This document shows positions 1 through 64,000 of a stretch of DNA of 64,000 nucleotides, piece after piece. A program made the position numbers and the translations under genes. Under the pieces are notes generated by a model. The model saw only the letters and a list, made by a program, of their open reading frames with translations. It searched no databases and was not told the origin of the DNA. The DNA lies in the NCBI RefSeq assembly GCF_025972045.1, contig NZ_JAPDHX010000003.1, positions 186,001-250,000 on the forward strand, read 5' to 3'. The DNA is from Micropruina sonneratiae (GTDB lineage: Bacteria > Actinomycetota > Actinomycetes > Propionibacteriales > Propionibacteriaceae). Positions within the stretch are counted from its first letter, which is position 1. Every line of letters begins with the position of its first letter.

Positions 1-90
1 AATCTTGGTGGTTGTGTTCGGGCGACCGGACCATCGTGTGTGCCCGCCGCGACGATTACGTCAGCGACGACGCGACACCCCACAGCGAAT

Positions 91-108
91 CACGTTCGCG
101 AGAACGTG
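91..108 (+). promoter_or_regulatory. Leader hairpin ahead of the str operon
   Basis: CACGTTC (91-97) and GAACGTG (102-108) form a perfect 7-bp stem closed by a GCGA tetraloop, 33 bases before the rpsL start. It could act in the mRNA leader or, as a DNA palindrome, as a protein site. The sequence alone does not decide. The rest of 1-140 holds no gene; GGAAAGTGAT at about 122-131 is the rpsL ribosome binding site. Confidence 0.4.
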
Positions 109-140
109 CCTCCAACCACGACGGAAAGTGATACCAGCCG

Positions 141-512
141 GTGCCCACCATCCAGCAGTTGGTCCGCAAGGGCCGCACTGACAAGGTCAGCAAGAACAAG
201 ACGCCCGCGCTCAAGGGTTCCCCGCAGCGGCGCGGCGTGTGCACGCGTGTGTACACCACCACCCCGAAGAAGCCGAACTCCGCGCTGCGCAAGGTGGCCC
301 GCGTCCGGCTGTCCTCCGGTGTCGAGGTGACCGCGTACATCCCCGGTGTGGGTCACAACTTGCAGGAGCACTCGATGGTGCTGGTTCGCGGTGGCCGGGT
401 GAAGGACCTGCCCGGCGTCCGTTACAAGATCATCCGCGGTTCGCTCGACACCCAGGGCGTCAAGAACCGCAAGCAGGCTCGCAGCCGTTACGGCGCGAAG
501 AAGGAGAAGTAA
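141..512 (+). CDS. rpsL: 30S ribosomal protein S12
   Basis: S12 of the small ribosomal subunit, at the decoding centre. The 123-residue product has the normal family length and the conserved segment KKPNSALRK. Lys43 and Lys88, where streptomycin-resistance changes usually fall, are both unchanged Lys, as in sensitive alleles. The start is GTG at 141, supported by GGAAAGTGAT about 10 bases upstream and by the conserved N terminus [11 protein letters not shown]. It is the first gene of the str operon, and its TAA stop overlaps the rpsG start by one base. Confidence 0.98.
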
Positions 513-982
513 TGCCGCGCAAGGGCCCCGCACCGAAGCGCCCGGTCGTCGTTGACCCCGTCTACGGCTCGCCGCTGGTTTCGCAACTGGTCAGCAAGAT
601 CCTGCTCGACGGCAAGAAGACCGTTGCGCAGAACATCGTCTACTCCGCTCTTGAGGGCACCCGGGCCAAGACCGGCGTTGATCCCGTGCAGACCCTCAAG
701 AAGGCCCTGGACAACATCCGCCCCGCGCTCGAGGTGAAGAGCCGCCGCGTCGGCGGTGCGACCTACCAGGTGCCCGTCGAGGTGAAGCCCAACCGGGCCA
801 ACACCCTGGCGCTGCGCTGGCTGGTCAGCTTCTCGCGGCAGCGTCGTGAGAAGACCATGACCGAGCGGCTGATGAACGAGCTGCTGGACGCGTCCAACGG
901 CCTGGGTGCCTCGGTGAAGCGTCGCGAGGACACGCACAAGATGGCCGAGGCCAACCGCGCCTTCGCCCATTACCGCTGGTGA
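512..982 (+). CDS. rpsG: 30S ribosomal protein S7
   Basis: S7 is a primary 16S rRNA binding protein that starts assembly of the 30S head. The 156-residue length is typical and the sequence starts [10 protein letters not shown]. The ATG shares its A with the rpsL TAA stop, so the two genes are probably translationally coupled. An intercistronic spacer of 90 bases follows before fusA; it contains an imperfect GC-rich hairpin at about 989-1019 (CTCCACCCGGG against CCCGGGGGAG), which may tune readthrough. Confidence 0.98.
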
Positions 983-1072
983 TCTGAGGCTCTCCACCCG
1001 GGCGATCCCCGGGGGAGGGCTTCTCGCCTGCCCGCCCACAACTGGAATCAAGAATTTCGAGGAGCCTCACAA

Positions 1073-3187
<2,115 letters not shown>

Positions 3188-3320
3188 GTTTGACTCTCTC
3201 GCGCCCGTAGACAAGACTTGGTAGGGTTCGCGCCCGCAGCGCGGACCGTGACCAGGGACCATATCCCAACCCAAACGACGCCGCGCGAACCGCGCGTGGC
3301 GACATCCAGAAGGAGCCTCA

Positions 3321-4514
<1,194 letters not shown>

Positions 4515-4530
4515 TCTGATCAGCTGCCGC

Positions 4531-4562
4531 AAGGCCCCCCACCTGACCGGGTGGGGGGCCTT
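4531..4562 (+). terminator. Intrinsic terminator after tuf
   Basis: A perfect 13-bp stem, AAGGCCCCCCACC (4531-4543) with GGTGGGGGGCCTT (4550-4562), with a 6-base loop, begins 17 bases after the tuf stop. The T-rich tail is short, as is usual in high-GC actinobacteria. It closes the str operon. Confidence 0.85.
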
Positions 4563-4687
4563 GTGCTATTAATAGCCACTTGTACTACAATGCGTCGTAG
4601 ACGAGGGGTGTTTGCTCCGGTTCCCATCGGTCACCGTTGACCCGGAATCCTCGTCGGCCATGCCCCTTTACGAGGAGTCGTCACATC

Positions 4688-5188
4688 ATGATCAAGTCTT
4701 CCAAATCGGCCCGATTGGTGGCCGTCCTGTGCGTCTTGTTCGGACTCGTCGCCGTTGGCGGCGGTGTCACGACCTGGGCGGTCGTCACCAGCCAGCTGTC
4801 GGCCGAGAACATCACCGTGCCCGCCGATTCGCCGCTGATGCCCGGCGCCAAGGTTCAGGATCCGATCACCGCCTACGCCCAGGCCGAGATCATCAATCAC
4901 CACGCCCTCACCGCCAGCGGTGGCAAGACCTACGCCGAGCTGGGCGCCGAGATCACCGCGGCCAAGAACTCCGGCGACACCGCCAAGGCCGACGAGCTGA
5001 CCGCGCTGCGCACCACCATGATGAACGCCTCGTTCCTGCGGGCGTCGCTGTTCACCTCGGTGCTGGCCTACGGGGTCAGCCTGCTGGTCATCGGGCTCGG
5101 CCTCATGTTCCTGCTGCTCGGCTGGGCACTTGGGTCGCTGGCCCGGCCCAAGGAGGTCCTGGCCTCGGCCCCGGCGTCCACCGAGTAG
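4688..5188 (+). CDS. Small two-TM membrane protein of unknown function
   Basis: A 166-residue protein with a hydrophobic segment near residues 9-34, a polar loop of about 85 residues rich in short helices (ITAYAQAEIINHH, AELGAEITAAKNSGD), and a second strongly hydrophobic segment near 122-148 (LLVIGLGLMFLLLGWALG). This predicts a membrane protein with an extracytoplasmic loop. ATG 4688 was chosen because GAGGAG lies at 4671-4676; an upstream ATG at 4637 lacks such a site. Similar proteins are often mislabelled 'aromatic ring-opening dioxygenase LigA', but no dioxygenase motif is visible. The function is unknown. Confidence 0.8.
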   Translation: MIKSSKSARLVAVLCVLFGLVAVGGGVTTWAVVTSQLSAENITVPADSPLMPGAKVQDPITAYAQAEIINHHALTASGGKTYAELGAEITAAKNSGDTAKADELTALRTTMMNASFLRASLFTSVLAYGVSLLVIGLGLMFLLLGWALGSLARPKEVLASAPASTE

Positions 5189-5224
5189 GACGCGGTCGCT
5201 AGCGCCTGACCCGAGCATTCCCTG

Positions 5225-5258
5225 AACCAGGGCCCACGACGTGTCGTGGGCCCTGGTT
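5225..5258. terminator. Bidirectional terminator
   Basis: A perfect 16-bp inverted repeat, 5225-5240 against 5243-5258, with only GT between the arms (so an effective loop of four to six bases). It lies between the rightward membrane-protein gene and the leftward SDR gene and can serve both. Confidence 0.8.
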
Positions 5259-5301
5259 CTCGTTCGTCGCCCCGTCGGCGCCGGGCGGTCTTCGGTGATG
5301 C

Positions 5302-6213
5302 TCAGCGGGGGAAGCTGAGCCCGGTGAGCTCCTCGGTCGCCTCCCACAGGGCGGTCAGGGCGCGTTCGGAGCGGGCTCGCCGGGGCAGCGGTGCCCGTCC
5401 GACCGGGCCGGACGTGGCGAGCGGCCCGATCGGCCCGTAGTAGCCGCCCGCGGCGGCCTGCCGGCTGGCCGCACAGAACACCACCGGCTGGGCCCCGTCG
5501 GCGGCGGACTGCATCAGGTGGACGCCGCCGGCCAGCACCTGGCCGACTCCGACCAGCGGATTGTCCGGGAACAGCCCGGTCACCGACCAGCCGGGATGCG
5601 CCGCGTGGGCGTTGAGCCCCCATTCCGCCGCGCTGCTGCGGCGCTGCAGCTCGCGGGCGAACATCACCATCGCGAGTTTGCTGTTGCTGTAGGCGCGCGA
5701 CGACGACCAGCCGCGGGTGAGGTCGAGGTCGTCGGGCCGGATATGGCCGGCGCGGGCGGCGATGGATCCCAGTGCCACGACGCGCGCGCGACTGGCCCGC
5801 CGCAGGGCGTCCAGCAGCCGGGCGGTCAACGCGAAGTGGCCGAAGTAGTTGGTGGCCATCACCAGTTCGTGTCCGTCGACGCTCTCCTGGCGCTTGCGCG
5901 TCCCGCCGATCCCGGCGTTCAGGACGAGGATGTCGACGTGCCGGTCGGCGAACTGGTCGGCGAAGGACGCAACCGACCCGAGGTCGGAGGTGTCGAGCTC
6001 CGCGACGGTGTGGCTGCCCTCGGGGTGTTCGGCCAGCAGTTCGGCGGCGACGGCCTCGCCCTTCTCGACGTTGCGGACGGCCAGCACCACGTCGGCGCCG
6101 GCCAGGCCCAGCGCCCGCGCGGTTGCCTTGCCCACGCCGCTGCTGGCTCCGGTGACGATGGCCAGGCGTCCCTTGCGGGAGGGGATGGTCAGCGGGGTGA
6201 GCCGGTCCTTCAT
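5302..6213 (-). CDS. Short-chain dehydrogenase/reductase
   Basis: NAD(P)-dependent oxidoreductase of the SDR fold, about 303 residues. The cofactor motif TGASSGVGK is near residues 21-29, LNAGIGG lies mid-domain, and the catalytic pair is LGS and YSNSK. The length and the RDH-like pattern resemble retinol-dehydrogenase-type SDRs that actinobacteria carry in many copies. The substrate cannot be read from the sequence. ATG 6213 was chosen; a GTG two codons upstream (6219) is possible. It lies downstream of glnS on the same strand with a gap of about 105 bases, so it may be partly cotranscribed. Confidence 0.85.
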   Translation of the reverse strand: MKDRLTPLTIPSRKGRLAIVTGASSGVGKATARALGLAGADVVLAVRNVEKGEAVAAELLAEHPEGSHTVAELDTSDLGSVASFADQFADRHVDILVLNAGIGGTRKRQESVDGHELVMATNYFGHFALTARLLDALRRASRARVVALGSIAARAGHIRPDDLDLTRGWSSSRAYSNSKLAMVMFARELQRRSSAAEWGLNAHAAHPGWSVTGLFPDNPLVGVGQVLAGGVHLMQSAADGAQPVVFCAASRQAAAGGYYGPIGPLATSGPVGRAPLPRRARSERALTALWEATEELTGLSFPR

Positions 6214-6319
6214 GGCCACGAGCCTATTGGCTGACCCGCGCCGCCCAGGCCGACGACACGAGCCGGGCGGTGCCCGGCGCTCGGCCTGGCTGAGCGGGTG
6301 GTGCGGCTCGGCGGCTGGC

Positions 6320-7993
<1,674 letters not shown>

Positions 7994-8052
7994 GCATCCC
8001 AACCTACCAATCGAGGCGTCGCCGCCTGATCCGGTGGACAGCCCGTGCGAGT

Positions 8053-8064
8053 GGGGGGGGGGGG
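8053..8064. repeat. Homopolymeric G run
   Basis: A run of about twelve G lies in the spacer between glnS and the glycine-rich protein gene. Such runs are prone to slippage in replication and to sequencing error. No start codon or obvious promoter spacing depends on it. It also precedes repeat copy A. Confidence 0.6.
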
Positions 8065-8106
8065 GAGGGTCGGTGCCTCAGCGGTCGGGCGTCCGGTGGA
8101 CCTCTG

Positions 8107-8204
8107 TTCTCTGCAACGCCGACTGCTTTCACCCAAGCGGGGTGTTCTCGTGTTGTGACACGAAAGCAGTCGGGCAACCCGAAAGCAGTGGGCGTTGCTG
8201 AGAA
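8107..8204. repeat. Nested palindromic element, copy A
   Basis: Outer arms 8107-8130 and 8181-8204 pair at 22 of 24 positions. Between them lie three small hairpins: CACCC/GGGTG (8130-8134, 8140-8144), TCGTGT/ACACGA (8148-8153, 8158-8163) and CGGG/CCCG (8171-8174, 8178-8181), so the single strand can fold as a cloverleaf. GACTGCTTTC (8121-8130) can also pair with GAAAGCAGTC (8162-8171). The outer arm sequence recurs almost unchanged in copy C at 60.8 kb and the core in copy B at 16.7 kb. It fills most of the 312-base gene-free stretch between glnS and the next gene. Confidence 0.85.
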
Positions 8205-8305
8205 CGCGGAACCCCCGGCCGGCGGTTCACAGCCGGCGACGGATCGGCTCACCAGCCGCGCACAGCCTGCCCTGATGTGCTGGAAGCACTATCAGGAGGA
8301 TCGAC

Positions 8306-8848
8306 ATGAGCACGTATGAGAGCTACCCGGCCACCAGCACGGACGCCGTCGAGCGCTACCGCTACCTGGTGCGAACGGCGTCCCCCGAACAGATCGAGCA
8401 GGCGCACGCCGAGGCGTTCGCGCAGCTCAGCGCAGACGAGCGTCGGGAGGTGCTGCGGGCGCTGGCCACCACCGACGAAACGCCCACCGACGACTCGCCG
8501 GCCGCCCTGGCCCGCTCGGCGACCCGGCTCGAGGTGCGTCAGCCGGGCACCATGGAGCGGCTGTTCGGCACGCAGAACAGCACCCAGCGCACCGTCTGGA
8601 CGTCGTTGGCTGCGGGCTTCGCAGGTTCGGCGGTGTTCAACCTGCTGTTCGACCGTCCCGGCGGGCTGTTCGGTGGTGGCGGGTTGTTCGGGGGCCTGTT
8701 CGGCGGGCACTGGGGCGGCCGGCCGCCGGGTGCGCCCGGTTTCGGGGGCTTGGGCGGTCCCGGCGGCTTCGGTGGTTTCGGTGGCGGTCCGGGCGGGGGT
8801 CCCGGCGGTGGGTTCGGCGGGGGTCCCGGCGGTGGCCCCGGACGCTGA
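8306..8848 (+). CDS. Conserved hypothetical protein with glycine-rich tail
   Basis: 180 residues in two parts. Residues 1-95 are helical and charged, with SPEQIEQAHAEAFAQLSADE and a region ending in RQPGTMERLFG, a pattern seen in actinobacterial proteins of unknown role. Residues 95-112 are moderately hydrophobic (TSLAAGFAGSAVFNLLF), perhaps a membrane-associated segment. The last 65 residues are almost only Gly, Pro and Phe (GGFGGFGGGPGGGPGGG), resembling adhesive or disordered tails. AGGAGGATCGAC precedes the ATG, a strong ribosome binding site, so the gene is probably expressed. No function is recognised. Confidence 0.75.
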   Translation: MSTYESYPATSTDAVERYRYLVRTASPEQIEQAHAEAFAQLSADERREVLRALATTDETPTDDSPAALARSATRLEVRQPGTMERLFGTQNSTQRTVWTSLAAGFAGSAVFNLLFDRPGGLFGGGGLFGGLFGGHWGGRPPGAPGFGGLGGPGGFGGFGGGPGGGPGGGFGGGPGGGPGR

Positions 8849-8897
8849 GGCCGCGTCGGCGTCCGGCCCGGGTCACGTTCACCTGACACCGCACAAG

Positions 8898-9516
8898 GCC
8901 CTCGCTAGGCTCGCAGGGGTCGACCCGCTCGACATCATCGGGCTGGGCACCGACTTCACCTCGGCGACGGTCATGCCGACCGATTCCGGGGCGTGCCGCT
9001 GTGCATGAAGCCCGCCTTCCGCAACCGGCCGCACGCGTACGTGAAGCTGTGGAAGCACCACGGCGGCCAGGAGCAGGCCGAGCGGATGATCGCGTTGGCG
9101 AAGGAGCGCAACGAGCCGTGGCTGAGCCGGTACGGCAACACGCTGTCATCGGAGTTCGCCATTCCGAAGCTGCTGGAGACCCTCGAGAAGGACCCCGAGG
9201 TCCATCACACGATGGACCACTTCGTGGACGCCGTCGACTGGATCGTCTGGCAGCTCACCTGGAACTACGTCCGCTCGGCCGGAGCCACGGGGTACAAGGC
9301 CCTGTTCCAGGACGGCCAGTTCCCCTCCACCACCGACTACTTCAAGGGTCTCGATCCCGATTTCGAGAACGTCGGTCGAGGAGAAGCTCGCCGCGCCGGT
9401 CGGGCAGCTCGGTGACAAGGCGGGCGAGCTCAGTGTCGAAGCGGCGTACTGGACCGGCCTGAAGGCCGGCATCCCGGTCTCGGTCGGCAACATCGACGCG
9501 CACGTGACCGCCCCCG
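8898..9516 (+). pseudogene. araB: Ribulokinase (AraB) remnant
   Basis: Pieces of L-ribulokinase are readable in shifting frames: GVDPLDIIGLGTDFTS (from about 8920), then after a shift near 8985 PLCMKPAFRNRPHAYVKLWK to FENV (to about 9370), then after another shift near 9372 EEKLAAPVGQLGDKAGEL to SVGNIDAHVTAP (to about 9515). The kinase needs about 550 residues. The first 90 or so and the C-terminal half are gone. The frame changes and direct join to AraD sequence show a decayed gene, not a single sequencing error. Confidence 0.85.
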
Positions 9517-9820
9517 CCTGGGCGACGAGTTCGGCGGGCCGGTGCCGATCGGGCCGTTCGCGCTGATCGGCGACGACTCGATCGGACGCGGCATCGTCGA
9601 GACCCTGCGCGCCTCACGCTCGCCCGCGGTGCTGATGCAGAACCACGACCCGTTCACGGTCGGCAGGAACGCCCGCGAGTCGGTCAAGGCCGCCGCCATG
9701 TGCGAGGAGGTGGCCCGCAGAGTGCACATCGCCCGACAACTGGGCGACCCGATCCCGATCCCGCAGGAGAAGATCGACTCGCTCTACGAGCGGTACCAGA
9801 ACGTCTACGGCCAGCACTGA
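9517..9820 (+). pseudogene. araD: L-ribulose-5-phosphate 4-epimerase (AraD) C-terminal remnant
   Basis: EFGGPVPIGPFALIGDDSIG through VLMQNHDPFTVGRNARESVK to IDSLYERYQNVYGQH is the C-terminal 95 or so residues of AraD, in one frame up to TGA at 9818-9820. The N-terminal half, with the first metal ligands, is missing. It is fused to the araB remnant within a few bases of 9516, so one deletion removed the 3' part of araB and the 5' part of araD. The epimerase cannot be functional. Confidence 0.85.
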
Positions 9821-9829
9821 CCGGACGCC

Positions 9830-9864
9830 GACGGGGGTGGGACGCCAGGCGTCCCACCCCCGTC
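9830..9864. terminator. Bidirectional terminator
   Basis: A perfect 15-bp stem (9830-9844 with 9850-9864) around loop CCAGG lies between the convergent araBD remnant and egsA. Its survival is consistent with continued use by egsA. Confidence 0.8.
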
Positions 9865-9872
9865 GCTCGCGT

Positions 9873-11255
9873 TCAGTCCTGCGGGTCGAGGTGCCCCTCG
9901 GTGGGGATCGGGGTCTCGGCCCAGTAGCCGCCCGGGGCGAACAGGGTCTCGACCACCTGGTCGAACAGGCCCAGCTCGAACAGGGCGTCGAAGATCGTGT
10001 ACCGCGAGCGGATCGTCTGGCTCTGATAGTAGGTGAGCTTCAGCTTCTCCTGGTCGATGCCGACCTGGCCCGGATGGTACGGCGCGCCGGCCCGGCGCAG
10101 CTTGTCGGCGATGTCGGCGGGCGTCATCACCTGCGGCCCGACCCGCTCGAGGATGGCCGCCCAGTGATCCTTGATCAGCTGGACGCGGGCCGCGATCTGG
10201 TCCTTCGGCACGTACTTGGCCCGGGACTGCGACAGCGCGGCGGCGCGGATCGCGGGCAGCGGCTGCAGCGCCTCGATCCGGGCGTCGTTGTCCTCGGGAC
10301 TGAGCCACTCGGCGGCGCGCTGCTCGGGGTCGACGCCGGCAACGTCGAGGCTCGGGAGCAACTCGTAGACCGCACAGGAGGCCACGGTGCCGATGCCGAC
10401 CTTGTTGCCGTGCGACAGCGGCGGCTCCCAGCTGAGGCCGTGACCCTCCATCTCCCACTGGTGGGAGAAGTTGTGGCCGGCGCCCGAGGCGGGGCGCGAC
10501 GACTGGTGCGCCTGCATGGCCAGGCCGGACAGGATCAGCTCCTCGGCCAGCAGACCGATCGAATCGGGATTACCGGCGGCCAGACCCTCGGGGTCGGACA
10601 GGGCCGCCACCAGCGGCGGCTGCACCAGATCCCACACCTTGTCGTCGACGGCCTCGATGCCGAGCTCGTCGGCGACCAGCCAGTCGGCGCCGCCGGGCAC
10701 CTTCTCGATCAGGTCGCCGTAGCCGGTGGCGGTCAGCCGCTGCGGCGCGGCCGCCATGATGTCGAGATCGGCGACCAGCCCCGCCGGGGCGGGGCAGTCC
10801 CGAGTGATCTTGAACCCGTCACGGGTGATCGAGGCGCCGAAGGCCGCGTAGCCGTCCATCGACGCGGCGGTGCACACGTTCAGGTAGCCGCGGCCCAACT
10901 CGCCGGAGGCGAGCTTGGTGATGTCGTTGAGAGTGCCGGAGGCGACCGAGCAGGCGATGGCGTCCACGCCGCTGAGGTGATCCCGCAGCCTCTCCACGTT
11001 CTCGTAGCCCGCGTACAGGGTGGGCGTGCCGGGGAAGATGTACGGCTCGACCACCGTCACACCGGCCGCTTCGAGGGACGCCCTGACCTGCTCGCCGGCC
11101 ACCTCCCAGGTGTTGCCGTCGGCCACCAGGATGCACTGCGCGTCGCCGAACAACTCCTTGAACAGGGCACCGGTCTGACCCACCACGTCGCGACCACTGA
11201 TGATCGCCTTCGTGTCGGTGGAGTCCTGAAGTGCCTTGTCAATGAGTTCAGTCAT
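9873..11255 (-). CDS. egsA: sn-Glycerol-1-phosphate dehydrogenase (AraM/EgsA family)
   Basis: Metal-dependent dehydrogenase that interconverts dihydroxyacetone phosphate and sn-glycerol 1-phosphate, the stereoisomer best known from archaeal lipids. 460 residues. Diagnostic segments are ASGTLNDITKL (nucleotide-binding loop), CTAASMDGYAAFGA, and two His-bearing motifs around SSRPASGAGHNFSHQWEME and PPLSHGNKVGIGT that supply metal ligands. The resemblance to Bacillus AraM is strong. ATG 11255 follows GGAGGAGGATTCAGC, an excellent site. In arabinose clusters this gene can accompany araBDA; here its neighbours are araBD debris, while it is intact, suggesting an independent role. Confidence 0.9.
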   Translation of the reverse strand: MTELIDKALQDSTDTKAIISGRDVVGQTGALFKELFGDAQCILVADGNTWEVAGEQVRASLEAAGVTVVEPYIFPGTPTLYAGYENVERLRDHLSGVDAIACSVASGTLNDITKLASGELGRGYLNVCTAASMDGYAAFGASITRDGFKITRDCPAPAGLVADLDIMAAAPQRLTATGYGDLIEKVPGGADWLVADELGIEAVDDKVWDLVQPPLVAALSDPEGLAAGNPDSIGLLAEELILSGLAMQAHQSSRPASGAGHNFSHQWEMEGHGLSWEPPLSHGNKVGIGTVASCAVYELLPSLDVAGVDPEQRAAEWLSPEDNDARIEALQPLPAIRAAALSQSRAKYVPKDQIAARVQLIKDHWAAILERVGPQVMTPADIADKLRRAGAPYHPGQVGIDQEKLKLTYYQSQTIRSRYTIFDALFELGLFDQVVETLFAPGGYWAETPIPTEGHLDPQD

Positions 11256-11490
11256 GCTGAATCCTCCTCCAAACGTCGTCGGCCGGAACGATTTCGATTC
11301 TGTCGCATTACGGCGTCCGTGTCTGCCTCCCGAGGGGTTTCGGTCGCGCCGGGGCGGAGTCCCCGGCCGCGCTCCGGGAGCTTCCTACACTGGAGTGCGT
11401 GCCAGCCCCTACTTCCCCGTTCCGGTGGGCCGCCGGGTCGGACGCGGGACCGAGCCGGGTGAACTGGCCCGTGTGGGCGGGGTTCGTGAG

Positions 11491-12207
11491 ATGACTCGGC
11501 TGCAACGGATCTGGACCGACATCGTCGGCGTCCAGGACCCGCCGGCGATCACCGCCATCTGGCTGACCGCGGTGGTGGCGGTGCTGATCGTCATGCTGCG
11601 GCCCACCTGGCGGCCGGCCCGTCACGCCGTCACCATCGCCCACGAGGGCGGGCACGCGCTGGCGGCGCTGGTGACCGGACGGAAGCTGTCCGGGATCAGG
11701 CTCCATTCGGACTCCTCCGGGCTGACCCTGTCGAGGGGGAAGCCGCGCGGGCTCGGGATGATCGTGACCGCGGCCGCCGGCTATACAGCCCCCAGCCTGC
11801 TGGGCCTGCTGGCCGCCGGGCTGCTGCATCAGCGACACGCATTGGCCGTGCTGTGGACGGCTTTGCTGCTGCTCACCGCCATGCTGCTGAAGATCCGCAA
11901 CTTCCGGGGGCTGTACGTGATGCTGGTGGCCGGCTTCGTGGTGTTCGCGGTCTCGTGGTGGGCCTCGGCCCCTGTGCAGTCGCTGTTCGCGTACCTGGTC
12001 ACCTGGTTCCTGCTGCTCGCCGGACCCAAGACCGTGCTGGAGTTGCAGGCGACCCGGCGCCGTGGGCGAGGATCCAGCAGCGACGCCGACCAGCTGGGCC
12101 GGCTGACTAGGGTGCCGGGGCTGTTCTGGGTGGGGTTCTTCCTCGTTTTCGACCTCGCGGCGCTCGTCGTGGGTGCCTGGTTGATCGTTCCCCGGCTGGT
12201 GCCCTGA
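11491..12207 (+). CDS. M50-like membrane metallopeptidase homologue
   Basis: 238 residues, with a first hydrophobic segment (residues 20-36) followed by HEGGH at 51-55, the zinc-binding HExxH of M50-type site-2 proteases, then about five more hydrophobic helices. A second-ligand motif of classic form (NxxPxxxxDG) is not apparent; LLAGPKTVLEL near 175 is the nearest region, so catalysis is uncertain. A basic stretch, RRRGRGSSSDADQ, separates the last helix pair. The ATG at 11491 begins the conserved-looking part; the frame is open upstream, but that part is not protein-like. Confidence 0.7.
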   Translation: MTRLQRIWTDIVGVQDPPAITAIWLTAVVAVLIVMLRPTWRPARHAVTIAHEGGHALAALVTGRKLSGIRLHSDSSGLTLSRGKPRGLGMIVTAAAGYTAPSLLGLLAAGLLHQRHALAVLWTALLLLTAMLLKIRNFRGLYVMLVAGFVVFAVSWWASAPVQSLFAYLVTWFLLLAGPKTVLELQATRRRGRGSSSDADQLGRLTRVPGLFWVGFFLVFDLAALVVGAWLIVPRLVP

Positions 12208-12268
12208 GCGGCCTGGAACGGGCCGCTCGATCGGCCACCGTCCTGGGCAACCGATCACATGCCCTGTT

Positions 12269-12301
12269 CGCGGGGCGTCCTCGGGCGGAGGGTGCCCCGC
12301 G
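12269..12301 (+). terminator. Possible hairpin terminator
   Basis: CGCGGGGC (12269-12276) and GCCCCGCG (12294-12301) form an 8-bp stem with a 17-base loop after the metallopeptidase homologue. There is no T tract, and it lies close to the next start at 12321. Confidence 0.3.
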
Positions 12302-12320
12302 GATCGGGCAGCATGGCGGG

Positions 12321-12965
12321 ATGCAACAACTGGCCCGGGTGCTCGGTTTCACCGCGCTGAGCGCACTCGCAGACCGATTGCCGGCCCGGACGGCGGCGCT
12401 GGTGCAACTGGTGCTGATCCTCGTCGGCTCGCTGCTGCCGCTGTGGCCGCTGTGGCGTGGCGTGATCGCCTTGCAGGATCTGCTCGCCTACAGCGCACTG
12501 TGGCTGCTGCTGTCGGTGCTGACCACCGTGATCCGGCTGCGCACCATGCCGGGCGATCGGGCCGTGATCGGCTTCTTCAGCATGCACTACGCGATCATGA
12601 TCGGCGTTCTCGGCCTCATCGTGGGCGTGTGGTCCATCATCCTGCTGGTCATGGCCGGGGTCAGCGGAGGCTGGTGGACGCTGCTGCTCACGGCGGTCGC
12701 GATGGCGCTCGCCAATGCGTGGGCGCTGGCCGACGGCTGGTTCGGGCGGGGCGGACGCGAGCGGGCGAAACTGTGGCAGGTCCTGCTGCCGGGCTATCTG
12801 CGATTCGTTCCGGTGTTGCTGGCCACGGTGTTCGGGGCCGTGGCGATCATCGGAGGCTGGCCGGCGTCCGATCGGCTGGTGGTCGGGGCGTGTCTGGTGC
12901 TGGCCCTGACCGTGATCGACGTGACGTTGGCCGTGGCGTCCTATCGACCGGTGCTGACCTCGTAG
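12321..12965 (+). CDS. Polytopic membrane protein of unknown function
   Basis: 214 residues with about six hydrophobic segments and no soluble domain. The segment FFSMHYAIMIGVLGLIVGVW after a charged loop recalls the 'FF..HYG..' pattern of DUF6498-type membrane proteins, but the match is weak. A GRGGRERAKLW loop follows before the last helices. It shares strand with the preceding metallopeptidase homologue, separated by 113 bases and a possible hairpin. No function can be assigned. Confidence 0.65.
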   Translation: MQQLARVLGFTALSALADRLPARTAALVQLVLILVGSLLPLWPLWRGVIALQDLLAYSALWLLLSVLTTVIRLRTMPGDRAVIGFFSMHYAIMIGVLGLIVGVWSIILLVMAGVSGGWWTLLLTAVAMALANAWALADGWFGRGGRERAKLWQVLLPGYLRFVPVLLATVFGAVAIIGGWPASDRLVVGACLVLALTVIDVTLAVASYRPVLTS

Positions 12966-13046
12966 CCAGGCGGGGGAGATCCCGCGTTCGCCGGGTACGG
13001 AGTCTTTCGTCATCCCGGGCTTGCCCCTTGTCCGGGGTGCGGTGGG

Positions 13047-13066
13047 ATCCCGGCGTACGCCGGGAT
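13047..13066. repeat. ATCCCGG-type palindromic repeat
   Basis: A perfect 20-bp palindrome with the core CCCGGCGTACGCCGGG, inside a GC-rich spacer (12966-13114) that contains further partial copies (GATCCCGCG near 12978; TCATCCCGGGC near 13011). Related pieces recur at 33.05 kb and 57.55 kb. This resembles a widespread intergenic repeat in high-GC genomes. It lies between the membrane protein and gltX and may end transcription. Confidence 0.65.
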
Positions 13067-13114
13067 GAGGGGGCGGCCGGCCGTCCGGCGCCGCCACGGT
13101 AGGCTGAACCGGCC

Positions 13115-14578
13115 ATGACTCAGACTCCCGCACGCCTGCGTGTTGCGCCGTCGCCCACCGGAGACCCGCACGTCGGCACCGCCTACATGTCCCTGTTCAA
13201 CAAGGCCTACGCCGAGCACACCGGTGGGGCCTTCGTGCTGCGGATCGAGGACACCGACCGCGCGCGCTACGTCGCCGACTCCGAACGGCAGATCTTCGAC
13301 ACGCTGCGCTGGCTGGGCCTGCCCTGGGACGAGGGCCCGGACGTCGGGGGCCCCTACGCGCCGTACCGGCAGTCCGAGCGGCTGGACACCTACCGGCCCT
13401 TCGTGGAGCAGTTGATCGAGTCCGGTCACGCCTACCACTGCTGGTGCTCGCCCGAGCGGCTGGCGCAGCTGCGGGCCGAGCAGCAGGCGTCCAAGGCGCC
13501 GGTGACCGGCTACGACCGGCTCTGCTACGGCAAGACCCGCGACGAGCGTGCGGCCCTGCCCGGGTTCAGCCCCACCCCGGTGGTGCGGATGCTGATCCCC
13601 GACGACGCTCCGCTGCAGTTCACCGACGTGATCCGCGGCGAGGTGAGCGCGCCGCGCCCCGACGATCAGGTGATCCTCAAGGCCGACGGCTTTCCCACCT
13701 ACCACCTGGCCGTGGTGGTCGACGACCACCTGATGGGCATCACCCACGTCGTGCGCGGGGAGGAGTGGATCAGCTCGACGCCGAAGCACGTCCTGCTGTA
13801 CCGGTTCCTCGGCCTGACCCCGCCGGCGTTCGCGCACATGCCGCTGCTGCGCAACACCGACAAGTCGAAGATCTCCAAGCGGAAGAACCCGGCCGCCCGG
13901 CTGCTGTGGTTCCGCGAACAGGGCTACCTGCCCGAGGCGCTGCGCAACTTCCTGCAACTGCTGGCCTACCCGCCGGTCGGCGAATCCGAGAAGGCCACCT
14001 TCGAGGAGTTCGTGGCCGCGTTCGACTGGGCCAAGGTCAACACCGTCGGCCCCGTCTTCGACCTGAAGAAGCTGGACTGGCTCAACGGCGAGTACATCCG
14101 CTCGCTGAGCTCCGACGAACTCGCCGAGCGGATCGTCGAGCACCTGCGGTTCACCGGCGAGTGGGCCGAGCCCGACCCGGCGAAGGTCGATCTGCTGCGC
14201 CGCGCCACCCCGCTGATCCAGGAGCGGCTGGGGGTGCTGTCCGAGGCGCTGGGCAAGGTGGCCTTCCTGTTCACCACGGACGCCGACCTGGTGGTCGCTG
14301 ACGACGCCCGGGCCCAGCTCGGCGAGAACTCCGCCGAGGTGCTGGATGCCGCGATCGAGGCGCTGCAGGGACTGGACGCGTTCGACACCGCCTCGATCGA
14401 GGCGGCGCTGCGGGCGTCCCTGGTCGACGGACTCGGCCTGAAGCCGCGGTTCGCGTTCGGTCCGGTCCGCGTCGGCATCACCGGTTCGCGGGTGTCGCCG
14501 CCGCTGTTCGAGTCGATCGAACTGCTGGGCCGTGACTCGAGCCTCGCCCGGCTGCGGGCGCTGCGGGCCACGCTGTGA
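13115..14578 (+). CDS. gltX: Glutamyl-tRNA synthetase
   Basis: Class I synthetase, 487 residues. RVAPSPTGDPHVGTAYM carries the HIGH-like motif at the N terminus and KISKRK the KMSKS equivalent. The C-terminal helical anticodon-binding domain is complete. Because glnS is also present, this enzyme may be restricted to tRNA-Glu, or it may remain non-discriminating if GatCAB exists elsewhere. The window does not show which. ATG 13115 is the only start that gives the conserved N terminus. Confidence 0.97.
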   Translation: MTQTPARLRVAPSPTGDPHVGTAYMSLFNKAYAEHTGGAFVLRIEDTDRARYVADSERQIFDTLRWLGLPWDEGPDVGGPYAPYRQSERLDTYRPFVEQLIESGHAYHCWCSPERLAQLRAEQQASKAPVTGYDRLCYGKTRDERAALPGFSPTPVVRMLIPDDAPLQFTDVIRGEVSAPRPDDQVILKADGFPTYHLAVVVDDHLMGITHVVRGEEWISSTPKHVLLYRFLGLTPPAFAHMPLLRNTDKSKISKRKNPAARLLWFREQGYLPEALRNFLQLLAYPPVGESEKATFEEFVAAFDWAKVNTVGPVFDLKKLDWLNGEYIRSLSSDELAERIVEHLRFTGEWAEPDPAKVDLLRRATPLIQERLGVLSEALGKVAFLFTTDADLVVADDARAQLGENSAEVLDAAIEALQGLDAFDTASIEAALRASLVDGLGLKPRFAFGPVRVGITGSRVSPPLFESIELLGRDSSLARLRALRATL

Positions 14579-14591
14579 CGGCGGTGCCGCG

Positions 14592-15311
14592 ATGAGCGTC
14601 GTCGCGATCTTCGGCGGGCGCTCCGAGATCGGTCTCGAGATCGCCGGACGCCTGGCGTCCGGCAACACCGTCGTGCTCGCCTCCCGGGCCGGGGGCGAAC
14701 GGCCCGACGTGGCCGGCACCGACCGCGTGCTGCACTACGACTTCGATGCCGACGACGTCGCCGGCCAGGCCGCGGTCGTGGACGCCATCGAGGCCGAGGC
14801 CGGACCGATCGACATCGCGGTGCTCACCTTCGGCGTCCTCGGCGACCAGCGCAGGGCCGAGGCCGACGTGGACGAGGTGGTGCGCATTCTGCACACCGAC
14901 TTCGTCGCCCAGGCGGCACTGCTGACCACCTTCGCCGACCGGATGCGGGCCCGCGGAGCCGGAACCCTGGTGGCGTTCTCGTCGGTGGCTGGGCAGCGGG
15001 TGCGGCGGGCCAACTACGTGTACGGCTCGGCCAAGGCCGGGCTGGACGGTTTCGCCTCCGGCCTGGCCGACGCCCTGCACGGCAGCGGCGTCGACCTGAT
15101 CATCGCCCGGCCCGGCTTCGTGATCGGACGGATGACCGACGGCATGACGCCCGCGCCGTTCTCGTCCACCCCGGCGCAGGTCGCCGAGGCCGTGGTGAAG
15201 CGGATCACCGACGGCGGCCCGGTCGAGGTATGGATCCCGTGGCAGTTGCGGGCGCTGTTCTTCGTGGCGCGGTTCGTTCCCCGGGCGTTGTGGCGGCGGA
15301 TGCCGCGATGA
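14592..15311 (+). CDS. SDR oxidoreductase similar to DprE2
   Basis: 239-residue short-chain reductase. FGGRSEIGLEIA is the cofactor loop and GQRVRRANYVYGSAKAGLDGF closely matches the active-site region of mycobacterial DprE2 ([21 protein letters not shown]), which reduces decaprenyl-phospho-2-keto-arabinose during arabinan synthesis. No dprE1 or arabinosyltransferase lies nearby, so involvement in arabinan is only a hypothesis. It starts 13 bases after gltX and ends in an ATGA overlap with the next gene, so gltX, this gene and the next may form a transcription unit. Confidence 0.8.
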   Translation: MSVVAIFGGRSEIGLEIAGRLASGNTVVLASRAGGERPDVAGTDRVLHYDFDADDVAGQAAVVDAIEAEAGPIDIAVLTFGVLGDQRRAEADVDEVVRILHTDFVAQAALLTTFADRMRARGAGTLVAFSSVAGQRVRRANYVYGSAKAGLDGFASGLADALHGSGVDLIIARPGFVIGRMTDGMTPAPFSSTPAQVAEAVVKRITDGGPVEVWIPWQLRALFFVARFVPRALWRRMPR

Positions 15312-16231
15312 CCTGCTCGTTCGCCTGGGACGACGCGGGGCTGCCGGCCTGGGGCACGGCGCCCCGTGCATCGTTCTGGGTGGCGGTCGAGCAGAACGGG
15401 CCGTGGGGCAACAAGGCGTTCACCCAGTCCCGGCTAGACCCGGCCGTCGGTGGTGCGCTGGAGTCCGCGGCGCTGGACGCCGGGGGGCGGGCGCTGCTGA
15501 TCCGGCGTCCGGCCAGCCACGCCGACCAGCACGACCACCGACGCCGGCAGGTGTTCGTGGCCGGCGGGCTGGCCGGGACGCCGTGGCTGCTCGCCGGGTG
15601 GGTGGCCGAGCCCGAGCAGGTGCTCGACCTGCCGTTCGACGAGCTGGCGGGTGCCGATCCGGCCGACCTGGCCGGACGGATCGACTGGCTGCAGGAAGCC
15701 GCCGGGGGAGTGCTGCTGGTCTGCGCCAACGCCAAACGTGACCTGTGCTGCGCGCTGCGCGGGCGTCCGATCGCCCTGGAGTTGGAACGGGAGCACCCCG
15801 GCCGGGTCTGGGAATGCACCCACACCGGGGGGCACCGGTTTGCACCGACCGGGGTGGTGCTGCCCAACGGACAGTCGCTGGCCCGGCTCACCCACGAGGT
15901 GGCCGACGCCGCGCTGAAGGCCGCGGACGCCGGGTTGCTCGCCACCGACACGTTCGGCCCCAGGCACGACCGCGGCCGCGGGCACCTCGCTCCGGCCGAG
16001 GCGGTCGCCGAGGCGCACGTGCGGCAGCTCACCGGCGAGGCTCGCCCACACGCGCTGACCGCGCGCACGGCCGGGGACGCGATCGAGGTGATCCACGCCG
16101 ACGGACGCCGCTGGCAGGTGCAGGTGGAGTCGTTCGACCACCCCGAGCCGCTCCAGGAGTCGTGCGCCAAGGCGGCGGTCGCCGCCCATGCTTGGCGGGT
16201 CAGCGACTGCGTGGACGCGTCCGCCTGTTGA
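15308..16231 (+). CDS. Sucrase/ferredoxin-like (thioredoxin-fold Fe-S) protein
   Basis: 307 residues of the Suc_Fer-like family. Markers are LLVCANAKRDLCCALRGRPIA (two Cys groups) and WECTHTGGHRFAPTGVVLPNG, whose Cys and GGHRFA pattern marks thioredoxin-like [2Fe-2S] ferredoxins. An additional N-terminal Cys (TCSFAW) and a C-terminal SCAKAAV follow the family. The role is unknown; despite the name, sucrase activity is not established. The start ATG overlaps the preceding TGA by four bases (ATGA). Confidence 0.8.
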   Translation: MTCSFAWDDAGLPAWGTAPRASFWVAVEQNGPWGNKAFTQSRLDPAVGGALESAALDAGGRALLIRRPASHADQHDHRRRQVFVAGGLAGTPWLLAGWVAEPEQVLDLPFDELAGADPADLAGRIDWLQEAAGGVLLVCANAKRDLCCALRGRPIALELEREHPGRVWECTHTGGHRFAPTGVVLPNGQSLARLTHEVADAALKAADAGLLATDTFGPRHDRGRGHLAPAEAVAEAHVRQLTGEARPHALTARTAGDAIEVIHADGRRWQVQVESFDHPEPLQESCAKAAVAAHAWRVSDCVDASAC

Positions 16232-16301
16232 GCCGGGCATGGCCCGCTGGGAACCGCTGGTTGAGCGTGCCGGAAACCGTTGGCTGAGGGTGTCGAAACC
16301 C
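16227..16301. repeat. Short tandem GGTTGAG...AAACC repeats
   Basis: Two adjacent 23-base units (16256-16278 and 16279-16301) read GGTTGAGCGTGCCGGAAACC and GGCTGAGGGTGTCGAAACC in their cores, and a degenerate third precedes them at about 16227-16255. The ends GGTT and AACC are complementary, so each unit can form a weak hairpin. This resembles the small extragenic repeats seen in many actinobacterial genomes. It fills the spacer before the thiamine-binding gene. Confidence 0.55.
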
Positions 16302-16329
16302 TTGGCGGCGCTTCGCCTAGCCTGGCTGC

Positions 16330-16638
16330 ATGTTGTTTGCGTTCTCGGTGGCCCCTGCAACCTCCAGCGAACCGGACGGGTCGGTCAGCGAGGCCGTCGC
16401 GGCGGCGATCGCGGTCGTGCGGGCCAGCGGCCTGCCCAACGAGACCACCGCGATGTTCACCACCCTCGAGGGCGACTGGGACGAGTGCATGACCGTCATC
16501 AAACAGGCCTGCGAGGCGGTGCAGCGGTTCAGTCCGAGGGTGTCGCTGGTGCTCAAGGCCGACCTGCGGCCGGGCTTCGACGACCAACTGTCGGCCAAGG
16601 TCGAGCGCGTCGAGGAACGACTGAGCGGGCAGGCGTGA
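16330..16638 (+). CDS. MTH1187-family thiamine-binding protein
   Basis: A 102-residue ferredoxin-like alpha/beta protein beginning MLFAFSVAPATS, with the family's ETTAMFTTLEGDWDECMTVIKQ and VSLVLKADLRPG segments. Members bind thiamine or related pyrimidines as small tetramers and often assist thiamine transport. No TPP riboswitch is visible upstream. The stop overlaps the GTG of a truncated GNAT gene, so the two were once an operon. Confidence 0.85.
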   Translation: MLFAFSVAPATSSEPDGSVSEAVAAAIAVVRASGLPNETTAMFTTLEGDWDECMTVIKQACEAVQRFSPRVSLVLKADLRPGFDDQLSAKVERVEERLSGQA

Positions 16639-16694
16639 CGTTCAGGCTCCGTCCGGTCGAGCCCCGGGACGCCGACGACCTGGGCCGCGCAGCA
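16635..16694 (+). pseudogene. N-terminal stub of a GNAT acetyltransferase
   Basis: GTG at 16635, overlapping the preceding TGA (GTGA), begins VTFRLRPVEPRDADDLGRA, a typical GNAT N-terminal strand and first helix. The acetyltransferase sequence stops after about 19 codons where palindromic element copy B begins (16695). The open frame then continues only through the repeat to a stop at about 16746. The other 130 or so residues of a GNAT, including the acetyl-CoA loop, are absent. The gene seems to have been cut by the insertion of the repeat and loss of the rest. Confidence 0.65.
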
Positions 16695-16796
16695 CGATCT
16701 CGACATCGCCGACGGCTTTCGGGTTGGCCTCTTGCTTTCGGGTTGTGACGCGAAAGCAAGAGGCCTAGGCGAAAGCGGCCGGCGATGTCGAGATCG
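16695..16796. repeat. Nested palindromic element, copy B
   Basis: Outer arms 16695-16720 and 16771-16796 pair at 24 of 26 positions. A perfect 15-bp inner stem, 16726-16740 with 16751-16765, closes on the 10-base loop GGTTGTGACG. The segment GTTGTGACGCGAAAGCA closely matches the core of copy A (GTTGTGACACGAAAGCA). The arms are different in sequence from A and C, but the size (102 bp) and design are the same. It also separates the GNAT stub from the convergent ScyD-like gene. Confidence 0.8.
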
Positions 16797-16807
16797 GTTG
16801 CGCCGAA

Positions 16808-17947
16808 TCAGAGCCTGATCTTCAGCACCTGGCCCGCGTCCTTGGCGATGGCGCCGGTGGTCACGTAGGCGTTACCGCCGCGGATCGCGATGCCGTACGG
16901 CGCGAACAGGTCGCCGGCGACGGTGGTGTGGTCGGCCGGGGTGGTGCCGCTGGGCTTCACCTTCACCACCGAGCCCGTCGGGCCGGCCAGCAGACCGTTG
17001 TTGGCGAGCTGCACCACGTACAGGGTGCGGCCGTCGAAGGCGAGATCGGTGACGTTGGTCAGCCCGGTCGCGTACACCGTCGACTTGCCGGTGCGTGGAT
17101 CGACCCGGTAGATGTTCGCGCCGCCGACCGGGAAGGGGAAGCCGGTCAGTTCGCTGACGTACAGCGCCCCGTCCCAACCCCGGGTGGCCACCGAGGTGGG
17201 CACCGACTGCATCGGAACCTGCTGCCCGGCGAAGTCCACCAGGCGGCTGTCGTAGGCGGCCACCTGCTTGATCCGGCCGCGCTGGTTGACCGACAGCACC
17301 GTGTTGCCGCCGGCGTCGGTGACGAAGTACTTACCGCCTTCCAGCAGCATGCCGCTGGGGTTGCTGTCGGGGTCGGCGATCGGGTTGTTCGCGCCCTCCC
17401 AGGCGGCAAGGTCGGCGATGACCTGCAGCTTGCCGTTCCAGCCGACGCGGGACAGGGTGCCCATCTTCTGCGCGGCCGCCGGCAGTGCGGCACGGGCGTC
17501 CGGTGGGGCGCCGAGGCCGATCAGGACGGTCAGGCCGTTGCGGCCGAAGGCCACGTCGCTCGGACCGGACGCCGACTCGCCGGTGCCCTCACCGGCGATC
17601 GAGGGGAGGTTCTTCACGATCCGGAACTGCTTGCCCCTGCTGGTCACCATCGTGATCGCGCCGGAGGTGCCGAAACAGGAGTTTCCGCCCTCAGGAGAGG
17701 TGACACACGGTCCGCTGCCCCCCTCACCGGCCTCGGCGACGAGCAGGTCTCCCCAGGGCGTGAACGACAACTGCCGGGGGTTGTCCAGCCCGGTCGCGAA
17801 GACCACGGGCTCCTTCGGCCCCCCGGGACCCCCCTTGTGGCCGCCGCCGGCCATCGCTGAGGGCGCTCCCATGAGCGCCACTCCCAGCACTGCGGACGAT
17901 GCGATGGCGGCCAGTCGCAGGCCGCTCAAGCGCAGGTGCACCTTCAT
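16808..17947 (-). CDS. Secreted ScyD/ScyE-family beta-propeller protein
   Basis: 379 residues. The signal peptide is MKVHLRLSGLRLAAIASSAV onward with a likely cut after PSAMA. The mature part starts GGGHKGGPGGPKEPVVFATGL and is built of repeated blade-like units (GDLLVAEAGEGG, VTDAGGNTVLSV, LYVSELTGFPFP, LAFDGRTLYVVQ, GIAIRGGNAYVTTG), as in ScyD/ScyE-type NHL-like propellers. The extracellular role is unknown. ATG 17947 follows GGGGAGGAATCG. A frame open upstream to 18196 lacks a plausible secretion start. Confidence 0.8.
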   Translation of the reverse strand: MKVHLRLSGLRLAAIASSAVLGVALMGAPSAMAGGGHKGGPGGPKEPVVFATGLDNPRQLSFTPWGDLLVAEAGEGGSGPCVTSPEGGNSCFGTSGAITMVTSRGKQFRIVKNLPSIAGEGTGESASGPSDVAFGRNGLTVLIGLGAPPDARAALPAAAQKMGTLSRVGWNGKLQVIADLAAWEGANNPIADPDSNPSGMLLEGGKYFVTDAGGNTVLSVNQRGRIKQVAAYDSRLVDFAGQQVPMQSVPTSVATRGWDGALYVSELTGFPFPVGGANIYRVDPRTGKSTVYATGLTNVTDLAFDGRTLYVVQLANNGLLAGPTGSVVKVKPSGTTPADHTTVAGDLFAPYGIAIRGGNAYVTTGAIAKDAGQVLKIRL

Positions 17948-18174
17948 CCGATTCCTCCCCGGGTCGTGATGGACGGCGCCAGTCTGCTCGCGTGCGCGCC
18001 GCGCCGGTATCCCACTACGGGTGGGACAATTGCCCACCAGGTTTCTGGGGGGCGCCACGGCTCCGACGGTGCCGGGTCGGACGCGACCCCGGTCGGGCGG
18101 ACCGACGACGAGGGACGCGCCGGCCGTCGGCACCCGCGGGGCCGGGCTCGACACTCGTGCCGGCCGGTGAACTA

Positions 18175-21100
18175 ATGGGGGGTATGAGGTCATCACCGGT
18201 GCGGATCGTGACGGCCGCCGCCCTGTTCGACGGGCACGACGCGGCCATCACCGTGATTCGGCGCGTGCTGCAGTCGCGCGGCGCCGAGGTGATCCACCTG
18301 GGCCACGACCGCAGCGTCGAAGAGGTGGTCACCGCCGCGGTCGACGAGGACGCCGACGGGGTGGCGGTGTCGTCCTACCAGGGCGGACACCTGGAGTACT
18401 TCGGCTACCTCGTGGACCGGCTCGCCGAGCGGGGCTCGCCGGCGAAGGTGTTCGGCGGCGGCGGTGGAGTGATCGTCGCCGACGAGATCGCCGCCCTGGC
18501 CTCCCGGGGCGTGATGATCTACAGCCCGGCCGAGGGCCAGCGGCTGGGACTGACCGGCATGGCCGACGAGGTGATCGCCGCCTGCCGGGGGGTGCAGCGC
18601 AGCAAGCTGGACGCCGAACCGGCGGGCGCGTCGCTGCCGCGGACGATCACCCTGCTCGCGCAAGGGCGTCGGCTCGACCTGCCGGACGCCCGGCCGCCGG
18701 TGCTCGGTATCACCGGCACCGGAGGATCGGGCAAGTCGTCGCTGACCGACGAGTTGCTGTTACGGTTCCGCCGGCGCGCGCCGCACCTGCGGATCGCGGT
18801 CCTGGCGATCGATCCCACCGCCCGCCGCGGGGGAGCGCTGCTGGGCGACCGGATCCGGATGAATGCCCTGGGCGGGGTGTACTTCCGGTCGTTGGCCACC
18901 CGCGGGGCGCCCGGCGGCGTCCCGGTCGGACTGGACGAGATGATCGCCGCGTGCGGCGCGGCCGGGCACGACCTGGTGATCGTCGAAACCCCCGGCATGG
19001 GTCAGGGCGACGCGGCCATCGCCGACCATGCCGACCTGGTGCTGTACGTGATGACCCCCGAGTACGGCGCCGCCACCCAGTTGGAGAAGATCGCCGCCCT
19101 CGAGGTGGCCGACCTGGTGGCGATCAACAAGTTCGACCGCCGCGGCGCCGAGGACGCCCTGCGCGACGTCGCCAGGCAACTGATCCGTGCCCGGGGCGCC
19201 TTCGGGCAACGCTGGCAGGACCAGCCGGTGCTGGGCACGGTGGCCTCCCGGGTCAACGACGACGGCGTGAACCGGCTGTTCGACCGGCTGCTCGGCCTGT
19301 TGGCGGACGCCGGGGTCCCCGCTGGCCAGCCCGACGAGGCCTCGACGACGCCCGGCTCGTCGACCACGACGCCCGGGGAAACCGGTACGGGTGCCCCCGC
19401 CGCGCCGGCCGGCAGCCCGACGCAGTCGATCATTCCGCGGGGCCGCGAGCGCTATCTGGCCGAGGTCGCGGACGCCGTCCGCGACTACCACGCGCAGACC
19501 ACCGACCTGGTCGAGCAGGTCCGCCGGCACGACCATCTCGAGGCCGTCGCCGCGCTGCTGGACGACCCGGGCGTCCTGGCCGGGCACCGGGCGCCGCTAC
19601 CGCGGGCGGCCGCCGACCTGCTCGACGCCTGGCGTGCGGCCGGCGCCGACCCCGGGCCGATCGCCGAGACGCTGTCCGGGCTGTCGCTGCCCAAGGTAGC
19701 GGTGCCGTCCGACCCCGAAACAGGGGCGCTGGTGCGCTACCTGCGCGAGGAGAACCGTCCCGGGGCGTTCCCGTTCACCGCCGGCGTGTTCCCGCTGAAG
19801 CGGTCGGGGGAGCGGCCGACCAGGATGTTCGCCGGCGAGGGCGACCCGGCCCGCACCAACCGGCGCTTCCACCTGCTCGCCAAGGACCAGCCCTCGACCA
19901 GGCTGTCGACGGCGTTCGACTCGGTGACGCTGTACGGGCGCGACCCGGACCGCCGTCCCGACATCTACGGCAAGGTCGGCACCTCCGGGGTGTCCATCGC
20001 GACGCTCGACGACATGAAGGACACCTTCGCCGGCTTCGACCTGGCCGACCCGAAGACGTCGGTGTCGATGACCATCAACGGCCCCGCGCCCACCATCCTG
20101 GCGATGTTCTTCAACGCCGCCATCGATGCGGCCGGCGACCCCGAGGTGGTGCGGCGGGTGCGCGGCACCGTCCAGGCCGACATTCTCAAGGAGGACCAGG
20201 GCCAGAACACCTGCCTGTTCTCGACCGACTTCTCGCTGCGGGCGATGGCCGACGTGCAGGAGTGGTTCATCGAGCACGGGGTGAAGGGCTTCTACTCGGT
20301 GTCGATCTCGGGGTATCACATCGCCGAGGCCGGGGCGAACCCGATCACCCAGCTCGCGCTCACCCTGGCCAACGGCTTCACCTACGTCGAGGCCTACCTC
20401 GCGCGCGGCATGGCCATCGACGACTTCGCGCCCAACCTGTCGTTCTTCTTCTCCAACGGCATGGACGCCGAGTACTCGGTGATCGGACGCGTCGCTCGCC
20501 GCATCTGGGCCGTCGCGCTGCGCGAGAGGTACGGGGCGGGTGAGCGGGCGCAGAAGTTGAAGTATCACATCCAGACCTCGGGACGGTCGCTGCACGCCGC
20601 CGAGATGGAGTTCAACGACATCCGCACCACGCTGCAGGCACTGTGCGCCTTCTACGACAGCGCCAACAGCCTGCACACCAACGCCTATGACGAGGCGGTG
20701 ACGACCCCCTCGCCGGCGTCGGTGCGACGGGCACTGGCGATCCAGCTGATCATCGACGCCGAGTGGGGGCTGGCGGCGGTGGACAACCCGCTGCAGGGGT
20801 CGTACTTAATCGAGCAACTGACCGCGCTGGTGGAAGAGGCGGTGCTGGCCGAGTTCGACCGGCTGGCCGACCGGGGCGGCGTCCTCGGTGCGATGGAGAC
20901 CGGCTATCAGCGCGGGCTGATCCAGGACGAGTCGATGCTGTACGAGTCCCGCAAGCACGACGGGTCGATGCCGATCATCGGGGTCAACACGTTCCTGAAC
21001 CCGGACGCCGAGGCGTCCGCCCCGACGGTGCTGGCCCGCGGCACCACCGAGGAGAAGGAGTCGCAGTTGGCGAGGCTGGCCGACTTCCACGCCAGGCACG

Positions 21101-21258
21101 CCGCCGAGGCGCCGAAGGCCTTGGAACGCCTCAAGCGGGTCGCGCTGAGCGGCGGCAACGTGTTCGACGAGCTGATGCGGACGGTGCGGGTGGCGTCCCT
21201 CGGCCAGATCTCCGAGGCGTTCTTCGAGGTCGGCGGGCGGTACCGGCGCACCATGTGA
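18175..21258 (+). CDS. icmF: Fused isobutyryl-CoA mutase (IcmF)
   Basis: B12-dependent acyl-CoA mutase fused to its own G-protein chaperone, 1027 residues. The B12-binding domain is at about 1-140 (LFDGHDAAI, EVIHLGHDRSVEE, VSSYQGGH), the MeaB-like GTPase at about 175-380 with the P-loop TGTGGSGKSS, AINKFD as G4, a Thr/Pro/Gly-rich linker near 385-415, and the mutase barrel from about 530 to the end (KTSVSMTINGPAPTILAMFF, QTSGRSLHA). It rearranges isobutyryl-/n-butyryl-CoA or related acyl-CoAs; the exact substrate is not decidable here. The start could be ATG 18175 (weak GGTGA upstream) or ATG 18184. Confidence 0.93.
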   Translation: MGGMRSSPVRIVTAAALFDGHDAAITVIRRVLQSRGAEVIHLGHDRSVEEVVTAAVDEDADGVAVSSYQGGHLEYFGYLVDRLAERGSPAKVFGGGGGVIVADEIAALASRGVMIYSPAEGQRLGLTGMADEVIAACRGVQRSKLDAEPAGASLPRTITLLAQGRRLDLPDARPPVLGITGTGGSGKSSLTDELLLRFRRRAPHLRIAVLAIDPTARRGGALLGDRIRMNALGGVYFRSLATRGAPGGVPVGLDEMIAACGAAGHDLVIVETPGMGQGDAAIADHADLVLYVMTPEYGAATQLEKIAALEVADLVAINKFDRRGAEDALRDVARQLIRARGAFGQRWQDQPVLGTVASRVNDDGVNRLFDRLLGLLADAGVPAGQPDEASTTPGSSTTTPGETGTGAPAAPAGSPTQSIIPRGRERYLAEVADAVRDYHAQTTDLVEQVRRHDHLEAVAALLDDPGVLAGHRAPLPRAAADLLDAWRAAGADPGPIAETLSGLSLPKVAVPSDPETGALVRYLREENRPGAFPFTAGVFPLKRSGERPTRMFAGEGDPARTNRRFHLLAKDQPSTRLSTAFDSVTLYGRDPDRRPDIYGKVGTSGVSIATLDDMKDTFAGFDLADPKTSVSMTINGPAPTILAMFFNAAIDAAGDPEVVRRVRGTVQADILKEDQGQNTCLFSTDFSLRAMADVQEWFIEHGVKGFYSVSISGYHIAEAGANPITQLALTLANGFTYVEAYLARGMAIDDFAPNLSFFFSNGMDAEYSVIGRVARRIWAVALRERYGAGERAQKLKYHIQTSGRSLHAAEMEFNDIRTTLQALCAFYDSANSLHTNAYDEAVTTPSPASVRRALAIQLIIDAEWGLAAVDNPLQGSYLIEQLTALVEEAVLAEFDRLADRGGVLGAMETGYQRGLIQDESMLYESRKHDGSMPIIGVNTFLNPDAEASAPTVLARGTTEEKESQLARLADFHARHAAEAPKALERLKRVALSGGNVFDELMRTVRVASLGQISEAFFEVGGRYRRTM

Positions 21259-21453
21259 GCGTGCCGCGACCGGGGCCTGTCCGCGGGTCGTCGGGGACCG
21301 CTCCGGGAGTCGCCGGCAGGTGGGTGCGGATCGCCGGGGAGGGACCTTGCGCCGGGCCCGTCTCACCGACCACGGGGCGACGATCGGCAGCAGTTGGGCC
21401 TAGGCGATATGGGCAACGATCTGCTGCCGTAAAACCACCTGAAAGGAAGTCCC

Positions 21454-21677
21454 GTGCGCCCCACGTTCCGCAGTCCGTCGCCGGGTTGACGGCAGAGAAC
21501 GTACTGCTGGTGGACGCCGACGACGCCACCGTCGCCGCGATCAAGAAGCATCCCGCGTATCGAAGAAGATCAAGGCGGCCACCTCGGGCACGCTGGCCCG
21601 CTGGTCACGCCAGCTTCAAGCTCGACTACTACCGCGCCGTCGACATGGCGCAGCGACTGGCCAACGCCTACGCGTGA
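21454..21677 (+). pseudogene. Unrecognised coding remnant, perhaps a siderophore-binding protein
   Basis: From GTG 21454, soon broken by a TGA at about 21487, the readable pieces are AENVLLVDADDATVAAIKKH (to about 21550) and, after a likely frame slip, SFKLDYYRAVDMAQRLANAYA ending at TGA 21675-21677. They look like parts of a soluble protein. A siderophore substrate-binding protein would fit the Fes-like debris that follows, but the similarity is weak. The spacer 21259-21453 holds no recognisable gene. Confidence 0.35.
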
Positions 21678-21719
21678 CCGGTGCCCTGCAGCAGCGGAGC
21701 GCGGTCGCCGAGGCGGCCG

Positions 21720-22195
21720 CGCTTCCGCTGCGTCGTCCACCGACCCGGACCCGGGCCGCCGAGCTGGTTGCGCAGGCGTGCACCGTCGTGGCCGGCCACG
21801 AAGCCGGGCTCGGCTCAGCGCTGGAGCCGGAGCGGCTGATCGTCGCCGGGCAGAGCTACGGGGGTCTGGCCGCCGCGGGGTGGTCACCCGGCACCCCGAG
21901 GTGGCCGGGCGGGCGGTGGTGCAGTCGGGTTCGTTCTGGTTCCGCCGGGGCGGAGAACGGGATTTCGACTCGCCCGGCGACCTGACCCGCTCGCTGGTGG
22001 CCGGCGGGGCGGCCCGGCTGGCCGTCCAGGTCGGCACCGACGAGGGCGACATGGTGCCGCAGGCACGCTCGTTCACCGCCGCGGCCCGAGCCGCCGGACA
22101 TGTCGTCCACTACTACCGCGAATACCGCGGCGGCCATGACTACGCCTGGTGGTTGGTACCCGGCGCTGGCCGACGGGTTGACCGCCCTGGGCTGA
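21720..22195 (+). pseudogene. Enterochelin esterase (Fes-like) C-terminal remnant
   Basis: The C-terminal half of a ferric enterobactin/siderophore esterase is readable across two frames: RAAELVAQACTVVAGHEAG, LIVAGQSYGGLAAAG (the GxSxG nucleophile elbow), then after a shift near 21885 VVTRHPEVAGRAVVQSGSFW, VQVGTDEGDMVPQARSF and YREYRGGHDYAWW, where GGHD carries the catalytic His. After another slip near 22150 the end YPALADGLTALG is readable, with TGA at 22193-22195. The N-terminal half is missing. A siderophore utilisation gene has been lost here. Confidence 0.75.
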
Positions 22196-22232
22196 CTCGT
22201 CCGGGCCGGGTCATGTGCCAGGCTTGGCGGCT

Positions 22233-22625
22233 GTGAACACCGCCGACCTCGTCCGGTTGCGCAGGTTGCGGGACCGGATGGACCGCGACTTCGCCGAGCC
22301 GCTGGACATGAAGCGCCTGGCCGGCGAGGCGTTGATGTCGGTCGGGCACTTCCAACGCTCATTCCGGGCGGCCTTCGGCGAAACCCCCTACGCCTGGCTG
22401 ATGACGCGCAGGATCGAGCGGGCCATGACCCTGTTCCGCAACACCGACCAGTCGGTCACCGACGTGTGCATGGCGGTGGGCTGCACCTCGCTCGGCTCGT
22501 TCAGTTCCCGGTTCACCGAACTCGTCGGCGAGACGCCCAGTGCCTACCGCTCCCGTTCGCACGGCGAGCTGGTCGGCCTGCCCAGCTGCATCGTCAAACA
22601 GGTCACCCGGCCGACCCGCGGGTGA
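22233..22625 (+). CDS. AraC-family transcriptional regulator, DNA-binding domain only
   Basis: 130 residues, essentially the double helix-turn-helix domain of AraC regulators: MKRLAGEALMSVGHFQRSFR forms the first HTH, and VTDVCMAVGCTSLGSFSSRF with GETPSAYR the second. No ligand-binding domain is present. Such short AraC proteins often sit beside a VOC gene that they control; here no intact partner is adjacent. GTG 22233 was chosen; GTG 22215 is also in frame. Confidence 0.85.
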   Translation: MNTADLVRLRRLRDRMDRDFAEPLDMKRLAGEALMSVGHFQRSFRAAFGETPYAWLMTRRIERAMTLFRNTDQSVTDVCMAVGCTSLGSFSSRFTELVGETPSAYRSRSHGELVGLPSCIVKQVTRPTRG

Positions 22626-22906
22626 CCGGACGCCGCACCCTCCCGGTCGCTTCGCCGGCGGGCATCGGCACAGCCGAACCGGTCAGGATCCAAGAAGCGT
22701 CGCCACCGCGTCCGGCCTAGTGTCGAAGCCATGACAGCAGTCGAGTCCGGACCGAGAAGGCGCTGATGTGCCTACCCGGCTGGGTGACGCCCGGGTTGGC
22801 CCCGGCGTCCCACCCCGGCCGACGCGACGCACCGGTCAGGCCGCTGCCCATCACTCCCACCGGACATGGGTGCAACACCCGAACCACAACCAGAAAGGAC
22901 CACCCG

Positions 22907-23350
22907 ATGAGCAGGAACACCAACGACACCGCGGGCCTCAGCGCCGAGGAGCGGGCAGCCATGAAGGAGACCATGGCCGAGCGGCGTCGCTCGGCCGGCC
23001 GCGGCGCGAACAAGAGGGCCGCCGAGTTGCAGGACTGCCTCGACAAGATCTCCGCCATGCCCGACGGGGAACGCCGGCTCGCCGAACGGATCCACGAGAT
23101 CGTCACCGAGAACGCTCCCGGCCTCGACCCGAAGACCTGGTACGGCATGCCCGCCTACGCCAAGGACGGCAAGGTGTTGTGCTTCTTCCAAGGCGCCAGC
23201 AAATTCGGCGCGCGCTACTCGACTTTCGGGTTCAACGACGTGGCCAACCTCGACGAGGGGACGATGTGGCCGGCGTCGTGGGCGATCACCGAGCTCGACG
23301 ACGATGACGTCGCCATCCTCACCGCGCTGGTTCGTCGCTCGGTGAGCTGA
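22907..23350 (+). CDS. DUF1801-family protein
   Basis: 147 residues. The C-terminal 90 residues carry the DUF1801 pattern PKTWYGMPAYAKDGKVLCFF, RYSTFGFNDVANLDEG and MWPASWAITELD. The N-terminal 45 residues are charged and helical (EERAAMKETMAERRRSAGR). The molecular function is not established. ATG 22907 follows AGAAAGGA. The 281 bases upstream (22626-22906) hold no gene that I recognise. The 3' end overlaps the convergent CxxC gene by 32 bases. Confidence 0.75.
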   Translation: MSRNTNDTAGLSAEERAAMKETMAERRRSAGRGANKRAAELQDCLDKISAMPDGERRLAERIHEIVTENAPGLDPKTWYGMPAYAKDGKVLCFFQGASKFGARYSTFGFNDVANLDEGTMWPASWAITELDDDDVAILTALVRRSVS

Positions 23351-23624
23351 CGGCGCCGCCGCGGTGGGCGTCGGTGTGGCCGAGGCTCCGGCCGGGCGCA
23401 ACCAGGTCGCGCACGCGCCGCTTCAGTTCGCCGATGTCGGGAAAGCCGCCGTCGGTCTTGCGGTTCCACACGGTGGTGTCGCCGACGAACACCCGGAACA
23501 TGCCGCCGTGCGCGGGAACCAGCAGCACGCCGCCGAGTTCGTCGGCGAATGTCTGCAGCAGCTCGCCCTGGTACCACTGCGCCCGCAACAGCCAGCGGCA
23601 GTCGATGCAGTACCGGATCGTCAC
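23319..23624 (-). CDS. Rdx (SelT/SelW/SelH-like) thioredoxin-fold protein
   Basis: 101 residues with a short thioredoxin-like fold: VTIRYCIDCRW has the CxxC redox pair at residues 6-9, then ELGGVLLVPAHGGMFRV and VWNRKTDGGFPDIGELKRRV. This is the Rdx family, whose eukaryotic members are selenoproteins; here both positions are Cys. The last 25 residues are variable. The start is GTG 23624. It lies downstream of pncA on the same strand. Confidence 0.75.
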   Translation of the reverse strand: MTIRYCIDCRWLLRAQWYQGELLQTFADELGGVLLVPAHGGMFRVFVGDTTVWNRKTDGGFPDIGELKRRVRDLVAPGRSLGHTDAHRGGAVSSPSDEPAR

Positions 23625-23693
23625 GACCGGTCCGGGCGTCGTCGGACCAGCCGGGACGTCGTCGCCTGCCGCGTCGGCGTCCGGGGTGTCGCC

Positions 23694-23707
23694 CGGCAGG
23701 CCTGCCG
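23694..23707 (-). terminator. Possible hairpin after pncA
   Basis: CGGCAGGCCTGCCG is a perfect 14-bp palindrome in the spacer between pncA and the CxxC gene, bordered by further GC pairs. As RNA it would need to open the centre to form a loop. It may reduce readthrough. Confidence 0.3.
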
Positions 23708-23716
23708 CCGGGGCGT

Positions 23717-24274
23717 TCAGCGCTCCACCTCGACTCCGGCCGCGGCGAGTTCATCGACCACGGCCGGCACGTTGTCGCGCGCGACCGCCGCGGTCAGGTC
23801 GAGCAGCACCCGGGTCGGGAAGCCCGCCCGCGCCGAATCCAGGGCGGTGGCCCGCACGCAGTAGTCGGTCGCGATCCCGCACACGTCCACCTCGGACGCC
23901 CGGTGCCGGCGCAGCCAGTCCGCGAGACCGTCGCCCAGGGCGTCCGCCCCTTCGAAACCGGAGTACGCGGCGGCGTACTCGCCCTTGTCGAACACGGCGT
24001 CGAAGTCGCGCCAGGCCAGGTTCGGGTGGAAGTCGGCGCCCGGCGTCCCGGCCACGCAGTGCGGGGGCCATGAGTCCACGAAGTCGGGGGTGGCGGAGAA
24101 GTGCGACCCGGGGTCGATGTGGTGGTCGCGGGTGGCCACCACGTGGTCGTAGCCGGCACCGCCCGCGAGCCGGTCCGAGATCGCGGACGCCGTCGCGGCC
24201 CCTCCGGCGACGGCCAGCGAGCCGCCCTCGCAGAAGTCGTTCTGCACGTCGACGACGATCAGCACCCTGCTCAT
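23717..24274 (-). CDS. pncA: Nicotinamidase
   Basis: Hydrolyses nicotinamide to nicotinate in NAD salvage. 185 residues. The catalytic Asp is in VVDVQNDFCEGGSLAV (Asp9), the Lys in VFDKGEYAAAYSGF, and the nucleophile Cys in GIATDYCVRATALD. Metal ligands lie in TRDHHIDPGSHF. ATG 24274 gives the conserved N terminus MSRVLIVVDVQ. It lies 28 bases after pncB, so the two steps nicotinamide to nicotinate to nicotinate mononucleotide are probably encoded in one transcript. Confidence 0.95.
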   Translation of the reverse strand: MSRVLIVVDVQNDFCEGGSLAVAGGAATASAISDRLAGGAGYDHVVATRDHHIDPGSHFSATPDFVDSWPPHCVAGTPGADFHPNLAWRDFDAVFDKGEYAAAYSGFEGADALGDGLADWLRRHRASEVDVCGIATDYCVRATALDSARAGFPTRVLLDLTAAVARDNVPAVVDELAAAGVEVER

Positions 24275-24302
24275 CGGCTCATCCCTGCCCGCGCACTCGC
24301 GC

Positions 24303-25649
24303 TCATGCCTCACTCCTCGCGTACGGGTTGTCGGTGCTGTTGCCGTCCGCGTCCAGCATCAGTGTCGGGATCGCCGCCTCGCCACGCGACATCTTCAGCG
24401 CCGACAGCGGCAGCTCGGCGCGCGAGCGGGCGTGTCGCTCCTGGGCGGCGCTCAGCGGCTCGGCGCCGACGATCGCGCCGTCACGCACGAGCTCGACCAG
24501 CAGCGGACGGTCGTTGGTGTCACCTTCGGGGGGTGCGCCGATACCGATGACCTCCGCCTCAGCCTTGCCACGTGCGTCCAGCCGGCGCAGCGCGAACTTG
24601 CGACCTCCGATGCTGGTCTTGTTGACGCTCTTCTTCGCGACCGGCAGCAGGGCGGCGTCCGGCTCGTCGGTGTCAGCACGCGCCACCAGCTTGTAGACGA
24701 AGCCACAGGTGGGCGCGCCCGAGCCGGTGACCAGCGACGTGCCGACGCCGAAGCCGTCGACCGGGGCGCCGCGCAGCGCGGCGATCTGCCATTCGTCGAG
24801 GTCGGAGGTGACCATGATCTTCGTGTTCGTCGCGCCCAGCGAGTCGAGCAGCTCCCGGACCTCGCCCGCCAGTTCAGCCAGGTCGCCGGAGTCGAGCCTG
24901 ATGGCACCCAGCCGTCCCTGGGTGAGTTCGACGCCCGTGCGCACCGCGGTGTCGATGTCGTAGGTGTCGACCAGCAGGGTGGTCGATTCGCCGAGCGCGC
25001 CCAGTTGCGCCTCGAACGCCTCTCGCTCCGAGGAGTGCAGCAGGGTGAAGCTGTGCGCGGCCGTGCCGCGGGTGGGGACGCCGTAGCGGCGTCCGGCCTG
25101 CAGGTTCGAGGTGGCGGCGAAGCCGGCGACGAATGCGGCCCTGGCCGCCGCCACGGCCGAGTACTCGTTGGTGCGGCGCGAACCCATCTCGATGCAGGGT
25201 CGGTCCTGCGCCATCGCGGTCATCCGCGAGGCCGCGGACGCCACGGCAGAGTCGTAGTTGTAGATGCTCAACAGCACTGTCTCGAGAATGACCGCCTCGG
25301 CGAACGACCCCTCCACGATCATCAGCGGCGATCCCGGGAAGTACACCTCACCCTCGGGATAGCCCCAGATGCTGCCGCCGAACCGGTAGGAGGCCAGCCA
25401 CTGCGCGAGCGGTTCGTCGACGATGTCCCGGTCGAGAAGGAAGGCGACCGTCTCGTCGTCGAAGGTGAACGCCTCGATCGCCTCGAGGGCCCGGCCCACG
25501 CCGGCGACGACTCCGTAGCGGCGTCCGGTCGGCAACCGGCGGGGGAACAGTTCGAACACCGAGCGCCGGAAGGCGGCGCCGGACCGCATCGCCGCGCGCA
25601 CCATCGTCAACTCGTAGTGGTCGGTCAGCAGCGCCGTCGAGTTCAGCAT
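24303..25649 (-). CDS. pncB: Nicotinate phosphoribosyltransferase
   Basis: Converts nicotinate and PRPP to nicotinate mononucleotide. 448 residues: TALLTDHYELTM at the N terminus, EMGSRRTNEYSAVAAARAA, LRFY-type core TYDIDTAVRTG, IRLDSGDLAELA and TSDLDEW, all hallmarks of the family. ATG 25649 is the natural start; the frame stays open upstream without protein-like sequence. It is divergent from clpS with a 51-base shared promoter region. The pair pncB/clpS is conserved among actinobacteria. Confidence 0.96.
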   Translation of the reverse strand: MLNSTALLTDHYELTMVRAAMRSGAAFRRSVFELFPRRLPTGRRYGVVAGVGRALEAIEAFTFDDETVAFLLDRDIVDEPLAQWLASYRFGGSIWGYPEGEVYFPGSPLMIVEGSFAEAVILETVLLSIYNYDSAVASAASRMTAMAQDRPCIEMGSRRTNEYSAVAAARAAFVAGFAATSNLQAGRRYGVPTRGTAAHSFTLLHSSEREAFEAQLGALGESTTLLVDTYDIDTAVRTGVELTQGRLGAIRLDSGDLAELAGEVRELLDSLGATNTKIMVTSDLDEWQIAALRGAPVDGFGVGTSLVTGSGAPTCGFVYKLVARADTDEPDAALLPVAKKSVNKTSIGGRKFALRRLDARGKAEAEVIGIGAPPEGDTNDRPLLVELVRDGAIVGAEPLSAAQERHARSRAELPLSALKMSRGEAAIPTLMLDADGNSTDNPYARSEA

Positions 25650-25700
25650 GGGCGTCAGCGTAATGGGTGAGCTGTCGGCGCTGTCTGCCAGAATGCCCCC

Positions 25701-26018
25701 ATGGTTTACGCGTCCGCCACGCAGCCCGCGGTGCCCGAGGGCGGCACCGTGCTGGCCGAACGTCCGCAGGACGCCCCGGTCGAGATGATCACCTGGGTGA
25801 CCATCGTCTGGGACGATCCGGTGAACCTGATGAGCTACGTCACGCACGTGTTCATGACCTACTTCAACTACTCCAAGTCGAAGGCGACCAAGCTGATGCT
25901 GCAGGTGCACAACGACGGCAAGGCGGTGGTGTCGTCGGGCACCCGCGAGGCGATGGAGACCGACGTGAACGCGATGCACGCCTACGGCCTGTGGGCCAGT
26001 CTCGAGCGCGCCGAATGA
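25701..26018 (+). CDS. clpS: ClpS, ClpAP/ClpCP adaptor for N-degron substrates
   Basis: 105 residues, normal for ClpS. The core [19 protein letters not shown] has the DDxxN hairpin region that contacts the substrate N terminus, and [16 protein letters not shown] is the conserved C-terminal stretch. It binds the Clp unfoldase and delivers proteins with destabilising N-terminal residues. It overlaps the next gene by ATGA, which couples them. Confidence 0.95.
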
Positions 26019-26572
26019 GTCGCTTCAAGCGTTCCGGCGGCCAGCTGCTGATCACCCTGGCCGACTACGAAGAGGCGGTGCTCGAGTCGATGGTCGAGCA
26101 GCTCCTCGGACTGCTCCAGGGCGACGGGGTGGGGGAGTCGTCCGGCGACTCGTTCGCCCAGTGGGAGGCCGAGATGGCGGCCCCGTCCGAGCTGGACACC
26201 TCCGATCCGGTGATCGCCCGGCTGTTCCCGGCCGCCTACCGCGACGACGAGAAGGCCGAGGCGGAGTTTCGCCGGTTCACCGAAGAGGCGCAGCGGCGCA
26301 CCAGGATCGAACAGGGACAGGTGGTGCTCGACGCCCTGCTCGAGACCAATGCCGGACGCGACCCTGCCGTCGTCCGCGAGGCCGACGTCGAGGCCTGGTT
26401 GAAGACGATCACCGCGATCCGGCTCAGCCTCGCGGTGCGGCTGGGCATCGAGACCGCCGCCGACGCGGAGCGGTTGGAGCAGTTGGACGACGACGAGCCC
26501 CAGGCGGTGCTGTACGGCATGTTCGAGTGGCTGGGCTACTTCCTGGAAAGCATGATCGCCAAGCTGCACTGA
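26015..26572 (+). CDS. DUF2017-family protein
   Basis: 185 residues. Actinobacterial DUF2017 proteins follow clpS in conserved order, as here. Visible features are [19 protein letters not shown] near the N terminus, [28 protein letters not shown] mid-protein and a C-terminal [14 protein letters not shown]. It is helical and soluble with no catalytic motif. A role linked to the Clp adaptor is inferred only from the neighbourhood. Confidence 0.85.
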
Positions 26573-26750
26573 CCCGCCGACCGGCCTGTGGCCGGCGCGC
26601 CTGCCGACGATCGCCCCGCGTCCGGCCGCACCCCTGCCGCTCGCGGTGACCGAGGGGGGGCGTCCGGAAGGGCGATCTCACATTCTGGGATTCGTGAGAC
26701 CGGAAGCTGGGAGGTCAACCCGTTCGGCCCACGGACGCCGTCGCGGCTAC

Positions 26751-26769
26751 TTAGGATAGCCTTCGCTGG
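26751..26769. promoter_or_regulatory. Possible DtxR/IdeR iron box upstream of feoABC
   Basis: TTAGGATAGCCTTCGCTGG matches 14 of 19 positions of the corynebacterial tox operator (TTAGGATAGCTTTACCTAA) and has a strong left half-site. It lies 123 bases before feoA in a 320-base gene-free leader (26573-26892). The right half-site is poor, so the call rests on the left half and on gene function. I see nothing else clear in that leader. Confidence 0.5.
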
Positions 26770-26892
26770 CCCGGACGCAGCCGAGGCCCGGAGCCGGCCA
26801 GTGAGGGTCTTGAGTCCCTTGTCAGAGGGTGACTGCGAGGTTCGCCTCAGCTCACTGAATCGACTACTCGGCGCGATCGATCCGAGCCACGA

Positions 26893-27117
26893 ATGACCCT
26901 ACTCACGCTCGCGGACGCCCCGCTGGCAACCCCACTGACCCTGGCCGGCGTCCCGGCCGGTCACGCCCTCCAGCTCAGCCGGCAGGGACTGCGTCCCGGC
27001 GCGGCGTTCAGCGTCGTGCGGCGCAGCACCGGCGGCGGACGGGTGGTCTCCATCGGCGGCGCCCGGGTCGCCCTCGGCCGATCGCTGCTGCGCGGCATCA
27101 CGGCGGAGTCCCTCTGA
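26893..27117 (+). CDS. feoA: FeoA, SH3-like ferrous transport accessory protein
   Basis: 74 residues with the FeoA SH3-type fold: TPLTLAGVPAGHALQLSRQ, then LRPGAAFSVVRRSTGGGRV and ARVALGRSLLRGITAE. FeoA is thought to modulate FeoB. The stop overlaps the feoB start (TGATG, sharing one base), which points to coupled translation. Confidence 0.9.
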   Translation: MTLLTLADAPLATPLTLAGVPAGHALQLSRQGLRPGAAFSVVRRSTGGGRVVSIGGARVALGRSLLRGITAESL

Positions 27118-29066
27118 TGGCGGGGGACAGCACCACCGTCGCGGTCACCAAGCGTCCCGGCCAGGTGGCCACGTGCCACTGTGCGGTGGCCAACACCGGT
27201 GCCGGACCGGGTGCCCCGGTGATCGCCCTGATCGGTGCTCCGAACTCCGGCAAGTCCACTCTCTTCAACGCCCTGACGGGGGCGCGGACCACCGTCGGCA
27301 ACTGGCCCGGTACCACCGTCGAGGTGGCGCGCGGCGCCTGGCGCGAGCGCACCCTGATCGACCTGCCGGGCGCCTACTCGCTGGACCCCCTGTCTCCGGA
27401 CGAGCAACTCACCCGCGACCTGCTGCTCGCCGACCCCGATGACCGCCCCGACCTCGTGGTCGTGGTCGCCGACGCGGCGCACCTCTCCCGCAGCCTGTAT
27501 CTGGTCAGTCAGGTCCGTGAGCACCCGCAGCGGGTGATCGTGGCGCTGACGATGCTCGACGTGGCGAAGCGGCACGGCATCGAGATCGACACCGAGGCGC
27601 TCAGCGAGGCACTCGGCTGCCCCGTGGTCGGCATCGACCCACGCCGGCGCAACGGCCTGGGCGAACTGGGGCAGGCGGTGACCGCCGCCCTGAAGATCCG
27701 TGCGCCGCACCGGCGCCGGCACGACTGCTGCGCCGACGACCTGGCCAAGGCCGACGAACGCTTCACCTGGGTGGCCGCCGCGGTGGACGCCGGCGCCGCC
27801 GACCCCGGCGAGGACCGGCTGACCTTCTCGGACCGGCTCGACAGGGTCGCCATCGCCCCGGTGCTGGGGCCGCTGCTGTTCCTGGTCGTGATGTGGTTGG
27901 TCTTCCAGGTCACCACCACCGTCGCAGCCCCGCTGCAGGACTTCTTCGACGGGCTGTTCTCCGGTCCGGTCACCGACGCCGCGCTGTCCGGCTTCGCCGC
28001 CGTCGGGCTGACCGGCTCGTGGGTCGAGGGCCTGGTCGTCAACGGCCTCATCGCGGGGGTGGGGATGATCCTCACCTTCGTGCCGCTGATGACGCTGATG
28101 TTCATCCTGCTGGCGCTGCTCGAGGATTCGGGCTACCTGGCCCGGGCCGCCGTGGTCACCGACCGGCTGATGCGTGCCATCGGGCTGCCGGGCAAGGCGT
28201 TCCTGCCCCTGGTGGTCGGCTTCGGCTGCAACGTCCCGGCCATCAGCGCGACCCGCATCCTCGGTGACTCACGGCAGCGACTGCTGACCGCCCTGCTGGT
28301 GCCGTTCACCTCCTGTACCGCCCGCTTGACCGTGTACGTCCTGGTGTCGACGATCTTCTTCGGCCAGTGGGCCGGCACCGTGGTCTTCGGCATCTACCTC
28401 ACCTCGATCGTGGTGATGGTGGCGGTCGGCCTGCTGCTGCGCCGGACGCTGTGGCGCACGATGGGCACCGAACCCCTGGTCATCGACCTGCCGACCTATC
28501 AGCTGCCGACATTGCGGCTCACCGCCGCGGTCACCTGGACGCGGTTGCAGGGCTTCCTGAAGACGGCCTCCGGCATCATCGTGGCGACCGTGGCAGCGGT
28601 CTGGCTGCTGCAGTCGATCCCGGCGCATGGCGGCACCTTCGGCGAGATCGAGGTCGAGGATTCGGTCTACGGCGTGGCCGCCCAGGCGATAACCCCGGTC
28701 TTCGAGCCGGCGGGATTCGCCCAGTGGCAGACCACCTCGGCCCTGGTCGTCGGCTTCGTCGCCAAGGAGGCGGTGATCAGCTCGTGGGCGCAGACCTATG
28801 CCGTCGACGAACCCGAGGGCGACGACCCCGGCTCTCTGGGGCAGCGGATCATGGCCGACTTCGCACACTCCTCAGGTGGGCATCCGGGGCCGGCGGCGCT
28901 GGCGTTCATGATGTTCCTGATGGCCTACACCCCGTGCGTGGCCACGCTGGGCGCCCAGGGCCGCGAGATCGGCTGGCGCTGGACGGGGTTCGGGATCGTG
29001 ATGCAGCTCGCGGTCGCCTGGCTGCTCGCGGTGGCGGTGTTCCAGGTCGGGAGCCTGTGGTGGTAG
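27117..29066 (+). CDS. feoB: FeoB, ferrous iron transporter
   Basis: Fe(II) transporter with an N-terminal G domain. 649 residues. P-loop GAPNSGKSTLFNALTG near residues 40-55, switch TVGNWPGTTVE, DLPGAYSL (G3). The G4 element, usually NxxD, reads TMLD: Thr replaces Asn. From about residue 240 the membrane domain has two Gate motifs, including GFGCNVPAISATR, and YTPCVATLG near the C terminus. An unusual N-terminal CHC precedes the G domain. It is second in feoABC. Confidence 0.95.
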   Translation: MAGDSTTVAVTKRPGQVATCHCAVANTGAGPGAPVIALIGAPNSGKSTLFNALTGARTTVGNWPGTTVEVARGAWRERTLIDLPGAYSLDPLSPDEQLTRDLLLADPDDRPDLVVVVADAAHLSRSLYLVSQVREHPQRVIVALTMLDVAKRHGIEIDTEALSEALGCPVVGIDPRRRNGLGELGQAVTAALKIRAPHRRRHDCCADDLAKADERFTWVAAAVDAGAADPGEDRLTFSDRLDRVAIAPVLGPLLFLVVMWLVFQVTTTVAAPLQDFFDGLFSGPVTDAALSGFAAVGLTGSWVEGLVVNGLIAGVGMILTFVPLMTLMFILLALLEDSGYLARAAVVTDRLMRAIGLPGKAFLPLVVGFGCNVPAISATRILGDSRQRLLTALLVPFTSCTARLTVYVLVSTIFFGQWAGTVVFGIYLTSIVVMVAVGLLLRRTLWRTMGTEPLVIDLPTYQLPTLRLTAAVTWTRLQGFLKTASGIIVATVAAVWLLQSIPAHGGTFGEIEVEDSVYGVAAQAITPVFEPAGFAQWQTTSALVVGFVAKEAVISSWAQTYAVDEPEGDDPGSLGQRIMADFAHSSGGHPGPAALAFMMFLMAYTPCVATLGAQGREIGWRWTGFGIVMQLAVAWLLAVAVFQVGSLWW

Positions 29067-29278
29067 CCGGACCGGTGACCGCCGTCCTGGACGCCCTCAG
29101 TGACGGTGCCGGCTCGCTCGCCGAGGTGGGACGCCGCACCGGGCTGCGCGCCGACGTCGTCCAGGCCGCCGCCGAGCAGTTGGTTCGGATGGGTCGGGCC
29201 CAGGACTGCGTGCTGCAGTTCGGCTGTCCCGCGAAGGGTTGTGGGGGCTGCGCGCTGTCCTGCGCCCTGCGCCGGTAG
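29060..29278 (+). CDS. feoC: FeoC-like winged-helix protein with Cys cluster
   Basis: About 72 residues: a small winged-helix part (VLDALSDGAGSLAEVGRRTG, VVQAAAEQLVRMGRAQ) followed by CPAKGCGGCALSC, four Cys able to hold an Fe-S cluster, as in FeoC proteins. It may sense iron or oxygen and adjust FeoB. It starts at one of several GTG codons (29057, 29060 or 29075) that overlap or follow the end of feoB. Confidence 0.7.
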   Translation: MVAGPVTAVLDALSDGAGSLAEVGRRTGLRADVVQAAAEQLVRMGRAQDCVLQFGCPAKGCGGCALSCALRR

Positions 29279-29446
29279 TCCTCGCCGAGCGCCCACGGGG
29301 CCGCGCCCACCCAAGTGCGGCATGCTGTGCTGACGCGGGTTCGAGGAGGACGCACGCATCAGCGCTGGTGGCCGTGGGCGAGACTGGGTGCCGTGGGGTG
29401 ACGGCACCGGGGGGCGAAGCTGCCCCGCGGAGACTTGTCGGCCTAG

Positions 29447-29839
29447 ACAGTCGAGACCGGCGCGACCAACGAAGTTGCATTCACCAACACACCAGCATCA
29501 CGGTCAGCCCTCGAGTTCCAGGTCGCGGCATCTGGGCCGGAGGACCCCGTGCAGGTGACGGTGACGAACTATTTCGCCCTCGGGTCACTCGCGGTGACGA
29601 AGCGGATCGATGGCTCCGTACCGGACGGACGACGGTTCGAGTTCCTTCTGGCCCGCCAGCGGGAGGTGGACGGGCAGGTCGTCGACCTGGAGTTGCCCAA
29701 CACGTTCGACCCGCCCTCCCCGGCGCCCACTCCGCTGCCGCAGACGGGGTCGGACGCGCGGCTGTGGCTGCTGTACGCCGGAGTCCTGGTGGCGGCGGGT
29801 GGCGCTGCGGTTCTGTTCGTTCGGCGTCGCCGGGGGTGA
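29447..29839 (+). pseudogene. C-terminal remnant of an LPXTG surface protein
   Basis: The open frame from the TAG at 29444 to TGA 29839 reads ETGATNEVAFTNT, then VTVTNYFALGSLAVTKRIDG (DUF5979/pilin-type repeat pattern), FEFLLARQ, a Pro-rich linker and LPQTG, a hydrophobic helix and RRRRG, a complete sortase sorting signal. There is no signal peptide and no credible start, so the protein could not be exported. It is the tail of a large cell-wall adhesin or pilin whose 5' part has been lost. Confidence 0.7.
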
Positions 29840-29849
29840 GGCGATGGCC

Positions 29850-29875
29850 GGCCGGGCGGCTGGCGCCGCCCGGCC
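29850..29875. terminator. Bidirectional terminator
   Basis: GGCCGGGCGGC (29850-29860) and GCCGCCCGGCC (29865-29875) form an 11-bp stem with loop TGGC between the LPXTG remnant and the convergent murI. Confidence 0.7.
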
Positions 29876-29879
29876 GCTG

Positions 29880-30677
29880 TCACCAGATCGCCCCGACGTC
29901 GCGGACGAACCCGCCCATCAGACGGCCCCCGATCCCTTGGAAGTTCTCAGGGTTACCGGTCGTCAGGAACTCGCGGGTCGCCTCACGAGGGGAGTGGTTG
30001 AGCAGTCCCAGCTCGTTCAGGGTCGCCCACGTCGACTTGGCACACTCGTCGGCCGACGAAACCAGCGTCACCGAGTCGCCGAGCACGTAGTTGATCACGC
30101 CGGTGAGCAGCGGGTAGTGGGTGCAGCCCAGGATCAGGGTGTCGATCTTCGCCATCACCAGGGGTTCCAGGTAGTCGTGCGCGATGCCCTCCAGGTCGGG
30201 TCCGCCGGTGACGCCGGCCTCGACGAAGTCGACGAACAGCGGGCACGGGGTGGTGTACAGCTCGACATCGGGCACCGCGGCCAGGGCGTCGTCGTACGAG
30301 CGCGAGTACGCCGTCGCCGTGGTGCAGATCACGCCGATCCGGCCGTTGTTGGTGACGCGGACGGCGCGCCGGGCGGCGGGCAGGATGACGTCGACCACCG
30401 GCACCGAGTACCGTTCGCGGGCGTCCCGCAACACCGCCGACGAGGCCGAGTTACAGGCGATGACCAGGGCTTTCACGCCGCGGTCGACGAGCCGGTCGAG
30501 GCACTCCAGGGCGTACTCGCGCACCTCGGGCAGGCTCTTGGTGCCATACGGCGCGCGGGCGGTGTCACCGAGGTACACGATGTCCTCGTTGGGCATCTGG
30601 TCGACCACCGAGCGGGCCACGGTGAGGCCGCCGAAACCGGAATCGAAGATGCCGATCGGGCCGTCGGTGTTGCTCAC
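29880..30677 (-). CDS. murI: Glutamate racemase
   Basis: Supplies D-glutamate for peptidoglycan. 265 residues, with the two catalytic Cys in [10 protein letters not shown] (Cys75) and [10 protein letters not shown] (Cys185), and [11 protein letters not shown] at the N terminus. The GTG start follows from the conserved N terminus [13 protein letters not shown]. In many actinobacteria murI lies between the clpS/DUF2017 genes and rph, as here in expanded form. Confidence 0.96.
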
Positions 30678-30808
30678 GGTGCCGACTCTAGTGGCCGGAC
30701 GCCCGGCGACGTTGCGCGCCGTCGGTCACGTTGCGGGTGTTCCTGCAGCCGCAAAGTGTCGGGACGCGCGCGATGTCGTCGGGGCGGACGCCGTGACAGG
30801 CTGGACGC

Positions 30809-31273
30809 ATGGCCGACGAGCACCAGTACCGCCTCACCGCCACCTGGACCGGTAACCGCGGCTCCGGGACGTCCGGGTACCGCGACTACGACCGCGCGGT
30901 CGAGGTCGAGGTGAGCGGCAAGCCGGTGCTGCTCGGCTCGGCGGACAAGCCGTTCCGTGGGGACGCCGGGCGCTGGAATCCCGAGGACCTGCTGCTGGCC
31001 GCGCTGTCGCAGTGCCACCTGCTGTCCTACCTGCACGCCTGCGTGACGCTCGGGGTGGTCGTCACCGACTACGTCGACGAGGCGTCCGGGGTGCTGGTGC
31101 TGCGGGGCAACGGCGGCGCGTTCCGCGAGGTGGTGCTGCAGCCCCGCGTCACGGTGGCCGATCGGTCGATGGTCGCCGACGGCGTCCGCGCCCACGAGCT
31201 GGCGCACGAGTGGTGCTTCATCGCGAATTCGGTGAACTTCCCGGTGCGGATCGAGCCCACGGTCAGCAGCTGA
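30809..31273 (+). CDS. OsmC/Ohr-family peroxidase
   Basis: 154 residues. The two reactive Cys of the family are in LLLAALSQCHLLSYLHAC and AHEWCFIANSVNFPV. The N-terminal strand YRLTATWTGNRG and the helix NPEDLLLAALS follow the family pattern. OsmC/Ohr proteins reduce organic hydroperoxides using the thiol pair. The Ohr and OsmC subgroups cannot be separated by eye here. It is transcribed on its own. Confidence 0.85.
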   Translation: MADEHQYRLTATWTGNRGSGTSGYRDYDRAVEVEVSGKPVLLGSADKPFRGDAGRWNPEDLLLAALSQCHLLSYLHACVTLGVVVTDYVDEASGVLVLRGNGGAFREVVLQPRVTVADRSMVADGVRAHELAHEWCFIANSVNFPVRIEPTVSS

Positions 31274-31313
31274 ACCGGTCCGGCGGCGGCGCGACGAGCG
31301 ATGAGCCGCATTG

Positions 31314-32144
31314 TCAGGGCCAGAGCCAGCCAGCACTCAGCGACAGGTTGAAGGCGACGAGTGCGGCCAGCACGATCCAGGCCGGCACCGGCGGGCGGGC
31401 CGGCGGCAGGGCATCCAGGGCGGTGTTGGCCCGGTTGCCGAACATCATCGACATCGGCGCGAACACGCCGACGGCGAAGGCCCCGGACAGCACGGTGATC
31501 GTCACCTCCAACGGCAGACCGGGGACGACAAGGGAGTAGATCGTCATCAGCACCAGCATGGCCGCGGTGCCGAGCATCCAGGCCCAGACGGTGAGCTGGT
31601 TGCGGTCCTTGACGGTGCGGCACATCCGTTTCATCGGCTCGCTGAACAGCCAGGCAGTGAGAACCTGGCCGGCCACCCCGAACGCGGTGGCGGCGATGAA
31701 CACCCACCCGGGCGCGTCCCATGCGTTCAGCGCCACCGCGGTGTCCCCGGCGCTGGCGATACCGGCGATGGTGAAGTAGCCGAAGCCCTCCTGCAGGCTG
31801 GTGAACACCGCCCAGAGCCAGACCAACCGCCAGAACCCGTTGCGCCGCAGCGGCCTGATCAACCGGTCGGCCAGCACCCCCGCCAGGCCGGCGACCAGAC
31901 TGAAGACGGGACCCGTCATGGCGATGATCGCCTGATCTGCGGGGGTCGGCGTCGGCCGCTCGTCGACCGCGAAGGCGATCTGCGTCGGGTGGTAGCCGAG
32001 GATCATGCCCGCGACGGAATGGCTGGTTTCGTGCAGCAGGATCATGACGGTGGCGCCGATGGTGAACGCGACGGTGCTGACCAGCGTGAGCGAGGACTGC
32101 GTGGTCGTGGACTCGACCGGCGCCACGGCGTCCGTGTCATTCAT
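31314..32144 (-). CDS. Polytopic membrane protein with HExxH motif
   Basis: 276 residues, about seven hydrophobic segments. The second segment carries LLHETSHSVAGMILGY, in which HETSH fits the zinc motif HExxH of intramembrane metallopeptidases. A candidate second ligand region is around GFGYFTIAGIASAGD. It differs in sequence from the HEGGH protein at 11.5 kb. ATG 32144 (MNDTDAVAP) starts before the first helix. The function is unknown, possibly a membrane protease. Confidence 0.65.
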   Translation of the reverse strand: MNDTDAVAPVESTTTQSSLTLVSTVAFTIGATVMILLHETSHSVAGMILGYHPTQIAFAVDERPTPTPADQAIIAMTGPVFSLVAGLAGVLADRLIRPLRRNGFWRLVWLWAVFTSLQEGFGYFTIAGIASAGDTAVALNAWDAPGWVFIAATAFGVAGQVLTAWLFSEPMKRMCRTVKDRNQLTVWAWMLGTAAMLVLMTIYSLVVPGLPLEVTITVLSGAFAVGVFAPMSMMFGNRANTALDALPPARPPVPAWIVLAALVAFNLSLSAGWLWP

Positions 32145-32196
32145 GCTGAAAGCATGGCACGCCGTGAACGAAAACAACACCAATAACGGGTGTGGA

Positions 32197-33009
32197 TCAG
32201 TGGTGTCGATCGGTTTCGAGCAGGCCGTGGACGTAGCGGCCGGCGGAGTCCCAGTGGTCGGCCCGGGTCCGGGCGAGGGCACGCAGCAGTCGTGGCAGCG
32301 GCCAGTCGTCGCCCAGCAGTTCCGGCGGCAGTTGAGGGATCGACGACAACAGCCGGTACACCGGCAGGGTGAGGCCGACGTAGCGGCGCAGGGCGTCCGG
32401 ACCGGCAGCCGGGGACGGGGTGGCGGCGGCCCGTTCCAGCCGCTCGGCCACCCGGTTCACCTGCTCGCTGAGGTGGTCGAGGTGCCAGACGTCGGCGGCG
32501 AGGCAGCGCGCGCGCTCCAGCGGCAGCGGTAGCCGCCCGGGCAGCGCGTGGGCGTGCTGGGGGAGCGGACCGAGTTCGGCACTGACTTGTGGCCAGCGGT
32601 CCTGCACGGCGACCATCACCCCCGGTTGCAGCAGGCCGTAGCCGGCGAGGCGCGCAGCGCGGCGCAGCCGGTCACGGGCGCCGCGATGCGCTTCGGGGAT
32701 GGAGAAGACGATCACGTGCAGGTCACCCGACCAGGCGCCCGCCGGTTCGCTCGACGCCGTGTCCCGGGTGCGCCGGAAGGAGTCGCCCAGCAGCCCCGTC
32801 AGTTCGTAATCGCTGGTGCGGCCCTGTCGATGGCTGCGCAAGGCGCCCTGCGCTCGCATCCGGGCCAGTGCGCTGCGGGCCGTCGTGGCCGGGACGCCGA
32901 CATCGCCCAGCCAGCGGATGAGCAGGGTGCCCGGCAGTCGCTCCCGCTGCGCGATCCCGAACAGGAACAACACCGTGGAGACCAGGTTCGGTTGCTCCTC
33001 GGACTCCAT
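32197..33009 (-). CDS. PaaX-family transcriptional regulator
   Basis: 270 residues. The N-terminal winged helix is in LLIRWLGDVGVPATTARSAL with RSHRQGRTSDYELT as the wing. The middle and C-terminal domains (SIPEAHRGARDRLRRAARLA, VWHLDHLSEQVNRV) are those of PaaX, which represses phenylacetate catabolism in enterobacteria. No paa genes are nearby, so the target is unknown. ATG 33009 gives MESEEQPN. Confidence 0.8.
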   Translation of the reverse strand: MESEEQPNLVSTVLFLFGIAQRERLPGTLLIRWLGDVGVPATTARSALARMRAQGALRSHRQGRTSDYELTGLLGDSFRRTRDTASSEPAGAWSGDLHVIVFSIPEAHRGARDRLRRAARLAGYGLLQPGVMVAVQDRWPQVSAELGPLPQHAHALPGRLPLPLERARCLAADVWHLDHLSEQVNRVAERLERAAATPSPAAGPDALRRYVGLTLPVYRLLSSIPQLPPELLGDDWPLPRLLRALARTRADHWDSAGRYVHGLLETDRHH

Positions 33010-33146
33010 CGCGCCAGCGTATCGAGCGCGACCGTCGTTTGAGGCGACCGGCGGGACCGGGCATAAGCCGGGCTTGATCCGGGATGTCGGGTGCCGCCGC
33101 CGCATTCCGCTTTGACTAACCTGCCCGCACGGCATGGGATGGTCCC

Positions 33147-33872
33147 ATGACCTACACCCGCCTCGACGGACGCGCCCCCGACCAGCTCCGGCCGGTCACC
33201 ATCACCCGCAACTGGCTCGACCACGCCGAGGGGTCGGTGCTGGTCGAGTTCGGCCGCACCAGGGTGCTCGTTGCGGCGTCCGTCACCCAGGGCGTGCCGC
33301 GGTGGCGCAAGGGCTCGGGGCTGGGCTGGGTGACCAGCGAGTACGCGATGCTGCCGCGTGCCACCAACAGCCGCAGCGACCGCGAGTCGGTGAAGGGGCG
33401 GATCGGCGGCCGCACCCACGAGATCTCCCGGCTGATCGGCCGGTCGCTGCGGGCCGTCATCGACTACAAGGCGCTCGGCGAGAACACCATCGTGCTCGAC
33501 TGCGACGTGCTGCAGGCCGACGGCGGCACCCGCACGGCGTCCATCACCGGTGCCTACGTGGCGCTGGCGGACGCCGTCTCCTGGCTGCGCGAACGGGACG
33601 CCCTGGCCGGCGAACCGTTGACCGGGTCGGTCGCGGCGGTGTCGGTCGGCGTCCTGCAGGACACCCCGCTGCTCGACCTGCCCTACGTCGAGGACTCGAT
33701 CGCCGACGTCGACCTGAACGTGGTCACCGACGGCGCCGGCCGGTTCATCGAGGTGCAGGGCACCGCCGAGGGGCAGCCGTTCGACCGCGGCGTCCTGGAC
33801 GCCCTGCTCGACCTGGGTGTTGCCGGCACCGCGGAACTCACCCGCCTGCAGGCCGAGGCGCTGGCCCGATGA
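33147..33872 (+). CDS. rph: Ribonuclease PH
   Basis: Phosphorolytic 3'-5' exoribonuclease that trims tRNA precursors. 241 residues with [37 protein letters not shown] (phosphate-binding Arg) and [17 protein letters not shown]. It is followed by rdgB, in the conserved actinobacterial order murI-rph-rdgB, but 130 bases of repeats separate the two. Confidence 0.96.
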
Positions 33873-33882
33873 CCGGGGCTCT

Positions 33883-33992
33883 GGCCTCACATGGGGACTG
33901 TTCTTTTTCAGGCCACGCCTTGCCCGCGGTCAAAATAGTCCCGACAAGGGGAGATGCGGTGGCCTCACATGGAACCGTCCCCATTTCAGGCC
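33883..33992. repeat. Paired 32-bp repeat units between rph and rdgB
   Basis: Units 33883-33914 and 33961-33992 begin with GGCCTCACATGG and end with TTCAGGCC. Their centres are opposite: GGGGACTGTTC in the first, GGAACCGTCCCC in the second, which is the reverse complement of GGGGACGGTTCC. The intervening 46 bases hold no gene. The second unit ends 10 bases before the rdgB start. The related string GGGGACGGTTCTTCC occurs in the 33-bp tandem repeat at 41.1 kb. Confidence 0.7.
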
Positions 33993-34002
33993 GGGGGGTG
34001 CG

Positions 34003-34605
34003 ATGAGGGTCGTGCTGGCCACCCACAACGCCAAGAAGCTGTCCGAGCTGAGGCGGCTGGTGGCCGATCAGGCGCTCGACCTCGACATCGTCGGGCTGGA
34101 TGACGTCGCCGGCTACCCAGAACCGGACGAGACCGAACGCACCTTCGAGGGCAACGCGCTGATCAAGTCCCGGGCAGCCGCGGCGGCCACCGGGCTGCCG
34201 GCACTGGCCGACGACTCCGGCATCGAGGTGGACCTGCTCAACAACATGCCGGGCGTCCGATCGGCGCGCTGGGCCGGCAAGGGTGCCGGCGATCAGGCCA
34301 ACCTCGACCTGCTGATCGCCCAGCTCGCCGACACCGACCCCGCGCAACGCACCGGACGCTTCGTCTGCGCCGTCGCCTACACCCACCCCGACGGTGCCGA
34401 GCACGTGCTGCGGGCCACCATGGAGGGGCACCTCGTGTCGGAGCCCCGGGGCGGTAACGGCTTCGGGTACGATCCGATCTTCGTGGCCGACGGCAACAGC
34501 CGCACCAATGCGGAGCTGACCCCGGCCGAGAAGGACGCGATCAGCCACCGCGGCAAGGCGGTCCGGGCCATGCTGGCCTGGCTGGCGCAACACGGAGAGG
34601 GTTGA
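34003..34605 (+). CDS. rdgB: XTP/dITP diphosphatase
   Basis: House-cleaning pyrophosphatase that removes inosine and xanthosine triphosphates. 200 residues with [41 protein letters not shown] and [11 protein letters not shown]. The ATG lies in the run following the repeat pair. The stop comes three bases before or overlaps the thyA start, depending on which thyA codon is used. Confidence 0.95.
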
Positions 34606-34607
34606 CC

Positions 34608-35402
34608 GTGCAGCAGTACCTGGATCTGCTTCGACTGGTCCGCGACACCGGGGTATTCAAGGACGACCGCACCGGCACCGGCACCCGAAGCGTGTTCGGC
34701 CACCAGATGCGCTTCGACCTCAACGCCGGCTTCCCGCTGCTGACCACCAAGAAGGTGCACACCCGCAGCGTGTTCGGCGAGCTGCTGTGGTTCCTGCGCG
34801 GCCAGACCAACGTGGGCTGGCTGCACGACAACGGCATCACCATCTGGGACGAATGGGCGGACGCCACCGGCGAGCTCGGCCCGATCTACGGCTACCAGTG
34901 GCGGTCGTGGCCAACACCCGACGGGCGACACATCGACCAGCTCGCGCAGGTGATCGAGGCCATCCGCACCAACCCCGATTCGCGTCGCCATATCGTCTCG
35001 GCCTGGAACGTCGGCGACCTGGCGCAGATGGCGCTGCCGCCGTGCCACGCGTTCTTCCAGTTCTACGTGGCCGACGGGCGGTTGTCCTGCCAGCTCTACC
35101 AGCGCTCGGCCGACATCTTTCTGGGGGTGCCGTTCAACATCGCCTCGTACGCCCTGCTGACCCACATGGTCGCCCAGGTCACCGGCCTCGAGGTCGGTGA
35201 CTTCGTGCACACCCTGGGCGATGCGCACCTGTACCTGAACCACCTCGAGCAGGCCGACGAACAGCTCACCCGGACGCCGCGTCCGCTGCCCACGCTGCGG
35301 CTCAACCCGGCCGTCACCACGATCGACGGGTTCGAACTGGCCGACATCGAGGTGCTCGACTACGACCCGTACCCGGTCATCAAGGCCCCCATCGCGGTCT
35401 AG
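34608..35402 (+). CDS. thyA: Thymidylate synthase
   Basis: Makes dTMP from dUMP using methylene-tetrahydrofolate. 264 residues from GTG 34608, exactly the length of E. coli ThyA, with the catalytic Cys146 in [14 protein letters not shown] and [20 protein letters not shown] after it. GGAGAGGG at 34592-34599 supports GTG 34608 over TTG 34602. Its partner enzyme dihydrofolate reductase is 2.8 kb downstream, separated by two hydrolases and a regulator pair. Confidence 0.96.
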
Positions 35403-36310
35403 TGACCCCCACCGCCCACGCCGAGCAGCCGGACCGCGGGACCCCCGCCGCGCCGGGGCGTCGGTTCCCGGTCGGCTCGGCGCTCATCACCCCGCTGCGC
35501 CGGTTCCTGTTGGGCCGGCGGACGTCGGCGTTCGAGCGGATGACCATTCACGAGTTCCAGTTCGCGGACGCCCGGGTGCGGGTGTACGAGCTGTGGACGA
35601 TGCGCCCGGAGGAGGCGGAGCGGGCCGACCTGACCAGCTTCGCGCTGATCCACGGGCTGGGGGTGTCGTCGCGGTTCTTCGTCCCGCTGGCGCACGAACT
35701 CGCTCCGTACGGGCGCGTGCTGCTGTTCGACCTGCCGGGCTTCCACGACCTGCCCAAGCCCGAGCACCGGCTGGCGATCGTCGACTTCGCCGACGTGGTC
35801 AAGCGCGCGCTGGACGAGTTGCAGGTCATCGACCCGCTGCTGGTCGGGCATTCGATGGGTGCCCAGGTGATCACCGAGATTCTCGCCGAATATCCCGGCT
35901 ACAGCAGCGCCGCGATGTTGATCGGCCCGGTGGTGATGGCGCAGGAGCGGTCGTTGCGGGCGGTGGTGCGCCGGTTCATCGGCTCGGCACTGCACGAACC
36001 GCTCGGCAACTCGCTGGCCGCGATCGGGTCGTACCTGCGGGCCGGGTTCCGGTGGATCAGCGACACCGCGCCCAGGGTGATCGCCTACCCGATCGAGCAG
36101 CGGCTGCTGCTCTCCAAGACGCGACCGATTGTGCTGGTCGGAGGAGAGTTCGACCGGGTCAGCCCGCAGGCGTGGCGCGAGAAGCTGGCGGCCGAGGTCT
36201 CCGGGGCGATCGTGGTCACCATTCCGGGGGCGGCCCACGGCGTCGTCTACGACCGGCAGAAGGAGCTCGCCGACGAGTTGACCGCGCTGGCTGGGATCGG
36301 CCGGGCGTGA
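35402..36310 (+). CDS. Alpha/beta hydrolase
   Basis: 302 residues. The nucleophile elbow is LVGHSMGAQ (GHSMG), the oxyanion region SFALIHGLGVSSRF, with an Asp in VGGEFDRVSPQAW and His in PGAAHGVVY completing the triad. The specificity is unknown. GTG 35402 shares one base with the thyA TAG, so the gene is probably cotranscribed with thyA. Its TGA overlaps the next gene's GTG. Confidence 0.8.
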   Translation: MTPTAHAEQPDRGTPAAPGRRFPVGSALITPLRRFLLGRRTSAFERMTIHEFQFADARVRVYELWTMRPEEAERADLTSFALIHGLGVSSRFFVPLAHELAPYGRVLLFDLPGFHDLPKPEHRLAIVDFADVVKRALDELQVIDPLLVGHSMGAQVITEILAEYPGYSSAAMLIGPVVMAQERSLRAVVRRFIGSALHEPLGNSLAAIGSYLRAGFRWISDTAPRVIAYPIEQRLLLSKTRPIVLVGGEFDRVSPQAWREKLAAEVSGAIVVTIPGAAHGVVYDRQKELADELTALAGIGRA

Positions 36311-36993
36311 GAAGCCGCGCACTGGCCGGGGTCGTCGACTGGGCCTACGGCATCGCCTGGTGGGTGCGGGCGCTGAGCCGGTCCGGGACGCCGGACGCCT
36401 TCCGCCGGCCGGGGCCCGACCCCGCCCATCACACCCCGCTGGTGCTGTTGCCGGGGATCTGGGAACGCTGGCGCTACCTGGTGCCGTTGGCCAGGGCCCT
36501 GAACGGGTGGGGGCACCCGGTGCACCTGCTCGAATCCCTGGGCGGCAACGGGGGGCCGCTGCCGGCCGCGACCCGGGTCGTCGTCGACTACCTCGCCGAG
36601 CACGACCTGTCGGGGGTGGTGCTGGTCGCCCACTCCAAGGGCGGCCTGATCGGCAAGCTGGTGATGCTCGACCCGGACGCCGGCCCCCGGGTGCGCGGCA
36701 TGGTCGCTTTGAGCACCCCGTTCGGCGGGTCGTCGCTGTCGTGGCCGGTGCTCGCCCGCTCCCCGTTGGGCATCTTCGCGCCGAAGGGGCGGGCGATCCT
36801 CGACCTGGCCGAGCAACGTGACGTGAACGCCCGCATCGTCTCCCTGCAGCCCCGGCACGACCAGGTCATCCCCGAGGGCAGTCGGCTGGAGGGCGCCCGC
36901 AACGTGGCCCTGGACGTGTCGGGCCACTTCCGCCCCCTGCGCGACCCGGGCGTGCACCGGGTCATTCACGACAGCGTGCACGGCCTGACCTGA
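36307..36993 (+). CDS. Alpha/beta hydrolase (lipase-like)
   Basis: 228 residues. VVLVAHSKGGLIGKL carries the nucleophile in AHSKG, where Ala replaces the first Gly of GxSxG. VLLPGIWERWRYLVPLARAL supplies the oxyanion loop, and LDVSGHFRPLRD the His. The pattern resembles triacylglycerol-lipase-like hydrolases. It overlaps the previous hydrolase by four bases (GTGA), which suggests they act together. Confidence 0.78.
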   Translation: MRSRALAGVVDWAYGIAWWVRALSRSGTPDAFRRPGPDPAHHTPLVLLPGIWERWRYLVPLARALNGWGHPVHLLESLGGNGGPLPAATRVVVDYLAEHDLSGVVLVAHSKGGLIGKLVMLDPDAGPRVRGMVALSTPFGGSSLSWPVLARSPLGIFAPKGRAILDLAEQRDVNARIVSLQPRHDQVIPEGSRLEGARNVALDVSGHFRPLRDPGVHRVIHDSVHGLT

Positions 36994-36997
36994 CTGA

Positions 36998-37378
36998 TCA
37001 CACCCACTGCACCAGTTGCACGATCAGGCGGTTCGGGTCGCGGTACTGGCAGTACCGCTCGCCCCAGGGTTCCGTCTCGGGTTCGGTGACGACCTCGGCG
37101 CCGTCCGCCACCAACCTCTCGTGGTGCCGGTCCAGATCGTCGACCACGAAGACCAGCAGCAGCCCTTCACCGGCCGAACCCGCGCGGTCCGCGGGCTTGA
37201 AGGTACCGAGCCCCGTCCGCAGAAAGATGACGTTCGGCCCTCCGTCCGGATGGTTGAGCGAGACGAAGAAGTCCTCCTGCTCCATCGCCACCGTGTAGCC
37301 GAAGTGTCGCTTCAGGAAGTCCGCCGAGGCCCTCGGTGCCGGAACGTTCAACGAGATCGCGAACGAGGTGATGTGCAT
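36998..37378 (-). CDS. VOC (glyoxalase/bleomycin-resistance) family protein
   Basis: 126 residues with two beta-alpha-beta-beta-beta units: SLNVPAPRASADFLKRHFGY at the start, VFVVDDLDRHHERLVADGAE in the second, and RYCQYRDPNRLIVQLVQWV at the end. Metal ligand positions are not certain. It stands divergent to a TetR regulator with 71 bases between the starts, so it is a likely target of that regulator. The substrate is unknown. Confidence 0.85.
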   Translation of the reverse strand: MHITSFAISLNVPAPRASADFLKRHFGYTVAMEQEDFFVSLNHPDGGPNVIFLRTGLGTFKPADRAGSAGEGLLLVFVVDDLDRHHERLVADGAEVVTEPETEPWGERYCQYRDPNRLIVQLVQWV

Positions 37379-37390
37379 GCCGCTCCATTT

Positions 37391-37416
37391 CAGTACGCTG
37401 TACGGATATATCAGAC
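37391..37416. promoter_or_regulatory. Possible TetR operator in the VOC/TetR divergent region
   Basis: Within the 71-base divergent spacer, AGTACGCTGTACG has GTAC repeated around GCT, followed by GGATATATC, a short palindrome. Either could be the regulator's site. The AT-rich ATATAT also fits a promoter -10 region. Confidence 0.3.
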
Positions 37417-37449
37417 TACGCGCAAGGGATCACACGGGCAAGGAGACCC

Positions 37450-38172
37450 ATGCACACCGTGCGACTGCTCTGGCGCGACCGCTTTCCGCTCGGACCGCGC
37501 CGCGGTCGGCCGTCCCGGGTCAACCTGGACGACGTGGTGACCGCCGGCATTGCGGTCGCGGATCGGGTCGGCAGCGGCTTCGGCCTGCGCGAGGTGGCGC
37601 AGGCCGCGGGGCTTCCGGTGATGACGCTGTACTCGACGGTGAGCGGGCGGGACCAGTTGCTCGAGTTGATGGTCGACCGTTGTCGGGCGACCATGGCCGT
37701 GACCGTCAGGGAGGGCGACTGGCGCCGGCAGCTCCGGCAGGTGGCCTCCGAGAACCGTGCACTGCTGCAGGCCCACCCCTGGCTCGCCGATCTCGAATCG
37801 GAACGCGCGATCCTCGGGCCGGGCACGCTGGCCAAGTACGAACGCGAACTCGCGGCCGTGGAGCCCCTGAACCTCTCCGACGTCGAGAAGGACGCCGCGC
37901 TCACCCTGGTACTCGACTTCGTCCGGACGAACGAGCGAACCACACGCCGCATCGCCGCCGAGCGGGCGGACGAGAGCGCAGCTGACTGGTGGAGCCGCGA
38001 AGGCGCTGCGTTGGCGGCGCTCGACATCGCCGGCGAGTTCCCCCTGGCCGACCGAATCGGGACCTCGGCCGGCGAGCGGTACGGTGCCGCGCACGACCCC
38101 GACAACGCCTACGAGTTCGGGCTGGACGTGATCCTGGACGGCCTGGCCGCGAGGAGTGCCCGGGCGCACTGA
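37450..38172 (+). CDS. TetR-family transcriptional regulator
   Basis: 240 residues. The N-terminal HTH is FGLREVAQAAGLPVMTLYSTV, preceded by the basic RRGRPSRVNLDDVV, and the C-terminal ligand domain is helical. The spacing of the HTH and the long C-terminal part resemble the TetR subgroup with a TetR_C-type domain seen in actinobacterial drug-response regulators. It is probably autoregulated and controls the divergent VOC gene. Confidence 0.82.
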   Translation: MHTVRLLWRDRFPLGPRRGRPSRVNLDDVVTAGIAVADRVGSGFGLREVAQAAGLPVMTLYSTVSGRDQLLELMVDRCRATMAVTVREGDWRRQLRQVASENRALLQAHPWLADLESERAILGPGTLAKYERELAAVEPLNLSDVEKDAALTLVLDFVRTNERTTRRIAAERADESAADWWSREGAALAALDIAGEFPLADRIGTSAGERYGAAHDPDNAYEFGLDVILDGLAARSARAH

Positions 38173-38205
38173 GACTGTGTCGGTGAGCCTCGGTAGGCTC
38201 GGCGC

Positions 38206-38706
38206 GTGCGGATCATTGGCATCGCGATCGTCGGCTCCAACGGGGTGATCGGCGACGGTCAGCGGCAACCCTTCGAGATCGCCGAGGACTGGGCCAGGTA
38301 CAAGCGGGTCACCCTCGGCCACCCGATGATCATGGGTCGCGCCACTCACGACGCGATCGGCCGCTGGCTGCCCGGTCGCACCACGATCATCGTGACCCGC
38401 GACCCCTCCAGCGTCGCCCTGCCCATCGACGGCCGGGCAACGGGCTATGCGGTCTCGTCGCTGGACGACGCGCTCGCGCTGGCCCGTTCGCTCGACGACG
38501 AGATCTACGTTGCCGGTGGCGGCACCATCTACCGGCAGGCCTGGCCGCAGTTGACCGACCTCGACCTGACCGAGGTGGACGCCGCGGCCGAGGGTACGGT
38601 GTTCTTCCCCGAGGTGCTGCCGTCGGAGTGGGAGGAGATCTCCCGCGACCCGCGCGACGGCTTCGCGTTCGTCCACTACCGGCGACGGTCAGCCGACCAG
38701 GGCTGA
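38206..38706 (+). CDS. dfrA: Dihydrofolate reductase
   Basis: Reduces dihydrofolate to tetrahydrofolate. 166 residues, with GIAIVGSNGVIGDGQRQPF at the N terminus, MIMGRATHDAIG for cofactor binding and EIYVAGGGTIYRQAW near the C terminus. The start is GTG. The last base of its stop is the first base of the dinB start. ThyA consumes the cofactor that this enzyme regenerates. Confidence 0.93.
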   Translation: MRIIGIAIVGSNGVIGDGQRQPFEIAEDWARYKRVTLGHPMIMGRATHDAIGRWLPGRTTIIVTRDPSSVALPIDGRATGYAVSSLDDALALARSLDDEIYVAGGGTIYRQAWPQLTDLDLTEVDAAAEGTVFFPEVLPSEWEEISRDPRDGFAFVHYRRRSADQG

Positions 38707-40124
38707 TGCGCCCGCACGCCTCCGTCCTGCACCTCGACCTCGACGCCTTCTTCGCCGCCGTCGAGCAGCGGGACAAGCCGTCGCTGCGCGGCAAGCCGGT
38801 GATCGTCGGTGGGATCGGCCCGCGCGGGGTGGTGTCGACGGCGTCCTACGAGGCGCGGACCTTCGGCGTCCATTCGGCCATGCCGATGCATGAGGCGCGC
38901 CGGCGCTGCCCGCACGCGGCGTTCCTGTCCGGCCGGTTCGGGGCGTACCGGGCGGCGTCCGGCATTGTGATGGGGTTGCTGCGCGAACTGTCGCCGCTGG
39001 TCGAGCCGCTGAGCCTCGACGAGGCGTTCGTCGACCTGGCCGTCGGTGAGCGCTCCCTCGAGCCGGGCGCCGTGCTGGCCGAGGTGGCGGCGCTGAAGCT
39101 GCGCCTGGCCGAGGCGACTGGCGGGCTGACCGCGTCGGTCGGCGTGGGGTCGTCGAAGTTCATCGCCAAGGTGGCGACCGAGCTGGCCAAGCCGGACGGC
39201 GTCCGCCTGGTCGCGCCCGGCACCGAGGTGGAGGTGATCGCGCCGCTGCCCGCCCGGGCGATCCCCGGCATCGGGCCGGTGACGATGGAGAAGCTCGCCC
39301 GGCTAGGGGTTTCGAACGTCGCCGACCTGCAGCGGCTGTCGCCGCGCGAGCTGGTGCGCGAACTGGGACGGGCGCAGGGGGAGTGGATCGCTGCCCTGGC
39401 GTTCGCCCGCGACGACCGCCCCGTCGAGCCCGACCGGGAAACAAAGTCGATCTCGGTCGAGGACACCTTCGAGACTGACGTGACCGACCGGATGGCGCTG
39501 GATGCCGTGGTCGAGCGGGACGCCACGGGCGTCGCCCGGCGGCTGTCCGCGGCGGGACTGTTCGCCCGAACCATCACCCTCAAGGCCCGCTACCCGGACT
39601 TCACCACCCTGACCCGTTCGCGCACCCTGGACGGGGCCACGGACGCCGCCGAGACCATCGCCGCAGTGGCCCGGGTGCTGCTGGACACCATCGACGTGCC
39701 GCGCGGGTTGCGGTTGCTCGGGGTCGGCGTGGCCGGACTCACCGAGTCGGCGCAGGAGGCGTTGTTCGAGCTCGCGCCGGTCGAGCCCGGCGAGCGGTCA
39801 CCGGTCGAGCGTGGCGCGACGCCGGCCGTGAACCCGTCTGGTCCGGACCAGCTCAACCAGGGCGAGGTGGAGAACCGTGCCTCGGCAGGGGTCGAGTTCG
39901 TCGAGGACAGCGGGCTCACCCACACCGGGGTCCCGACGATGGCGCGCAGACCGGCCGGGTACCGGCCGGGCGACGACGTCGTCCACGACGAGCAGGGTGC
40001 CGGCTGGGTCTGGGGGACTGGGTTGGGCAGGGTCACCGTCCGGTTCGAGACGGCCGAGACCGGGCCCGGTCCGGTGCGGACGTTCGCGGTCGACGACCCG
40101 GCGCTGCGTCCGGCGCAGGGGTGA
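38706..40124 (+). CDS. dinB: DNA polymerase IV with C-terminal extension
   Basis: Y-family translesion polymerase. 472 residues: HLDLDAFFAAVEQ and SLDEAFVDL give the catalytic carboxylates, PARAIPGIGPVTMEKLARL the helix-hairpin-helix, and the little finger ends near 355. A spacer follows, and then residues from about 418 carry YRPGDDVVHDEQGAGWVW and VTVRFETAETGPGPVRTF, a small beta-rich domain also found in other actinobacterial DinB proteins. No clamp-binding QL-motif is obvious. TGATG junction with dfrA. Confidence 0.92.
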   Translation: MRPHASVLHLDLDAFFAAVEQRDKPSLRGKPVIVGGIGPRGVVSTASYEARTFGVHSAMPMHEARRRCPHAAFLSGRFGAYRAASGIVMGLLRELSPLVEPLSLDEAFVDLAVGERSLEPGAVLAEVAALKLRLAEATGGLTASVGVGSSKFIAKVATELAKPDGVRLVAPGTEVEVIAPLPARAIPGIGPVTMEKLARLGVSNVADLQRLSPRELVRELGRAQGEWIAALAFARDDRPVEPDRETKSISVEDTFETDVTDRMALDAVVERDATGVARRLSAAGLFARTITLKARYPDFTTLTRSRTLDGATDAAETIAAVARVLLDTIDVPRGLRLLGVGVAGLTESAQEALFELAPVEPGERSPVERGATPAVNPSGPDQLNQGEVENRASAGVEFVEDSGLTHTGVPTMARRPAGYRPGDDVVHDEQGAGWVWGTGLGRVTVRFETAETGPGPVRTFAVDDPALRPAQG

Positions 40125-40128
40125 AGCG

Positions 40129-41644
40129 TCACCGGTTGGCGAGCCAGTCGCGGTACTCCTCCGGGTAGTCGGTCATCACCACATCCGGTGCCAGTTCGGC
40201 CGCGGCAGTCCATTGGCCGGCATCGTTGGGGTTCCACAGCACCACCTTCCGCCCGGCCATCTGCAGGCTGCTGACGTAGTCGGTGTCCGCGATGGCCCGC
40301 TCGACGGCTACTCCCCACAACGTGTCGCCGGCAAGGCTCTTCGCCGCCACCTGCTTGCCCGACACGAACAGCATTCGCCGTTCGCCCGGCGCGAGGCATT
40401 CGGCCGCGTCGGAGCAGCCGAACTCCCTGACGGCCGATGCTGCCCGGTCGAGTCGCTCGCGGGAGAAGGACGTCCACACGACTCGGGTGCTTAGCCCGTA
40501 GTTTCCCGGCGTCCGCAGCAAGTCATCAAGGTGAGCGTCGCTCGGGTCGGTCTTGATCTCCAGGAACACCCACGCGGTCCGGCTCGCGGCGGCGATCGCC
40601 TCCAGGGTCGCGTTGAGGGTGGGGATCTGATAGCTGTCGTCGTCCTGCGAGGTCGGCTTCGACCGGCAGGGTCTCCTTGAGCTTCGCCCACGGAGTCTTC
40701 GAGACCTTGATGTCCGCACCGCCGCAGTCGAGTCCCTTGCTGGCGGCCTCGTCGTGGACCAGCACCGCGACGCCGTCGGAGGTGAAGCGCACGTCGGTCT
40801 CGATGGCGAAGCCCTCGCGGGCCGCCGCCTCCATCGCCTGCATCGTCTCGAGTTGGTGGTGCTCCAGGCCGCCGCGGTGGGCCAGGATCGGCGGGTTCGC
40901 CAGGGTGGCCAGGGCCGCAGCCGAGGAGGTCGGTGCGGAGGGCGTCACCGGCGCGCCCGCCGAGGCCGAGGAGCTGCCGGCGGTCGACCGGCTGTTGTCC
41001 GAGCGGGCCCACGGACGCCAGACCAGCAACCCGACCGCCAGCGCCACCACCACCACCACCACGCCGGCCCCGATCAGCATCGGCGTCCTTCTGACCGGCC
41101 CTGTGGACCGCGGGGACGGTTCTTCCGGTCCGGACGTGGACCGCGGGGACGGTTCTTCCGGTCCGGACGCGGACCGCGGGGACGGTTCTTCCGGTCCACC
41201 CCTCGCCGGTGCCGGGGGCGTCGGATCGTCCGCCGCAGCAGGGCCTGGCGCCGCACTGATGTCCACCGCCGGCATCGGCGTCGCCGGGCGCTCCAGCAGG
41301 GCGCTCAGCGTCGTCAGCAGCCGTTCGGTGTTGAAGCCGACCGGGTTGATCTCGACCGCCTGCCGCCGGATGATCGGCACCAGTTCGGCGGGCAGGTCGG
41401 ACACCTTCGGCATCGTCGCGCCGTCGACCAGGATCGGTACCACCCGGACGCCGCGGTTGAGCGCCGCGGACAGCTCCAGCCGGACGAAGTCCTCCGGATC
41501 GTCCAGCCGGCGGTTGCCCTCGGCGTCCGTCATCGTCAGCCAGTGCGGACCGATCAGCGCCAGCAGCACGTCGCAGGACGCCACCGCTGGCCACGTCCGA
41601 TCCCCTTCGCCGAGGTGGCGCCATGCTAAGCGGTCCGCCACCAC
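40129..41644 (-). pseudogene. Broken TIR - transmembrane - glycerophosphodiester phosphodiesterase gene
   Basis: Read on the minus strand: a truncated TIR domain (SCDVLLALIGPHWLTMTDAEG, DFVRLELSAAL, VRVVPILVDGA), a Pro/Ser-rich repeat region, one transmembrane helix (GVVVVVVALAVGLLVW) and a GDPD domain (PILAHRGGLE, AIETDVRFTSDG). The GDPD frame breaks near 40650 and continues in another frame as YQIPTLNATLEAI, VFLEIKTDPSDAH and MTDYPEEY. The TIR lacks its first strand and the part between ADRLA and SCDV. It is decayed and stops 57 bases from the tRNA-Leu. Confidence 0.75.
41103..41201. repeat. Three 33-bp tandem repeats inside the TIR/GDPD remnant
   Basis: Units at 41103-41135, 41136-41168 and 41169-41201 are nearly identical, each encoding an 11-residue SGPEEPSPRST on the minus strand. 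They extend the linker between TIR and membrane helix. Their regular 33-base period preserves the frame. They are not CRISPR repeats because there are no spacers. Confidence 0.85.
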
Positions 41645-41701
41645 CCCGGACAGGGGGCAACTCTGCTGACTGGCGCCCGGCGTCCTACACTGACCGGTGC
41701 C

Positions 41702-41784
41702 GCCGGAGTGGTGAAATTGGCAGACACGCAGGATTTAGGTTCCTGTGCCCGCAGGGCGTGAGGGTTCAAGTCCCTTCTCCGGCA
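41702..41784 (+). tRNA. tRNA-Leu (anticodon TAG)
   Basis: An 83-base class II tRNA. Acceptor arms GCCGGAG and CTCCGGC pair perfectly, and the discriminator A is at 41784. The anticodon stem CAGGA/TCCTG encloses TTTAGGT with anticodon TAG, which reads CTA and related Leu codons. A long variable arm (GCCCGCAGGGC) precedes the T arm with loop TTCAAGT. CCA is not encoded: the bases after the discriminator are CTC. Its 3' part is the left attachment site of the island. Confidence 0.95.
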
Positions 41785-41785
41785 C
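41758..41785. other. Left attachment site (attL) in tRNA-Leu
   Basis: The 28 bases from GTGAGGGTTC to CTCCGGCAC recur at 50669-50696 with one difference (AAG here, AGG there). Together the two sites bound an island of about 8.9 kb whose integrase sits next to the right copy. The tRNA sequence runs intact into attL. Confidence 0.85.
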
Positions 41786-41844
41786 TCGATTTGTGGCACT
41801 TGACAAGGTGCGATAGGTTCTGACCCCCTCCGGAGGGGCCCAAA

Positions 41845-41863
41845 CGTGCAACATACGTGCAAC
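41845..41863. repeat. Integrase arm-type repeat, left end
   Basis: CGTGCAACATACGTGCAAC contains two CGTGCAAC octamers separated by ATA. The identical 19-base block occurs at 50526-50544, at the other end of the island just before the integrase start. Paired octamers at both ends are the layout expected of arm-binding sites for a tyrosine integrase or excisionase. This site is 60 bases from attL. Confidence 0.65.
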
Positions 41864-41892
41864 AACAGAGACCGCGAAACGGCCCCAATGAT

Positions 41893-43275
41893 GGGACTGT
41901 CCGAAATCTGGTGTAACTGATCTGGCCTGATCTGCCGCCCCGGAAGGGGTGGCGGGAAGGACTGTCAGTGACGCAGGAGAGTGTCGGCCGTGAGGCTGAC
42001 CGAAGCACAAGAGGATGAGATTGCGCGTGGCCTGGTGGCTCGTGCGCGCAGCGAGGGTGCCGAGCTGGTCGGGCCGGACGGGTTGTTGTCCGGGCTGACG
42101 AAGCGGGTGCTGGAGGCCGCGTTGGAGGAGGAGCTGACCGACCATCTGGGTTTATGAGCCGCACGACCCGGCCGGTCACCATTCCGGCAACTCCCGCAAC
42201 GGCACCCGGGCCAAGACGGTCCTGACCGAGGTCGGCCCGGTCCAGGTCGCGGTGCCACGGGACCGGGCCGGCACGTTCGAGCCGGTGATCGTGCCGAAGG
42301 GGAAACGGCGCCTGGAAGGGGTGGACCGGATCGTGTTGTCGTTGACGGCGCGGGGTCTGACCACCGGGGAGAGCAGCGCCCATTTCGCCGAGGTGTACGG
42401 CGCGAGCATCGCCAAGGACACGGTCAGCCGGATCAGCGACCGGGTGATCGAGGAGATGACCGAGTGGCTGCACCGGCCCCTGGACGAGGGTGTACTCGGT
42501 GGTGTTCATCGACGCGATCGTGGTCAAGGTCCGCGGCGGCCAGGTCACGAACAAGTCGTTCTACGTGGCGATCGGGGTCACCGTGCACGGCGAGCGCGAC
42601 ATCCTCGGGATCTGGGCCGGCGATGGTGGCGAGGGTGCGAAGTTTTGGCTCAACGTGCTGACCGAGATCAAGAACCGGGGTGTCGCCGACGTGCTCATGC
42701 TCGTGTGCGACGGACTGAAGGGCCTACCGGATGCGGTCAACACGGTGTGGGAGAAGACGGTGGTCCAAACGTGTGTGATCCACCTGCTACGCAACACGTT
42801 CCGCTACGCCGCCCGGCAGGACTGGGACCGGATCGCGAAGGACCTGCGACCGATCTATACCGCGGTCAACGAGTCGATGGCGCGGGAACGGTTCGCCGAG
42901 TTCGCTGCCACCTGGCGGTCGAAGTATCCGGCGGCGGTCGCGTTGTGGGAACGCGCCTGGAGCGAGTTCGTGCCGTTCCTGGACTACGACGTGGAGATCC
43001 GAAGGATCATCGCCACCACCAACAGCATCGAATCGTTGAACGCCCGCTACCGCCGCGCAGTCCGGGCCCGGGGCCACTTCCCGACCGACCAGGCCGCACT
43101 CAAGTGCCTGTACCTGGTCACCAGGTCACTGGACCCCACCGGCCGCGGCAAGGCACGATGGGTCATCCGATGGAAGGCAGCGCTCAACGCGTTCGCCATC
43201 ACCTTCGAAGGGCGCATCAGCCCCTCGAACAACTAGAACGCCAGATGCCAGTTACACCGGAATACGGACAGACCC
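41893..43275. mobile_element. IS256-family insertion sequence, inactive
   Basis: 1383 bp, bounded by 27-bp terminal inverted repeats at 41893-41919 and 43249-43275 that match at 23 of 27 positions (both start GGG.CTGTCCG and end GGTGTAACTG). The single transposase gene is frameshifted. No 8-9 bp target duplication is visible at the ends (CCCAATGAT on the left, ACACCCACC on the right), so the element may have recombined after insertion or be old. Confidence 0.85.
41990..43236 (+). pseudogene. IS256-family transposase, frameshifted
   Basis: DDE-type mutator transposase in three pieces. The first, VRLTEAQEDEIARGLVARA to EEELTDHLGL, ends at a TGA near 42156. The second, PHDPAGHHSGNSRNGTRAKT to MTEWLHRPLDEG, follows in another frame. 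The third, from VYSVVFIDAIVVKVRGG to the TAG at 43236, has the DDE residues in VFIDAIVVKV, LVCDGLKGLPDAV and NSIESLNARYRR. Two frame changes prevent a full product unless programmed shifting occurs, which I see no signal for. Confidence 0.88.
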
Positions 43276-43378
43276 ACACCCACCGGCAATGCACATTGTG
43301 TATTCCGAGGGAGTGGTGAATGGCTGACGAGTCGGACAGCGGTCTTCGGCAAGGGGGAGGCGAAGGACCGATTGTGCG

Positions 43379-44035
43379 TCAGAGGTCGATTGAGCTGATC
43401 AGGGTGCGGACGCGGCGTTCGAGGTCGTCGCGGATGCGGCGGACGGTGTCGAGGTCTTGGCCGTGCGGGTCGTCGAGTTCCCAGGATTCGTAGCGTTTGC
43501 CGGGGAAGATGGGGCAGGCGTCGCCGCAGCCCATGGTGATCACGACGTCGGCGGCGCGGACGGTCTCGTCGGTCCAGGGCTTGGGGAACTCGTGGGTGAT
43601 GTCGATGCCCCGTTCGGCCATGGCCGTGAGGGCGGTCGGATTGATCTCGAGGCCGGGTTCGGAGCCGCCTGACCAGGCGACGGCTTTGTCGCCGGTGAGT
43701 GCTTGGAAGAAGCCGAGGGCCATCTGGGAGCGGCCGGCGTTGTGCGTGCAGAGGAACAAGACGACGGGTTTGCCGTCGGTGTGGAATCCTTCGACACGGG
43801 CGAGGGCGTGGAGGCGTTGGCGGGCGAACCGTTCGGCGAGCATCGGCAGGAACTTGGTGACTTTGGCGCGGTCGGCGAACTGGTCGAAGGAGCTGGCCAG
43901 GAATCGTTCGATGGTCTCGGGTCCGTAGAGGCCGGTGAACTCGTCGGCCAGTCGGGCGGCTGCCTGTTTGAGGGCAAGCTCCTTGTCGGCGTGGAGGCTT
44001 TCCCAGGTGCGTTCAGAGACGGTGTGGAGGGTCAT
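43379..44035 (-). CDS. arsC: Arsenate reductase (LMW-phosphatase fold) with N-terminal helical domain
   Basis: 218 residues. Residues 1-85 form a helical domain (SERTWESLHADKELALKQAA, KVTKFLPMLAERFARQRLHA) as in actinobacterial ArsC proteins with a three-helix bundle. Residues 90-218 are an LMW-phosphatase-like reductase: CTHNAGRS at 96-103 is the CX5R loop, and ITMGCGDACPIFPG supplies further Cys. It reduces arsenate to arsenite, probably with mycothiol or thioredoxin. The start overlaps the next gene's end by 23 bases. Confidence 0.88.
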   Translation of the reverse strand: MTLHTVSERTWESLHADKELALKQAAARLADEFTGLYGPETIERFLASSFDQFADRAKVTKFLPMLAERFARQRLHALARVEGFHTDGKPVVLFLCTHNAGRSQMALGFFQALTGDKAVAWSGGSEPGLEINPTALTAMAERGIDITHEFPKPWTDETVRAADVVITMGCGDACPIFPGKRYESWELDDPHGQDLDTVRRIRDDLERRVRTLISSIDL

Positions 44036-44702
44036 GAGGGTCTCCTTCGAGGCTGGCCGCGAGCAGGTCGACGCGGCTGGTGAGGTTGTCGTAGGCGGTG
44101 TCGAAGGCGTCGGCGCGGTCGACGCGGGCGGGGTCGGGGATCGACCAGTGCAGCGGCTGGGTGTCGAGTTCCTCGTAAGCGCGGTCGCAGACGGCGATCA
44201 GCAGTTCGTCGCCGGTGAGGACGTCCTGGGCGAGTTTCGGCGTGGCACCGGTGAGGTCGAGGCCGTGGCGGCGTCCGACTCTCACTGCCTGGGGGTGGAC
44301 GCGTGCGGCCGGGTGGGTTCCGGCCGAGACGACCGGGATGTCACTGATCGTGCGCCAATAGGACTCGCCAAGCTGGGAGCGGGCGGAGTTCTGTGAGCAG
44401 ACGAACGCAACCCTGCCCGGACGCGGCAGGTGGCCGGCGCCGCCGCCGATGAGCTGGTTGCACTCGGCGGTGCGGAGGATGTAGGTCCGTCGGCCGTCTC
44501 CCTCGGAGCGGCGGCGGGTGACGAGCCCGGCCTGTTGGAGGATCTGGAGGTGGTGGGACATCAGGTTGGTGGGAATGTCCAGGCGGGTGCCGAGTTCGCT
44601 CGGGGCGAGGTCGGCGTGGGCGAGGAGGTCGATGATCGCCAGCCGGGACGGGTCGCCGAGGGCGGCGTAGGCGCGGGCGCGTGTTTCGAGGTCGGTTGAC
44701 AT
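44013..44702 (-). CDS. ArsR-ArsC fusion: arsenic regulator joined to arsenate reductase-like domain
   Basis: 229 residues with two parts. Residues 1-80 are an ArsR/SmtB winged helix (YAALGDPSRLAIIDLL, LGTRLDIPTNLMSHHLQILQ). Residues 96-225 are an LMW-phosphatase/ArsC domain with VCSQNSARSQ, the CX5R loop at 102-108. The regulatory Cys pair usual in ArsR helix 3 is absent (the region reads APSELGTRLD), so sensing may be through the reductase domain. It is coupled with the downstream ArsC and divergent to another arsC. Confidence 0.85.
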   Translation of the reverse strand: MSTDLETRARAYAALGDPSRLAIIDLLAHADLAPSELGTRLDIPTNLMSHHLQILQQAGLVTRRRSEGDGRRTYILRTAECNQLIGGGAGHLPRPGRVAFVCSQNSARSQLGESYWRTISDIPVVSAGTHPAARVHPQAVRVGRRHGLDLTGATPKLAQDVLTGDELLIAVCDRAYEELDTQPLHWSIPDPARVDRADAFDTAYDNLTSRVDLLAASLEGDPHDPPHRL

Positions 44703-44718
44703 CCGGCGATACCTCCAT

Positions 44719-44737
44719 GATTATTGAGTCAATGATC
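44719..44737. promoter_or_regulatory. Palindromic operator between arsR-arsC fusion and arsC
   Basis: GATTATTGAGTCAATGATC is a 19-bp palindrome with one mismatched pair, centred on ATTGAGTCAAT. It lies 16-34 bases upstream of the fusion gene's start (44702, minus strand) and 51-69 bases upstream of the divergent arsC start (44788). It is the likely site of the fused ArsR protein and would control both directions. Confidence 0.6.
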
Positions 44738-44787
44738 GCTGAGGTAAACGAGAACGTCAATCCCGGGGAGCCGGGAGAGATCGAGGC

Positions 44788-45216
44788 ATGATGAGTAAGC
44801 CGACCGTCCTGTTCGTGTGTATCCACAACGCCGGACGCTCGCAGATGGCCGCGGGCTACCTGCGACGGCTGGCCGGGAACCGGGTGGAGGTGTTGTCGGC
44901 GGGCTCGAGCCCTGCTGATGCGGTCAACCCTGTCGCGGTGCAGGCGATGGCCGAGGAGGGGATCGACATCACCGGCGAACAGCCCAAGGTACTCACCACC
45001 GACGCGGTGAAAACCTCCGATGTTGTGATCACGATGGGCTGCGGGGACACCTGCCCGTTCTATCCGGGCAAGCGGTACGAGGACTGGGTGTTGGACGACC
45101 CTGCCGGGCAGGGCATCGAGGCTGTGCGGCCGATCCGTGATGAGATCCGCCGCCGCATCGAGACCCTCCTCGATGAGATCCTCCCCAACCAGGCCGAAGG
45201 CGTCCCGGCGTCGTGA
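44788..45216 (+). CDS. arsC: Arsenate reductase (LMW-phosphatase fold)
   Basis: 142 residues. VLFVCIHNAGRSQMAAGYL contains the CX5R loop (Cys, His-Asn-Ala-Gly-Arg), and VVITMGCGDTCPFYPGKRYE carries the second and third Cys. It is the third protein with this domain in the island, closest in arrangement to thioredoxin- or mycothiol-linked ArsC. ATG 44788 or 44791 may be used. It ends convergent to arsA with a terminator between. Confidence 0.9.
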   Translation: MMSKPTVLFVCIHNAGRSQMAAGYLRRLAGNRVEVLSAGSSPADAVNPVAVQAMAEEGIDITGEQPKVLTTDAVKTSDVVITMGCGDTCPFYPGKRYEDWVLDDPAGQGIEAVRPIRDEIRRRIETLLDEILPNQAEGVPAS

Positions 45217-45226
45217 TCCATGCCGA

Positions 45227-45258
45227 GCGCGGCACCAGCCCTGAGACTGGTGCCGCGC
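45227..45258. terminator. Bidirectional terminator between arsC and arsA
   Basis: GCGCGGCACCAG (45227-45238) pairs with CTGGTGCCGCGC (45247-45258), a perfect 12-bp stem with an 8-base loop, between convergent genes. Confidence 0.8.
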
Positions 45259-45280
45259 AGACCTTCTTGCGATGTGCTGA

Positions 45281-47023
45281 TCAGTGGACGAGGGCCTCGG
45301 TTGCCGGCCGGCTGGGTGTGGCGACAGCGTCTCCCCACGGCACTTGGGCGAGGCGGCGGCCGTCGCGCCGGATCGCGGCCAGTGGCCCGGCTTCGGCGCT
45401 CTGCCGCTGTCGCAGCAGTGGGTTGGCCGTGTCGGCGCCGTCGAGGGTCTGGTTGATCACCCATGCCCAGGGGTGGATGTCGGCGCGTTCGAGGTCGGCC
45501 TGGAGTTGTTCGGCTTCCAGAACAGGTGTGGTTTCGGCCAGGGTGATGATGATCGCCTTTGTGTAGTCGGGGTCCTGCAGGCGCATCAGCGGGGTGGTGA
45601 AGTTCATGCCGTCGGCCATGTTCCGGACGATTTCGTTGTGGTAGGAGCCGCTGGCGTCCATCAGCAGCAGGGTGTGACCGGTGGGAGCGGTGTCCATCAC
45701 GACGAACCTGTGCCGGGCCTCGGCCACGGCGTGGGAGAATGCTTGGAACACCGCGACTTCTTCGGTGCAGGGTGAGCGGAGGTCCTCGGCCAGAGCGGCT
45801 CGTCCGTCGTCGTCCAGGGTCGCGCCTTTGGTCGCCATGACCCGTTCCCGGTACTCGGCGGTGGCTTGATCGGGGTCGATGCTCGACACCCGTAGCCGGT
45901 CCGAGGCCAGCGATGTGTCGAGGTGGGCGGCCGGGTCGGTGGTGGTCAGGTGGACGTCCTTGCCGAGGGCGACCAGCTGGAGCGCGACCGCGCTGGCGAT
46001 CGTGGTCTTGCCGACACCGCCCTTGCCCATGCACATCACCAGTCCCTGATCGGTGGTGGCCAGCTCTGCCACGAGCGCATCCAGGCCCGGCAGGGACGCT
46101 GCCACGGCCGTCCACGTTTGGTCGACGTGGGCCACTTTCGCGTCCACGCTGAGGAGGCTGCGGAGGGCGGGGACGCCGACCATGTCGACCCCGCGGAGGG
46201 CGAGGTGGTCGCTGGCCAGCCCGGCCAGCTGCGGTGGGAGGTCGGCGAGCGCTTGTTGTTCCCGCTCGCGGATGGTGTCGGCCAGTCGGTCCCCATCGGC
46301 GCCGGATGGCATGACGCCGTTGACGACGAGGTGGGTGGCCAGCACGCCGGCCTCGGCCAGCTCGTCGACGGTGCGGGCCGCTTCGGTCAGGGCGCCGTGC
46401 TGGGCGCGGGCGACCAGGACGAGTCGGGTGCTGGCCGGATCGGCCAGGGTGGCCAGTGCGCGTCCGTAGGTGGACCTCGACTTCTCCAGCCCGGACATCG
46501 GCCCGAGGCAGGAGGTGTCGCCCTTGCCGTCGTCGATGAACCTGGTCCACTCGCCGGGCAGCTGGAGGAGCCGGACGGTGTGGCCGGTCGGGGCGGTGTC
46601 AAAGATGACGTGGTCGTAGCCGTCGGTTGCGTCGGTGCCAGCGAGCAGGTCGGTGAACTGATTGAACGAGGCGATCTCGGTGGTGCAGGCGCCCGACAGC
46701 TGCTCGGTCACCGCCGCCAGGTCCGCTTCGGACAGGAAGTTGCGGACCGGGGCCAGGGTGCGGTCCCGGTACTGCGCGGCCGCCTCTTCCGGGTCGATCT
46801 CCAGGGCGTCCAGGCCGGGCACGGCCGAGATCGGGCTGATCTGGTCACCGACCGCCTGGCCGAACACCTGGCCAACGTTGGACGCCGGGTCGGTGGAGAC
46901 CAGGAGCACCCGGCGGTCCCGATCCGCCAGGTCGACCGCGGTCGCGCACGCCACACTGGTCTTGCCCACCCCGCCCTTGCCGGTGAAGAACACGTAGCGC
47001 GGCAGCTCGTCGAGGAATCTCAC
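45281..47023 (-). CDS. arsA: ArsA, arsenite-efflux ATPase
   Basis: Peripheral ATPase that energises arsenite efflux. 580 residues, two tandem halves: P-loops GKGGVGKTS at 15-23 and GKGGVGKTT near 330, and the signature DTAPTGHT in each. Cys for arsenite binding are in SGACTTEIASF and RSPCTEEVAVF. GTG 47023 overlaps the arsD stop by four bases (GTGA). ArsA needs a membrane partner (ArsB or Acr3), which is not encoded in this island. Confidence 0.95.
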   Translation of the reverse strand: MRFLDELPRYVFFTGKGGVGKTSVACATAVDLADRDRRVLLVSTDPASNVGQVFGQAVGDQISPISAVPGLDALEIDPEEAAAQYRDRTLAPVRNFLSEADLAAVTEQLSGACTTEIASFNQFTDLLAGTDATDGYDHVIFDTAPTGHTVRLLQLPGEWTRFIDDGKGDTSCLGPMSGLEKSRSTYGRALATLADPASTRLVLVARAQHGALTEAARTVDELAEAGVLATHLVVNGVMPSGADGDRLADTIREREQQALADLPPQLAGLASDHLALRGVDMVGVPALRSLLSVDAKVAHVDQTWTAVAASLPGLDALVAELATTDQGLVMCMGKGGVGKTTIASAVALQLVALGKDVHLTTTDPAAHLDTSLASDRLRVSSIDPDQATAEYRERVMATKGATLDDDGRAALAEDLRSPCTEEVAVFQAFSHAVAEARHRFVVMDTAPTGHTLLLMDASGSYHNEIVRNMADGMNFTTPLMRLQDPDYTKAIIITLAETTPVLEAEQLQADLERADIHPWAWVINQTLDGADTANPLLRQRQSAEAGPLAAIRRDGRRLAQVPWGDAVATPSRPATEALVH

Positions 47024-47463
47024 CGGTCGCCTCCGCAGCATCCGCGGCGGGGAGTCGTAATCTGCAGGGTCTGGATTGCGGGCGCGCAACAGCCGAGTTC
47101 GGCCGCCTCACCGCCACAGCAGGCCGCCGACGTGGACGCCTCCTGCACTGTCAGGCCGGCGTAGCTGGCGAGTTCGGACCGTGTCGGGTAGCGGCCGATC
47201 AGCACCGTCATGCCATCCACGGTCACCAACGGGAGCGCGTCTGCCCCAGCCGTCTGCAGGAAAGCCACCGCCAACCCGTCGGCGGCGAACGCGGCCGGGT
47301 CTTGGGCCAGATTCGCCCGGGTCAGGCGTACTCCCTGGTCGGAAACCCATCGCGCGTCCGCGGTGAAGTCCACCACCGCTTGGGCAGGGTCGGGGCCGCA
47401 CACCCCGGTGTTACAGCACAGCGGTCCTTCGAAGACCTTGATCAGGGGCATCAGCAGCTCCAT
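47020..47463 (-). CDS. arsD: ArsD, arsenite metallochaperone
   Basis: 147 residues (143 if ATG 47451 is used). Thioredoxin-like, with CCNTGVCG near the N terminus giving the three Cys (two adjacent plus one) that pass arsenite to ArsA. Further Cys pairs AACCGGE, LGCCAP and GCCGGD lie near the C terminus. It directly precedes and overlaps arsA. Confidence 0.92.
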   Translation of the reverse strand: MELLMPLIKVFEGPLCCNTGVCGPDPAQAVVDFTADARWVSDQGVRLTRANLAQDPAAFAADGLAVAFLQTAGADALPLVTVDGMTVLIGRYPTRSELASYAGLTVQEASTSAACCGGEAAELGCCAPAIQTLQITTPRRGCCGGDR

Positions 47464-47529
47464 CTCGTATAGACGATTGTCAATACGAGATTCAAGCAGT
47501 CGTATCGACGGGTGTCAATGTGACGAGCG
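47464..47529. promoter_or_regulatory. arsR-arsD spacer with repeated TCGTAT/ATACGA motifs
   Basis: The 66-base gap holds TCGTAT, ATACGA and TCGTAT again (about 47465-47506), giving overlapping inverted repeats. The short motif also resembles half of the perfect arsR operator (GTATCGA). A secondary promoter or operator for arsDA is possible. Confidence 0.35.
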
Positions 47530-47907
47530 TCAACAGCAGCGGGGGCCGTCGGTCGCCTCTCCGAGGAAGTCCCGGGCCACGTCAAGGACGGCAGGGACCG
47601 CGGCATAGTGGGCCCAGCGGCCCCGCCGTTCGCGGGTCACTAGGCCGGCGCTGACTAGCTTCTTCAGGTGATGCGACAGGGTCGGCTGGCTGATTCCCAG
47701 GGCGTCGGGCATGTGGCAGGCGCACGCGGTGCCGTGCTCGGCGGTGGCGATGTGCGCCAGCAGCCTGACCCGAGCCGGATCGGCGAGCGCTTTGAAGATC
47801 TCCGCCAGGCAGTCCGCCCGCGCGGCGGGAATCAACTCGCCGGACTCGGGTGCGCACGCCTCGCCAGGATCACCGGCAACCATCACATCGAGTGTCATCC
47901 GCGCCAT
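47530..47907 (-). CDS. arsR: ArsR/SmtB-family arsenic repressor
   Basis: 125 residues. KALADPARVRLLAHIA begins the winged helix, ISQPTLSHHLKKLVSAGLVT is the recognition helix region, and GTACACHMP places Cys at the sensor position. A C-terminal RCC may add to metal binding. It leads the unit arsR-arsD-arsA. A perfect palindromic operator lies 11 bases upstream of its start. Confidence 0.9.
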   Translation of the reverse strand: MARMTLDVMVAGDPGEACAPESGELIPAARADCLAEIFKALADPARVRLLAHIATAEHGTACACHMPDALGISQPTLSHHLKKLVSAGLVTRERRGRWAHYAAVPAVLDVARDFLGEATDGPRCC

Positions 47908-47917
47908 CCTTACAGCC

Positions 47918-47953
47918 TAGCCGACGTATCGACAGAGTTCGATACGTCGGCTA
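47918..47953. promoter_or_regulatory. ArsR operator upstream of arsRDA
   Basis: TAGCCGACGTATCGA (47918-47932) and TCGATACGTCGGCTA (47939-47953) are a perfect 15-bp inverted repeat with a 6-base spacer, immediately upstream of arsR. The position and symmetry fit autorepression by the ArsR dimer. Confidence 0.75.
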
Positions 47954-47981
47954 ATGCCTGTTGGCGGTCCCGCCCGTCAGG

Positions 47982-48779
47982 CTAGGCAGGCTTGACGGCC
48001 CGCACGATGGCGCCGTGCATCTGTGGGGCGACCTCGTGGGTGAACCTCACCTCGATGTCGGTGAATCCGGCGGCGGTGAGCCCGTCGATGTACTCCTGGC
48101 GGGAGAGCGCGCCGGCGACGCAGCCGACGTGGCTGCCGCGCTCGGTCCGATCAGCGGGGGTGAGGTAGTCCTCGGCGACCACGTCGGAGACGCCGACCCG
48201 GCCGCCGGGAGCGAGGACGCGGAACATCTCGTCCAGGACCTTCGGCTTGTCCACCGATAGGTTGATCACGCAGTTGGAGATCACCACGTCCACCGCGGCA
48301 TCCGGCAGCGGCACCTGTTCGATCCGGCCCTTCAGGAACTCGACGTTGGTGGCGCCCGCCTTGGCCGCGTTTTCGCGGGCCAGGGCGAGCATCTCGTCGG
48401 TCATGTCGACCCCGTAGGCAAACCCGTCCCGACCGACCCTGCGGGCCGACAGCAGCACGTCCAGCCCGCCGCCCGAACCGAGGTCGAGGACGCGCTCGCC
48501 GGGGTTCAGCTCGGCCACCGCGGTCGGGTTCCCGCAGCCCAGGCTCGCGGTCACAGCCAGCTCGGGCACCTGTCCGGCCTGATCGGCGTCATACAGAGCC
48601 GACCCGAACACCTCGGTCTCCGCGGTACCAGAGCAGCAGCCATCCCCGCCGCAATAGCCGCTGCCGCCACCGTCCAGATCGTCCAGGATGTCGATGGGCC
48701 GTCTACCGGTGCTCATCGCCGCTCTCGCCGCGGCGGCGTACCGGTCCCGGACCTGCCCCACCACATCACTGTCACCCAT
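47982..48779 (-). CDS. arsM: ArsM, arsenite S-adenosylmethionine methyltransferase
   Basis: 265 residues. SAM-binding motif VLDLGSGGGLDVLLSARRVG, preceded by GYCGGDGCCSG (Cys-rich N-terminal stretch) and followed by VISNCVINLSVDKPKVL, whose Cys is one of the conserved arsenite-binding residues, and HVGCVAGALS, the other. It methylates As(III), giving more mobile or volatile species. ATG 48779 is favoured (GTGGAG/AGGAAGTGAG upstream); a GTG at 48791 overlaps arsR2. Confidence 0.93.
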   Translation of the reverse strand: MGDSDVVGQVRDRYAAAARAAMSTGRRPIDILDDLDGGGSGYCGGDGCCSGTAETEVFGSALYDADQAGQVPELAVTASLGCGNPTAVAELNPGERVLDLGSGGGLDVLLSARRVGRDGFAYGVDMTDEMLALARENAAKAGATNVEFLKGRIEQVPLPDAAVDVVISNCVINLSVDKPKVLDEMFRVLAPGGRVGVSDVVAEDYLTPADRTERGSHVGCVAGALSRQEYIDGLTAAGFTDIEVRFTHEVAPQMHGAIVRAVKPA

Positions 48780-48787
48780 TACTCCAC

Positions 48788-49183
48788 TCACTTCCTGTTC
48801 GTTTCGATCGTCAGCAGCTGCTTCGTCGGGGCCGGGTCGAGGAGCTGATGGATCGCCTGCAGCCCGGCAACGTTCACCCAGTACCAGGTCTGGCGGCCGT
48901 CCCGTTCCCGCTCCAGGAACCCGGCATCGAACAACGCCCCCAAGTGGTGGGTCACCGTCGGCTGACTCAACCCCAACCGCTCAGCCAACACACCCGTCGT
49001 CGCCCGGCCCCCCGCAGTAGCACGGATCAGGCTCAACAACCGCAACCGGGCCGGGTCAGCCAACGCCTTCAACGCCCCCGCCAACACCAACGCCTCCTCC
49101 GGCTGCAACTCCGCCTGCAACACCGGCGAGCAGCACAGATCCCCCACCAACATGGGTCGGGCCGAGACCTCCTGAAGACTCAT
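48788..49183 (-). CDS. arsR: Second ArsR-family regulator, upstream of arsM
   Basis: 131 residues. MLVGDLCCSPVLQAELQPEE at the N terminus has a CC pair, then KALADPARLRLLSLIRAT and LGLSQPTVTHHLGALFDAGF (recognition helix). The CC near the N terminus probably pairs with further thiols to sense As(III). It is transcribed with arsM and precedes palindromic operator sequences. It is distinct from the ArsR at 47.7 kb. Confidence 0.88.
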   Translation of the reverse strand: MSLQEVSARPMLVGDLCCSPVLQAELQPEEALVLAGALKALADPARLRLLSLIRATAGGRATTGVLAERLGLSQPTVTHHLGALFDAGFLERERDGRQTWYWVNVAGLQAIHQLLDPAPTKQLLTIETNRK

Positions 49184-49216
49184 AGATATGTGTCTATCAT
49201 ATCGACTAGTGTCGAT
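49182..49216. promoter_or_regulatory. Operator region of arsR2-arsM
   Basis: Two palindromes lie at and just upstream of the arsR2 start: ATAGA-TATGTG-TCTAT (49182-49197) and ATCGAC-TAGT-GTCGAT (49201-49216). Both have the dyad spacing of ArsR-type operators. One or both may be the autoregulatory site. Confidence 0.6.
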
Positions 49217-49363
49217 CAATAGAGGCTCATCGATGATTCCGACACAACTTCTCGTGGAGGTTGCCGGGGCTACATCTCGCTGCCCGTGCTTGCCCGCAGT
49301 AGGAGGGGATCGGACGTCAAGCCTAGTATCTCCACTAGTCAGACCAGCGAATCGTGGTGAACG

Positions 49364-50512
49364 CTAGCCCGTTGGTCGCGTCCCTTCCAGAATCCGGGAC
49401 AGCCCCTGAGCTACCCTCGCGTCCGCTCCGTCCAAGCTGTGCTGGTAGTGCATGGCCATGCCCGGAGTGGCGTGCCCAAGGCGCGCCATGACGTCGGCGG
49501 TGGTGGCTCCGACGGAGGTCGCGAGTGAGGCACCGGTGTGGCGTAGCGTGTCTGGTGTGGCGTCCGGACGGCCCGCCGCCGCAGCGGCCTTCCGGAAGAG
49601 CCGCGCGAACGAGGACGAATGCAGGTGGCCGCCGGTGGGCGCCGGGAACAGCAGCGCCTCCGGACCCGCGTCCACGTAGGTGTCGAGATGGGTCTTCAGC
49701 TCCGGCAGCAGGGCTGGCGGAACGTGTACCCGACGGACGCCGGCATCGGTCTTGGTGTCACCAATGAGGTAGCCGCCCTTGACCTTCACCACTCCGCGAG
49801 ACACCTCGAGCACGCCCGCCTTGAGATCGACGTCCTGGCGTCGCAGTTCCGACAGCTCCCCGTACCGAAGAGCGCACCAACAGCCCAGAAGCACGGCCGT
49901 GCGCAGCCGCGCAGGCATGGCGCGCGCCAGGTCGGCGACTTGCGCCACGGTCAGTGGCTCGATGTTCTTGGCTCGCTTCGTGCGCACCTTGGTGCGGCTC
50001 GGCAGCGCCACCGGGTTGCTGTCGACCAGCTCAGACTCCACCGCGCCGACCATGACGTTGTGGAGCAATTGGAACGCCTTGGACCGGGCGCGTGGTTTCG
50101 TCGGGTCGAGCGTGCTCCACCACTGCCGGACGCCACTCTTGGTCAGTTCCTCCACCGGCATCGTTCCCAGCGCAGGAACGATGTGATTGGCCAGCAGCGA
50201 GTCGTAGTCGCGCCGGGTCGCGGGCCGGAGGTCAAGGTCGCGCAGCCACGTCCTGGCAAACGTCTCGACGGTCAGCGGCACGGGCTTGGGCGCCGCTGCC
50301 GCAGCGGCGGCTTGGGCCAGTCGGACGGCGGGTGGGCGCCAGGTTTCGCTTTCGACCAACCGGCGCTCATCACTGAGCCAGGTCTCGGCGTCCGCCGCAC
50401 TGGTGAACGTGACCGGTGCGACGTGGCGCTGCAGGTCCGGCCCGGCGTAGCTGGCCTGGTACCGCCTGGACGGCAGCCGCCTGATCGCTCCGAAGCTCCG
50501 GCGTCGAGCCAT
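49364..50512 (-). CDS. int: Tyrosine-type integrase
   Basis: 382 residues. The N-terminal arm-binding and SAM-like domains (TVETFARTWLRDLDLRPAT) are followed by the catalytic domain with Arg in CWCALRYGELSEL, Lys in IGDTKTDAGVRRV, TLRHTGAS (Arg of HxxR; the usual first His reads Asp), GHATPGMAMHYQHS (His and the Tyr nucleophile). ATG 50512 begins MARRRSFG. It lies about 155 bases from the right att copy and is the recombinase of the island. Confidence 0.93.
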   Translation of the reverse strand: MARRRSFGAIRRLPSRRYQASYAGPDLQRHVAPVTFTSAADAETWLSDERRLVESETWRPPAVRLAQAAAAAAAPKPVPLTVETFARTWLRDLDLRPATRRDYDSLLANHIVPALGTMPVEELTKSGVRQWWSTLDPTKPRARSKAFQLLHNVMVGAVESELVDSNPVALPSRTKVRTKRAKNIEPLTVAQVADLARAMPARLRTAVLLGCWCALRYGELSELRRQDVDLKAGVLEVSRGVVKVKGGYLIGDTKTDAGVRRVHVPPALLPELKTHLDTYVDAGPEALLFPAPTGGHLHSSSFARLFRKAAAAAGRPDATPDTLRHTGASLATSVGATTADVMARLGHATPGMAMHYQHSLDGADARVAQGLSRILEGTRPTG

Positions 50513-50525
50513 CAGGACCCCATTT

Positions 50526-50544
50526 CGTGCAACATACGTGCAAC
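50526..50544. repeat. Integrase arm-type repeat, right end
   Basis: Identical to the 19-base block at 41845-41863 (two CGTGCAAC octamers). It lies just upstream of the integrase start and 124 bases before the right att core, consistent with binding that also affects integrase transcription. Confidence 0.65.
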
Positions 50545-50652
50545 ATCTCATCGCGTTTTGGTGCCAACGGGACCACCTTATCGCACGTTTTCGGGATCTG
50601 CATCCGATACGTCGGTGCTTGTCAGAGCGAGTTATCTAGGGATTTCTCCACA

Positions 50653-50696
50653 GGAGAAGGGACAGTGTGTGAGGGTTCAGGTCCCTTCTCCGGCAC
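50653..50696. other. Right attachment site (attR) with hairpin
   Basis: The 28-base att core at 50669-50696 matches the tRNA-Leu 3' end with one change. It is followed by CA, so the sequence reads CTCCGGC-A-CCA: the displaced tRNA end with an encoded CCA. GGAGAAGGGAC (50653-50663) is the exact reverse complement of GTCCCTTCTCC (50681-50691) in the core, so the site can fold. The 373 bases 50513-50885 contain no gene besides these sites. Confidence 0.8.
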
Positions 50697-50885
50697 CAGA
50701 GCGCCCGCCTCGGCGCGGCACCGCTCAAGCCACGACCTGGTGCCGATCCCGCGACACGGGCGGCCTGCTCCCCGCGCGGCCGATCACAGGACTTGCACAA
50801 TGAATCCTTGCTGGTCCCTCGCTGGCTCACAGCACGTGCATGGGTTGGTGGCCGAGGCTGGGGCCAGTCCAATCGAGGAGTGCAG

Positions 50886-51131
50886 ATGTCGTCAGCCGTG
50901 AAGCGGGCCCGCCTGGCCCTGGCCGCCGTGCTCACCGCAGCGACGTTCACCACCGGTGCCATCGTCGCCGGACTGGCCCAGGCGGCCACTGCCGCCGACG
51001 CGGCCACCACCACGTCGGGCACGGGCTCCAGCAGCGGCTCGAGCCCCAACGAGGGCTCATCCCGCTTCGGCTCCGCCGGCTCGGCCGGGTCGTCGTCCGG
51101 CTCCTCGCAGACCACCACCAGGGGGTCGTGA
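50886..51131 (+). CDS. Small exported Ser/Gly/Thr-rich protein of the redox operon
   Basis: 81 residues. The signal peptide is MSSAVKRARLALAAVLTAA onward, with likely cleavage after AQAATA. The mature 45 residues are nearly only Ser, Gly, Thr and Ala (TTTSGTGSSSGSS, SAGSAGSSSGSS), with one Arg-Phe in the middle. No Cys and no known domain. GAGGAG precedes the ATG. It is followed after one base by apbE, so it may be the substrate of the flavin transferase, but no classical flavinylation motif (S/T-G-A-T) is present. Confidence 0.6.
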   Translation: MSSAVKRARLALAAVLTAATFTTGAIVAGLAQAATAADAATTTSGTGSSSGSSPNEGSSRFGSAGSAGSSSGSSQTTTRGS

Positions 51132-51132
51132 G

Positions 51133-52095
51133 ATGAGCATCGCCGAGCCGGCCGCCCCGTCCGCCGGGCAGGTCACGATGGCCGACTTCGAGGCCATCGG
51201 CACCACGAACAGCATCCTGGCCACCAACTCCGCCTGCCTCGCTCCCGCCGTCGAGGTGGCGCGCGAATACCTGGCCGCGCTGGACGCCGCCGTGTCGCGT
51301 TTCCGCGACGACTCCGAGGTGATGCGATTGAGCGGCGCGGCCGAGTCGGGGGACGTGTGGTTCTTCGCCTCCGAGTTGTTCAACGACCACCTGGACGCCG
51401 CGCTGCGGGCCGCGTGGCTCAGCGGCGGCCTGGTCGACTTCACCGTCGGCAACGCCGTGATCGACGCCGGCTACAACGTGGACCTGCGGCTGGTCCGCGC
51501 CCGCGAGACCTGGACGCCGTCCGTCCGGCCACCGATCGTGCCCGGCTGGCGCCGGGTGCACCGCGGCCCGGGCGGCAGGGTGTCGGTGCCGCGCGGCACG
51601 GTGCTCGACTTCGGCGCCACCGCCAAGGCGCACGCCGCCGACCGGATCGCCCAGCGTCTCGCCGAGCAGTTTTGCGGCGGGTTCCTGGTCAACCTGGGCG
51701 GCGACATCGCCACTGCGGGCACGGCGCCTGCGGACGGCTGGCGCGTCGGGGTCGAGGACGCCGACGGCGCCGTCGAGCAGGTCATCACCGTCACCGACCA
51801 GGCGGTCGCCACGTCGTCCATCCGGCTGCGCCGCTGGGTCACCGACGCCGGCCCCGTCCACCACATCATCGACCCGTTCACCGCCGAACCGGCCGTTCCG
51901 GTCTGGTCGCAGGTGACCTGTGTGGCCGCGAACGCGCTGGAGGCGAACACCGCCTCGACCGCCGCGATCATCCTCGGGGAGGAGGCGCCCGCCTGGCTCA
52001 CCGGCGTCGGCGTCGCGGCCCGGCTGGACCGGCCCGACGGTCGCAGCACGTGCACACCGCGGTGGCCGCTGCCGGAGGTCGGCGGCGTCCGATGA
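51133..52095 (+). CDS. apbE: ApbE-like FAD:protein FMN transferase
   Basis: Attaches FMN covalently to Thr/Ser of partner proteins. 320 residues, with DFGATAKAHAADRIAQ (the ApbE flavin-binding motif), LVNLGGDIATAG and HHIIDPFTAEPAVP. No signal peptide or lipobox is visible, so it acts in the cytoplasm or uses a non-standard route. The metal-site segment reads LEANTASTAA. It overlaps the following gene by ATGA. No FMN-binding domain protein of the usual type is encoded next to it. Confidence 0.85.
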   Translation: MSIAEPAAPSAGQVTMADFEAIGTTNSILATNSACLAPAVEVAREYLAALDAAVSRFRDDSEVMRLSGAAESGDVWFFASELFNDHLDAALRAAWLSGGLVDFTVGNAVIDAGYNVDLRLVRARETWTPSVRPPIVPGWRRVHRGPGGRVSVPRGTVLDFGATAKAHAADRIAQRLAEQFCGGFLVNLGGDIATAGTAPADGWRVGVEDADGAVEQVITVTDQAVATSSIRLRRWVTDAGPVHHIIDPFTAEPAVPVWSQVTCVAANALEANTASTAAIILGEEAPAWLTGVGVAARLDRPDGRSTCTPRWPLPEVGGVR

Positions 52096-52658
52096 GCGAC
52101 CACCTGCTGTGGTACCTGTCCCGTGCCAGCGGCGTGGTCAGCGTGATGCTGTTCACGGCCGTCGTGGTGCTGGGTGCGTTGACGGCCGGACGCCGACGTC
52201 CGCACGGCGGTGGCGCGACGATCGTGATCGCCCTGCACCGTTGGCTGTCCCTGGGCCTGGTGGCGTTCCTGGCGGTGCACATCGTGACCGCCATCGCCGA
52301 CGGCTACGTGTCGATCGGCTGGCTGGCGACCGTGCTGCCGTTCACCTCGGGCTACGAGACCCTGTGGGTCGGCCTGGGCACGATCGCGTTCGACCTGATG
52401 CTGGCCGTCGTGATCACCAGCCTGCTGCGGCACCGCCTCCCCGAACGGCTGTGGCGGCTGGTGCACTGGGCCGCCTACGCGAGTTGGCCGATCGCGCTGG
52501 TGCACGGCTTCGCGATGGGCACCGGCGACCAGCCGGTGCTGCGGGTGGTCACCCTCGGCTGCGCGGCGATCGGGGCGGCTGCCGTGCTGTGGCGGGTGCT
52601 CGCCACCCACGCCGACCAGGTGCGGCGGCGCGAGATCGAGGCGCAGGAGTGGGCGTGA
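52092..52658 (+). CDS. Ferric-reductase-like transmembrane haem protein
   Basis: 188 residues, about five or six transmembrane helices. His residues suited to haem binding occur in VIALHRWLSLGLVAFLAVHIVTA and WRLVHWAAYASWPIALVHGFAMG, two pairs on two helices as in the ferric reductase-like domain family. The C-terminal helix ends in QVRRREIEAQEWA. It would carry electrons across the membrane. Overlaps at both ends (ATGA upstream, GTGA downstream) tie it to apbE and the NuoF-like gene. Confidence 0.8.
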   Translation: MSDHLLWYLSRASGVVSVMLFTAVVVLGALTAGRRRPHGGGATIVIALHRWLSLGLVAFLAVHIVTAIADGYVSIGWLATVLPFTSGYETLWVGLGTIAFDLMLAVVITSLLRHRLPERLWRLVHWAAYASWPIALVHGFAMGTGDQPVLRVVTLGCAAIGAAAVLWRVLATHADQVRRREIEAQEWA

Positions 52659-53746
52659 CGGACGTGATCACCCTGCTCGAGTCGGCCGGCCTGACCGGCC
52701 GGGGCGGCGCCGGCTTCAGCACCGCCGTCAAGGTGAAGGCCGCCCGTGACCACGGCGCGCGGCTGATCGTCAACGCCTGCGACGGCGAGTTGGGCGCCGC
52801 CAAGGACGCCTGGATCGTCGAACACAAGCTCGTTGAGCTGCTCGAGGGTGTGCGCCTGGTGGCGGGGGAGGGCGAGGTCCGGTTCGCCGCGCATCGTGGT
52901 TCGCGTACCGCCGAGGTGCTGGCCGCGGCCGGGTTGCGGGTGCTGGCGGTGCCGCACCGGTACGTGTCGTCGGAGGAGTCGGCGCTGATCGCGCTGGCCG
53001 GCGGCCGGCCCGCCAAGCCGATGACCAAGCGGACGCCGTTCGTCTTCGGCGGCCGCGACAGCCAGGGCCGGCCGGTCGCTGCGACGGTGGTGCTGAACGC
53101 CGAGACGGTGTGGCGCGTGGGGCAACTGCAGCGTTACGGAGCGGGCTGGTTCCGCTCGTTCGGGACGCCGGCGGAGCCCGGTCCGCGGCTGGTGGCGGTC
53201 GGCGGCGCGGTGCAGCGGCCCGGGGTGTACGAGACTGCCGCCGGGGTCGGGCTGGGCGAGCTGCTGGGCCTGGCCGGCGGCGCGGTGCCCGGCGTCCGGT
53301 ATGTCGGCGTGGGTGGCTTGGGCGGCGTCCTGCTGAGCGTGCAGGAGGTGGCGCTGACCAGGTGGGACACCCCCGGCATGGCCGCCCGCGGCGGTTCGCT
53401 GGGCCCCGGAGTGGTGACCGCCTGGGATCCCGCGGAGTGCCCGCTGAACGTGGCCGGCCGGCTGATCGGTTATGGAGCGGGCGAATCCGCCGGAAAGTGC
53501 GGGCCGTGCATGTTCGGCCTGCCCCGGCTCGCGCAGGACTGGGACGAGCTGGTGCGGCGTCCGACCATGGCGGGTCGGGACGCGTTCGAGCACAGGCTGG
53601 CGCTACTGGCCGGACGTGGCGCCTGCCACCACCCCGACGGCGTCGTGCGGTTCACCCGCTCGGCGCTGCACACGCTGGCGCCCGAGTTCGCCGCGCACGC
53701 CGCCGGCCGTTGCGAACGGAGGGTCGCAGATGCCGCCCACGCCTGA
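52655..53746 (+). CDS. NuoF-like NAD(P)H-dependent flavo-iron-sulfur protein
   Basis: 363 residues resembling the NADH-binding subunit of complex I: GLTGRGGAGFSTAVK (FMN/NADH loop), ACDGELGAAKDAWIVEHK, SSEESALIALAGGRP, an SLBB-like part (VAVGGAVQRPGVYETA) and the Fe-S module GESAGKCGPCMFG with a later GRGACHHPDG. It probably takes electrons from NAD(P)H. The third Cys of ESxGKCxPC is spaced as in NuoF. GTG 52655 overlaps the previous stop; GTG 52649 is also in frame. Confidence 0.85.
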   Translation: MTDVITLLESAGLTGRGGAGFSTAVKVKAARDHGARLIVNACDGELGAAKDAWIVEHKLVELLEGVRLVAGEGEVRFAAHRGSRTAEVLAAAGLRVLAVPHRYVSSEESALIALAGGRPAKPMTKRTPFVFGGRDSQGRPVAATVVLNAETVWRVGQLQRYGAGWFRSFGTPAEPGPRLVAVGGAVQRPGVYETAAGVGLGELLGLAGGAVPGVRYVGVGGLGGVLLSVQEVALTRWDTPGMAARGGSLGPGVVTAWDPAECPLNVAGRLIGYGAGESAGKCGPCMFGLPRLAQDWDELVRRPTMAGRDAFEHRLALLAGRGACHHPDGVVRFTRSALHTLAPEFAAHAAGRCERRVADAAHA

Positions 53747-53933
53747 GAACGTACGGGTCGCCGTCGACCGGGTGCTCTGTTCGGGGCACGGGGTTTGCGC
53801 CCAGACCCTGCCCGGCACCGTCGTCCTGGACGAGTGGGGCTACCCGATCCTCCGCACCGGGGCCACGGACGCCGCGGCGGCGTCCCTGGCGATCAAGCTC
53901 TGCCCGGCGCGGGCGCTGTACCTGCGGCCCTGA
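53730..53933 (+). CDS. Single-cluster ferredoxin
   Basis: 67 residues. CSGHGVCAQTLPG and KLCPARALYL give three Cys in the C-x5-C...CP pattern of small [3Fe-4S]/[4Fe-4S] ferredoxins used with P450s and reductases; the fourth cluster ligand is not a Cys (position reads GHG). It overlaps the end of the NuoF-like gene by 17 bases and ends the five-gene operon. It could link the NuoF-like protein to the membrane haem protein. Confidence 0.85.
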   Translation: MPPTPENVRVAVDRVLCSGHGVCAQTLPGTVVLDEWGYPILRTGATDAAAASLAIKLCPARALYLRP

Positions 53934-53938
53934 CGCGC

Positions 53939-54030
53939 GCACCCCTCCCGCGCGCTCGCCTAACCACCGAGCGCACCCCCAACCTTCGCGAGCGCTCGGT
54001 AGTTAGGCGAGCGCCCCGCGGAGGGGGTGC
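53939..54030. repeat. Nested palindromic element, type D
   Basis: Outer arms 53939-53964 and 54002-54030 pair with a small bulge (GCTCGCCTAAC with GTTAGGCGAGC is perfect). The inner stem ACCGAGCGC (53966-53974) pairs with GCGCTCGGT (53992-54000). The design matches copies A-C, but the sequence is unrelated. It starts just after the ferredoxin stop and ends at the convergent aldo/keto reductase stop, so it can terminate both. Confidence 0.8.
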
Positions 54031-55071
54031 TCAGGCCTTGCTCGGACCCTCCCACAGGTTGATGCCGCCCTCGACGGCGTGGGCGTCGATGGCGTCCAGC
54101 TCGTCGTCGGTGAAGTCGAGGTTGTCGACCGCGCCGAGGCTGTCCTCGAGTTGCTTCACGCTGGACGCCCCGATCAGCGCCGACGTGACCCGCTCGTCGC
54201 GCAGCACCCAGGCCAGCGCCAGCTGCGCCAGGGTCTGGCCTCGCTCGGCGGCGATGTCGTTGAGAGCCCTGATGTGGTCGAGGTTCTCGTCAGTGAGCAG
54301 ATCCGGCGAGAGCGACTTGCCCTGCGCCGCGCGGGACCCCTCGGGGACGCCGCCGAGGTACTTGTCGGTCAGCATGCCCTGGGCGAGCGGCGAGAACGCG
54401 ATGCAGCCCACACCCTCCTCGCCGAGCACGTCGAGCAGATCCTCCTCGACCCAGCGGTTGATCATCGAGTAGGACGGCTGGTGGATCAGCAGCGGCGTCC
54501 CGAGTTCGCGCAGGATCGCGACGGCCTCGCGCGTCCGCTGGCCGGAGTAGGACGAGACACCGACGTAGCGGGCCCGGCCCGACCGGACGGCGTAGTCCAG
54601 CGCCCCCATCGTCTCCTCGAGCGGGGTGTCGGGGTCGAAGCGGTGGTGGTAGAAGATGTCGACGTAGTCGAGCCCCATCCGCTCCAGCGAGGCGTCCAGC
54701 GAACCGATCAGGTACTTGCGCGAGCCGAGGTCGCCGTACGGGCCGGGCCAGAAGTCCCAGCCCGCCTTCGACGAGATGACCAGCTGGTCACGGTAGGGCG
54801 CGAAGTCCTCGCGCAGATGACGGCCGAAGTTGGTCTCGGCCGAACCGTACGGCGGGCCGTAGTTGTTGGCCAGGTCGAAGTGGGTGACGCCCAGGTCGAA
54901 CGCCCGCCGCAGCGTCGCCCGCTGGGTGGCGAACGGGACGTCGTCGCCGAAGTTGTGCCACAGGCCCAGCGAGATGGCGGGAAGCTTCAGCCCGCTGCGT
55001 CCGGTGCGGCGGTACGGCATCCGGCCGTCGTAGCGGTTCTCGTCGGGCAGGTAGGTGGGTTGCAGCGGCAT
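54031..55071 (-). CDS. gpr: Aldo/keto reductase (L-glyceraldehyde 3-phosphate reductase type)
   Basis: 346 residues, close in pattern to E. coli YghZ/Gpr: MPYRRTGRSGLKLPAISLGL, DLANNYGPPYGSAETNFG (catalytic Asp and Tyr), VISSKAGWDFWPGPYG and IYHH-type FYHHRFDPDTP (catalytic His). It reduces aldehydes such as L-glyceraldehyde 3-phosphate with NADPH. ATG 55071 begins MPLQPTYLPDENRYDG. The upstream frame is not protein-like. Confidence 0.85.
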   Translation of the reverse strand: MPLQPTYLPDENRYDGRMPYRRTGRSGLKLPAISLGLWHNFGDDVPFATQRATLRRAFDLGVTHFDLANNYGPPYGSAETNFGRHLREDFAPYRDQLVISSKAGWDFWPGPYGDLGSRKYLIGSLDASLERMGLDYVDIFYHHRFDPDTPLEETMGALDYAVRSGRARYVGVSSYSGQRTREAVAILRELGTPLLIHQPSYSMINRWVEEDLLDVLGEEGVGCIAFSPLAQGMLTDKYLGGVPEGSRAAQGKSLSPDLLTDENLDHIRALNDIAAERGQTLAQLALAWVLRDERVTSALIGASSVKQLEDSLGAVDNLDFTDDELDAIDAHAVEGGINLWEGPSKA

Positions 55072-55277
55072 TGGATCTCCTCCTGGTCGTCCTTCGATCC
55101 TAGGCCCAGCACCGGTGGCGGCGAACCGCCCATCAGGACGCAACGGTTGCTCAAAATCGAGCACCGAGTTCGGTGCCCGATCTGGATCGACCTCGACACG
55201 CCCGACCGAGCCCGCGCCGTCGCGCTCATCGGTGGGCCGTTGCGAACACCGCCGGCTCCGTCTGCCACGATTGCGCC

Positions 55278-57527
55278 ATGGACAAGGGGGTTCACGCGCG
55301 CGTGCTGCTGCGCGGCGAGGGCGTCGGGGTAGTGATCGACCTGACCGAGGCGAGGCTGCCGTCGATTGCCCATTGGGGCGCCGACCCCGGTGAGCTGAGC
55401 GATGACGAGGTTGCCGATCTGGTGCTGGCGGCGTCCCCGCCGGTCACCCCCAGTGGTGTGGACGTGCCCGTGCGGCTGGCGATCCTGCCCGAGCAGCACA
55501 CCGGCTGGGCGGGCCGGCCGGGGCTGAGCGGCTCGCGCGACGGCCGGGACTTCTCACCGCTGTTCCGCTGCACCACGTTGCGGCTCGACGGTGCGGTGGT
55601 GGACGCCGCCGCGGCAGAGGTGACGGTGTTCCGGCTGGGCACCGGCATCGTGACGGTGACCGCGCAGGACGAGCCGGCCGGGCTCCGGCTGGAGATCGAG
55701 ATCCAACTCGCCGCCGGCGGTGTGCTCCGGACCAGGGCGACGCTGACCAACACCGCCGTCGAGCCGTACCGGCTCGATCAGCTCGCCCTCGCGTTGCCGG
55801 TGCCCGCCGGGGCGCGTGACCTGCTCGACTTCGCCGGACGCTGGGGCAAGGAGCGGGTGCCGCAGCGACGGGACCTCACCGTCGGCGTCCACCTGCGCGA
55901 GGGACGCCGCGGCCGCACCGGCGCCGACGCCGCCACCGTGCTGCACGCCGGCGAACCCGGTTTCGGCTTCCGGCACGGCCAGGTGTGGGGCGTCCACGTC
56001 GGCTGGAGCGGCAATCACGTGCACTACGCCGAACGGACAGGTGGCGGCGAGCAGGTGCTGGGTGGGGCTGAGCTGCTGCTGCCCGGCGAGGTGCGCCTGG
56101 CGTCCGGTTCGAGCTACACCACGCCGTGGCTGTACGGCTCCTACGGGGACGGCTTGGACGAGGTGGCCCGCCGCTTCCACCGCTACTTGCGCGCCCGGCC
56201 GGGGCACCCGGCGTCCGACCGGCCGGTGACGCTCAACGTGTGGGAGGCGGTCTACTTCGACCACGCCCTCCAGCCGCTCGTCGAACTGGCCGAACGCGCC
56301 GCCGCGGTGGGCGTCGAGCGGTTCGTGCTGGACGACGGCTGGTTCGGCTCCCGGCGCGACGACCACTCGGGGCTGGGCGACTGGACGGTGTCCGCCGACG
56401 TCTGGCCCGAGGGGCTGCACCCGTTGATCGACCGGGTGCGCGAGCTGGGCATGGAGTTCGGGCTGTGGGTGGAGCCGGAAATGGTGAACCTGGACTCGGA
56501 CCTTGCCCGCGCCCACCCGGACTGGGTGATGGCGGCGGGGGAGCGGCTGCCGGTGCCGTCGCGGCATCAGCAGGTGCTGAATCTGTCCCTGCCCGAGTGC
56601 TTCGACCACGTGCGTCGTGCGCTGCTGGCGCTGCTCGACGAGTACGAGATCGGCTACCTGAAGTGGGACCACAACCGCGACCTGGTCGACGCCGGCGGCC
56701 GGGTGGACGGACGCCCCGCCGTGCACGCGCAGACACTGGCCGCGTACCGGCTCATGGCTGAACTCAGGGCCGCGCACCCGGGCCTGGAGATCGAGTCGTG
56801 CTCGTCGGGCGGCGCGCGCATCGACTTCGGGGTGCTCGAGCACACCGAACGGGTGTGGGTGTCGGACTGCATCGACCCGCATGAGCGGCAACGCATGCTG
56901 CGCTGGACGACGCAGCTGATCCCGCCCGAGCTGATGGGGTCGCACATCGCCTCCCCCGTGTCGCACACCACCGGACGTGCACACCCGCTGAACACCCGGG
57001 CCGCCACCGCGATCTTCGGGCACCTGGGCGTGGAGTGGGACCTGCGCGCCGCCGATGATGCCGACCTGGCCGAACTGGGCGCCTGGATCGCCTTCCACAA
57101 GCGGTTGCGTCCGCTGCTGCTGGGCGGTGACCTGGTCCGGATCGACTGGCCGGACGACTGGCTGGTCGCGGGCGGGGTGGTGGCCATGGACCGCTCGGTG
57201 GCGCTGTACTCGGTGGCGGCGCTGGAGACCCAGGACACCGGCACCGTGGGCCGGCTGCCGTTGCCGGGTCTCGACCCGGCCCGCCGCTACCGGGTCCGCC
57301 CGATGCTGGTGGGGCGTCCGCCGGCCGCGCTGCCGCCGCCGTGGTGGAGGCTCGACGTCGACCCTGCCGCCCTGCTCGACGACCTGGCCCACAAACGCGC
57401 CCCGCGCGCCGTGGCGTCCGACGAGGTGGGGGTGGTGCTGACCGGGGCCGCCCTGGCCACCGCCGGCCTGATGCTGCCCCCGATGCAGCCCGACCAGGTG
57501 GTGCTGTACCTGGCCGAGGCGGTGTAG
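55278..57527 (+). CDS. GH36 alpha-galactosidase
   Basis: 749 residues. The nucleophile is Asp464 in YLKWDHNRDL and the acid/base Asp530 in VWVSDCIDPHERQRM, both in the family's pattern. SCSSGGARIDFGVLEHTERV precedes the acid/base. The N-terminal beta-supersandwich and the C-terminal sheet are present. No signal peptide is visible, so the enzyme is probably cytoplasmic and cleaves galactosides brought in by a transporter. ATG 55278 was chosen. No transporter gene is directly next to it. Confidence 0.92.
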   Translation: MDKGVHARVLLRGEGVGVVIDLTEARLPSIAHWGADPGELSDDEVADLVLAASPPVTPSGVDVPVRLAILPEQHTGWAGRPGLSGSRDGRDFSPLFRCTTLRLDGAVVDAAAAEVTVFRLGTGIVTVTAQDEPAGLRLEIEIQLAAGGVLRTRATLTNTAVEPYRLDQLALALPVPAGARDLLDFAGRWGKERVPQRRDLTVGVHLREGRRGRTGADAATVLHAGEPGFGFRHGQVWGVHVGWSGNHVHYAERTGGGEQVLGGAELLLPGEVRLASGSSYTTPWLYGSYGDGLDEVARRFHRYLRARPGHPASDRPVTLNVWEAVYFDHALQPLVELAERAAAVGVERFVLDDGWFGSRRDDHSGLGDWTVSADVWPEGLHPLIDRVRELGMEFGLWVEPEMVNLDSDLARAHPDWVMAAGERLPVPSRHQQVLNLSLPECFDHVRRALLALLDEYEIGYLKWDHNRDLVDAGGRVDGRPAVHAQTLAAYRLMAELRAAHPGLEIESCSSGGARIDFGVLEHTERVWVSDCIDPHERQRMLRWTTQLIPPELMGSHIASPVSHTTGRAHPLNTRAATAIFGHLGVEWDLRAADDADLAELGAWIAFHKRLRPLLLGGDLVRIDWPDDWLVAGGVVAMDRSVALYSVAALETQDTGTVGRLPLPGLDPARRYRVRPMLVGRPPAALPPPWWRLDVDPAALLDDLAHKRAPRAVASDEVGVVLTGAALATAGLMLPPMQPDQVVLYLAEAV

Positions 57528-57549
57528 GGACGCCCGGGTCGCGAAGGAG

Positions 57550-57570
57550 ATCCCGGCTCAGGCCCGGGAT
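57550..57570. repeat. ATCCCGG-type hairpin after the alpha-galactosidase
   Basis: ATCCCGG (57550-57556) pairs with CCGGGAT (57564-57570) around CTCAGGC. It belongs with the ATCCCGG repeat at 13.05 kb and the partial copy at about 33.05-33.11 kb, and it may end the alpha-galactosidase transcript. Confidence 0.55.
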
Positions 57571-57608
57571 GACGGATGAAGCGCCGGGGCGACGAAGATC
57601 CGCGGGGT

Positions 57609-58037
57609 CTACTCGCGCTCGCCGCTGTGACTGGCGGTGACGTCGGCGTAGGAGTGCTCCAGCATCCGCGTCAGCACGTCGAGATCGACCGCGTCCAGTC
57701 GCTTCACGTACAGGCAGGACTTGCCGTTGCGGTGCGGTCCGAGGTTCGCCAGTTCGTGGGCGTAGATCGACAACCCGTTCACGAAGTAGATCGCGAACTC
57801 CTTGCTGCGCGGGGAGAAGCCGATGGTGCACATGTCACCCTCGCGGCCGGTCTCGTAGCGATAGTGGTAGCTGTCGAAGCCGACGATGCTCGAGCCCCAC
57901 ATCACCGGCGGCTTGCCGCTGATCCTGGACATCAGTTCGACCAGCCGCTTCGCGTCCGCACGCTGCGACTGATGGTCGAGGCCGTTGATGAAGTCGTCGA
58001 CCGAGGCGCCGGTGGGCGCCGTACTGCCCGCTGCCAT
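57609..58037 (-). CDS. DUF1801-family protein
   Basis: 142 residues: VDDFINGLDHQSQRADAKRL, VMWGSSIVGFDSYHYRYETG and MCTIGFSPRSKEFAIYFVNG are DUF1801 landmarks. It is more distant from the DUF1801 protein at 22.9 kb. The function is not established. It is transcribed toward the alpha-galactosidase and ends 82 bases from it. Confidence 0.78.
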   Translation of the reverse strand: MAAGSTAPTGASVDDFINGLDHQSQRADAKRLVELMSRISGKPPVMWGSSIVGFDSYHYRYETGREGDMCTIGFSPRSKEFAIYFVNGLSIYAHELANLGPHRNGKSCLYVKRLDAVDLDVLTRMLEHSYADVTASHSGERE

Positions 58038-58254
58038 GCGCCCAGGGTAGGTCGCCGGGCCGCCGCTGTCACCGGCGCGATGCGGCGCCTAGCCGTACCG
58101 CGGCCCACCGAAGGTCGCCTTATGGTGTTCGCCGGTTGCCGATCGTGTTCGGCGGCGTTCTTCTCGTTGCTGTTCGCCTGCGGTCGACGTTCTTGCCGAC
58201 GCACTCGGGTGGCTGAACCTCGTGCCGTCGTCGGGCCTGGCGCCAACTAGTTCA

Positions 58255-58281
58255 AAGTTATATGATTGCTGCATGCAACTA
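58255..58281. promoter_or_regulatory. Possible MarR operator over the MarR start
   Basis: TTATATGATTGCTGCATGCAA is an imperfect dyad (TTATATGAT with GCATGCAA) spanning the start codon at 58273. The AT-rich block stands out from the GC-rich surroundings. The position suits autorepression by the MarR protein. Confidence 0.4.
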
Positions 58282-58695
58282 ACTGAGGAGTTGGTCAGGC
58301 TCTTCACCCTGCTGTCGCACCTCGCCTCCGAGCAGCAGCGGGGCGCCGAGTTGACCAGGCTGGAGTACCTCATCCTGGCCCGCCTGCAACGCGACGGCAG
58401 CATGCGGCCCGGTGACCTCGCTCAGGTCGAGTCCCTCGACCCCTCCACGCTGAGCCGGCGGGTGGCCGCCATGGCCGATCGCGGGTTGGTCGAGCGTCAA
58501 GCGGACGTCACCGACCGCCGCGCGCACCGGCTGACCGCCACCGACCGGGGGCTGGACGCCTTCCGCGCCGAGCAGGCGCGTCGGGTGGGGCTGGTCACCA
58601 CCGCCCTCGACCACTGGCCTGAGCCCGACCGGGACGCCCTGGCCCGGCTCATCCACGAACTCAACGACTCGCTGCAGAACAGGACCCGCCCGTGA
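58273..58695 (+). CDS. MarR-family transcriptional regulator
   Basis: 140 residues. The winged helix is LTRLEYLILARLQRDGSMRPG, with LAQVESLDPSTLSRRVAAMADRG as recognition helix and QADVTDRRAHRLTATDRG as the wing. It starts at ATG 58273 and overlaps the MFS gene by four bases (GTGA), so it probably represses that exporter and itself, releasing when a drug-like ligand binds. Confidence 0.88.
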   Translation: MQLTEELVRLFTLLSHLASEQQRGAELTRLEYLILARLQRDGSMRPGDLAQVESLDPSTLSRRVAAMADRGLVERQADVTDRRAHRLTATDRGLDAFRAEQARRVGLVTTALDHWPEPDRDALARLIHELNDSLQNRTRP

Positions 58696-60734
58696 CTGAC
58701 ACCCCCGCACCGTTCCGCCTCGACGCGCAGTCGCGACGGATCTTCACCGGACTGCTGATGGGCATGCTCGTGGCATCCGTCTCGCAGACCATCGTCGGCC
58801 CGGCCATGCCGCGGATCGTCGCCGAACTCGGCGGCATGGAGCACTACTCGTGGGTCGCCACCGCGGCGATGCTGGTGTCCGCGATCTCGGTGCCCATCGT
58901 CGGCAAGCTCTCCGACCTGTTCGGACGGCGTCCGTTCTACCTGGGCGGCCTGGCCATCTTCGTGACCGGGTCGATCCTCGCCGGCACGGCGCAGACATTC
59001 TGGTGGCTGGTCGCCGCGCGCGCCGTCCAGGGCCTCGGGATGGGCATCATCATGCCGCTGTCCCAGACCATCGTCGGCGACATCATCCCCCCTCGTCAGC
59101 GGGGCAAGTACCAGGGCTACATGGGCGTCGTCTTCGGGGTCACCAGCGTCGCCGGCCCGCTGCTCGGCGGGCTCATCACCGACGCGCTCGGGTGGCGCTG
59201 GCTGTTCTACGTCGCCGTCCCGGTCGGCCTGATCGCACTGTTCGTGATCGCCCGCTTCCTGGTGATGGACCACAAGCCGCGCGAGGCGGTCATCGACTAC
59301 TGGGGCATCGCGACCATGTCGGTCGGCATCACCGCCACCCTGCTGGCGGTCTCGCTGGGCGGCACCAGCTACCCGTGGGCTTCACCGCTGATCCTCAGCC
59401 TGCTGATCGGCGGGCTGGCCGTGCTGGTGGTGTTCGTGCTGATCGAGTTGCGGGCGCCCGAACCGGTGCTGCCGCTGCGGCTGTTCCGCTCGGGCATCTT
59501 CACCTTCGCCAACCTCGGCGCCTTCGGGATGTCGATGGTGATGTTCGGCTCGATCATCTACGTGCCGATCTACGCCCAGGGGGTGCTGGCGGTGAATGCG
59601 TCCACCTCGGGGCTGATCACCCTGCCGCTGATGCTGGGCCTGGTGCTGGTCGGCATGGGCGCCGGCCTGCTGATCACCCGCACCGGACGGTACAAGGAGA
59701 TCATGCTGGTCGGCGCGGTGCTGCTCGCGCTCGGTGTGGTGGTGCTGAGCCGGCTCGGCAAGGAGTCCTCGGTGTGGGAGGTGGTCGCGGGGGTCGGCCT
59801 GATCGGCATCGGTCTGGGCGCACTGTCGCAGCAGTACACGCTGGTCGTGCAGAACGCAGTGCCGCGCAAGGACCTGGGGGTGGCCACGGCGGCGCTGCAG
59901 TTCTTCCGCAATGTCGGCGCCACCATCGGCACGGCCTTGTTCGGCAGCGTGCTGAGCGCCGGTCTGGACGCCGCGATCTTCGCCAACCTGCCGCCCGAAC
60001 TGGCCAACACGATGCCGCACGACACCATCAACGCCGGTTCGGTTCTCGACCCGACCGTGATCGGCTCACTGCCGGTCGAGGTGGTGGCGGCAGTCCGTGC
60101 CGGGCTGGCGCAACAGATCGCGGGCATCTTCGTGTTCTGCCTGCCGATCGTGGCGTTCGTGTTCGTCTGCACCCTGCTGATCAAGCCGATGGAGCTGCGG
60201 GACACCGTGAACTCGGCCGAGGACGCCGGGCGCGAGCTGCTCGACACGATGGCCCAGCAGTCCGGCGACATCGCGCCGGTGCTCAGCGGCAGTGGAACGG
60301 GGGAGCGGACCCGGGAGCGGTTGCTCGGCCTGCAACTGGCCGTCGTCGCCGACAGCGCCGCGCGACCGAACCGTCCGCTTTTGCGGCAGGCGGTCGCCGA
60401 ACTGGGCGCCGGCGACTTCGAGCGCGGGCTCATGCTGCTGCACTGCACCGCCGAGATGCTCACCAGCGAGGACGCCGACGTGGCCGCGGCCACGGAGAAG
60501 TTCGCCGGCGCCCTGGCGGACCGGGTCAGCCACAGTGGTGACACGATGAGCGACTCGCTGCGGCGCCGGATCGCCATCGCGGCGGCCGAGGCGCCGCGTC
60601 AGGTCGTGCTGGACGAGATCGAACAGACCGTCGCCGAGCGGTATGAGGCTGTCGACATCGGCAAGCTCCGCACGGCCGCCAACGACCTCACCGCGGCGCT
60701 GTTGGTGGACGTCGCCGCCGACCGGCGCAGCTGA
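58692..60734 (+). CDS. MFS (DHA2-type) multidrug exporter with soluble C-terminal extension
   Basis: 680 residues. The first 510 or so form 14 transmembrane helices with MPRIVAELGG, GKLSDLFGRRPFYLGG (motif A) and GVTSVAGPLLGGLITDALGWR (motif C), as in proton-driven drug exporters. Residues 510-680 are an extra soluble part (RERLLGLQLAVVADSAARP, LMLLHCTAEMLT, RRRIAIAAAEAPRQVVLDE) with helical character; ordinary DHA2 proteins lack it. GTG start, coupled to marR. Confidence 0.88.
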   Translation: MTDTPAPFRLDAQSRRIFTGLLMGMLVASVSQTIVGPAMPRIVAELGGMEHYSWVATAAMLVSAISVPIVGKLSDLFGRRPFYLGGLAIFVTGSILAGTAQTFWWLVAARAVQGLGMGIIMPLSQTIVGDIIPPRQRGKYQGYMGVVFGVTSVAGPLLGGLITDALGWRWLFYVAVPVGLIALFVIARFLVMDHKPREAVIDYWGIATMSVGITATLLAVSLGGTSYPWASPLILSLLIGGLAVLVVFVLIELRAPEPVLPLRLFRSGIFTFANLGAFGMSMVMFGSIIYVPIYAQGVLAVNASTSGLITLPLMLGLVLVGMGAGLLITRTGRYKEIMLVGAVLLALGVVVLSRLGKESSVWEVVAGVGLIGIGLGALSQQYTLVVQNAVPRKDLGVATAALQFFRNVGATIGTALFGSVLSAGLDAAIFANLPPELANTMPHDTINAGSVLDPTVIGSLPVEVVAAVRAGLAQQIAGIFVFCLPIVAFVFVCTLLIKPMELRDTVNSAEDAGRELLDTMAQQSGDIAPVLSGSGTGERTRERLLGLQLAVVADSAARPNRPLLRQAVAELGAGDFERGLMLLHCTAEMLTSEDADVAAATEKFAGALADRVSHSGDTMSDSLRRRIAIAAAEAPRQVVLDEIEQTVAERYEAVDIGKLRTAANDLTAALLVDVAADRRS

Positions 60735-60764
60735 CCGGTCACCTCCGGCTCGTGGGAGGCGGCC

Positions 60765-60864
60765 GTTCTCAGCAACGCCGAGTGTTGTCGGGAACCGCCA
60801 CTGTTCTCGTGTTGCAGCACGAAAGCAGTCACCGAAGGCGAGAACAGTCGGCGTTGCTGAGAAC
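60765..60864. repeat. Nested palindromic element, copy C
   Basis: Outer arms 60765-60787 and 60842-60864 pair at 21 of 23 positions and are nearly identical in sequence to those of copy A (GTTCTCAGCAACGCCGA). Inside, TCGTG/CACGA makes a hairpin around TTGCAG, and the strip TTCTCGTGTTG...CACGAAAGCAGTC is shared with copy A. It sits between the MFS gene and the convergent peroxiredoxin gene. Confidence 0.85.
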
Positions 60865-60905
60865 GCCCAACCGTAGGCGCGGGCCGGAACCGGGCCGGAC
60901 GCCGG

Positions 60906-61394
60906 TCAGCTCAGGGCGGGGATCTTCAGCTCGCGGCGGAGCTTGGCCACATGCCCGGTGGCCTTCACGTTGTATTGCGCGACGTCGATCCGGCCGACGC
61001 CGTCACCGTCGACGGTGACCACGAAGGTCGAACGGATGACGCCCTCGATCTCCTTGCCGTAGAGCACCTTGCGGCCGAAGGCGCCGTAGGCCTTGAGCAC
61101 CTGCTTGTCGGGGTCGGCCAGCAACGGGAACGCCAGCTCCTGCTGCTGCCGGAACGTGGCCAGCTTCTCGACGCTGTCCGGTGAAATGCCGACCACGTCG
61201 AACCCGGCCGCCGCGATCTCGGCCAGGGCCGAGGAGAAGTCGACGGCCTGGGTGGTGCAACCCGGCGTCATCGCCGCCGGGTAGAAGTAGACGATCACCC
61301 GGTGGCCGGCGTAGTCGGACAGCGACACCGGGTGGCCGTCCGGGTCGGGCAGGGTGAAGGCGGGTGCGATATCGCCCGCGGACAGCTTCGACAT
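60906..61394 (-). CDS. bcp: Bacterioferritin comigratory protein-type peroxiredoxin
   Basis: 162 residues. The peroxidatic Cys46 is in PAAMTPGCTTQAVDF. The second Cys found five positions later in many BCPs is replaced (QAVDF), and no other Cys is present, so this is a 1-Cys type that needs an external thiol. FPLLADPDKQVLKAYGA follows the family. It detoxifies peroxides in the cytoplasm. Confidence 0.92.
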   Translation of the reverse strand: MSKLSAGDIAPAFTLPDPDGHPVSLSDYAGHRVIVYFYPAAMTPGCTTQAVDFSSALAEIAAAGFDVVGISPDSVEKLATFRQQQELAFPLLADPDKQVLKAYGAFGRKVLYGKEIEGVIRSTFVVTVDGDGVGRIDVAQYNVKATGHVAKLRRELKIPALS

Positions 61395-61551
61395 GGCAGT
61401 CACTCTAGGTGGTGTGCCACGGAGACGTCCGGCCGGTTCGGAGACCGGCCTTTCGGGGGTTCCCGGCGACGGGCCCGGCTGGCATAGGCTGGGTGCATCG
61501 CGCGGTGACCGGAGCCGGCCACCGCGTCCGACTAGGCGAAGGACGAGCACA

Positions 61552-61857
61552 GTGGCCGACAGCGCGACGCGCAGCAAGCAGGACATCGAGGCCGAGATCG
61601 CAGCAGCCCGCGAGCGACTGGCCGGGAACGTGGCCGGGCTGATCAACCAGGTGCACCCCAAGGCTGTGCTGCAGCGCGGCATCGACGACGCCCGCGGCTT
61701 CGCGGCCACCGAGTTCGCCAACGCCAAGGCGCAGGTGATCGACGACAGTGGGCGGGTGCGCACCGAGCGGGTGGCGTTGATCGGCGGCGCCGTCGCCGGA
61801 GTCGTCACCTTCGTACTGCTGGTACGCAGCATCCTGAAGAACATCCGCCGTCGCTGA
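61552..61857 (+). CDS. DUF3618-family protein
   Basis: 101 residues. The N-terminal half TRSKQDIEAEIAAARERLAG is the DUF3618 signature, helical and charged; then comes an amphipathic part and one transmembrane helix ALIGGAVAGVVTFVLLVRSI, ending in basic KNIRRR. Such proteins usually lie beside phage-shock-type or membrane-envelope genes, but no such partner is here. GTG 61552 starts it; AAGGACGAGC is just upstream. Confidence 0.8.
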   Translation: MADSATRSKQDIEAEIAAARERLAGNVAGLINQVHPKAVLQRGIDDARGFAATEFANAKAQVIDDSGRVRTERVALIGGAVAGVVTFVLLVRSILKNIRRR

Positions 61858-61859
61858 GG

Positions 61860-61910
61860 TCGCGCCGGCACGGACGTCCGTCTTCAACCCGTCCGAGGTC
61901 GCCGGCGCGA
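61860..61910. repeat. Nested inverted repeat after the DUF3618 gene
   Basis: TCGCGCCGGC (61860-61869) and GCCGGCGCGA (61901-61910) pair perfectly. Between them ACGGACGTCCGT (61870-61881) is itself a palindrome. It may be a terminator for the DUF3618 gene. The rest of the 480-base gene-free stretch 61858-62337 has no recognisable gene apart from the promoter region of the transporter. Confidence 0.55.
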
Positions 61911-62228
61911 ACCTGACCGGGACGAGCCTGGTGCTGCCGCGCGCTTTGGTCGTGCGTTTCAGAGCCGGCACCGGAACCCCGTTCCCGGCCCGCAATGCGG
62001 CGCATGGGCGGGCGCGACTCCTGACCCTGATCCCCGCTTCCGGGTGGCACGGCTGGTGCCTTCGGCGGCGACCCTGAGCCACCCACCCCCACGTCATTTC
62101 GCTCAAGAGGGTGAGTTTTCCGCAGCTCGTGTTGCGACGGGCGTCGACAGCGCAGCCAAGAAGTCACATCTACGCCGCCATTTCGTTGACTTTGCCCTTG
62201 CCACACCCGCTTTACGCGTCTTTACAGG

Positions 62229-62239
62229 TCAACGGTTGA
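62229..62239. promoter_or_regulatory. Possible LacI-type operator before the ABC transporter
   Basis: TCAACGGTTGA is a perfect 11-base dyad (TCAAC-G-GTTGA) flanked by AGG and TAACGATG, similar to LacI-family operators in which a central CG-type dyad lies between AAC and GTT. It lies about 100 bases before the binding-protein gene. A TTTACA is just upstream. No LacI regulator is encoded in this window. Confidence 0.35.
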
Positions 62240-62337
62240 TAACGATGCGGCGAGCCCATGGCGCAATGCGTCCGGCGTGGTTAGAGTCCCAGCCAGGTTC
62301 CTAGAGGAGGAACCATCCCCCAATGAAGTGAGGATCG

Positions 62338-63645
62338 ATGACTCAACCACGCACCATGCGGCGCGTGCTCGCCGCGGCCGTGGCGGCGGGAGCGCTGCTG
62401 ATCACCGCCGCTTGTTCCTCGGGCGGCACCCCCGCCGGCTCGGCAAGCGCCTCGGCCTCCGGGTCGGCCACCGACTGGGATGAGACCGGCCCCATCGTCT
62501 ACGCCCAGGGCAAGGACACCTCGGGCAACCTGAAGGACAAGGTCGACGAGTGGAACAAAGCCAACCCCAACGAGAAGGTCACCTTCCGGGAGTTGTCCGA
62601 TTCCGCCGACGAGCAGCGCGCTGAGTTCATCAAGCGCGGCCAGTCCAAGTCGGGCGAGTTCACCGTGATGAGCGTCGACGTCGTGTGGACGGCCGAGTTC
62701 GCAGCCAACGGCTGGCTGACCGAGCTGCCCTCCGACAAGTTCGACACCACCGGCTACCTGGCGGCTGCGGTCGACTCGGCCACGTACTTCAACAAGCTGT
62801 ACGCGATGCCGTCGACCTCCGACGGTGCGCTGCTCTACTACCGCAAGGACCTGCTCGACAAGGCCGGCGTTCAGCCGCCCAAGACCTGGGCCGAGATGCA
62901 GTCGATCTGCGACAAGATCCTGCCCGACCAGAGCGGCATGTCCTGCTACGGCGGCCAGTTCCAGAAGTACGAGGGCCTGACCTGCAACTTCGCCGAGGCG
63001 GTCAACTCCGCCGGTGGAGCCGTGCTCGGTGACGACGGCAAGCCGACCGTGAACTCCGCCGAGGCCGTTGCCGGTCTGCAGTGGATGGTCGACGGCTTCA
63101 AGTCGGGCATGATCCCGAAGGAGGCCATCACCTGGAAGGAAGAGGAGTCCCGCACGGCGTTCCAGAGCGGCAAGATCCTGTTCCTGCGCAACTGGCCCTA
63201 CGTGTGGAACCTGGCCAGCGCCAAGGACAGCAAGGTCGCGGGCAAGATCGCGGTCGCGCCGATCCCCGGCAAGGACGGCCCCGGCGTCTCGACCCTCGGT
63301 GGCCACAGCTACGGCATCTCGCCGTTCGCCAAGAACAAGGGCACCGCGATGAAGTGGATCAACTGGATGCTCACCGAGGACAACCAGAAGAAGTGGCTGC
63401 AGACGGCGTCCAGTGCGCCGGTGCTCGAGTCGCTCTACTCCGACGCCGAACTGAACAAGCAGTTCCCGTACCTGGCCACGCTCGGTGAGTCGATCAAGAA
63501 CGCCAAGCCGCGCCCCAAGGCCGTCAAGTACGGCGACGTGACCCTGGCCATCCAGGACGCCGCGTACGCGGCCCTGCAGGGTCAGAGTGAGCCGCAAGCG
63601 GCTCTCGACGGGTTGCAGACCAAGCTGCAGAGCCTCGTCAGTTGA
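62338..63645 (+). CDS. Sugar ABC transporter substrate-binding lipoprotein
   Basis: 435 residues. LLITAAC is the lipobox (lipid-attached Cys26). The mature protein is a type 1 extracellular solute-binding protein of the sugar class: GPIVYAQGKDTSGNLKDKVD, VDVVWTAEFAANGWLTEL, YYRKDLLDKAGVQPPKTWAE and ISPFAKNKGTAMKWINWM. The overall pattern recalls maltose- and trehalose-binding proteins. A GGAGGAACC-type site lies upstream. Substrate identity is not readable. The partner permease follows. Confidence 0.9.
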   Translation: MTQPRTMRRVLAAAVAAGALLITAACSSGGTPAGSASASASGSATDWDETGPIVYAQGKDTSGNLKDKVDEWNKANPNEKVTFRELSDSADEQRAEFIKRGQSKSGEFTVMSVDVVWTAEFAANGWLTELPSDKFDTTGYLAAAVDSATYFNKLYAMPSTSDGALLYYRKDLLDKAGVQPPKTWAEMQSICDKILPDQSGMSCYGGQFQKYEGLTCNFAEAVNSAGGAVLGDDGKPTVNSAEAVAGLQWMVDGFKSGMIPKEAITWKEEESRTAFQSGKILFLRNWPYVWNLASAKDSKVAGKIAVAPIPGKDGPGVSTLGGHSYGISPFAKNKGTAMKWINWMLTEDNQKKWLQTASSAPVLESLYSDAELNKQFPYLATLGESIKNAKPRPKAVKYGDVTLAIQDAAYAALQGQSEPQAALDGLQTKLQSLVS

Positions 63646-63656
63646 CCTGGTGACAA

Positions 63657-63700
63657 GGCTTCAGGGGGTGGCGGGCGCCTGCCCGTCACCCCCTGAAGCC
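63657..63700 (+). promoter_or_regulatory. Intercistronic hairpin between binding protein and permease genes
   Basis: GGCTTCAGGGGGTG (63657-63670) pairs perfectly with CACCCCCTGAAGCC (63687-63700), and CGGGC/GCCCG can pair inside the loop. There is no T tract after it. This could partly stop transcription or protect the binding-protein mRNA, which would give more binding protein than permease. Confidence 0.6.
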
Positions 63701-63726
63701 GCCAACCTGTACCCGGAGGAGGTGCG

Positions 63727-64000
63727 ATGGTGGCTGACTCACCAGCAACCACGAAGAACAAGAAGAAGAATCCCCTCAGTGACGGCCAGGGCAGTCTGGC
63801 CGCACTGCTGATCTCACCGACCATGGTCGTCATCCTGTTCGTGGTCGGCATTCCCATCCTGATGTCGATCCGCGAATCGGTGTTCCGCAAGAACGAAGGC
63901 GTCGATCCCAACACCGGCATGGTCGCCCAGGGCGAGACGTTCGTCGGGCTGCAGAACTTCACCGACATCTTCAACAATCCCACGGTGGTGCCCGGCAACT
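63727..64000 (+). CDS. ABC transporter permease, MalF-like, partial
   Basis: The first 91 residues of a sugar permease, cut by the window end. A lysine-rich N terminus (TTKNKKKNPLSDG) is followed by a first hydrophobic helix LAALLISPTMVVILFVVGIP and then FVGLQNFTDIFNNP, the start of the periplasmic loop typical of MalF/LacF-type permeases. It probably forms the membrane channel with a second permease beyond the window, fed by the preceding lipoprotein. The ATG follows CGGAGGAGGTGCG. Confidence 0.85.
   Translation, partial: MVADSPATTKNKKKNPLSDGQGSLAALLISPTMVVILFVVGIPILMSIRESVFRKNEGVDPNTGMVAQGETFVGLQNFTDIFNNPTVVPGN

Follow-up and report, generated by a model that had tools for sequence, protein, structure and literature searches.

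The first gene of a five-gene operon in Micropruina sonneratiae encodes a small exported peptide that belongs to a conserved class, apparently not described before. With a probability of roughly 70%, the ApbE encoded next to it links FMN to the peptide's C-terminal serine, and a di-haem membrane protein would pass its electrons to the resulting flavin arm, which has no domain. The reading builds on gene order, domains, the conservation of haem and Fe-S ligands, the C-terminal motif of the peptide, a switch in the ApbE active site and the absence of four substrate families; flavinylation of the serine, the topology, and the order and direction of electron flow are what we infer from them. Bacteria widely use covalent flavins on exported proteins to move electrons out of the cytosol, and the peptide is a concrete candidate ApbE substrate for many Actinomycetota, in which this class sits directly upstream of apbE in apbE/MsrQ-like/NuoF-like/ferredoxin operons. 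No description of such a peptide was found in the open-access literature searched.

Organization of the operon

The window is the whole stretch of 64,000 nucleotides that was analysed. A five-gene operon is confirmed in it, with all genes at the positions first noted in a preliminary description, and the coordinates agree that genes two to five overlap and that the first ends one base before apbE:

50886..51131, + strand: exported or anchored Ser/Thr/Gly-rich peptide, 81 aa, C-terminus TTTRGS; no Pfam or NCBIfam family, conserved C-terminal motif
51117..51128, + strand: codons of the C-terminal tetrapeptide Thr-Arg-Gly-Ser of the peptide; codon and gene-junction controls
51133..52095, + strand: ApbE-type FAD:protein FMN transferase, 320 aa, without signal peptide; Pfam PF02424, 5.7e-44
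52092..52658, + strand: MsrQ-like/ferric-reductase-like haem membrane protein, 188 aa; Ferric_reduct PF01794, 1.2e-7
52655..53746, + strand: NuoF-like NAD(P)H dehydrogenase, 363 aa; Complex1_51K PF01512, 1.1e-16; NADH_4Fe-4S PF10589, 5.2e-10
53730..53933, + strand: single-cluster ferredoxin, 67 aa, C-x5-C ... CP; Fer4_15 PF13459, 1.4e-7

The spacer between the peptide gene and apbE is a single base, while apbE and the MsrQ-like gene overlap as ATGA, the MsrQ-like and NuoF-like genes as GTGA, and the NuoF-like and ferredoxin genes by 17 bases. A likely ribosome-binding site, GAGGAG, ends five bases 5′ of the peptide ATG, and AGGGGG within the last four codons of the peptide probably doubles as the ribosome-binding site of apbE. 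Since an Arthrobacter plasmid (locus L212) is annotated with the same five genes in the same order and the partner genes recur beside related apbE genes, the arrangement is not due to chance. Among 113 loci with a C-terminal-motif peptide, the apbE strand also carries MsrQ-like (105), NuoF-like (93) and ferredoxin (57) genes, counts obtained from stretches many of which stop short of the last operon genes.

The MsrQ-like protein scores 32.2 bits against PF01794 (cut-off 28). Its residues His49, His63, His125 and His138, which make up two His pairs, are invariant (126-131 scorable rows each) at Asn-type loci, namely those whose ApbE has Asn at the catalytic-Asp column, and it is predicted to hold two b-haems. 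Its AlphaFold2 model (pLDDT 91.2) contains five long helices and one short one, and Foldseek returns weak matches to STEAP and NOX/DUOX structures (best E 8.4e-3, STEAP2). The NuoF-like protein has conserved Cys281, Cys284 and Cys323 and an SLBB-like part that stays below the cut-off; with 137.8 bits against a cut-off of 558.65 for the NCBIfam NuoF equivalog, it can be called NuoF-like only. The ferredoxin cysteines are Cys17, Cys23 and Cys58.

An additional conserved partner gene was considered and rejected, the large frame families at Asn-type loci being ApbE, MsrQ-like and NuoF-like. Seven small frame clusters were scanned and correspond to an ABC transporter ATPase, DUF222/HNH, an APH-like kinase or no Pfam match, and one large cluster without an assigned family (547 frames, 142 loci) is taken to consist of antisense shadow frames. 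A link to iron was likewise dropped: VIT genes lie near two plasmid copies of the operon, but phmmer with one of them as query gave no match when run on the 61 Asn-type loci that are 7 kb or longer. In the same 61 loci, response regulators occur in 24 and histidine kinases in 16.

A conserved C-terminal motif

The peptide itself matches no family at E<=1 in Pfam or NCBIfam, in line with the earlier statement that it lacks an FMN-binding domain. Its relatives have variable middles and conserved C-termini. Specifically, [S/T]-x-[G/A/V]-[S/T] ends 119 of the 133 peptides beside an Asn-type ApbE, a set chosen without regard to the last five residues, where shuffling leads one to expect 6.7; the 133 include five loci fetched twice, without which the count is 114/128. 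A first candidate set, which left out L001, L002 and L112 (the window's own locus), gave 99/110 against 5.2 expected. Upstream of Asp-type ApbEs, the terminal motif is found in none of 32 genes.

The preliminary description had proposed searching other genomes for the peptide-apbE pair and for a conserved Ser/Thr: the pair is indeed present, and the conserved residue is the C-terminal one (Ser in 118 and Thr in 5, together 123/133). The same description saw no classical flavinylation motif, which holds for the exact D-x-x-[S/T]-G-A-[S/T], as the peptide ends Q-T-T-T-R-G-S, but not for a looser reading, since the last four residues, TRGS, satisfy the relaxed motif as a degenerate copy of [S/T]GA[S/T]. 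Judged by sequence, the C-terminus resembles this ApbE target motif, placed at the chain end. The exact [S/T]GA[S/T] is C-terminal in only 18/133 peptides (and occurs inside the body of 11/133), and the Asp at motif position -7 is present in 12/133, with mostly His, Gln or other residues there. The motif is missing in 14/133 candidates, there is no candidate peptide at 16/149 Asn-type loci, and some mycobacterial-type loci have apbE without a peptide within the stretch analysed.

Motif-bearing ends span many Actinomycetota, including Streptomyces, Arthrobacter, Amycolatopsis and Pseudonocardia, with a few loci labelled as other phyla. Extra tandem copies of the peptide exist at some loci (picked by motif), as do peptide genes with the same ending that do not directly precede apbE; these too were chosen by motif and thus indicate that more copies exist, not what share of copies has the motif. 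In a plasmid search with ApbE as the only query, 348 records matched and nine of the 15 listed were opened (H1-H7, H10, H13): all seven Asn-type loci, three of them from Arthrobacter and two from Rhodococcus, carry a terminal-motif peptide, and at the two Glu-type loci the peptides end in SGNGS in one and in KASGG and ERDD in the other.

The Gly-Ser ending could in principle be a by-product of an apbE ribosome-binding site that runs into the last bases of the upstream frame. The median overlap between the peptide stop and the earliest possible apbE start is indeed four bases, and purine-only Gly codons are enriched at -2 (GGG/GGA in 44/95 vs 155/645 in the bodies), so the Gly signal appears to be partly codon-level, as an overlapping site would predict. 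However, GGC/GGT account for 51/95 Gly codons at -2, and such an artefact leaves the Ser/Thr at -4 and -1 unaccounted for. Apart from its absence before Asp-type apbE, the motif is also found at only 1/401 other frame ends in these loci (ApbE 0/149, MsrQ-like 0/133, NuoF-like 1/119; some of these control frames are cut by the end of the stretch), and it occurs on the motif-selected peptide genes located elsewhere than right before apbE. The codon and gene-junction controls therefore contradict this explanation, which we consider hardly credible.

It also seems very improbable that the peptide is the functionless remnant of an FMN_bind protein whose domain was lost, even if the two share their gene position and an N-terminal hydrophobic segment, and FMN_bind proteins have S-G-A-T near the C-terminus. 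Many Actinomycetota, and a few loci labelled as other phyla, keep the end with the motif while the peptide body diverges, which suggests selection rather than decay. As a matter of history, the peptide may still descend from FMN_bind by shortening.

The partner ApbE forms a distinct clade

The window ApbE scores 151.1 bits against PF02424 (curated cut-off 25.6), matches ApbE structures in the PDB (best 1.4e-17) and has an AlphaFold2 model with a pLDDT of 85.4. Its Ser228 and His244 correspond, with identical spacing, to the catalytic Ser241 and His257 (Vc numbering), and both residues are kept in 111/111 scorable motif-peptide loci. Asp285 (Vc), catalytic like Ser241 and His257 and among the few such residues conserved in ApbE (PMC12052999), is replaced by Asn272, and Asn occupies this column in 110/113 motif-peptide loci. 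The Asp is kept in 34/34 ApbEs beside FMN_bind genes, and no locus has both the peptide and FMN_bind; the Asp-type rows contain at least one duplicate locus (L020 = L167), and seven of them were found by ApbE similarity alone, the remainder being gathered mainly because FMN_bind and ApbE adjoin.

In a tree of 115 rows, made up of the window, 60 randomly chosen Asn-type, 35 Asp-type and 19 Glu-type ApbEs, Asn-type ApbEs form a single clade (SH-aLRT 99), and the link between residue and putative substrate is therefore counted as one evolutionary event, not many. The 19 Glu-type loci were kept out of the main claim: 14 have a candidate (those of L024 and L028 look like FMN_bind proteins), with 9 ending in Ser, 8 in [S/T]xx[S/T] and 3 in the relaxed motif.

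The change from Asp to Asn could mean a different or lost activity in this clade. The enzyme might then be an FAD pyrophosphatase or another FAD enzyme instead of a protein flavinyltransferase, as reported for Ftp of Treponema, with the peptide as a non-covalent flavin shuttle or unrelated. An ApbE relative that hydrolyses FAD is known (PMC4767422). The complete retention of Ser and His argues against this, and such an enzyme gives no reason for an ApbE-like motif at the peptide end; we regard it as improbable.

A simple hydropathy test detected an N-terminal hydrophobic segment in 0/149 Asn-type, 0/35 Asp-type and 0/19 Glu-type ApbEs, so that any modification would have to happen in the cytosol before the C-terminus of the peptide is exported, which weighs against the flavin reading. 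Tat export as the basis of such cytosolic flavinylation was rejected: RR precedes the hydrophobic segment in 81/119 peptides vs 67.3 by shuffling, and the window peptide has no RR.

Alternative substrates of ApbE

The genome of the window encodes a single ApbE. A canonical FMN-binding protein encoded elsewhere, which had been named at the outset as the competing substrate, was searched for and rejected: FMN_bind (PF04205) has 0 matches at E<=1, and DUF2271, NQR2/RnfD (NqrB/RnfD) and Flavodoxin_4 have no match, in a search that covered these four families. Across 48 genomes, defined by a match to the window's kind of ApbE at E <= 8.1e-78 (with Asn checked only in the loci fetched), FMN_bind is present in 0/20 with one ApbE match vs 21/28 with two or more (Fisher p 8e-8, a statistic that ignores kinship).

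Within the operon, the peptide is, as first described, the only exported candidate and the most plausible extracytosolic ApbE target. Exported low-complexity Ser/Thr-rich proteins are common, and the peptide may be a wall- or adhesion-like accessory whose C-terminus serves for recognition, as a tag for a chaperone, for a transporter or for docking onto the membrane haem protein, with ApbE acting on another protein of the operon. The replaced catalytic Asp would fit this, and the flavin on the peptide is putative. Yet the conserved end looks like an ApbE target motif, adjoins apbE and is absent before Asp-type apbE; in the MsrQ-like protein, the one partner examined for this, the invariant or nearly invariant alignment columns hold no [S/T]GA[S/T]; and the four known substrate families are unmatched in this genome. 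A tag without flavin is thus judged unlikely.

A possible route for electrons

If the peptide is flavinylated, the operon would represent a compact transmembrane electron-export line, with a flavin on a flexible string as its last carrier. NAD(P)H would reduce the NuoF-like flavoprotein, whose Fe-S cluster would pass electrons to the small ferredoxin and on to the MsrQ-like di-haem membrane protein, and the outer haem would deliver them to the FMN carried by the peptide. The specialised ApbE, cytosolic by sequence, would use FAD as the donor of FMN and the hydroxyl of the C-terminal Ser81 as acceptor, in the context [S/T]-x-[G/A]-S-COOH. The peptide would stay attached through its hydrophobic N-terminus, or be set free if this segment is cleaved off as a signal. 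Its tail, of low complexity and presumably disordered, would let the terminal FMN shuttle between the outer haem and an acceptor that lies within the cell wall or outside it.

More tentatively, and less probably than not, these peptides could form a natural class of domain-free redox proteins, each a disordered, membrane-held or secreted string with FMN on its C-terminal serine, served by a dedicated ApbE clade whose catalytic Asp gave way to Asn, perhaps because the free carboxylate of the serine stands in for the missing acid (substrate-assisted catalysis). On this view, loci with two or three peptides would have several flavin arms of differing reach, and part of the Actinomycetota genomes that have apbE without a known substrate would be explained.

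Should flavinylation hold true, a flavin electron carrier would need no folded domain, the last residue of a protein could be flavinylated, and the mechanism of ApbE would itself become a question, given the replacement of Asp by Asn in the partner enzymes. In the survey of Meheust et al. (2021), 670 genomes, given as 4%, had apbE while no substrate was recognised (PMC8238504).

Comparison with known systems

The closest setting is that of the MsrQ-like flavinylation clusters, described as mostly actinobacterial and as combining apbE with a PF01794 membrane haem protein; 31 of them include a NuoF-like PF10589 protein, and NAD(P)H is the proposed donor for at least a subset (PMC8238504). The window likewise has apbE, the PF01794 haem protein and the NuoF-like PF10589 protein, but where a gene with an FMN-binding domain is typical in the clusters as described, it has a short domain-free peptide and an Asn-type ApbE.

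FMN_bind genes before Asp-type apbE in Actinomycetota (for example L152-L167 and L020) resemble the peptide gene in their position, in the N-terminal hydrophobic segment and in being next to an ApbE without signal peptide. They differ in encoding a domain with an internal S-G-A-T, in the retained Asp of ApbE and in their surroundings, with 0/34 having a NuoF-like or ferredoxin match on the strand.

Other partners of ApbE outside FMN_bind, namely DUF2271, DUF3570, Flavodoxin_4 and FMN_red, were found beside apbE by context and an [S/T]GA[S/T]-like motif and were confirmed by co-expression, the motif of FMN_red substrates lying in an unstructured C-terminal extension (PMC8238504, PMC11334425). 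Context and motif also single out the peptide as a candidate substrate. Each of these families has a named domain, whereas none was found in the peptide, whose motif is formed by the last four residues.

ApbE modifies the last S/T of its motif, for which seven residues suffice, and the engineered flavin tags of Tong et al. (2021) use a short ApbE motif that works best at the N or C terminus (PMC12052999). A short motif at a protein terminus as the ApbE target is common to these tags and the peptide, and nature would, if the peptide is flavinylated, employ what engineers made. The tag as reported is artificial and has the canonical seven-residue motif with Asp, whereas the peptide is natural and its proposed acceptor residue is itself the C-terminal one.

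Gene content and order of the redox operon

The preliminary description had read 50886-53933 as a five-gene operon. Gene calls bear this out, with five tightly packed genes on the forward strand, and for the last four Pfam matches back the ApbE, MsrQ-like, NuoF-like and ferredoxin assignments:

50886-51131, +, peptide of 81 residues, first gene of the operon
51133-52095, +, apbE, beginning one base after the peptide gene
52092-52658, +, MsrQ-like haem membrane protein, overlapping the preceding gene
52655-53746, +, NuoF-like protein, overlapping the preceding gene
53730-53933, +, small ferredoxin, overlapping the preceding gene

The peptide, said in the same description to lack an FMN-binding domain, indeed returned no Pfam or NCBIfam match at E<=1. 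The same order of the last four genes is annotated ('FAD:protein FMN transferase / ferric reductase-like / NADH-ubiquinone oxidoreductase-F / ferredoxin') in six plasmid loci from Arthrobacter, Gordonia, Rhodococcus and Cnuibacter; there the peptide is 'hypothetical' in two and unlisted in four, the gene table being incomplete.

The operon begins just outside an apparent integrative element of ~9 kb (41702-50700), which would lie between a tRNA-Leu (41702-41785) and a repeat of the tRNA 3′ end (identical over 16 bases, at 41770 and 50681). The element holds a tyrosine integrase (49364-50551) and genes that by sequence resemble an arsenic cassette (putative arsenite methyltransferase, ArsR-like, ArsA-like ATPase and ArsC-like).

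A conserved C-terminus in the peptide

Loci for comparison were gathered by ApbE similarity. In a first set of 127, which omits the window's own locus, an upstream open reading frame combining a hydrophobic segment with a low-complexity tail was present in 110, and 99 of these 110 peptides ended in [S/T]-x-[G/A]-[S/T], where 5.2 were expected from shuffling the last 44 residues. In a larger set, with a candidate filter that ignored the five C-terminal residues, [S/T]-x-[G/A/V]-[S/T] ended 119 of the 133 candidates beside an ApbE with Asn at the position of window Asn272 (Asn-type), with 6.7 expected (114/128 once five twice-fetched loci are removed). The peptide-apbE pair proposed for a wider search thus recurs, and the conserved Ser/Thr sought along with it is the C-terminal residue itself, Ser or Thr in 123 of 133 (Ser 118, Thr 5); position -2 is mostly Gly (97) or Ala (25) and position -4 Ser (82) or Thr (44). 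Seven more Asn-type loci, taken from plasmids via ApbE alone, all fit the motif; 14/133 candidates lack it, and 16/149 Asn-type loci have no candidate peptide.

Beyond the hydrophobic segment the peptides continue for a median of 68 residues (range 30-162, 30 being the floor of the method). Since the stretch before this segment is net positive in 116/119 peptides, an N-in, C-out topology or a signal peptide is suggested; an A-x-A site follows the segment in 88/119, and the peptide may either stay anchored or be cleaved.

Several controls bear on the motif. It was absent from the ends of genes upstream of Asp-type apbE, nearly all FMN_bind (0/32), and within Asn-type loci, where some frames run off the stretch, it ended no ApbE (0/149) or MsrQ-like frame (0/133) and one NuoF-like frame (1/119). 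Among the other open reading frames of these loci that satisfied the filter, 17 of 633 carried it; 12 of the 17 fall within the 45 most low-complexity ones, and these look like mostly further copies of such peptides. An overlapping ribosome-binding site could also impose such an ending: purine-only Gly codons are enriched at -2 (44/95 versus 155/645 in peptide bodies), but GGC/GGT make up 51/95, so that such a site shapes the codons and leaves the residues unexplained.

A search by motif found three such peptides in one locus (L211) and two each in L008, L032, L033, L034, L103 and L202, with identical endings in the last two. In these motif-selected loci, differing x-G-S peptides near one apbE are possibly flavin arms of different length.

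According to PMC12052999, ApbE places FMN on the final Ser or Thr of D-x-x-[S/T]-G-A-[S/T], and a stretch of seven residues is enough. In one test substrate a change of the Asp had minor effects only; Gly-to-Ala and Ala-to-Val changes lowered modification to about half, Ser substitutes for Thr with lower efficiency, and engineered flavin tags perform best when placed at either terminus of a protein. The peptide ends resemble this motif, but here the putative modified residue is the chain end. Exact [S/T]GA[S/T] ends 18/133 peptides and [S/T]-G-[G/A/V]-[S/T] 67/133; position -7 is His in 41, Gln in 28 and Asp in 12 (n=133), and the window's TRGS is among the more degenerate versions. Judged from sequence, this likeness points to flavin attachment at the C-terminal residue.

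An active-site switch in ApbE

Alignment to PDB ApbEs shows Ser228 and His244 kept in the window's enzyme, with Asn272 at identical spacing where V. cholerae ApbE has Asp285, one of the active-site residues named in PMC12052999. Among 207 loci, Asn occupies this position in 110/113 with a motif peptide (the remainder being 2 gaps and 1 Glu) and Asp in 34/34 where an FMN_bind gene is adjacent; motif peptide and FMN_bind gene never share a locus. Loci were chosen independently of residue 272, but seven Asn-type sequences supplied the search profile, and ApbE and FMN_bind adjacency was what brought most Asp-type loci into the set (seven entered via ApbE similarity alone). The 60 loci with neither detected comprise 39 with Asn, many of them filter misses, and 18 with Glu. 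Asn-type ApbEs group in a single clade (SH-aLRT 99), and therefore represent one switch seen many times. One speculation is that the C-terminal carboxylate of the substrate makes up for the missing Asp.

Because no examined ApbE has an N-terminal hydrophobic segment (0/149 Asn-type, 0/35 Asp-type), flavinylation would precede export, a problem that the actinobacterial FMN_bind loci examined share.

In several mycobacterial-type loci neither the peptide nor the MsrQ-like gene stands beside apbE, and L029 has a second Asn-type apbE without such a peptide. Five mycobacterial-type loci with Asn-type apbE (L051, L058, L063, L195, L201) have a same-strand ferredoxin match and no peptide or MsrQ-like match there; the apbE neighbours, read by eye, resemble two-component regulators, and the remaining components may lie elsewhere in these genomes.

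ApbEs with Glu at this position (L172-L184, L190, L018, L219, L220) stand mostly beside MsrQ-like proteins and longer peptides, with annotated 2Fe-2S proteins in L219 and L220. In Glu-type loci 8/14 candidate peptides end in [S/T]xx[S/T], and L219, a Streptomyces plasmid, encodes a Met/Gly-rich peptide ending SGNGS; this group is possibly another peptide-flavin system.

Known substrates in whole genomes

A canonical FMN-binding protein encoded elsewhere, the alternative raised in the preliminary description, was sought in the window's genome (17 contigs, estimated completeness 100%), which has one ApbE and no match at E<=1 to PF04205, PF10029, PF03116 or PF12682. ApbE and FMN_bind queries were both run on 393 genomes of the class, of which 48 match the ApbE profile at E <= 8.1e-78; FMN_bind occurs in 0/20 with a single ApbE and 21/28 with two or more (kinship uncorrected), so that such an ApbE is never the sole ApbE beside an FMN_bind protein in these 48.

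Predicted electron-transfer partners

His 49, 63, 125 and 138 of the MsrQ-like protein are invariant (126-131 scorable rows each), as would be expected for two b-haems. Its model (pLDDT 91.2) gave weak matches to STEAP and NOX/DUOX transmembrane domains (best E 8.4e-3, none <0.001). The NuoF-like protein keeps its glycine-rich stretch and Cys281/284/323, and the ferredoxin three Cys; electrons would most naturally pass from NAD(P)H through the NuoF-like protein, the ferredoxin and the haems to FMN on the peptide.

Annotated VIT-family genes close to two plasmid copies of the operon, in Rhodococcus and Cnuibacter (L215, 8124-8858; L216, 1020-1742), hint at a link to iron; phmmer found no VIT relatives in 61 longer Asn-type loci.

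Comparison with known flavinylation systems

Searches of the open-access literature found no description of a peptide that lacks a domain and is flavinylated at its C-terminus. Known MsrQ-like clusters typically occur with FMN_bind proteins (PMC8238504), and the non-FMN_bind substrates published in PMC8238504 and PMC11334425 (DUF2271, DUF3570, Flavodoxin_4 and FMN_red) all have named domains. The peptide system is classed as ApbE-dependent flavinylation that pairs a novel type of putative substrate with a matching enzyme clade.
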